IMG/VR virus record: IMGVR_UViG_3300030090_002129
Span: 1 to 24,349 of that record
DNA length: 24,349 bases
DNA from: a virus
Reading direction: 5' to 3' (one strand)
Part shown: positions 1-24,349 of the stretch, in pieces
Layout of the letters: each line of letters opens with the position of its first letter
Position numbering within the stretch: position 1 is the stretch's first letter
Notes under the pieces: model-generated
What the model was told of the DNA's origin: nothing
The model's database searches: none
Seen by the model: only the letters and a program-made list of their open reading frames with translations
Position numbers and translations under genes: made by a program

Positions 1-270
1 ACTCTGTACACTTGCCCTACGGCTACTACGGCTATTGTTAAGTCAATATTGGTTTCAGAGGATTCCGGTAACGCCGACACGATTACAGTAACACTTACCG
101 ATTCTGCCAGTGCAGTGTTTAGTTTATTCAAAACCAAAGCCGTTAGTGCCAATACTACTGTTGAGCTATTAACAGCACCGCTAGTCGTAGAAGAGTCTGA
201 AGTTTTAAAAGTCACCGCTGCTACTGCCAACCGTTTGCACGTAACTGCAAGTCTTTTAGAGGTTAGCTAG
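1..270 (+). CDS. small phage structural protein, 5' end cut by window edge
   Basis: The frame is open from base 1 to a TAG at 268-270. A TTG at 49 could be mistaken for a start, but the upstream codons read TLYTCPTATTAIVKSIL. From memory, this is the usual N-terminal region of small virion-associated phage proteins of the type 'LYT(V/C)PA..TAIVKSI'. The gene therefore starts outside the window. The visible part is 89 residues, rich in Thr, Val, Ala and Ser with alternating hydrophobics, which fits an all-beta (jelly-roll-like) fold. No signal peptide or membrane segment is visible. The stop overlaps the next gene's GTG by one base, so the two are probably translationally coupled. A structural or tail-associated role is inferred from family resemblance and position; the exact function is unknown. 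Confidence 0.7.
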   Translation, partial: TLYTCPTATTAIVKSILVSEDSGNADTITVTLTDSASAVFSLFKTKAVSANTTVELLTAPLVVEESEVLKVTAATANRLHVTASLLEVS

Positions 271-3173
271 TGAACGCAAGGCCAAGCGTAAGTGAAATAG
301 ATAAACTTCTTATGAAGTATCTACAAAATCCCCCTGTACGCCGATTCCAAAGCGGGGGTATGTCTGAAAACCCTGAAGCAGATTACTACGGTGGTGAAGA
401 CGAAGACCCATCTGGGCCACCAAAAACACAACCTGATTTAGGTAGAAGACGTAATCCTTATACAGGAACTATGCAAAAAAATATGGCTTACCTTGGTATG
501 TTAGCAAAGACTATGAAAGCTTTGGGTATGGTCAAACAGGCTGCAAATATCTGGAATCAACCGGGGCCAGATACAGTCATAATGAATTATGACGGAAGTG
601 AAGAGGGGGATATAGCTAAAACTGCTACAGAAGCAGCGACTAAAGCTATGGCTATAGCAGGTAATCTAGGAATAAATTTAGGTGCGTTAGAAAGTGTTGC
701 AGATGCTATGACTGTAACAGTTGCTGAAACTATTGCTGTTATGAAAGCACAAGGAGCATACGATGTAGCGGCTACCACGGCAGCAAATGTAGCAGCACAA
801 AAGGGATCTCTAGCATCCAGAATAGGTATGCCTAATCCTATAGTGTTAGCTCTTACTTATCTTGGAGGTAAAGTAGTAGAACAATTTTTACCAGATCAAA
901 CCCCATTTATATTTCAAAAATTAGATTTCATGCAAGGAAGAGGGGGAGATAACGAGGCAACTTATAATAAATTAATGGAAGCTGGGTTTAGTGGTGAAGA
1001 CAGTTTATTTGATATATTTAAAGATTTAGTAAGAACCCCTCAAGACTACTACGAATTTAGAGATAAATACTTTGTAGGTAATTTTGAAACAGATACTTTT
1101 AGAAAAGATCTTGGGCTTACTGACGATACTTTTTTCCCACTAGAAGAACCTGAACACGTAATGTTGGGTGACCTTAAAATATATGAAACAGGTAACGAAG
1201 AAGTAGATTTAGCAACAAAAGAACTTGCAGATCAGTTTAATGAGTATAAAGACGAAGGGTATTCTGAGTTACGGATATTAGAAGAGCTACGAATAGAACT
1301 CGATCCTGAAGAAATGAGGTGGTTTCAAGAATCTGATTTGGCTGCATTAGCAGAAGCTAGAGCCGCAGGTGACGACGAAGCCTATATGCGTCTACTGGGA
1401 GGGATGAGTACCGCAGTGGGCGAGTTAGCAGACCAACGAGCTTATGAAGAAGCCGCAGGTATACTGACCGAGCAAGAAGCCAATGAGCTGTTACGTAAGC
1501 AGTACCCAGATGGGTATACGCAAGAACAAGTTGATGCCCTACGATATGCAAATGTAGACGAAAGTGTTAACCGAGACGACTACAACCAATACGAAACTGC
1601 TAAAGAACAAGTACTAAGTCAGGATAAAGACCCTGTAATTACTATAGAAGGCGACACACGCCCACCTCAAACTGATGTAGAAGCTCCCCCTTTAGACGAT
1701 GATGAAGTGGACGTTGTTACAGGGGATGATGATCCTGATAACACAGTAGAGCCTGATGTAGATTTTACGCCTGTAACACCGCCAGAAGAAGACGATGAGG
1801 AAGAAGGCGGTGGTGGAGGAGGGGCTGAAGAAGCTGAAGAAGAGGAAAAAGCTGAAGAAGAAGCTGAAGAAACTAAAGAACCAGTAGAAAATGTAGTTCG
1901 TGAATCTTACGAAAAATGGCGAGAATACGCTAAAGAAGAAGCAAAGAAAAAAGAAGAAGCTGATGCAAAAGCCAAAGCGGAAGCAGAGGCTGAACGTAAA
2001 CGAGTAAAAGGGTACGAAGACCTTAATGCTACTGGTAAAGCTATTTATGATTTAGCAGAAGAAATGGGAGAACCATTAACTGTTGAAGAAATTTTAGGTA
2101 CTTATTTTTATCCTGATTCATACTTTGACGACTTTCGTGCAGGTAGACCTATTGGTAGCAGAATTAATAATTTTTATCGTTCTTACGGTAATTGGCGTAG
2201 AAACCAACCTCAAGAAGTATCAGAAAAATGGATATATTTAGGTGACCGTCGATGGATTCGTGCTAAAGACAGAGAAGCTTATTTAGCTACAGGACTTGGT
2301 ATAAGGATGGCAAGTGAGGATACTTATGATCCTGACTTAGAACCCGGAGTATATGGTGTAACTTGGAATTTAAGGGAAGAGGCAGACCCTGTAGACCCTA
2401 ACGAAGAAAAAAATACAGTGCCTTGGGATGCTTCAGATTCAAACTTTGAAGCTACTCCATCAACTGAAAGCACAGAAGAAGAATGGGCTTTTATTACAGG
2501 GTTTGATACTGATACTACAGATACCACTGATACTACAGATACTACAGATACTACAGATACCACTGATACTACAGATACTACAGATACTACAGATACTACA
2601 GATACTACAGATACTACAGATACTACAGATACTACAGATACAACCACTGAAACAGAAACAGAAACAGATACTACTGGTGAAGGTACTGGAGACGCTACTA
2701 CTGAAGGCGGTACTGAAACAGGGGGTGGTGAAGGTGGAGAAGGTACAGGAGAAGGCACTGGCACAGGGGAAGGCACTGGCGAAGGTACAGGGACGGGTAC
2801 AGGTACAGGGGACGGAAGCGGTGATGGCAGTGGTAAAGGGTCAGGGATGGGTATGGGGCTTTTGCAGTTGTTGTCAGCCCCCGATGCGTTAGGGCAACGA
2901 GTTGATGTAAAACCGCCAGACCCAGCAAAAATAGACTATTTCTATGATTTTGATAGTATATTTGCTACCCCTAGACAAGCTTCGTTGTTTCCTTCGCCGT
3001 ATGCTAAGATACAACAACCGAGGCAAACACCGTCAGGATTTGGAGGGTCATTGGGGCTAGGTAATATTTTTGCTCCACCTGCGAATAATCCACAACAACC
3101 TGTTAGACGAGCAAAAGGTGGGTTAATAGATACGACAACTAATGATTTGTTAAGAATTGTTGGAGGTAAATAG
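270..3173 (+). CDS. 967-aa low-complexity virion-type protein with TDT repeat
   Basis: The GTG start at 270 has AGAGG at 258-262, 7 nt upstream, and overlaps the previous stop by one base. Layout: a short N-terminal arm with PPVRRFQSGGM near residue 22; an Ala-rich segment at about 110-200; an acidic helical stretch at about 240-480; a Glu/Lys/Ala-rich stretch with a run of Gly at about 500-610, probably coiled coil; a compact-looking segment rich in Tyr and Trp at about 615-735; a Thr-Asp-Thr repeat at about 746-790; a Gly/Thr/Glu-rich linker to about 860; and a C-terminal tail ending QPVRRAKGGLIDTTTND...GGK. I recall similar tails in marine phage structural proteins, but no enzymatic domain is visible. 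Position among virion genes suggests a structural, tail or ejected protein. Function is not established. Confidence 0.75.
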   Translation: MNARPSVSEIDKLLMKYLQNPPVRRFQSGGMSENPEADYYGGEDEDPSGPPKTQPDLGRRRNPYTGTMQKNMAYLGMLAKTMKALGMVKQAANIWNQPGPDTVIMNYDGSEEGDIAKTATEAATKAMAIAGNLGINLGALESVADAMTVTVAETIAVMKAQGAYDVAATTAANVAAQKGSLASRIGMPNPIVLALTYLGGKVVEQFLPDQTPFIFQKLDFMQGRGGDNEATYNKLMEAGFSGEDSLFDIFKDLVRTPQDYYEFRDKYFVGNFETDTFRKDLGLTDDTFFPLEEPEHVMLGDLKIYETGNEEVDLATKELADQFNEYKDEGYSELRILEELRIELDPEEMRWFQESDLAALAEARAAGDDEAYMRLLGGMSTAVGELADQRAYEEAAGILTEQEANELLRKQYPDGYTQEQVDALRYANVDESVNRDDYNQYETAKEQVLSQDKDPVITIEGDTRPPQTDVEAPPLDDDEVDVVTGDDDPDNTVEPDVDFTPVTPPEEDDEEEGGGGGGAEEAEEEEKAEEEAEETKEPVENVVRESYEKWREYAKEEAKKKEEADAKAKAEAEAERKRVKGYEDLNATGKAIYDLAEEMGEPLTVEEILGTYFYPDSYFDDFRAGRPIGSRINNFYRSYGNWRRNQPQEVSEKWIYLGDRRWIRAKDREAYLATGLGIRMASEDTYDPDLEPGVYGVTWNLREEADPVDPNEEKNTVPWDASDSNFEATPSTESTEEEWAFITGFDTDTTDTTDTTDTTDTTDTTDTTDTTDTTDTTDTTDTTDTTDTTDTTTETETETDTTGEGTGDATTEGGTETGGGEGGEGTGEGTGTGEGTGEGTGTGTGTGDGSGDGSGKGSGMGMGLLQLLSAPDALGQRVDVKPPDPAKIDYFYDFDSIFATPRQASLFPSPYAKIQQPRQTPSGFGGSLGLGNIFAPPANNPQQPVRRAKGGLIDTTTNDLLRIVGGK
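2511..2636 (+). repeat. 9-bp minisatellite encoding (Asp-Thr-Thr)n
   Basis: Fourteen tandem 9-bp units lie in frame inside the 967-aa gene. The consensus is GATACTACA; units 2 and 6 are GATACCACT. The last eight units (2565-2636) are identical to each other. A degenerate unit follows at 2637. The unit length keeps the reading frame, so gain or loss of copies would only lengthen or shorten an Asp/Thr linker. Confidence 0.95.
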
Positions 3174-3175
3174 TA

Positions 3176-3982
3176 ATGTCATGGTGGGATAATTTAATAG
3201 ACGGTGTTATGGATGCTGGCGGAGATCTATTTGAATCAGGAATAGATTTTTTTACTAGTCCTAAAGGTTTAGCTTACTTAGGTGGTATGGGCCTTAGTAT
3301 GAGTAATTTTGGAGAAACTAAAATACCTCAAACAGGCTATCAAGGCGGTATACCTGACTATCAAGTTGTTAGAGAACGTGTCCCCATGCAATACGATCCT
3401 AATAGAAGGCCCGGAAGTATGGGCCAGCGTTATTTTTCAGATGCTATTTTTGCTCAAGCCCCTAAAGGTAGAAAGCCTATGACTGTAGAAGAGGCTAAAG
3501 CCAAAGCAGCGCAACAGTTAGCAGGTTTAGCTTCTTTAAATACAGGTAATAGAGAGGCTACACGCCGCCCTGTATACGCTACTAATACTATGGCTTCTTC
3601 TAACCCCGCTTCTGCTGTAATCAATACCATGCCTGTTGATACTGGTGAAGAAGATGAAATACAGACTACGGGTAATCGAACAGGTGGTGTTGCAAATATG
3701 TACGGAGGAGGCATAACTTCTTTAAATAAAGGCCGATATCTTGGTGGTATGACCGATGGTATGGCTGATAAAGTTCCTGCTAGTATTAATGGAACCCAAC
3801 CTGCCGCATTAAGTGACGGAGAGTTTGTTATACCTGCTGATGTGGTAAGTCATTTGGGTAATGGTAATTCTAATGCAGGGGCTAAACAATTAGATCAAAT
3901 GATGTCTCGTGTACGTAAAAAACGTACAGGCAATGCTAAACAAGGCAAACAAATTAAACCTAATAACTTTTTACCCGCGTGA
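3176..3982 (+). CDS. 268-aa marine-phage virion-type protein
   Basis: The ATG at 3176 follows the previous stop by 2 nt and has a good GGAGG at 3162-3166. The N-terminus (MSWWDNLIDGVMDAGGDLF) looks amphipathic, followed by a Gly-rich segment (YLGGMGLSMSNFG). The C-terminal third carries a pattern I recall from many marine phage structural proteins: a GGGI..L..GRYL.G segment, then TDGMADKVPA, then an L(S/A)DGEFVIPADVVSHLGNG core, then GAKQLDQMM and a basic tail ending in FLPA. This core is the best identification handle; its molecular function is not known to me. The gene lies in a tight run of virion genes, so a structural or internal virion role is inferred. No enzyme motif is visible. Confidence 0.8.
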   Translation: MSWWDNLIDGVMDAGGDLFESGIDFFTSPKGLAYLGGMGLSMSNFGETKIPQTGYQGGIPDYQVVRERVPMQYDPNRRPGSMGQRYFSDAIFAQAPKGRKPMTVEEAKAKAAQQLAGLASLNTGNREATRRPVYATNTMASSNPASAVINTMPVDTGEEDEIQTTGNRTGGVANMYGGGITSLNKGRYLGGMTDGMADKVPASINGTQPAALSDGEFVIPADVVSHLGNGNSNAGAKQLDQMMSRVRKKRTGNAKQGKQIKPNNFLPA

Positions 3983-3990
3983 GGTAGATT

Positions 3991-4884
3991 ATGAGTAATG
4001 GCACAAACGTACCTACAGATCCGGTAGCTGGAAAAGCAACGGGTAGTGAGTCCTCCCTTTCTAATTGGGCTGGCCCTTATGTTACCGATATGTTGGGTAA
4101 AGGAGCGGCAGCAGCAGATATGCCATATCAGGCATACCAAGGGCCACTTACTGCTGGTACTTCTGCATTACAAGACACGGCTTTCCAAGGTATTGGAAGT
4201 TTAGCTGTACCTACTGGAGCTATGGGTGCTTTTGATGCTACTGCGGCACAAAATTACATGAATCCCTACTTACAAGCTGCTTTACAGCCACAATTAGCTG
4301 AAATGAGAAGGCAGTCAGAAATCAGTGGTTTAGCTGATACAGCTAGGTTAACCAAGGCAGGAGCTTACGGTGGTACTCGCCAAGCCGTTATGGATGCAGA
4401 AAGAGATCGTGCGCTACAGGCTAATATTGGAGCAGCAGCAGGTGCAGGGTATGCAAAAGCATTTGATAAAGCGGCTGATCTATTTGGTAGAGATAGAGGG
4501 TATGGGCTTCAAGCATTAGCTGCACAACAAGCAGCGGGTAGAGAAGAACGCGCAATAGAACAAGAAGGTATATTAGCTGATCGTGCTCAGTTTGAAGAAG
4601 AAAGGGATTTTCCATACAAGCAAGCACAATATATGCAGTCGCTACTACAGGGTCTTCCCATTGCGGCTCAATCTGTATCTTACGCTCAACCTAGTAATTT
4701 AAGTAGGTTATTAAGTGAAAGCGGCGGTATTCTTAAGTTCCTTGAGTCATTAGGTCTTGGTGGGGGCACTCCTACTGAATATGGCTCTCAAGACGAAGCG
4801 GCGGCGGCTGAAGGTATCCCTACATCACAAGAAGAAAATGCTGCTTATGAGGCTACACAACAAGCCGAGGAGCAAACAGCATGA
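3991..4884 (+). CDS. 297-aa Ala/Gln-rich virion-type protein
   Basis: The ATG at 3991 is preceded by GAGGT at 3981-3985 with 5-nt spacing. The protein is rich in Ala, Gln and Gly. It contains NYMNPYLQAAL near residue 88, a helical arginine-rich stretch with GAYGGTRQAVMDAE at about 125-138, and RDFPYKQAQYMQSLLQGLP at about 208-226. I recall this order (YMNPYLQ, GGSR/GGTR, then DxPYKQ) from phage proteins located near tail or internal virion genes and sometimes labelled DNA-transfer-like. Most of the chain is predicted helical by eye, and there is no membrane segment or signal peptide. The stop overlaps the next start as ATGA, implying translational coupling with the 590-aa gene. Function is inferred from context only. 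Confidence 0.75.
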   Translation: MSNGTNVPTDPVAGKATGSESSLSNWAGPYVTDMLGKGAAAADMPYQAYQGPLTAGTSALQDTAFQGIGSLAVPTGAMGAFDATAAQNYMNPYLQAALQPQLAEMRRQSEISGLADTARLTKAGAYGGTRQAVMDAERDRALQANIGAAAGAGYAKAFDKAADLFGRDRGYGLQALAAQQAAGREERAIEQEGILADRAQFEEERDFPYKQAQYMQSLLQGLPIAAQSVSYAQPSNLSRLLSESGGILKFLESLGLGGGTPTEYGSQDEAAAAEGIPTSQEENAAYEATQQAEEQTA

Positions 4885-6653
4885 TTCCTATAGATAGACA
4901 AGTACAACAGACTATGGGGGCTTTTAGAGGCCAACCTGACAAGCTTATGCAGCGTTATAAGCAGGGTAATAACTTAATAGACCTTCTTGCTTTACAACAA
5001 ATGAAGTCCGATATGGATGCGGTTAAGCAACAGATGGTATTGTCCCAACAACAAATGCCGGGAACTATTAGAGAACAACGCGAGCAAGAAGTACTTGCTG
5101 GTTATAAAGAGAAAGCAGGGCGACAAGTCGGTGATGTTGCAAAAAATACGGCTGGGTTACTCGCCCAAAGGCAAGCCTCTGTTAACGCTAATATGCAGCG
5201 TCAAGGTATTATGCAGCAACCAACCAGAGCTGCTAGTAATGGCGGTCTAATGAAGATGGCTGGTGGCGGTATTGTTGGATTTTCTACGGGTGGTATTACT
5301 CAAGCAGATATAGATGCGTATAGGCAAAAATTGCGTGGCCGTAAACAGCGAGGCCCACAACGCAATTTAACTGATGCTCAAATTATAGAAATGATAAAAA
5401 GAGACCGAAGTAGAGCACAAATGTCTATGCCTATGAACCAAAGGCAATCGGCAGGGTTTAAAAAAATAGGTCAAACTACACCTGCTGTCCCTTCAGTTGC
5501 TCAACCTCAAGTAACTTCACCTGCTGAAGTAGTGCCTGTAGAGCAAACAGATTATGTAAAAGAAAAAGTTGAAACTGTAGCTAGTGCTTTAAATAAACCG
5601 GCTGCTGAAGTAACCGCAAAAGATATTGCTGAAAAAGCAGAAACTTTAGGGTATGAACAAGAAGAACTCCCTAAACCTCCTGCTGAAGATCCTAACGCTG
5701 GTAAGAGTGAAGGATTAGGGTCGCTTAAACCCCCAATACCCGCAAAAGAAAGGTTTGATTCTGAAGCAGTAAAAACAAGAGTAAACCCAATATTAGACGA
5801 ATTTGGGTTAGGCGGAGTAGGAAGTAAGACGTTTACTGATGTACGTGATGAAGCTAGAGCAGACTCTGATACATATTTAGATAGAGCGGGCGCAAAACAA
5901 ATAAGAGAAACGCAACTTAACGAACTTGAAGAGCTTAGACAAAAACAATTAGATCCTGAAACTTTAAAAAGAGATAACATATTACGAGGGTTAATAGCAG
6001 CGTCAGGAGGCGGTAATTTTGCTGCGGTTGGGCAAGGTATATTTAATGCTGAAGATGTTCAAGCTTTACAAGAACGAAACTTCTTAAAAGAAAAATTTGG
6101 TATACAGGATAATCTTTTAGATACAGATTTAGAAATAGGCGTAAAAGGTATTGATTCTGGTAACCAAGCTGTAGATATATTAAGTAAGCAACAACAAGCC
6201 GCAGCAAAAATAGTATCGGATTTTAGTGTTGAAGAACTAAAAGATATGAGAGAACGGTCTAGGCAAAAATTTGAATCAGGTCAAAACGAAATTGCTAATA
6301 GGCTTAAAGAAAAAGAAATAAATGCACTTGAAGAATACAGAAAGGCAGTTACAGATAACCAAAAACTACAAGTATTATTAGATCAAACAGGAGAAATATC
6401 TACAACGATATCTACAGCCATAGAGATGGACGATCAACTTTCTGCTTTAAAACAAGAAATAAAAGACAACCCTGACGATCAATCTCTTAAAGATGAATAT
6501 GAACTTTTATTAAAACAAAAACAAATTGAAGTATTTGATATGCTTAATATGGCAGGTCTTTTTGATCTTGTAGAACGAATAAAAACTGATCTAGGATATG
6601 CCGCGGGTTCAACAGGTGCTAGTGGGTTTGGCCCCATAACACGACAACCGTAA
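4881..6653 (+). CDS. 590-aa coiled virion-type protein with MAGGG motif
   Basis: The ATG at 4881 overlaps the previous stop (ATGA), with GAGGAG at 4867-4872, 8 nt upstream. The N-terminus (DLLALQQMKSD, then PGTIREQREQEVL) is Gln-rich and helical. It is followed at about residues 124-141 by the Gly-rich motif KMAGGGIVGFSTGG. This arrangement matches marine phage proteins I recall with 'MAGGGIVAF' motifs. Residues 200-270 are Pro/Glu/Ala-rich linker. Residues 320-560 are long charged helices, probably coiled coil. The C-terminus is Gly/Ser-rich. No catalytic motif is seen. It sits directly before the giant polyvalent gene, so a role in the virion interior or the ejection apparatus is a reasonable but unproven inference. 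Confidence 0.75.
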   Translation: MIPIDRQVQQTMGAFRGQPDKLMQRYKQGNNLIDLLALQQMKSDMDAVKQQMVLSQQQMPGTIREQREQEVLAGYKEKAGRQVGDVAKNTAGLLAQRQASVNANMQRQGIMQQPTRAASNGGLMKMAGGGIVGFSTGGITQADIDAYRQKLRGRKQRGPQRNLTDAQIIEMIKRDRSRAQMSMPMNQRQSAGFKKIGQTTPAVPSVAQPQVTSPAEVVPVEQTDYVKEKVETVASALNKPAAEVTAKDIAEKAETLGYEQEELPKPPAEDPNAGKSEGLGSLKPPIPAKERFDSEAVKTRVNPILDEFGLGGVGSKTFTDVRDEARADSDTYLDRAGAKQIRETQLNELEELRQKQLDPETLKRDNILRGLIAASGGGNFAAVGQGIFNAEDVQALQERNFLKEKFGIQDNLLDTDLEIGVKGIDSGNQAVDILSKQQQAAAKIVSDFSVEELKDMRERSRQKFESGQNEIANRLKEKEINALEEYRKAVTDNQKLQVLLDQTGEISTTISTAIEMDDQLSALKQEIKDNPDDQSLKDEYELLLKQKQIEVFDMLNMAGLFDLVERIKTDLGYAAGSTGASGFGPITRQP

Positions 6654-6662
6654 GACACTATT

Positions 6663-9600
6663 ATGCCTACATATTCTGTTGCTGGGCCAGATGGAAACAC
6701 ATATAGCATAGAAGGGCCAGAGGGTGCTACTCGTGAACAAGTAATTGGCGAAGTAATAAGGCAGTTACGAGAACAAGAACGAGAAGAAGCAAGTAAGCAA
6801 CGACAAGAACGATTAGCTGATATTAGAGAAAGTAGGCGAGGTTCTGTATCTCGCGGTCTTGATATTGGTACAGACCTCATTGCACAAGCTACAGGATCAA
6901 GCTTAGAAGGCATTGGTAGTCTTTTAGGGCTTGAAGGGCTTGAAGAATACGGTGCTGAAGTCGCACTAGAAAACGAAGCTGATATCCAACGTAAGTCACG
7001 TTACCAAACCCGTTTTGATGATATTGAAGGTGTAGGAGACTTTGGTTCTTACTTAGGTGGTATCGCTGCGGAAAGTGCTCCTCAAATGGGTGCTGGTCTA
7101 GCAGGTGCTGCGATAGGTACAGGAATACTTCCCGGTCTCGGTACGGTAGTAGGTGGTATAGCTGGTGCTACGCTTGCTAATCTTCCTTTCTTTTATGGTA
7201 TGAATCGTGAACGACAGAAAGAAGCTATAGACCAAGGGATTAAAACAGAAGTAGATGAAGGAGCTGCTTTTCTAACTGCCTTACCACAAGCTTTACTCGA
7301 CGGTATTGTAGATAAGTTATTACTAGGAGCAGGAAGCGGTTTTGGGTTTACCGAAAAAGCTATTCGTAGTGGAGGGTTATTTACCAGAGGTGCTAAGGGT
7401 ATAGGCACAGGTGTAATTACTGAAGCTCCTACTGAAGTAGGCCAACAAATGTTAGAGCGTGCCCAAGCTGGGTTATCGTTAGACAGTGATGAAGCAATAG
7501 CAGAGTACAGAGAAGCCGCGATTGCAGGTGGTTTATTAGGTGGTGCAGTTAGTGGAACGATTAATGTTGGTAGAGGAAGAATCCAACAAGAAGATACGAA
7601 TGTTATAGACAAAGACGGAGAAGATGCTACACCTATACCCAGAGAGACAGCACCTGTAGGAGCAGCAGGGTTAGGTGCGCTGGTAGATACACAAACAACT
7701 GATGCACTAAGTATATTAGCTGAAGAACAAGGTGGCCTTACCGATGCGGATGTAGCCGAGGCTAGAGAACAATTAGATACAGTTAGTCAGGTACAAACTA
7801 CTGATGATGCTTTATTTGATATGTTATCAGGAGGTATAGGAGCACAGTTAGAAACAGGAGTAGAAACAGGAGTAGAACCAGAAGCAGCGGCAGAAACCCG
7901 CGGTGCTACTAAAACTACAGACGTTGAACTTACAGATGATGCAATAGCTAAACTATTAAGAGAAGCGGGTAGAGCAGAAGAAAAAACAGACAGAATAATA
8001 GATGCTGTTGCAGACGCAGAAGAAAAAGCTTTTGAACAAGACTATGGTACTACGGAAACCCGCGATGCTACTGATACTGGAGATGTTGTTACAGAAGCAG
8101 AAGAGCAAAGAATAAAAGAAAGAGCAAAAGTAGGCGGTGTTTCAGTAGCTGATATGGATGAATCGTTTCAAATGGAAGTGATTACTCCTTCAAACTATAA
8201 AGACTTACCTAAAAAAGACCAAGAGTATTGGGATGCAGAAGCAGAAAGGCGCGGTGCTACTGATACTGTAGACGACGCGGCAGTAGAAAGGCGAAAAGAT
8301 CTAATTAATGAAGCTATAAGTAGTGTACCGGCCTTAACACAAAAGACTACAGATTCTGATAAGGCAGTATCACAAACAGAAAAGGCGGTATCGAAGCTAA
8401 CGGAATCTCCTTTTATTCGCCAAGCTCTTACTATGAAAAAGTTAAAAGAAAGTATAGAAGAAGCAGGGTTGCCAGAACTAACAACCCAAGAGTCTAAAGA
8501 AGTACGAGCGCAAGTAGTGGCGGCGATAAAACAAGAGGATGCGGGTAAAACACCTAAAGTAGTTACTGAGAAAGAAACTACCGATGTAGAAACCGAAACA
8601 GAAGTAGAAGCCGAACCAGAAGATAGACTCGAAACTATTGCTGAAGCAGTCGATACAGTAAAAGAAGAAACGCAAGAACAAATAGAGGCAGTTAGTCAGG
8701 TAGAAGAACAAGCAATAGAAGACGCAGAAAAGCTAATAAAGACAAAAGGTTTTAGCGGCAGAAAAGCTGAAGACTTTACCGATGAAGAGGTTAGTACCTT
8801 TGCTACGGCAATACCCGCGTTGGAAAGAAGTAAGATGTCTATGCGGGAAAAAGCTAACTATATAGAGATTATTTCTGCTGGCGATCAAGCTGATTTTATT
8901 GCTAAAGAAGGGCGCGAACCGACCAACGAAGAAAGAAGTGAGATATTTAATCGAGCTAAAAAAGAAGTAAACGCAGAACAAAAATTAATTTCTACACGAC
9001 TAGGTAAGCTCAAAAGAGCTACTAAGCCAGTACAAACTAAAGTTGAAGATAGAACCGCTGCCGTTGAAGCTGCAAAAGACGAAAAGCCCATAAGGGAAAG
9101 GCTTGATACTACGACTGAGGTTAAAGAAGCAGAGGTAGGTGTACTAGAAGCTAGAGAAGAAATAGAGAAAGGTGAAGTTGAAACTTTTGAAAAGAAGATA
9201 GAAAAATCAAAAAAGACAAGAACTACTTCTGAAAGAGAACAAGAAGAAATACAAAAATTAAATAAAGCAATAGACGAAAATTGGGAACAAACCCAACCTG
9301 AAGCGTATAAAGCCTTTGTAGACAGCGGCAAACAAAAAGTGGATGCTCCTAAGCTACCTCCAAACCTCAGTGACTCAGAAGCTGTAACAGAACTTTTCTT
9401 TGGAGAAGGGAAACTAACCGAACAAGAACAAGATGCGCTTACTTATCTAACCGCACACCCAACTTTAGAACGTAATCTATTTGATTTGGCTTATGATGTT
9501 GCGATAGATGCCCCTGAATATCGAGCATCAACAGGTTCTTCCGCTGCGGCAAAAGAATTTTTTGCTGGTAAAGGTGGCGTACACAAAGATAATGCTCTTG

Positions 9601-12600
9601 CTTGGGTTAGAGATAACCTATCTGCCGAAGCAAATATGTGGGTGTATAACGCAACGGAAAGTCAAATTGCTAAACTTGAGCGTAATCCACCACTTAGTGC
9701 AGATTATTACGACGTAAATCAAAAAGCATCTGCATCGCCTTTCGGCCTTGAGAAATCTGTTAACACGCCGCAAGTGTACGATGGTTATTTTAATGCAGCC
9801 GAAAACAAAGCAAAAATAAACTTAGCCAATAACCCTGAGTTTCTTGCGCTCTTAAATACATTACCTAAAAAAGAACAAGACAGAATAAAAGCGGAAATAA
9901 AACAGGATATAGAGAAAGCAAGAGAAGCAGAAAAACAAAGCCTAGCGTTACCCAAAGACTCTGAGCTTAACCTTGATGTACCTATGCACCCCATCGTTAT
10001 GACTCAATTACGTAATGGTGACCTAGCGGGTGCGCTTCGATCTTTAACAACTACTTCATCTAACCCCCGTGTAAAAAGCATAGCTAAAAACCTAGCTAAA
10101 ATAGTAGGTGAAACCAAACTAGAAACTTCTAAGAACTTAAAAGCTAAAGACGGTAGGGCGGCTAACGGTCTGTTTGACCCAGAGACCAATACAATAAAAC
10201 TAGACGCTGATACAGGGTTAAACACGCATACTGTACTGCATGAGATGACTCACGCGGCTACTTCAGCACAGTTGGCAGATGGTAAGTCTGCGGCTGCTAA
10301 ACAGCTTAAAAAGCTATTTAATGAAGTAAAAGACCAACTAGGCACTGCGTACGGTTCGCTTACTGTAGATGAGTTTGTAGCAGAAGCTTTTGGTAACCCT
10401 ACGTTCCAACGAGAGTTAGCTTCAATAACTGTCCCTAATACCTTTAAGACAGCGTGGCATAGGTTCTCAACAATAGTATCTAACATACTAAACTTCTTAA
10501 CAGGTCGCCCACGTATACCACTCGCAGGTAAAGGTACTACTGTAGATGCGTTTACTGACCGACTTACTACTGCACTGTTAGCACCAGCTCCTTCATCACG
10601 TTTCTCTGGTGAGTTATTGATGGCGTTTAAAGAAGGTAATGCTGCTAGTGCTGTAAGGAATTACGGAAGAAACGTCGTAGAAGCAGTAAAGAATATTGAT
10701 AATAAAGTATTAGACGAAGGGGCTACAAGTTTACTAGGAGGAGCCAAAAAAGTAGCTAAAGTAATTGGTCTAGCCGCTCTTAATTCTCAGTCTTTAGCGG
10801 ATGTATTAACAAAAACATTAGGTGTAAAAGGTGCTTATAAGGTACACCAACTAATAGAAAAACAAGCAGGGCTGATAGATGGGGAAAACAAGTTATTAGA
10901 TGGCACTGCTAAACAGATAGAAGATTTCTTAAAAGCCAACCCAGACAAAAAAGAAACTTTCGATCAGCTTGTGGGTAAAAGCACGATAGAACAAGTCGAT
11001 CCTTCCAAAACTAAAAGTGAAGCTGACGCAGCATACGATTCAGAAAAACTTGCTGTATGGAAGGGTATGCAGACGGATTGGAACTCTCTTGGAGCAGAAG
11101 GGCAAGCAGAATATGTTAGATTAAGAGATTCATATAAGCGACTGTTTGATAAACTTAAAGAAGCTTTAGCAGCTCGATTTGAAGTAATAGAGAAAGAAAA
11201 CCCTAATAACGAAGCAGTTAAAGAATTAAAAAACACACTGTATCAACGGTTGATGGAAGCGGCTACGATTGAACCTTATTTCCCATTAACCCGCACAGGG
11301 GAATACTGGATACGGTATACAGCGACTCCAACTGATAGTAACGGTAATGCTATAGGGCCACCAGAAGTAACGGTAGAAGCACTTGATACAAAAGCTGCAC
11401 GTACTAGGCGTATACGTTATCTAAAAAGCATTAGCCCGCAAGAAGATAACGCTCAAATAGCAGACATAAAGTTCTTTAATAATATAAGCAATATGGATTT
11501 TGATAACGTAGCTCCAACTTCTTTTGTATCCCAAATGCTACAAGTGTTGCAGAGTGCAGGAGTAGAAAAAGATGTTCAGCTACAAATAGCTAGAAACTTT
11601 ATTGATGCTGTACCTGAGTCTTCTTTCCTTAAGTCTTTACATAAAAGAAAAGGAACCGCTGGATATAACGTAGATGCTATGGATGCGTACCGACAAAAAG
11701 CTTATAGCATAGCTAGACAAGCGGTAAATATAAAAGTAACGGAAGAGTTGTACTCTACTCGCGATGACATACGTAAAGCACTTACTAAGAAATTAGAAGC
11801 TATTGCAACACTTGAAAGCGATTTGGATGATGCAAAACGGCCCGCTGATGAAAACCGCACACCTAGCCAAAGGGCTAAAGAGATAGCGACTATAGAAAAG
11901 CAGATGGAAGAACTAGGTGCTAACAAATACATTAGTAGTGAAAATGTAGACGCTGCGGTAGCTGAAATAAACGCTCGTATTTTACAGGCAACTTCACCCG
12001 CAGATAATTGGGTAGAGACAGTAGCAAAAACAGCAAACCGTTTAGCGTTTTTAGGTACTATCGGGTTTAGCGCAGCCTCTACCATTGTCAATATGGGCCA
12101 AGTACCTATGGTGGTAGTTCCTTTCTTAGCAGGCAAAACTAATTTTACTACCGCAGGTAGAGCAGCTATGACAGGTATGAATCTGTTTGCAGGTAGTGGG
12201 CTTAGTAATAAGTTACCTGTTTTAGATAGTAATAATAAAGAAAAAGACATAGAAGTTAGAGGTATGCCGTCTATTGATAATTACTATACGGAAGATAATG
12301 ACGGTAATTTGATACTACGCGACGACATAGAAGACGTTAAAAACTACTATGCCATGCCCATAGATGACAAAGGTAACACTAAGATGTTATCTAAAAAGGA
12401 ACTCCTAACCATTCTTAAACCTTTAATAACAGAAGCGGGCGATAGATCTCTGCTTAATCGATCTCTAGCTGCGGATACGCTTGGTGTAGAACTGGCGGGT
12501 AAGAAGAGAGGAACTAAACTTAGAGAAGGATGGGATAAATTTAATTTATGGAGTGCCTTGCCTTTCCACACAGCAGAGCGCATGAACAGGCAAGTGTCTT

Positions 12601-13805
12601 TAGTTGGTAGTTACTTAAATGAAGTAGCTAGAATGAATATGAAGCCCAACAAAGCGAAAGGAGAAAATAACCTTACTGAACAACAGATATTCGAGACAGC
12701 GATAGAAACAGCCTTATATGACACACAGCAGACTAATGGCGGTGCTACATTAGCTACTTCACCTCGTATCGCGCAGAAGCATATAGGCCGCGTTGCTATG
12801 ATGTTTAAGACGTACGGATTTACAATGTACTACCATCAGTTAAAGATGGCTCTCACTGCATTACAACAAGCAAAAGAAAATGGTTTAGACGACTACACCA
12901 TACGCCAAGCGAGAAGGCAGTTAGTAGCAAGTTTAGGTGCTACAGCGGTGATGTCAGGACTGCAAGGACTTACTATAGTAGGAATATTTGAAGGACTAGC
13001 AAATCTTTTCCTAGATGATGAGGACGAAGATGCAGAGACTTATATCCGTAAGTTTCTTGGGGAACCCTTGTATAGCGGCGGTTTGCAGTATCTAACTATG
13101 TTTGCGGGTGATATTTTCGGGGCAGAGACAGAACTAGATATAGCCTCTCGTATAGGTCTTTCACACCTCATATTGGGTAATAACAAGTATGACTTTAATG
13201 AGTCTGCTAAAGAAGAATTTGTAAATATATTAGGTGGCCCCGCATTAAGTTACGGCTCATCAATCGCAAGAGGTGTAAATGATATATACAACGGAGAGAT
13301 GCAAAGAGGTATAGAAAGTATAGTGCCTTCCGCCATCCGTAATGTATTAAAGACCTTTAGGTACTCTGACTTTGACGAAGGTACGGCCCGCACTCGACGC
13401 GGCGATCCTATAGTGGATGACTTAAACCCTGCACAGATGACCGCTCAGTTCTTAGGATTTGCTCCCGCAGAATACTCCAGAGCGCAAGAGATAAATCAAG
13501 ACATCAAGCGTATAGACCGAGCAGTTAACCAAAAACGCACTAAGTTGATGAAAAAATACTACGTTGCTAAACGTATGGGGGACGCAGACGGTATAAGGGA
13601 AACGGCAGAAGAAATAAGAGAGTTTAACAAACGACATAGAAACAAAGGGCCAAAGGTTAGGATTAGCACAGAAAGTCTTATTAGATCTATGAGGATGCAC
13701 GCAAAAACTTCATCCGAGATGCACAACGGTATTACGTTAAGTCCCAATATAAGAGAGTACTCTAAAGAATTAGCTGATGAATATGCTAGGTCAGGGCTTT
13801 TTTGA
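6663..13805 (+). CDS. 2380-aa polyvalent ejected protein (zincin, PLxRFG-like)
   Basis: The ATG at 6663 follows the previous stop by 9 nt; no strong Shine-Dalgarno is visible. Domains in order: an N-terminal GPDGNTYSIEGPEGAT motif (residues 8-23); a Gly/Ala-rich hydrophobic segment (128-179); a long Glu/Lys/Thr-rich stretch (about 300-900) with a triplicated RGATDT motif; a metallopeptidase-like domain with HEMTH at 1193-1197 and EFVAEAF at 1237-1243, where E1241 is a candidate third zinc ligand (gluzincin pattern); PLTRTG at 1541-1546 followed by KRKGTAGYNVDAM, matching the PLxRFG domain of phage polyvalent proteins; and hydrophobic segments at about 1794-1828 and 2087-2117 in an LPD38-like C-terminal part. 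Polyvalent proteins of this kind are thought to be delivered with phage DNA. Peptidase activity here is inferred from the motif only. Confidence 0.8.
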   Translation: MPTYSVAGPDGNTYSIEGPEGATREQVIGEVIRQLREQEREEASKQRQERLADIRESRRGSVSRGLDIGTDLIAQATGSSLEGIGSLLGLEGLEEYGAEVALENEADIQRKSRYQTRFDDIEGVGDFGSYLGGIAAESAPQMGAGLAGAAIGTGILPGLGTVVGGIAGATLANLPFFYGMNRERQKEAIDQGIKTEVDEGAAFLTALPQALLDGIVDKLLLGAGSGFGFTEKAIRSGGLFTRGAKGIGTGVITEAPTEVGQQMLERAQAGLSLDSDEAIAEYREAAIAGGLLGGAVSGTINVGRGRIQQEDTNVIDKDGEDATPIPRETAPVGAAGLGALVDTQTTDALSILAEEQGGLTDADVAEAREQLDTVSQVQTTDDALFDMLSGGIGAQLETGVETGVEPEAAAETRGATKTTDVELTDDAIAKLLREAGRAEEKTDRIIDAVADAEEKAFEQDYGTTETRDATDTGDVVTEAEEQRIKERAKVGGVSVADMDESFQMEVITPSNYKDLPKKDQEYWDAEAERRGATDTVDDAAVERRKDLINEAISSVPALTQKTTDSDKAVSQTEKAVSKLTESPFIRQALTMKKLKESIEEAGLPELTTQESKEVRAQVVAAIKQEDAGKTPKVVTEKETTDVETETEVEAEPEDRLETIAEAVDTVKEETQEQIEAVSQVEEQAIEDAEKLIKTKGFSGRKAEDFTDEEVSTFATAIPALERSKMSMREKANYIEIISAGDQADFIAKEGREPTNEERSEIFNRAKKEVNAEQKLISTRLGKLKRATKPVQTKVEDRTAAVEAAKDEKPIRERLDTTTEVKEAEVGVLEAREEIEKGEVETFEKKIEKSKKTRTTSEREQEEIQKLNKAIDENWEQTQPEAYKAFVDSGKQKVDAPKLPPNLSDSEAVTELFFGEGKLTEQEQDALTYLTAHPTLERNLFDLAYDVAIDAPEYRASTGSSAAAKEFFAGKGGVHKDNALAWVRDNLSAEANMWVYNATESQIAKLERNPPLSADYYDVNQKASASPFGLEKSVNTPQVYDGYFNAAENKAKINLANNPEFLALLNTLPKKEQDRIKAEIKQDIEKAREAEKQSLALPKDSELNLDVPMHPIVMTQLRNGDLAGALRSLTTTSSNPRVKSIAKNLAKIVGETKLETSKNLKAKDGRAANGLFDPETNTIKLDADTGLNTHTVLHEMTHAATSAQLADGKSAAAKQLKKLFNEVKDQLGTAYGSLTVDEFVAEAFGNPTFQRELASITVPNTFKTAWHRFSTIVSNILNFLTGRPRIPLAGKGTTVDAFTDRLTTALLAPAPSSRFSGELLMAFKEGNAASAVRNYGRNVVEAVKNIDNKVLDEGATSLLGGAKKVAKVIGLAALNSQSLADVLTKTLGVKGAYKVHQLIEKQAGLIDGENKLLDGTAKQIEDFLKANPDKKETFDQLVGKSTIEQVDPSKTKSEADAAYDSEKLAVWKGMQTDWNSLGAEGQAEYVRLRDSYKRLFDKLKEALAARFEVIEKENPNNEAVKELKNTLYQRLMEAATIEPYFPLTRTGEYWIRYTATPTDSNGNAIGPPEVTVEALDTKAARTRRIRYLKSISPQEDNAQIADIKFFNNISNMDFDNVAPTSFVSQMLQVLQSAGVEKDVQLQIARNFIDAVPESSFLKSLHKRKGTAGYNVDAMDAYRQKAYSIARQAVNIKVTEELYSTRDDIRKALTKKLEAIATLESDLDDAKRPADENRTPSQRAKEIATIEKQMEELGANKYISSENVDAAVAEINARILQATSPADNWVETVAKTANRLAFLGTIGFSAASTIVNMGQVPMVVVPFLAGKTNFTTAGRAAMTGMNLFAGSGLSNKLPVLDSNNKEKDIEVRGMPSIDNYYTEDNDGNLILRDDIEDVKNYYAMPIDDKGNTKMLSKKELLTILKPLITEAGDRSLLNRSLAADTLGVELAGKKRGTKLREGWDKFNLWSALPFHTAERMNRQVSLVGSYLNEVARMNMKPNKAKGENNLTEQQIFETAIETALYDTQQTNGGATLATSPRIAQKHIGRVAMMFKTYGFTMYYHQLKMALTALQQAKENGLDDYTIRQARRQLVASLGATAVMSGLQGLTIVGIFEGLANLFLDDEDEDAETYIRKFLGEPLYSGGLQYLTMFAGDIFGAETELDIASRIGLSHLILGNNKYDFNESAKEEFVNILGGPALSYGSSIARGVNDIYNGEMQRGIESIVPSAIRNVLKTFRYSDFDEGTARTRRGDPIVDDLNPAQMTAQFLGFAPAEYSRAQEINQDIKRIDRAVNQKRTKLMKKYYVAKRMGDADGIRETAEEIREFNKRHRNKGPKVRISTESLIRSMRMHAKTSSEMHNGITLSPNIREYSKELADEYARSGLF

Positions 13806-13810
13806 GATGA

Positions 13811-13840
13811 CCCCTTACCGAATAACGGAACGATAAGGGG
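13811..13840. terminator. hairpin between convergent operons
   Basis: CCCCTTA at 13811-13817 pairs with TAAGGGG at 13834-13840 (7 bp). After one C/A mismatch, two more inner pairs are possible. It begins 5 nt after the stop of the 2380-aa gene and lies before the end of the opposing operon. There is no clear T-run on either side, so it may be a bidirectional stabilising or Rho-assisted structure rather than a classical intrinsic terminator. Confidence 0.5.
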
Positions 13841-13895
13841 CCGAGTCTAGGGGAGTTTGTGCAATGAAAGTTATCCCATCACGTTAAAAATTCTA

Positions 13896-14111
13896 TCACA
13901 TAGTTCTCCAAAAACGCACGCCTAATTTACCTTTTTCTACACGAACTTCATGTTGCAAAGTCATGCCTTTGGTATGACCTACTTCTATAATTTCTCTTAA
14001 GACCTTATCAGTATTGATACAAGGGATGAACATAGAAGCCCCAACTACCATGTCCGTCCATTTAATAACTATCCGTATGCCATCAGGAGCAACGTCATCA
14101 ATCTTCCGCAT
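13896..14111 (-). CDS. small conserved-looking phage protein, 71 aa
   Basis: I chose the ATG at 14111; an in-frame TTG lies one codon upstream. The gene overlaps the end of the primase-helicase gene by 14 nt, a normal arrangement for the last gene of an operon. The sequence (DDVAPDGIRIVIKWTDMVVG, then FIPCINTDK, then a charged helix and a GKLGVRFWRTM ending) has strand-helix alternation and aromatic residues typical of a small folded protein. No named domain is recognised. The gene ends just before the convergent terminator-like hairpin. Function unknown. Confidence 0.6.
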   Translation of the reverse strand: MRKIDDVAPDGIRIVIKWTDMVVGASMFIPCINTDKVLREIIEVGHTKGMTLQHEVRVEKGKLGVRFWRTM

Positions 14112-16908
14112 CAACGTCTACACTAGAACAGTCTACTGAGATCACATCGGTAGATGGCAACTGCATATGTGTGCCTTTACCTAAACGCATCTTGGTTCTT
14201 TTCGCGCCAAGCTTATCTGTTAAGTCTTGTAAGAAAGAAGCGTAGTTTATCTGTTGCGCTCCACACCAAGTCCGTAAGAACTTAGGCACTAAATAAGCAC
14301 GTTTTGTGTCTGTCTCGTACCTAGCAACTAAAGCCCCTCTTGGCAAGGCATCGGGGACAATTAGTTGATTGAGTCCATTATTTTGAGCCTTTCGTAGATC
14401 ATCGGTGCTTTTAATCTGTAATATATTGTTCCAGTTCTCGTTTATATAATCATTAAGCAACTGCTCTACAGACTCGTTCATATCGTTAGAGGCGTTCTTA
14501 TTCTTCTTAAGTACTTCTAGTATCCACTTATAAACAGGCTTGGAGTCGTAGGGTAGTAGACCTATCTTATTGCATAGAATCAAAGCAGTTAGAGAACACG
14601 CAACTCCTGCTGACCAGAACCTGTTCTCCGCAGCCAGCCCTGCATCCTTATCTATGCGCTTCTGTACGTGTTCTAATATCCCTTTTATCTCTTCCAAGTT
14701 GTTAATAACGCACTGTACGAACGGTATACCCGCGTGTCCCCAATGGTTAAATATCTCTTTGCTGAACTTATCTGTCCTTTCTTTGTCAGAAGGAGACTTA
14801 AACATCTTATCTACTTTGTACTCTAATATACGCTGTGCTTCTGCCTTGGGCGCATTTTTGTACATCCCTATACGTTCGATAATACTTACGTTACCTGTAG
14901 ACACAGAGGTAAAGCTCCATGAAAGACCGTTGTATCGCTCTACGTTAGCACTGCCTGTAAGTCGTCTACGCTGCCTACCACTAACATACTGGTAAGCTAA
15001 GTTACTTAAATCTTTAGGACTGAGGTTAGTAATCTCATCTAAGAAAAAAGGTAAGCTATGATAGATCTCACCCCGATTCATCTTAGTGTTTAAGGTATCT
15101 TCTTTCTCCATCAACAGTTCTTTGGGGTTACCCCACGGAGTCAACGCTGCATACAGTGCTGTTGTTTTACCGTACCCTGTGTCCTTACTGTGAATGTGTA
15201 AAGAGGCGCACGCTACTGGCATGAGTTCCATAAGAATAGAACCAAAAGAAGCCCCAACAACATATTGATAAGTCTCTTGTCCTTCTTCATTAAAAAACCC
15301 CATCATCTCTTTCCAGCCTTCTAATGTACCTTTCGGTTCAAACGCGTGGAATAGCCCTGCTGTATTGGCAGAGGGCGGGTTAAATGCTATACGATCCCCA
15401 AATATCTCCATATTCCCTAGTATAAAAGACTTCATCTCTTCACTAGTCCAACCAAACTGTCGGTGCGCTTCATCAGCCGTAGCACTGGCTTGTAGCTCGT
15501 TCACCCACGTAGTTGTGTATTGCATAAGTTCGTCCATCCTACTAACAGCTACGCCCTGCATAGACATATGTTTACGAAACTCCTCCTTAGAGGTAGCCGC
15601 AGTAAGAGGCACTGTAAATTCCCTTACTCCGTCTTTGGGCAGGTGAAGCCGCATAACAATAGCTTCACCCATCTCTGCATCGCGTATACGTTTAACTACA
15701 TACAGGTCATTATGATATACCATCTTCTCTTCTATCTCTCCATCAGCACTACTGGAGCGAATGTATATACCCCCCTGCGCCCCTCTAAAATAAGGGCGGG
15801 GGTAGTCAGGTATGGTATAAACTTGAACTGGATTATTAGGTCTATCTGCCGAAGGAGCCTCAACTACGTTATCTCCTTCCTGTGCTTCTTTTATAGTTTT
15901 ACCTAACACTATAGGAGATTTTATCTTCCCCCAATGTTTACATTCAGTACATACGTTAGGGTTAAACTCATCAAACTTATCGCATAGATACGGGCCTTTT
16001 ATACCCTGTACCTTCTCAACAGTTTCTTCTTCGGAAAACTCTGGATGCCGTTTAGATATGTTAAATATAGCCTTATCAGAATCGACGCAAAACTTAGCTA
16101 TAGACAAACCCGCCCGCCACATAGGTTCGGTACATTCTTCTTGATTTCCAATTATCGCTGCTAGTTGAGCGCATCCATTGCCTTCTTCTGTCTTAACTAG
16201 GATGTCTCTAAATTTAGTTTCCATGTTTCCCATCAAGGCATCCATCATTGCGCTTGAGGGGGCAGGGGTAAACTTCTTAGGCACTGGTATCGCTTCACCG
16301 CCAAGTATTTCCGCGAACTCTTCAAAGTCTACTAATTCAGGTACTTCTACGCCCATAGGAAGCACTGGAAGAGGCGGATCTCCTTTGTGGTTATGGGTGT
16401 ACGGGATACGAAGTACTCGCGCCGCATCAGCAGTTACCGCTGGATCTGGTAAGAACTTATGGAGACCACAGTAACGCTTCAGTTGTTCCGCTACAGGTAA
16501 CCACTTCTCATACGATACTGCTTCTGATAAAGCCCAATAAACGTGTATGCCCCTACCAGAACTAATGATAAGAGGTTTAGGTAGCCCCACTTCTTTAGCG
16601 AAACTACGTAATGCGTGTATCCCTTCGGTCTGGTTTACATATTCTTTACTAGGGCCACAATCAATATCAAGGAAAAATGACTTTAACTCTTTAACATTAA
16701 GTGTTTTACGAGACCCTGCTTCTTTGAAGGTTCCCAACGCGAAGTACGTATCGAACCCTTCTTGATCTAAATTTGTTGCTGTGTGTATTAAGTCTTCTAG
16801 TGATGTATAAAATTTCTGTGTTCTTTTTTCTTCTGCAAGCTTTGAAGCGAAGAGGCAGTAATGACCATCCCCGCTAAGCACCCTCTGTAGAAATGTTTTT
16901 GAATCCAT
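14098..16908 (-). CDS. primase-helicase (AEP primase plus DUF927-like ATPase)
   Basis: The N-terminal half is an archaeo-eukaryotic-type primase: FFLDIDCG gives catalytic D81 and D83, SGRGIHVYWAL gives H122, and DAARVLRIPYTHNHK (161-175) carries the conserved basic residues and a further acidic candidate. A PriCT-like region follows, with a possible zinc site (C309, C320, C323, perhaps H325). The C-terminal half is a P-loop ATPase resembling DUF927 phage helicases: Walker A DTGYGKT with K581 and T582, and Walker B LPFFLDE with D624 and E625. The protein should synthesise primers and unwind DNA at the phage fork. At 936 aa the fusion looks complete. A GGGTAAAA-type direct repeat precedes the ATG. 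The assignment to primase plus helicase is strong; the helicase subfamily is less certain. Confidence 0.88.
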   Translation of the reverse strand: MDSKTFLQRVLSGDGHYCLFASKLAEEKRTQKFYTSLEDLIHTATNLDQEGFDTYFALGTFKEAGSRKTLNVKELKSFFLDIDCGPSKEYVNQTEGIHALRSFAKEVGLPKPLIISSGRGIHVYWALSEAVSYEKWLPVAEQLKRYCGLHKFLPDPAVTADAARVLRIPYTHNHKGDPPLPVLPMGVEVPELVDFEEFAEILGGEAIPVPKKFTPAPSSAMMDALMGNMETKFRDILVKTEEGNGCAQLAAIIGNQEECTEPMWRAGLSIAKFCVDSDKAIFNISKRHPEFSEEETVEKVQGIKGPYLCDKFDEFNPNVCTECKHWGKIKSPIVLGKTIKEAQEGDNVVEAPSADRPNNPVQVYTIPDYPRPYFRGAQGGIYIRSSSADGEIEEKMVYHNDLYVVKRIRDAEMGEAIVMRLHLPKDGVREFTVPLTAATSKEEFRKHMSMQGVAVSRMDELMQYTTTWVNELQASATADEAHRQFGWTSEEMKSFILGNMEIFGDRIAFNPPSANTAGLFHAFEPKGTLEGWKEMMGFFNEEGQETYQYVVGASFGSILMELMPVACASLHIHSKDTGYGKTTALYAALTPWGNPKELLMEKEDTLNTKMNRGEIYHSLPFFLDEITNLSPKDLSNLAYQYVSGRQRRRLTGSANVERYNGLSWSFTSVSTGNVSIIERIGMYKNAPKAEAQRILEYKVDKMFKSPSDKERTDKFSKEIFNHWGHAGIPFVQCVINNLEEIKGILEHVQKRIDKDAGLAAENRFWSAGVACSLTALILCNKIGLLPYDSKPVYKWILEVLKKNKNASNDMNESVEQLLNDYINENWNNILQIKSTDDLRKAQNNGLNQLIVPDALPRGALVARYETDTKRAYLVPKFLRTWCGAQQINYASFLQDLTDKLGAKRTKMRLGKGTHMQLPSTDVISVDCSSVDVDAED

Positions 16909-16912
16909 ACCC

Positions 16913-16929
16913 TTTTACCCATTTTACCC
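16913..16929 (-). repeat. tandem GGGTAAAA copies at the primase start
   Basis: Read on the minus strand, GGGTAAAA occurs twice with a 9-nt period (16929-16922 and 16920-16913), followed by a third partial GGGTA just before the ATG at 16908. The copies cover the region where the ribosome binds. They could be an operator for a translational or transcriptional regulator, or chance. Confidence 0.5.
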
Positions 16930-16941
16930 AATGTGGAGAGA

Positions 16942-17007
16942 CACTACGGCAAGGCGAAGAACTCACCAAACCCACCTTTTCGACCCTGCCGAGGTCTAGC
17001 CGTAGTG
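16942..17007 (-). promoter_or_regulatory. inverted repeat between SSB and primase genes
   Basis: CACTACGGC at 16942-16950 and GCCGTAGTG at 16999-17007 form a perfect 9-bp stem. Beyond a mismatch, a few more inner pairs are possible. Inside lies a small stem GACC (16982-16985) with GGTC (16993-16996) around a 7-nt loop. The element fills most of the 113-nt gap (16909-17021), which contains no gene. No T-run follows, so attenuator, RNA-processing or operator roles are all open. Confidence 0.65.
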
Positions 17008-17021
17008 AAAACTATGAGGAG

Positions 17022-17726
17022 TTAGTCGTCCCACTCAGAGAGAACGTCAGCTATTTCAGACTTCTCTTCTTTAGGAGCCGCTGATTTTTTAGACATCTTC
17101 TTGGGTTCTTCAACCTCAAAAGTATCGTCTTCCTCGGAAGCAGTATCGGCAACAACTTCTTCAAATGGATTATCATCTGAAGAGTCATCGGATGTAAAGC
17201 CATCAACTGCTTTAAATGGAGAGTTGACACTTCTTGGAACATATTGGACAACTTGCACTGCTTTTAAACGCAGAGAAACGCCTGTTCTATCTTTATCGAT
17301 AGAGTACGGTACAAAAACAACCGCTACGTTTACCGTACTACCTGTAGTAAGCTCGAAAGTCTCATCTAGCTGCTTATTCTTCGCATCAAACTGAGCAGGT
17401 GCAGGTGTGGGGTTGCCGTTGTAGGCCGCAGCAAGCTTAGACTTAAAAGTGAAAGTGCCGCCATCTTCCTTCTTGAAAGGGTTCTTGATCTTCTCAGGCC
17501 AAGAGTCTTCTTTCTGACTAGCATATGCGCTAGACATAGCCTTCCAAAGATCCTGTGCTTGACCTTTGTTCATACGAAAATCTATTTCGTACTTCGCTTG
17601 GTCGTCGGTAGCATCGCATGGGACACTACGCTTTTCCTTATTATCAAACCGATAAGGGCGGTTTATCTTAGGCCACAAAGCCTCTACATCTTCCACGATG
17701 TACTGTAGGTTTTGGTTCTTATCCAT
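17022..17726 (-). CDS. single-stranded DNA-binding protein, gp2.5/DUF2815-like
   Basis: The ATG at 17726 is preceded on the minus strand by AGGAG with about 6-nt spacing. Residues 15-190 resemble the OB-fold single-strand binders of the T7 gp2.5/DUF2815 type: ALWPKINRPYRFD, a KYEIDFRM strand, FKSKLAAAYNG, and a GSTVNVAVVFVPY strand followed by TGVSLRLKAVQVVQY. The C-terminus is long, acidic and Ser-rich, with a Lys-rich patch, and ends in DVLSEWDD. An acidic tail with a terminal aromatic is the usual docking tail of phage SSBs for the polymerase and helicase. The position next to the primase-helicase fits. Its role would be to coat single strands during replication and recombination. Confidence 0.82.
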   Translation of the reverse strand: MDKNQNLQYIVEDVEALWPKINRPYRFDNKEKRSVPCDATDDQAKYEIDFRMNKGQAQDLWKAMSSAYASQKEDSWPEKIKNPFKKEDGGTFTFKSKLAAAYNGNPTPAPAQFDAKNKQLDETFELTTGSTVNVAVVFVPYSIDKDRTGVSLRLKAVQVVQYVPRSVNSPFKAVDGFTSDDSSDDNPFEEVVADTASEEDDTFEVEEPKKMSKKSAAPKEEKSEIADVLSEWDD

Positions 17727-17743
17727 TGCGTTCTCCTAAACGT

Positions 17744-17761
17744 CTTACTGTAAACTTACTG
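17744..17761 (-). repeat. direct repeat upstream of SSB gene
   Basis: CTTACTG occurs at 17744-17750 and 17755-17761 (plus-strand reading), an 11-bp period, in the 59-nt gap before the SSB ribosome-binding site. The spacing of about one helical turn is compatible with a small operator. Nothing else is seen in this gap apart from the Shine-Dalgarno. Confidence 0.4.
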
Positions 17762-17785
17762 AATGGAATGAATGTATCAACGAAG

Positions 17786-18457
17786 CTATCGAAGATAACT
17801 TGTATGATCGAACCCCTCTACCTCTTTAAACGGAGATACAACTTTGTCTCCCCCTCTGACTAAGGTTATAGCCTGTAAGGTGTCGGGATGTGATTCCAAT
17901 TCAGCCACTTTATTCAACTCCTCTTCGTCTAGCACACGCATCGGACGAAATCGAAGCCTTGGTATGTAACCGTCCTTTTCAAAACCCATTCTGGTTACAA
18001 CCGTTATCGCAGAGGTATTGTATTCATTTAGATGCCTAGCATAGTTCTGCATCGACATCCATCCGCTACCCGCAGGGCCAAATAGGCTAGTGGCAGGTAG
18101 TTGAATCTGAAATACCTCTTCCAAGTTATCCTCTAATACGACTGCAATACGCTGTGAATATTTACACGCTCTTGCATTGTTACCCCCAGATCCTTTTATA
18201 TTCTGTGGACAATCGATACAACGAGTCGCCTGTCTATGCACGCTAGGTACATCTGGGTCAGGTCTTTGTGTATCGGATGACCAACAAACAGGTGCTGTTG
18301 GCTTACTAGGATCGTATTGGTTTGCATAATATATTCTGGAGACTCTACCCGCGTTTACGATCACCGCATCTAAAGTATCAGAATCAAATATATGCGTTTC
18401 AGTCCCGTCGATAACTTTACGGAACTTGCCTTCCCTTAATGAAATACGAGCAGTCAT
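17786..18457 (-). CDS. conserved phage protein with Cys cluster
   Basis: The ATG at 18457 shares one base with the stop of the upstream HTH gene (TAATG). The protein has 223 residues. Four cysteines, C58 (PVCWSSD), C80 and C83 (CIDC) and C98 (RACKYSQR), are spaced like a zinc ribbon or similar metal site. They are followed by a strand (RIAVVLE) and a C-terminal region with YIPRLRFRPMRVLDEEE. I recall this layout, with a Cys-Trp-Ser-x-Asp start, in phage proteins of unknown function that sit beside SSB and primase genes. A nucleic-acid-binding accessory role in replication is inferred from the cluster and the neighbours only. Confidence 0.7.
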   Translation of the reverse strand: MTARISLREGKFRKVIDGTETHIFDSDTLDAVIVNAGRVSRIYYANQYDPSKPTAPVCWSSDTQRPDPDVPSVHRQATRCIDCPQNIKGSGGNNARACKYSQRIAVVLEDNLEEVFQIQLPATSLFGPAGSGWMSMQNYARHLNEYNTSAITVVTRMGFEKDGYIPRLRFRPMRVLDEEELNKVAELESHPDTLQAITLVRGGDKVVSPFKEVEGFDHTSYLR

Positions 18458-18822
18458 TAGAAATCTTTATCCAAGTCTTCTAATACTTCTTGTGGATCTA
18501 TTTCCTCAACTACCTGTTCTCTTTTCTTCTCCCGCCAGTACGTTTCTTTAGCTTCTTGCTCCATATCCCTACGCTTTTGTATAGCTGCATACCGCTCGTT
18601 TTCTTCCTCTTGCGTAAGCTGCCTTCTTGGTTTTGCTTTCGGCTGTTCGCCTAGCAGTGCATCCGATATGAGGTTCAATTCAAACCTAAAGGTCTTACCG
18701 ACTTTAATGTAAGTATGTTCAGGTATGCTACCGTTTCGTATCCATGCTCTTACGGTGGATTCAGATACTTTAAAATGCTCTGCCACCTTCCTTATTTCAA
18801 CAAATTCTCGTTCTTCAGACAT
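18457..18822 (-). CDS. HTH (MerR/excisionase-like) DNA-binding protein
   Basis: The 121-residue protein has an N-terminal winged helix-turn-helix of the HTH_17/excisionase type: EIRKVAEHFKVSESTVRAWI at about 9-28, then a turn (NGSIPEHTYIKVGKTFRF) forming the wing. The rest is a charged, probably coiled helix (about 65-108) and an acidic end (EIDPQEVLEDLDKDF). The start overlaps the upstream gene's stop by one base. Such domains serve as excisionases or as transcription regulators. Its place inside the replication operon, with no integrase in view, favours a regulator or a replication accessory factor. The target site is unknown, but repeats in nearby gaps are candidates. Confidence 0.8.
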   Translation of the reverse strand: MSEEREFVEIRKVAEHFKVSESTVRAWIRNGSIPEHTYIKVGKTFRFELNLISDALLGEQPKAKPRRQLTQEEENERYAAIQKRRDMEQEAKETYWREKKREQVVEEIDPQEVLEDLDKDF

Positions 18823-19226
18823 TATGCCCCCTTGGCTTTTCGCACGCCTATCGTGTATTCAGAGTTAGACTGAACACCATCGATGGTTGCTTCTGGATTA
18901 TCTTCAAAGAACTGTTCTAAGTTGTTCTGGTGAATACGTGCTTGTAGTAATTCAGGGTTGCCTGTTTCCTTAATAAAGTCATAGACCTTACCCCAATCGC
19001 TAACAAAGTAATTCTTTTTCACTGAACGATAGAAAGTCCCTGCCTCCGTCTTAACGCTCTTAGCCCCTGTTTCATTGCAATGGTCAAGAAAAGCCTTCTT
19101 TATAACGTCCTGTTGACGTTCAAGTTTTCCGTCTTCTTCTTCCCATTCCTTTTTGAGCTTCGCTCGTTCGGCGCGTATCTTGATGAAGACTTCAGTAGCC
19201 TTCGATAGATAGTTAGTATCTCGCAC
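18822..19226 (-). CDS. conserved phage protein, helical N-terminus, unknown function
   Basis: I chose the GTG at 19226, which has GGAG at 19233-19236 with 6-nt spacing; this gives 134 residues starting MRDTNYLSKATEVF. A longer version from TTG at 19286 would overlap the helicase gene and run through a hairpin, and it lacks a ribosome-binding site. The N-terminal half is a charged helix (IRAERAKLKKEWEEEDGKLE) likely to be coiled coil. The C-terminal half has TEAGTFYRSVKKNYFVSDW, then DFIKETGNPELLQARIHQNN, then a strand EYTIGVRKAK. I recall similar phage proteins beside replication genes, without known function. Confidence 0.75.
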   Translation of the reverse strand: MRDTNYLSKATEVFIKIRAERAKLKKEWEEEDGKLERQQDVIKKAFLDHCNETGAKSVKTEAGTFYRSVKKNYFVSDWGKVYDFIKETGNPELLQARIHQNNLEQFFEDNPEATIDGVQSNSEYTIGVRKAKGA

Positions 19227-19232
19227 ACAAAT

Positions 19233-19236
19233 CTCC
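19233..19236 (-). promoter_or_regulatory. ribosome-binding site deciding the GTG start at 19226
   Basis: GGAG on the minus strand (CTCC at 19233-19236) lies 6 nt upstream of GTG 19226-19224. The alternative in-frame TTG at 19286 has no such site, so this motif supports the shorter protein. Confidence 0.6.
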
Positions 19237-19247
19237 GTACTTTGTGG

Positions 19248-19274
19248 TTGGAAACCGAGTATAGTGGTATCCAA
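19248..19274 (-). promoter_or_regulatory. hairpin in gap after helicase gene
   Basis: TTGGAAACC at 19248-19256 and GGTATCCAA at 19266-19274 form a 9-bp stem with a single A/A mismatch and a 9-nt loop. It lies between the helicase stop (19279) and the ribosome-binding site of the next gene (19233). Without a T-run it may protect the RNA 3' end, modulate the downstream translation start, or act as an attenuator. Confidence 0.6.
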
Positions 19275-19278
19275 TATG

Positions 19279-20814
19279 TTATACAAGTATTTCTTTGTAT
19301 AAATCTATCATTTTTGTGTGTACGTCTATTCTATTATCAAGTAATGAGTATACGCGTTTTTCTATGGAAGATCCTTCTAGCTGTACCACGGTGCATTTAT
19401 GGTCTTGCCCTGCTCTATGTACCCTAGCGTTAGCTTGAGCATAAGTTTCTAAAGAACTAGTTGGCCCCCACCAAACTACTGTATTTGCAGCAGTTAAAGT
19501 AATACCGTGGGCCGCAGCTTGCGGTTGTATGACAAGGACTTGTGGGGAGTCGGTTTCTTGAAATCTTTTAAATATATCAGTGCGTTTATTAACTGATACA
19601 TCACCTCTAATTATTTCTGTAGGTATACCGTCCTGTACTAGTTTGCTAGTAAGAACGTCAATAACGTGTTTAAAAGGAACAAATACTAGTACTTTCTTAC
19701 TAGATTCATCGATTACTTCCCTAAGTACTTTATATCTGTGTTTGATATCAAACTCTAACGCTTCTCCGTCATCGGTATATATAGCACCAGAAGCTATTTG
19801 CAGCAGTTTGTTCATCTCTACAGCAGCGTTTACAGCCGTTATCTGTTCTCCCCCTGCCTGTACCACTAGTTTATTTCTAAGTTCGTTGTAATATTTCTTC
19901 TGTTGCCGTGTCATCTCTACCGTTCGTTTGGTATAGATCATGTCAGGTAGATCAAGACACTCTTCTTTTGTAAACCGTATAGCTGGCTGTAGAGCTTTAA
20001 ATACAGTATCAGTAGCATCTGGTCTTGCTAACCATTTGAAGTTGGTTATCTTGTACATAACCATGTCTCTAAATGCACTAAAGAAACGTGGTACAGAATT
20101 AGGGTTAACTAATTTAGCCAAACCAAAAGCATCTAATGGTGACTGAGCAGCGGGGGTTCCTGTCATCATCCACAACCATGTGTCAGGCGTGACTAGTTTA
20201 TTAAGAACTTTCCACCGTCTAGTCTGTACGTTTTTATAGTGGGTAGCTTCATCTGCGATTATTAAATCAAACCCACCGTTTGCTATTGCATCGGCTACTA
20301 TCTCCACACCGTCATAATTAATTACTATAAACTCTGCACCACCTTCTATTATTTGTTTGCGTTTGTCAGAAGAACCGTAAGCGATATCCACAGAACGGTG
20401 CATTGCAAAGGTAAACAAATCTTTTCGCCACGCTGAATCCATAATAGATAGAGGGCATATGACTAAGACACGGTTAATACGGCCTTGGTTCATAAGATAG
20501 TCTGCGGCCCATATCGCACTAGCGGTCTTGCCTGTACCCTGTTCGTTAAAGCAGAACGCACGTTTATTCATGGTAAGAAAAGAGGATGTGGTTTTCTGGT
20601 GATCGAAAGGTTTATGTTTACCTGTCCACCTATACTGCCCCTCGATGGGGGATGGGACTTTTATGTTAAGGTTTTTTAATACGTGCGACTCGTCAACTCC
20701 CCAGTTCACCAGTACTTTGTTTCCTGATAATCTCTTACTCTTAGGTATGATATCCGTTACTTTTTCTGGGTCACGTAGGTTTAATAGTATTGCCCTGTTA
20801 TCTATCACCCGCAT
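19279..20814 (-). CDS. SNF2-type superfamily 2 DNA helicase/translocase
   Basis: The 511-aa protein starts at ATG 20814, with GGAG 6 nt upstream on the minus strand. Motifs in order: an F(D)HQK segment at about 70-74 that resembles the SNF2 Q-like motif; Walker A NEQGTGKT with K96 and T97; DEAT at 188-191 (motif II); MTGTPA at about 217-222 (motif III); a second RecA-like lobe with VLVFVPF at about 375-381; VLVIQPQAAAHGITLT; and motif VI QANARVHRAGQ at 460-470 with R464 and R467. This is the compact SNF2 helicase seen in phage and prophage replication modules alongside PolA and Cas4-like nucleases. It probably remodels forks or recombination intermediates. No extra domains are present. Confidence 0.9.
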   Translation of the reverse strand: MRVIDNRAILLNLRDPEKVTDIIPKSKRLSGNKVLVNWGVDESHVLKNLNIKVPSPIEGQYRWTGKHKPFDHQKTTSSFLTMNKRAFCFNEQGTGKTASAIWAADYLMNQGRINRVLVICPLSIMDSAWRKDLFTFAMHRSVDIAYGSSDKRKQIIEGGAEFIVINYDGVEIVADAIANGGFDLIIADEATHYKNVQTRRWKVLNKLVTPDTWLWMMTGTPAAQSPLDAFGLAKLVNPNSVPRFFSAFRDMVMYKITNFKWLARPDATDTVFKALQPAIRFTKEECLDLPDMIYTKRTVEMTRQQKKYYNELRNKLVVQAGGEQITAVNAAVEMNKLLQIASGAIYTDDGEALEFDIKHRYKVLREVIDESSKKVLVFVPFKHVIDVLTSKLVQDGIPTEIIRGDVSVNKRTDIFKRFQETDSPQVLVIQPQAAAHGITLTAANTVVWWGPTSSLETYAQANARVHRAGQDHKCTVVQLEGSSIEKRVYSLLDNRIDVHTKMIDLYKEILV

Positions 20815-20839
20815 TTACTTCTCCATGCACAAACTTACA

Positions 20840-20940
20840 TCGTAAAGTGGTGTCCACAATACGAACTAGATGCCGTCTCTAGTACCCACGGACGGCGCGT
20901 GGTGGGTTTGCCCACTAGGGGATGGGGCTTAGTACTAAGC
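20840..20940 (-). promoter_or_regulatory. five-hairpin structured leader, possible kissing loops
   Basis: The gap before the helicase gene holds abutting hairpins. (1) 20840-20864: TCGTA with TACGA, inner GTGG with CCAC, a 2x2 AA bulge and a 3-nt loop. (2) 20865-20883: ACTAGA with TCTAGT, 7-nt loop. (3) 20886-20902: CCACG with CGTGG, 7-nt loop. (4) 20903-20914: TGGG with CCCA, 4-nt loop. (5) 20927-20940: the perfect palindrome GCTTAGTACTAAGC, which contains the stop codon of the HNH-like gene. GCCGTC in loop 2 (20872-20877) is the exact complement of GACGGC in loop 3 (20891-20896), so the loops could kiss or form a pseudoknot. CCCAC/GTGGG/CCCAC arms also allow alternative folds. I assign no known RNA family. 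Confidence 0.65.
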
Positions 20941-21249
20941 TCTTCTCGTAGTACGTTTCTTTGGCTTCTTGCCGTTACGACTACGATTCTTACTTTTACT
21001 TTCTATCTTGTACCCATCGGCGTTTGTACCGCCTTTGCTCAACATCTTCTTATGGCTAACATCTTTCCCCTCTCGCTTGTCAGCCTTACCGTTATTATTC
21101 CTGTCGCCACCTGATTTTCTCGCTTCCTTATCTAGCTTTCTTCTAGCACGTTGACGCTCCATGCGGTCTTCGTGTTCCCCACGTTTTAATTGGAGTTGGT
21201 ACTCTCTTTTGTAGGGTCTGCGCTTGCCTTTACCTGTTCGCTTATACAC
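20935..21249 (-). CDS. small basic HNH-like protein
   Basis: The GTG at 21249 has GGAGG about 9 nt upstream and lies 3 nt after the nuclease stop. The 104-residue product is extremely rich in Lys and Arg. Near residue 60 it reads GKDVSHKKMLSKGGTNADGY and then SKSKNRSRNGK. This resembles the core of phage HNH proteins ('DH..PLSKGGTN......N.....CN..KG'), with a His and an Asn in place. The usual Asp before the His is replaced by Ser, and no zinc cysteines are visible, so activity is uncertain. It may be a nuclease, a nicking accessory or a basic nucleic-acid-binding protein. Its stop lies in a palindrome that opens the structured gap. Confidence 0.65.
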   Translation of the reverse strand: MYKRTGKGKRRPYKREYQLQLKRGEHEDRMERQRARRKLDKEARKSGGDRNNNGKADKREGKDVSHKKMLSKGGTNADGYKIESKSKNRSRNGKKPKKRTTRRA

Positions 21250-21252
21250 TTG

Positions 21253-21924
21253 TTAGTTCCTCCCGTTGTGTGGACATTCCACCACTACGCAATGGTTGCG
21301 GCATAACCCACTCGGTTTAGGGTTCCATACGTCATTATCGTATGCCAACTGCATAGTTGTAAAATCAGAAAGCCATTTTTCCCACATATCTTCAGCACTT
21401 TCTGAACTATATGTATCCTTTATAAATGCTTCTGCTAGTACAAATAATAACCCTGCCCTAACTTCTTTCACAAAAGGAAAGTGTTTAAAGGTAGCCAAAG
21501 CCATCAACTCTAGCTGTCCTTTGTCTGCATATCTAGCAGACTTGCCTGTTTTGTAATCAACAACCCAAGCTAATTCTTCTTCAACATCTATTATCAAGAG
21601 GTCTACTATTCCGCGCCACCATACGCCTTCAGCCTTAAACCCACAAGGGTCTAGCTTTTCAGTAAGCCCCATCCTGTATTCGCAAAGCTTATCTCCTTTC
21701 TTTGCGTTTAAAACATCTAACGCAGCTTTAGCAAATAGGAACTTTCTAGGTAAGTCCTTATCGTCACGTACGTATTCTTCTGCTGCTCGATGAAATTCGT
21801 TGCCATAATTCATCGCAAAACTAATAGGCTCTTTGTAATCTTTAACAACTTTCAAATGGTAGAACTGTTTAGGACACTGTTCAAAAGACTTTATCCTACT
21901 GTACGACCAAGGTGCTGCGCTCAT
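21253..21924 (-). CDS. Cas4/RecB-like PD-(D/E)XK exonuclease
   Basis: The 223-residue protein starts at ATG 21924, overlapping the mini-gene stop as ATGA. Motifs follow the RecB/Cas4 nuclease order: SYSRIKSFEQCPKQF (C17); GNEFHRAAEEY with H45; WRGIVDLLIID with D108; WVVDYKTGK with D123 and K125; and QLELMALATF with Q137. Cysteines at 208, 212 and 217 near the C-terminus, together with C17, match the four-Cys iron-sulfur site of Cas4-type proteins. No CRISPR array or other cas gene is present. In phage replication modules such nucleases act in DNA end processing or recombination with the SNF2 helicase, which is the likely role here. Confidence 0.85.
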   Translation of the reverse strand: MSAAPWSYSRIKSFEQCPKQFYHLKVVKDYKEPISFAMNYGNEFHRAAEEYVRDDKDLPRKFLFAKAALDVLNAKKGDKLCEYRMGLTEKLDPCGFKAEGVWWRGIVDLLIIDVEEELAWVVDYKTGKSARYADKGQLELMALATFKHFPFVKEVRAGLLFVLAEAFIKDTYSSESAEDMWEKWLSDFTTMQLAYDNDVWNPKPSGLCRNHCVVVECPHNGRN

Positions 21925-22067
21925 ATATGTATCTTATTCATTATGATTACGTAGTCCTGCGGCGGTATCTGTAGTTGGGTACACACCTGAAGTTGTTTAG
22001 CAGTCATCTTATCAACCGCAGTCTGCACCTGCTTCTTTCTCTTTTTAAGGTAGAACTCGTTACTCAC
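21921..22067 (-). CDS. 48-aa mini-gene
   Basis: The GTG at 22067 has AGGGG about 7 nt upstream. The gene overlaps the preceding stop by 8 nt and its own TGA overlaps the nuclease ATG (ATGA). The product begins MSNEFYLKKRKKQVQTAVDK, has a short basic helical part, then QLQIPPQDYVIIMNKIH. The gap it fills (21925-22059) would otherwise be the only unexplained non-coding stretch in this part of the operon. The tight coupling at both ends supports it as real. No family is recognised. Confidence 0.6.
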   Translation of the reverse strand: MSNEFYLKKRKKQVQTAVDKMTAKQLQVCTQLQIPPQDYVIIMNKIHI

Positions 22068-22287
22068 TATGTCCCCTATCGTTAAACTCTTTTAACTTCT
22101 CTTTGTTAGGAATCCAAAATATATCTTTCCCTAACGTAATATCGTGGATAGTTTTCACTATAGCAAGATCAATATTAGGAAAGTTCTTTACGTGCGTTTC
22201 TTTAGCTTCGTAAGCGTCTTGCACCGAATCGTAGTGTCCGTCTATAAAAGGTGTTCCCAAAAACAATATGTTGTATTTACTATTCAT
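22060..22287 (-). CDS. 75-aa protein, paralogue of upstream neighbour
   Basis: The ATG at 22287 overlaps the previous gene by 8 nt and is preceded by a G-rich ribosome-binding site. The protein shows FIDGHY (14-19), EAKETH (27-32), F36, I39, A42 and DIFW (55-58). These line up with the same residues in the 110-aa protein encoded just upstream, so the two are a tandem duplication. No known domain is recognised. The small size, mixed beta and helix pattern and location next to the polymerase suggest an accessory or host-directed early protein, but this is inference. Confidence 0.7.
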   Translation of the reverse strand: MNSKYNILFLGTPFIDGHYDSVQDAYEAKETHVKNFPNIDLAIVKTIHDITLGKDIFWIPNKEKLKEFNDRGHSE

Positions 22288-22612
22288 CGTTTTCCCCCCT
22301 TAAAGGCACTACATTACTCCTGCTGTAGAACTCCATTGCTCGTTCTGCAAATACTGACTCATCTATGCTATCCGATAAGGCTGCATTTATTCTATTTACG
22401 GCAGCTATGTGCTGTTTTCGGTTCGCCCAAAATAGTCTGTCGGGTATAACAAAATCGTCATCCACCTCCAGAACGGCAATATGTATACTACGAAACATTT
22501 GTCTATGCCTATCCCTAGCTTCACACGCGGTTTGTTTATCATGGTATTTACCATCTATAAAACTGCTACCATCTCCATTTATAAAACCGTCCATTACAAC
22601 TATAAAACTCAT
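22280..22612 (-). CDS. 110-aa protein, paralogue of downstream neighbour
   Basis: The ATG at 22612 overlaps the polymerase stop (ATGA). The protein shares a skeleton with the 75-aa downstream protein: FIDGKY (18-23), EARDRH (31-36), F40, I43, A46 and DRLFW (58-62). It has an N-terminal insertion (GFINGDGS) and a longer C-terminal helix (about 65-100). No catalytic motif is seen and function is unknown. Translational coupling to the polymerase suggests co-expression with replication. Confidence 0.7.
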   Translation of the reverse strand: MSFIVVMDGFINGDGSSFIDGKYHDKQTACEARDRHRQMFRSIHIAVLEVDDDFVIPDRLFWANRKQHIAAVNRINAALSDSIDESVFAERAMEFYSRSNVVPLRGENDE

Positions 22613-24349
22613 TCACATTCTCCATAAGACCTTCCCACAAAAGCCTCGCAGTCCAAAGGTAACCCTTCGGCCCAATCTGGAACCCAACGCATATACATCT
22701 CTATATCTTGCTTCGCTTGTTCTGCATCGTCCTCCTTGACACAGCATACAATCGAGTCATGTACAGTCAGTGCTACACGATAATGCTTTGCTATCTTTAG
22801 CATCTGTTCTGCAATTATGCAGCGGGCTAACGCTTGGCACGCGTTCTCCACAAACTTACCGCCATATATCTTGGCGCGTCCATTCCTTCTTTTATATGTG
22901 TATTCCACACCTCTGGAGTCATTGACCCCCTTTAAATCGTCGTATCGCATAAGTAATCCAGACGGAAGGCGCACTGCTGATAAGTTACCAACAGGCTCCA
23001 GTACTTGCGGTACACCGATTGACTTCTCTTGGCCTTTAGCTAACTCCTTAATCATAAGCTGTGCCTCTTGCCATAGACCACTTATCTCTGCATTAGCTTC
23101 TCGGTAAACTTGTATAACCCGCCGTGATTCCGCAATGTCTATTTCAAATCCGAAAGTAGCCATCTGTGCTTGAAGCTTAACCGCGCCCATACCGTAGCCA
23201 CTACCTAATATTGTGGTCTTACCAACAAAGCGTTCGTCTTTCGTAACTTCTGATTCGTCTTTATCGTATATACGAGAAGCCATCTTCACATAGACATCCT
23301 CTCCGTCACGAAACGAAGCTACTAAATCATCTTGCCCTGCTAACCACGCAAGCACTCTTGCCTCTATTTGAGCAGAGTCACAGTCAATCAAAACACAGCC
23401 GTCGGGGGCTAGTATGCTTTTCTTTAAGACCTTACCGTCAAGTCCACGGCTCGGTAAGTTCTGTAGGTTGATTTTGTCATCACCACCCCATCGACCTGTA
23501 TGCGCGGCATAGTATCGCACTGGTGCAGGCAATAAACCGCGTCTGGATATGTCGATAAATCTTTGAGTTCGGGTTTCCTCTATGGTGCTTTTGTTACCAA
23601 GCCGCGCTGCTACTAAAGCTTGTACATCAATGGAGGAGTGTTCCTGTAACGCTTTGAACCCTTCGTCCGTCTTAGCAAATGCGTAGGCTTCTTTACCTGT
23701 AGTGGGGCTTATCTTGGTAGGAGGGACTACACCGTGTTTCTTCAGTAGTTCGGCAAACTTATCGTTACTCATCAACGATTCTTTACTAGTCCCTGCTTCT
23801 ATGAGTAGCGTGTCCTTTCTATCTCGTATGTCCATAAGGTGTTGCTCTAGCAAACCCATATCTAAATCTAGTACAGGTTCGATAAACATACGTAGTGTGG
23901 TATCAATCACCTTAAGTTCTTGTCTAGGATAGCCAGCCGCCATGATGGAGAACAGCTTGTAAGTCAGTTCAACATCGTTAATACAGTAGTCGCCGTACTT
24001 ATCGAGGCTATCCTCACTAAACTCTTCTCGACGCTTACCCATCGCATCGACCACTTCCGTACCCTTTTCACCGATATTATAACGCTGCGCTAATGCAGCT
24101 AGACTACCGCCAACCTCTACACCATGCAGACTTCTAGCCATACATAATGTATCGGCCCAAACCTTCGGGTGTATATCGAATAGCCAAGATAGTATCGCAC
24201 CATCGAACATGGTGTTATGTGCAAGCACCATGCTGTTAGCCCAATCAAATTCGTGTAGGTATTCTTTAGTCTGCTCGAATGTACCGCTCGCCCACTCCGC
24301 GTACCCATCGTTTACTTTTATACCCACGCCTACTACTTCAAAGCGAGGG
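22609..24349 (-). CDS. polA: family A DNA polymerase, N-terminus beyond window
   Basis: The frame stays open to the window edge. A GTG at 24327 is not the true start, since PRFEVVGVG precedes it in frame; the exo I motif must lie outside. Counting from that GTG: exo II AHNTMFDG (N38, D42), exo III YCINDVE (Y114, D118), polymerase motif A DCDSAQIEAR (catalytic D317, E322), motif B with R366, K370, Y378 and G379, and motif C VHDS with D524. Polymerase and 3'-5' exonuclease are both present, and there is no 5'-3' exonuclease in view. The residue matching E. coli Pol I F762 is Leu (L374). This replicates the phage genome. Both paralogue genes follow with overlapping ends. Confidence 0.95.
   Translation of the reverse strand, partial: PRFEVVGVGIKVNDGYAEWASGTFEQTKEYLHEFDWANSMVLAHNTMFDGAILSWLFDIHPKVWADTLCMARSLHGVEVGGSLAALAQRYNIGEKGTEVVDAMGKRREEFSEDSLDKYGDYCINDVELTYKLFSIMAAGYPRQELKVIDTTLRMFIEPVLDLDMGLLEQHLMDIRDRKDTLLIEAGTSKESLMSNDKFAELLKKHGVVPPTKISPTTGKEAYAFAKTDEGFKALQEHSSIDVQALVAARLGNKSTIEETRTQRFIDISRRGLLPAPVRYYAAHTGRWGGDDKINLQNLPSRGLDGKVLKKSILAPDGCVLIDCDSAQIEARVLAWLAGQDDLVASFRDGEDVYVKMASRIYDKDESEVTKDERFVGKTTILGSGYGMGAVKLQAQMATFGFEIDIAESRRVIQVYREANAEISGLWQEAQLMIKELAKGQEKSIGVPQVLEPVGNLSAVRLPSGLLMRYDDLKGVNDSRGVEYTYKRRNGRAKIYGGKFVENACQALARCIIAEQMLKIAKHYRVALTVHDSIVCCVKEDDAEQAKQDIEMYMRWVPDWAEGLPLDCEAFVGRSYGECE

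Follow-up and report, generated by a model that had tools for sequence, protein, structure and literature searches.

Why do several neighbouring proteins of one virus carry look-alike glycine-glycine (GG) motifs? The window, i.e., the whole 24,349-base virus record analysed here, encodes proteins of 967, 268, 297, 590, and 2380 aa on its plus strand, and most of its minus-strand genes have, by reading, a replication-like look. In the original prediction, five GG motifs of the 967-, 268-, and 590-aa proteins were taken to be kept by selection on protein and to form a common docking, packaging, or cleavage signal of co-assembled proteins. All five exist in the window sequence where they had been placed, with differing codons. 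The features discussed below are the following.

270–3173, plus strand: 967-aa protein, of a family with very variable length and a conserved C-terminal region of about 105 aa.
333–362, plus strand: PVRRFQSGGM, N-terminal motif of the 967-aa protein, kept only among close relatives.
2856–3170, plus strand: conserved C-terminal region of the 967 family, from the alignment of relatives, ending AKGGLIDTTTNDLLRIVGGK.
3099–3128, plus strand: PVRRAKGGLI, near the C-terminal end of the 967-aa protein; the conserved part is AxGGx[VI].
3176–3982, plus strand: 268-aa protein with a tape-measure-like C-terminal segment.
3698–3724, plus strand: MYGGGITSL, the 590-like GG motif of the 268-aa protein.
3719–3859, plus strand: segment of the 268-aa protein aligned by hhalign to the siphophage tape-measure element FAxGGxVxGPGTxxSDSIPAxLSNGEFV.
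3731–3763, plus strand: GRYLGGMTDGM, start of the tape-measure-like segment; the conserved form is GxYLxGxTDGMAD.
3991–4884, plus strand: 297-aa protein, helical in the model of a fused homolog, whose family matches a DNA ejection protein (phrog_4287).
4881–6653, plus strand: 590-aa protein, with an N-terminal helical part, the GG motif, a linker, and a long-helix C-terminal part.
5238–5294, plus strand: NGGLMKMAGGGIVGFSTGG in the 590-aa protein, including the conserved MAxGGI[VI]x[FY]xxG.
5256–5294, plus strand: MAGGGIVGFSTGG, the GG motif of the 590-aa protein.
6663–13805, plus strand: 2380-aa protein, the downstream neighbour without the motif, with a PLxRFG domain and HExxH at about 10239–10253.

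Relatives were collected as 101 gene-called loci with 950 proteins (the window, IMG/VR contigs, six genome contigs, and one phage record); L015, L017, L019, L021, and L022 were removed because each repeated the window record or a contig already in the set. Because the loci are related and some are near-identical (L002/L018, L013/L014, and L073/L075), locus counts are not independent. The C-terminal domain of the 268-aa protein is present in 98 of the 101 loci, which is largely by design because the loci were mostly collected through this family; the 297 family is found in 94, the 967 C-terminal family in 85, the N-terminal part of the 590-aa protein in 81 (83 proteins), and the C-terminal part of the 2380-aa protein in 59. 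Relatives of the 268-aa protein are widespread, at least 574 of the 600 candidate environmental stretches listed encoding one.

Four of the five motifs are conserved in this large phage family. In the 590 family (83 rows), the consensus reads M (71%), A (84%), x, G129 (93%), G130 (96%), I131 (87%), V132 (78%), G (56%) or A (28%), F (60%) or Y (27%; position 134, 87% together), x, x, G137 (92%), and G (50%); with a mean column identity of 16% over the 59 rows of the alignment, G129, G130, I131, and G137 are among its few near-invariant columns. The GG part of the 268 family (98 rows) reads M (51%) or Y (19%), A (69%), x, G178 (87%), G179 (92%), I (55%), L (18%) or V (8%), A (65%), x, L (47%) or M (19%), x, x, G (87%), and is followed by x, Y188 (90%), L189 (94%), x, G191 (97%), x, T (88%), D194 (96%), G195 (95%), M196 (94%), A (88%), and D (95%). 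Thus, of the two glycines in YLGG, the second (G191) is kept, but the first (G190) is Gly in 36% of the rows. The C-terminal end of the 967 family (85 rows) has A (58%), x, G950 (84%), G951 (88%), x, and V (50%) or I (27%). The fifth motif, PVRRFQSGGM, did not share this fate: a loose pattern occurs in 6 of 56 N-termini, four of which, including the window, are by eye of this kind, and two of the others among these four are near-identical to each other. The PVRR repeat is not conserved among relatives.

The view that selection acts on the protein is borne out, i.e., the motif is shared at the protein level and its GGI has many codon spellings, 20 across 60 sites in the 590 family and 22 across 50 in the 268 family. 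Compared with three relatives, the 13-codon block of the 590-aa protein differs at two residues each time and the rest of the protein at 152 of 574, 185 of 566, and 350 of 504 aligned codons, a comparison limited by the small size of the block.

Motif frequencies were compared with shuffled sequences at two levels. In the window proteins, with 2000 shuffles each, GG followed by I, L, M, V, or F is in excess in the 268-aa protein (5 versus 0.97 expected, p = 0.003), the 590-aa protein (4 versus 0.93, p = 0.006), and the 2380-aa protein (9 versus 3.0, p = 0.003), with no significant excess in the 967-aa protein (3 versus 1.84, p = 0.27). In the families, with the expectation taken from 30 shuffles per protein, the wider [MFY]AxGG[ILMV] was seen 63 times for 0.5 expected in the 590 family (118-fold; 56 of 82 proteins), 46 times for 0.7 in the 268 family (69-fold; 44 of 86 proteins), 16 times for 0.2 in proteins in which 268 and 297 are fused, and 14 times for 1.4 in the 967 family (10-fold; 14 of 86 proteins). 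Elsewhere the numbers are tiny, i.e., 3 for 0.8 in the 297 family, 4 for 1.7 in other same-strand genes, and 0 for 0.1 on the opposite strand, and the 2380 family has no excess (1 seen, 1.6 expected). The motif, having no excess in the 2380 family or in the folded part of the 297 family, is hence not in every member of the gene module. It is highly improbable that chance or composition accounts for the motifs as a whole, i.e., that GG pairs are common and a reader picked out look-alikes. This explanation holds for PVRRFQSGGM, the PVRR repeat, and the first glycine of YLGG; the other four motifs are backed by conservation, by the shuffles, and by the collection scan described below, and for these four it is already refuted by their conservation in relatives.

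Do the families carry one motif or several? We scored GG sites with a profile of the 590 sites from which its two GG columns had been removed; the background was 2273 GG sites in the 297, 2380, and remaining proteins, so the rates of 1 to 5% for these groups are the background itself and no separate control. Only rows with GG at the aligned column were kept (78 of 83 for 590, 85 of 98 for 268, and 72 of 85 for the C-terminal 967 region). Sites of the 268 family (n = 85) lie above the 99th percentile in 65% of cases and above the 95th in 87%, those of the 967 C-terminal region (n = 72) in 19% and 50%; among further GG sites, 5% in the 268 family, 3% in the 590 family, and 16% in the fusions exceed the 99th percentile. 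When whole family profiles are compared, the best local match falls on the GG motif for 590 with the 967 C-terminal region (P = 0.0034), 590 with 268 (P = 0.0038), 590 with tape measures (P = 0.013; here the second half, FxxGGxV), the 967 C-terminal region with tape measures (P = 0.064), and 268 with the 967 C-terminal region (P = 0.21); the best matches of 297 with tape measures (P = 0.44) and of 268 with 297 (P = 0.61) do not fall on it. Weak one by one, these P values would carry weight through their agreement.

A DNA pattern for MAxGGIV[GA][FY] was further scanned over IMG/VR, where at least 120 stretches have matches. In 118 scan loci, the 121 sites all fall within open frames of 60 codons or more, distributed over 119 ORFs, and 114 of these 119 carriers are in or beside the module among the matches listed (106 of 111 without eight contigs already in the 101 loci). 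The 119 ORFs listed comprise 80 that match the 590 profile only, 4 that match 590 and 297, 16 that match 297 only, and 1 that matches all three, with some assignments, e.g., L130 and L137, depending on the E-value limit; the preference for 590 homologs is expected because the pattern was made from the 590 motif. The remaining ORFs among the matches listed are 13 on a stretch that also encodes 268 and/or 297 homologs and 5 without such a neighbour on the stretch. One of these five (L160) is a 607-aa ORF with MARGGIVGFDRGGVLPPGLT close to its end and may be tape-measure-like.

The genes themselves are kept in order. In each of the 83 loci where both were found, a 967 homolog immediately precedes the 268 homolog, and the order 268-297-590 is kept in 80 of 80 related loci. 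The 268 domain and the 297 family are joined in one ORF in 13 of 98 loci, and the scan loci add five more such ORFs; the scan matches listed also include 20 ORFs in which a 297 domain is followed by a 590-type motif, four with a 590 profile match and 16 by motif alone. From these fusions and the fixed order, the products probably act together in one assembly. The original prediction of a set of co-acting proteins thus stands in this respect, but not in the sense that every member carries the motif. The linkers of the fusions contain GG in 13 of 13, AxGG in 11 of 13, and M[AS]QGG in 7, and in one of the five scan fusions (L239) the linker is itself a 590-type motif, MAGGGIVGFSEGG. Unfused 297 homologs have GG before or at the domain start in 16 of 81 cases, 11 of them as [FY]xxGG near the N terminus; two counted as unfused (L026 and L052) hold a fused-type linker and stop at most 2 bases from the locus end, and are probably cut fusions.

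In the carrier families, the motif is located between modules or close to a terminus, and every one of the 13 fused 268-297 proteins shows GG at the place of the stop and start codons of other phages; both would be expected if a phage protease cut at GG in maturation or after ejection, separating modules as in a split polyprotein. Some viral proteases cut after GG, and the 2380 family has a HExxH zinc-protease signature in 57 of 59 members. Cleavage is nevertheless unlikely in our judgement: conservation extends to either side of GG and includes the next G, some seven positions further on, the 268 and 590 motifs are kept in unfused proteins as well as in fused ones, and nothing ties the HExxH protein to the GG sites. 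The motif, being kept and even multiplied in fused proteins, is therefore not needed merely for joining 268 to 297. Docking or packaging, the other roles originally proposed, is plausible.

What assembly might this be? The 297 family corresponds to the DNA ejection protein phrog_4287, with E values of 1.6e-9 and 6.9e-9 in two isolates and, in a wider set, 20 rows at E ≤ 0.01 (best 2e-9) of 81 scanned, 48 of which have the 297 part; the window's own 297-aa protein differs from these relatives in having no PHROG match at E ≤ 0.1, and its 268-aa protein likewise has none at that limit. Scans against PHROGs, Pfam, and NCBIfam yielded no trusted match for the 967-, 268-, 297-, and 590-aa proteins of the window, a serine-rich NCBIfam match (E 7.2e-5) on the repeats of the 967-aa protein being discarded, and a PDB sequence search with the 268 family reached at best E 0.5. 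By sequence, cultured-phage matches to the 268-aa protein are MinM2 (E 1e-16), Caulobacter GB2A (5e-7), and DSL-LC04 (only 0.02), with Pelagibacter HTVC027P found through the DSL-LC04 stretch (E 1e-8). The gene layout of cultured phages is similar, with neighbours assigned mostly by position, and in MinM2 the profiles recovered only the 268 domain. The N4-like Alteromonas AD45 was dropped, its 268 domain appearing only at E 2 and its site reading without the GG motif.

The gene layout fits that of a podovirus ejection module, with neighbouring small, middle, and giant genes in fixed order, as in gp14-gp15-gp16 of T7 and gp7-gp20-gp16 of P22, whose products are described in a review as internal proteins leaving with the DNA; the review calls ejection proteins in general mosaically conserved (PMC8954989). 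The T7 and P22 proteins themselves share little recognizable sequence similarity according to another paper (PMC10883804), and the profile scans of the window proteins showed no match to either set, which is not evidence of a different fold. From gene order, the DNA ejection protein match of the 297 family, and the tape-measure likeness, the 967-, 268-, and 590-aa proteins and their neighbours are probably particle-borne. The phage is probably short-tailed, judging from the annotations of DSL-LC04, which include a stabilization protein and a DNA transfer protein.

The 268 family contains the C-terminal element of siphophage tape measures, i.e., a SDSIPAxLSNGEFV-type core preceded by a GG motif. 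Its profile (98 sequences) aligned with that of 11 siphophage tape measures with an hhalign probability of 95.9, P 5.6e-9, and a score of 52.8, these 11 having been hand-chosen from a list reached via the intermediate DSL-LC04, which gives the direct comparison some bias; 200 column permutations scored 11.1 on average (SD 2.6, maximum 22.1). The alignment starts at SLNKGRYLGG, opposite FAxGGxVxG, and MYGGGI, which resembles the first half of the 590 motif, lies just before the aligned segment. Against the element (PHROGs 3547, 5448, 6090, 25241, and others), the 268 family aligns over 39 columns, GxYLxGxTDGMADxVPA...LSDGEFVIPADVV. In the tape measures, A-x-GG stands ahead of G-[PA]-G in 11 of 11, one having about ten residues between, whereas the 268 family has GxTDG in place of GPGT and the 268-aa protein has eight extra residues between VPA and LSDGE. 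By coordinates, 9 of the 11 tape measures have this element starting in their last quarter, and the other two have it starting at about 63 to 66%. The DSL-LC04 and GB2A counterparts match several tape-measure PHROGs over the SDSIPAxLSDGEFV stretch; that of DSL-LC04 finds 484 phage records at E ≤ 0.01, and 50 of the 60 listed from across this ranking are annotated as tape measure.

The resemblance has already been met in annotation, since two GenBank records label a 268 counterpart tape measure. A tape measure as a whole protein is one long, tail-spanning, length-setting protein, unlike the 268-aa protein, which is short and one of several gene products in a module; it shares an element with tape measures and is not itself filed as one. 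Literature word searches (motif strings; double-glycine or fusogenic glycine-rich tape-measure motifs) returned no discussion of a shared GG peptide.

Glycine with Ile, Val, and Phe, together with a related element in tape measures, also brings to mind a membrane-active segment, resembling a viral fusion peptide, that would help ejected proteins enter the envelope, and the T5 tape measure is reportedly fusogenic. Such a role appears improbable, given a peptide of only about 12 residues and a conservation of I131 (87% of 83), V132 (78%), and F/Y134 (87%) that is stricter than a membrane segment needs.

Structural models were obtained for a natural 268-297 fusion (L040, 81 alignment rows; mean pLDDT 66.5) and for the 590-aa protein (72.3). 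In the former, GG and the region from TDGMADKVPA to ADVVSHLGNG lie in or beside segments below pLDDT 50 (134–152, 162–183, and the linker 222–288), and the 297 part forms long helices; in the latter, residues 108–133 are below 50, between helical parts. Strong conservation within predicted low-confidence linkers would be typical of short linear motifs, with the reservation that low pLDDT may instead reflect a shallow alignment. Foldseek found no PDB match at E ≤ 0.001 for either model, which at these confidences is not evidence of a different fold; six BFVD matches at that limit comprise five uncharacterized or unnamed proteins and one labelled intramolecular chaperone auto-processing, and the VIA-align rows were set aside as generic long-helix look-alikes. 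The same low-confidence linkers would suit a plain flexible hinge, with GG allowing internal proteins to unfold and be threaded through the portal and the flanking pattern being secondary. We hold this to be quite unlikely, as the flanks are common to the families even with the GG columns removed.

The reading that we prefer, at about even odds (roughly 0.5), is that of a GG-hinged docking peptide of an ejection module, related to tape measures. The sharing of the motif, its conservation and position in linkers, the fusions and gene order, and the tape-measure similarity are observed; docking, strand addition, the partner, virion presence, and tail type are what we infer. The genes for the 967-, 268-, 297-, 590-, and 2380-aa proteins would make up an ejection module, i.e., one for internal virion proteins, in a phage that is probably short-tailed, and three of these proteins carry, roughly, [MF]-A-x-G-G-[IVL]-[VA]-x-[FLY]-x-x-G-x-x-[VL] in linkers or ends predicted to be unfolded. 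The peptide may act as a short hydrophobic strand between flexible glycines that adds onto a common putative partner, candidates being the portal, the adaptor, the nozzle, or another ejection protein; the 268-aa protein has it at the opening of the segment that resembles the C-terminal tape-measure element of siphophages. Docking of this kind could allow the carrier proteins to be stored together and to leave in order. Because fused proteins keep or multiply the motif, a third component such as the portal-tail channel is a more likely partner than the 297-aa protein. Strand addition has a precedent in the neck of 80-alpha, where the sheet of the tail completion protein is extended by strands from tape-measure chains (PMC11661146); that precedent concerns N-terminal residues of the tape measure.

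Ejection proteins and tape measures are usually treated as analogues. A short element found in both is a handle for finding ejection modules missed by annotation and offers a concrete peptide for docking, storage, and release. The sharing of the 268 segment hints that two kinds of DNA-injection protein may use a common part. For long-tailed phages, it has been proposed that the conduit is formed by tape measures (PMC10883804). A bolder and tentative reading, possible but in our opinion doubtful, is that 268-297-590 would be a tape measure in pieces, i.e., one ejection toolkit of long- and short-tailed phages, split or fused by lineage, with the GG peptide as a common docking code from piece to piece or to the tail channel.

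A point against the preferred reading is that a separate GG[ILV], partly conserved, occurs in the 297 family around residue 245 (G in 63% and 57% of 94). A looser version of the motif occurs in HMO-2011-type phages.

The family of the 967-aa protein (window gene 270-3173, plus strand) is conserved at its C-terminal end and variable in total length; complete members range from ~670 to >2700 aa, and one member that is open at its start exceeds 3300 aa. Many members begin with V/D-rich, amphipathic-looking helices. The member in locus L096 contains a cell wall hydrolase domain and that in L076 gives EF-hand matches. The 967-aa protein itself carries a repeat run:
about 2500-2650, plus strand, Asp-Thr-Thr repeats,
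the place of which is taken in relatives by repeats of the Gly-Gly-Thr-Thr or Thr-Asp-Gly-Gly type.

The C-terminal part of the 2380-aa protein is a PLxRFG domain, and the protein also bears a zinc-protease signature, conserved in 57 of its 59 homologs:
about 10239-10253, plus strand, HExxH.

The 643-aa ORF of L239 is a fusion of the 268 and 297 families, the linker of which is a GG motif of the 590 type, MAGGGIVGFSEGG. In the Pelagibacter phage HTVC027P and the cultured phage DSL-LC04, the gene following the 297 counterpart opens with a different motif, RPMFRKGG / RSMFRKGE:
L121:9049-9888, HTVC027P gene;
L108:7119-9056, DSL-LC04 gene.

A diverged version of the GG motif, IMAAGGE[FHY]V..., occurs in Rhizobium and Acidobacteriaceae genome contigs (L103, L104, and L105). 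In L103 and L104 it adjoins ORFs longer than 1100 aa with matches to the profile of the 297 family; these are possible prophages.

Follow-up and report, generated by a model that had tools for sequence, protein, structure and literature searches.

A predicted pseudoknotted RNA, conserved ahead of unrelated genes in uncultivated phages, as a candidate barrier to message decay

The short gap ahead of an SNF2-type helicase gene in a marine-type phage almost certainly encodes, as judged by comparison with its relatives, a conserved RNA that would fold from the minus strand into a three-way junction with a pseudoknot. The window, i.e. the whole stretch of DNA analysed, is the entire 24,349-base virus record, probably a fragment. 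Within it the element lies in a 120-nt gap (20815-20934) separating two minus-strand genes: an upstream gene of 104 aa and unknown function (20935-21249, phrog_4590), whose stop codon overlaps the outer helix of the element, and the downstream helicase gene (19279-20814, 511 aa; Pfam PF00176/PF00271, phrog_62), for which a Shine-Dalgarno-like GGAG can be read on the same strand at 20821-20824. The gap is surrounded by a replication cluster that includes DNA polymerase A, a PD-(D/E)XK exonuclease, an HTH protein, a Gp2.5-like SSB and a DUF927 primase/helicase; the 936-aa protein with a DUF927 domain encoded in this cluster at 14098-16908 (minus) matches phage primase/helicase families. Since the helicase gene is on the minus strand, the transcript of the gap is the reverse complement of the strand that was read in the original prediction.

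Fold of the window copy

The order of the parts in the RNA, obtained by comparison with relatives, is 5'-P0-hairpin-S1(loop=S2)-P0'-GAA-S2'-3'. P0 is a helix of 4 bp with a nearly invariant closing G-C pair that encloses a variable hairpin and the hairpin S1, and S2 is formed by pairing of the S1 loop with bases immediately 3' of P0. In the window copy (all coordinates minus strand) the 5' strand of P0 is GUAC at 20932-20935, located by the descriptor and by covariance model R2 and covarying in relatives; it starts with the G of the UAG codon that terminates the upstream gene, and the strand can be extended to UUAGUAC (20932-20938). There follow the variable hairpin (20903-20914, UGGG/CCCA with loop CAAA), which is reduced to 3 pairs in relative L001, and S1 (20886-20902), in which CCACG (20898-20902) pairs with CGUGG (20886-20890) and compensatory changes are found in relatives. 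The S1 loop holds the covarying 5' strand of S2, GCCGUC (20891-20896), and the 3' strand of P0, GUAC at 20882-20885 by the descriptor and model R2, abuts the 3' end of S1. A joining segment UAGA (20878-20881), which is GAA or GAAGC in most relatives, leads to the 3' strand of S2, GACGGC (20872-20877), which sequence and descriptor place at the 3' end of the element. The pairings are 20935-20932 with 20885-20882 for P0, 20902-20898 with 20890-20886 for S1, and 20896-20891 with 20877-20872 for S2.

The original prediction described five independent abutting hairpins with kissing loops. Its sequence observations are borne out: GCCGTC (20872-20877) is exactly complementary to GACGGC (20891-20896), stems are present at 20840-20864 (5+4 bp), 20886-20902 (5 bp) and 20902-20915 (5 bp), and the ACTAGA/TCTAGT hairpin and a 16-nt palindrome can both be found. 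The arrangement itself has to be replaced by a three-way junction with a pseudoknot, followed by a separate stem-loop. Compensatory changes preserve P0, S1, S2 and the 20840-20864 hairpin among relatives, and the fourth of the five hairpins lies at the place of the relatives' variable hairpin; the second (ACTAGA/TCTAGT) and the fifth (the palindrome) are not conserved, being broken in L001 and absent from L003 and L004, and their arms are strands of P0, so that they compete with P0 and S2. The further claim, that such an array is hard to get by chance, holds for the composite score of P0, S1 and S2, which not one of 2000 dinucleotide-shuffled versions of the 180-nt region attained, but not for nested folding alone on the transcribed minus strand, which is weak (z -1.05, with 29 of 200 shuffles folding as well). 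On the plus strand nested folding gives z -2.54, and 2 of 200 shuffles are as good. Model R2, built with the window left out, matches it at 20938-20871 with a modest score of 16 bits (E = 0.024), and the window copy is bridged to the bulk of its class (class A) by L001, whose helicase is 94% identical, and by L003 and L004.

Covariation among relatives and comparison with known RNA families

A search with the helicase yielded 80 viral loci whose leaders were inspected directly, and two features recur among them: a pseudoknot, and a stem-loop ahead of the Shine-Dalgarno sequence. The additional 4-bp helix P0 was spotted by eye: the bases that follow UUA or UAA, upstream of S1, pair with those lying between S1 and the 3' strand of S2, as GGCC/GGCC, GACC/GGTC, GGTC/GACC, GGGC/GCCC, GGCT/AGCC, GTAC/GTAC, GTCC/GGAC, GTTC/GAAC, GTCT/AGAC, GCTT/AAGC and GCTC/GAGC among others. 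A single descriptor accommodates about 288 copies from about 250 viral loci, which overlap in part; at a score of at least 37 it finds 229 copies vs 8 in the reversed-sequence null. Two classes are distinguished, class A with S1 like GCACG/CGUGU, S2 like UCCCGUC/GGCGGGA and a GAA joint, and class B with S1 like CAGA/UCUG, S2 like AGCCCU/AGGGCU and a GAAGC joint.

Pairs were counted in hand-picked sets and then in covariance-model hits, S2 being absent from the structure of the models. Among 63 distinct class A copies 96.3% of cells are paired, with double changes at 12 of 16 pairs, pairing as good in 0 of 500 shuffles and 35-53% in slid controls; the 38 class B copies have 98.4% paired and double changes at 9 of 15 pairs (again 0/500 shuffles), although these are alignments of related phages, so that the shuffles overstate significance, a bias answered in part by the slid controls and by the pattern-free positions described below. 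In both classes all three helices covary.

Because the descriptor itself selects for pairing, a less biased test was run in which patterns with some bases fixed and others free were scanned over all viral contigs. The free positions were paired in 58/58, 58/58, 57/57, 57/57 and 57/57 copies. At the two most variable of them, in S2 and S1 of class B, no shuffle out of 2000 exceeded 50 and 48, respectively; the three others are nearly invariant, with shuffle maxima of 56 to 58, and add little. Of 56 class A copies, 51 have a P0 upstream, against a shuffle mean of 22 and maximum of 34; for class B the count is 42 of 55, against a mean of 25 and maximum of 32. The P0-S1 segment folds as a hairpin beyond mononucleotide shuffles (mean z -2.3 over 75 distinct segments). 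G.U pairs number 176 vs 12 A.C, and the helicase-sense strand therefore carries the structure. The variable hairpin keeps its place in relatives and changes in sequence, and few unpaired bases are conserved, i.e. UNA ahead of P0 and GAA behind it. Conservation and covariation had been named beforehand as the test of the prediction; with compensatory changes found, the finding survives.

With the covariance models of Rfam 15 the window gave no match at the gathering threshold, and with E values allowed up to 1-5 the matches in the window region and 16 loci were all at chance level, lying outside the element or involving an unrelated snoRNA. No description of the element was found in the open-access literature. 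The family is absent from Rfam 15, and the suggestion of a structured RNA of no known family is upheld by the covariation of stems and loop pairing as well as by the excess of G.U on the message strand. The pistol ribozyme and the H-type riboswitches (preQ1, SAM-II, guanidine-III) share with the element a small pseudoknot made by a hairpin loop; unlike it they are without the P0 three-way junction, and no Rfam covariance model matches it. What emerges is a well-supported structured RNA family outside Rfam borne by a large group of uncultivated phages.

Placement of the element and its possible function

The element is carried by many uncultivated phages; cultivated phages and bacterial genomes are essentially without it. 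Cultivated phages gave no DNA match to the region or to a class A copy, and the class A pattern had a single match in 84,980 prokaryote genomes (GTDB), in a Flavobacteriales MAG, where it lies on a 34-kb contig bearing phage genes. Whole records show a single site in each phage, apart from a second, weak match in one record. By the descriptor, 225 loci have one copy, 17 have two and 9 have three, the loci partly overlapping; tandem units are usually separated by 7-9 nt and differ in their P0 and hairpin sequences. Start codons were assigned by rule rather than by a gene finder. On that basis the last copy mostly has its 3' end 12-28 nt upstream of a start codon and leaves the Shine-Dalgarno sequence free. 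In many phages of class B and some of class A the helicase start follows after 12-19 nt; where a second stem-loop intervenes, as in the window (57 nt), the distance is 54-61 nt. Before unrelated genes it is mostly 16-31 nt (16 in L231; 17 in L192 and L205; 18 in L191, L209 and L211; 19 in L243; 23 in L226; 24 in L282; 26 in L195; 31 in L248), and a minority of copies have no start called within 60 nt, though small genes may be missed there. The downstream genes belong to about a dozen unrelated families, and neighbours in other loci include genes for a Sak4-like ATPase, an SSB, an exonuclease VIII-like protein and a small terminase.

This placement suggests that the element is probably a cis-acting intercistronic leader RNA. 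The gap between the 104-aa gene and the helicase gene would be transcribed from the minus strand as such a leader, decay or processing from the 5' side would be halted at the knot, and the downstream message would thereby retain an intact translation start. The likeliest single role is accordingly put, at a probability of about 0.4, as that of a message-protecting barrier to 5' decay or processing. A mechanical role, rather than that of a gene-specific switch, is suggested because the fold ends before the ribosome-binding site without hiding it; a ligand switch is the less attractive because there are few conserved unpaired bases, tandem copies and unrelated downstream genes. The barrier is favoured because the connectivity of the predicted fold equals that of the flaviviral Xrn1-resistant RNAs (xrRNAs), three-way junctions with an L3-S4 pseudoknot that occur in tandem and whose folds are able to halt RNase J1, a bacterial 5'-3' exonuclease, in vitro (PMC5760640). 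The order and topology of the helices would be the same: P0, the variable hairpin and S1 correspond to the outer helix around two hairpins, and S2 to the pseudoknot between the loop of the second hairpin and the bases that immediately follow the outer helix; both are often in tandem. The element differs in having no sequence similarity to xrRNA (no Rfam match) and in its setting, ahead of ribosome-binding sites in the bacterial message of a DNA phage rather than in a 3' UTR. In an xrRNA the 5' nucleotides also pair with the junction, so that the 5' end is enclosed by a ring; in the element, where the conserved UNA flank precedes P0, such a ring would be hypothetical. It is not classed here as an xrRNA, the likeness being one of connectivity and the exonuclease stop putative. 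Speaking against the barrier, some helicase relatives (L018, L020, L024) have no gap and no element, and some copies are far from a start. It is a doubtful further proposition that phages, independently of eukaryotic viruses, have evolved xrRNA-like knots that would halt 5'-3' decay in bacteria and leave the remaining 5' end directly ahead of a ribosome-binding site. If it is a decay barrier, the element would be the equivalent, in a DNA phage, of the flaviviral xrRNAs, and would offer a small natural part with which bacterial messages could be protected.

The main rival to the barrier, possible though somewhat doubtful, is a translational operator, in which the following gene would be repressed or activated by a phage protein, such as the SSB or the helicase, bound to the pseudoknot beside the ribosome-binding site. 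The precedent is phage T4 gp32, which acts in this way on its own message, and the gene 32 operators of T4 and RB69 have diverged in sequence with similar structure (PMC535899). Like these, the element is a phage leader pseudoknot 5' of the Shine-Dalgarno sequence of a replication gene; many copies have SSB, Sak4, exonuclease and helicase genes around them in a replication cluster, and tandem sites fit cooperative binding. The gene 32 operator differs as a simple pseudoknot of ~28 nt serving a single gene, where the element has an extra enclosing helix, tandem copies and unrelated genes. Autogenous control is tied to the gene of the binding protein, and since the downstream families are so varied, including a gene that follows the small terminase, autogenous control by one protein cannot account for all copies. 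If an operator, the element would provide common post-transcriptional control of unrelated phage replication genes. Structure between a stop codon and a Shine-Dalgarno sequence could instead insulate or couple translation, blocking ribosome sliding and re-initiation or being opened by terminating ribosomes. P0 does start exactly at the upstream UAG or UAA in the window and several relatives, and class B leaders have another pseudoknot that extends through the gap toward the upstream gene; yet a long-frame stop is at this place in only 11 of 87 distinct copies, by which the stop codon was rejected as a generally required signal, the UNA-G motif is kept also where it is not a stop, and tandem copies are more than would be needed, so this role is distinctly unlikely.

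A small-molecule riboswitch or transcription attenuator, to which the leader position, the pseudoknot, the G+C-rich S2 and the T runs after some copies might point, is very unlikely in view of the Shine-Dalgarno sequence outside the fold, the few conserved unpaired bases available for a ligand pocket and the unrelated downstream genes, whose variety excludes a helicase-specific riboswitch. An intrinsic terminator was likewise rejected, as a T5 run lies within 8 nt of S2 in only 19 of 123 distinct copies; the window copy continues with ATCTAGTT directly after S2, and not with the U run that follows the G+C-rich helix of a terminator. Tandem pseudoknots at one site per phage with varied neighbours also recall the type III antitoxin RNAs (ToxI, CptI, TenpI), which are repeated pseudoknots described in the literature, and a trans-acting small RNA or decoy could mimic such an antitoxin against host defence. 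Those near-identical repeats, however, lie beside an endoribonuclease gene; the units of the element are ~55-90 nt long and divergent, no toxin-like gene was seen adjacent and none of the flanking genes in annotated loci is ToxN, and the near-fixed spacing to start codons points to action in cis, which makes a trans-acting role highly improbable. The original prediction had also offered a single-stranded DNA element such as an origin, or a priming site might be imagined. The single site per phage, often in a replication cluster, and the iteron-like repeats after the element in L142 would suit it, and strand bias alone is compatible with single-stranded DNA, but the near-fixed distance to start codons of unrelated genes on the coding strand, and the copy in L250 and L192 that starts at the small terminase gene's stop codon, ahead of the following gene, leave it very unlikely.

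Neighbouring elements and other features

The stem-loop at 20840-20864 (minus), the first of the five hairpins originally described, is a second conserved element, of the same shape with altered pairs in many helicase leaders. Its lower stem UCGUA/UACGA, internal loop UU/UU, upper stem GUGG/CCAC and loop ACA represent the common build of a lower stem, a mostly U-rich internal loop, an upper stem and an ACA, ACAC or AGA loop. It is also seen in the leaders of L003, L008, L041, L060, L075, L154 and L218, in L060 without the pseudoknot element, and the leader listing shows both stems changing together between relatives.

Class B leaders have a second pseudoknot upstream, in which the loop of a GACGC/GCGUC hairpin pairs with AUCAGG-like bases directly 5' of P0 (e.g. 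L037, L078, L014, L313, L320). Its stem also occurs as GUGC/GCAC and GAUGC/GCAUC, i.e. with covariation, and all six pairs are present in 30 of 33 distinct combinations.

Between the element and the helicase gene of L142 there is an iteron-like array (9486-9578) of 11 copies of GTTATTCA, possibly an origin or protein-binding array, and similar repeats are visible in L160 and L113. At 6055-6121 of L075 the int-alpA RNA family is matched below threshold (28.3 bits vs a gathering threshold of 35.8). Elsewhere in the window a 9-base unit (TACAGATAC) is repeated 15 times in tandem at 2507-2641 within a 967-aa open frame, giving a repetitive protein stretch, and an H-type pseudoknot-like sequence at 13813-13843 (minus), in the gap close to where the structural and replication gene blocks converge, is possibly part of a terminator.
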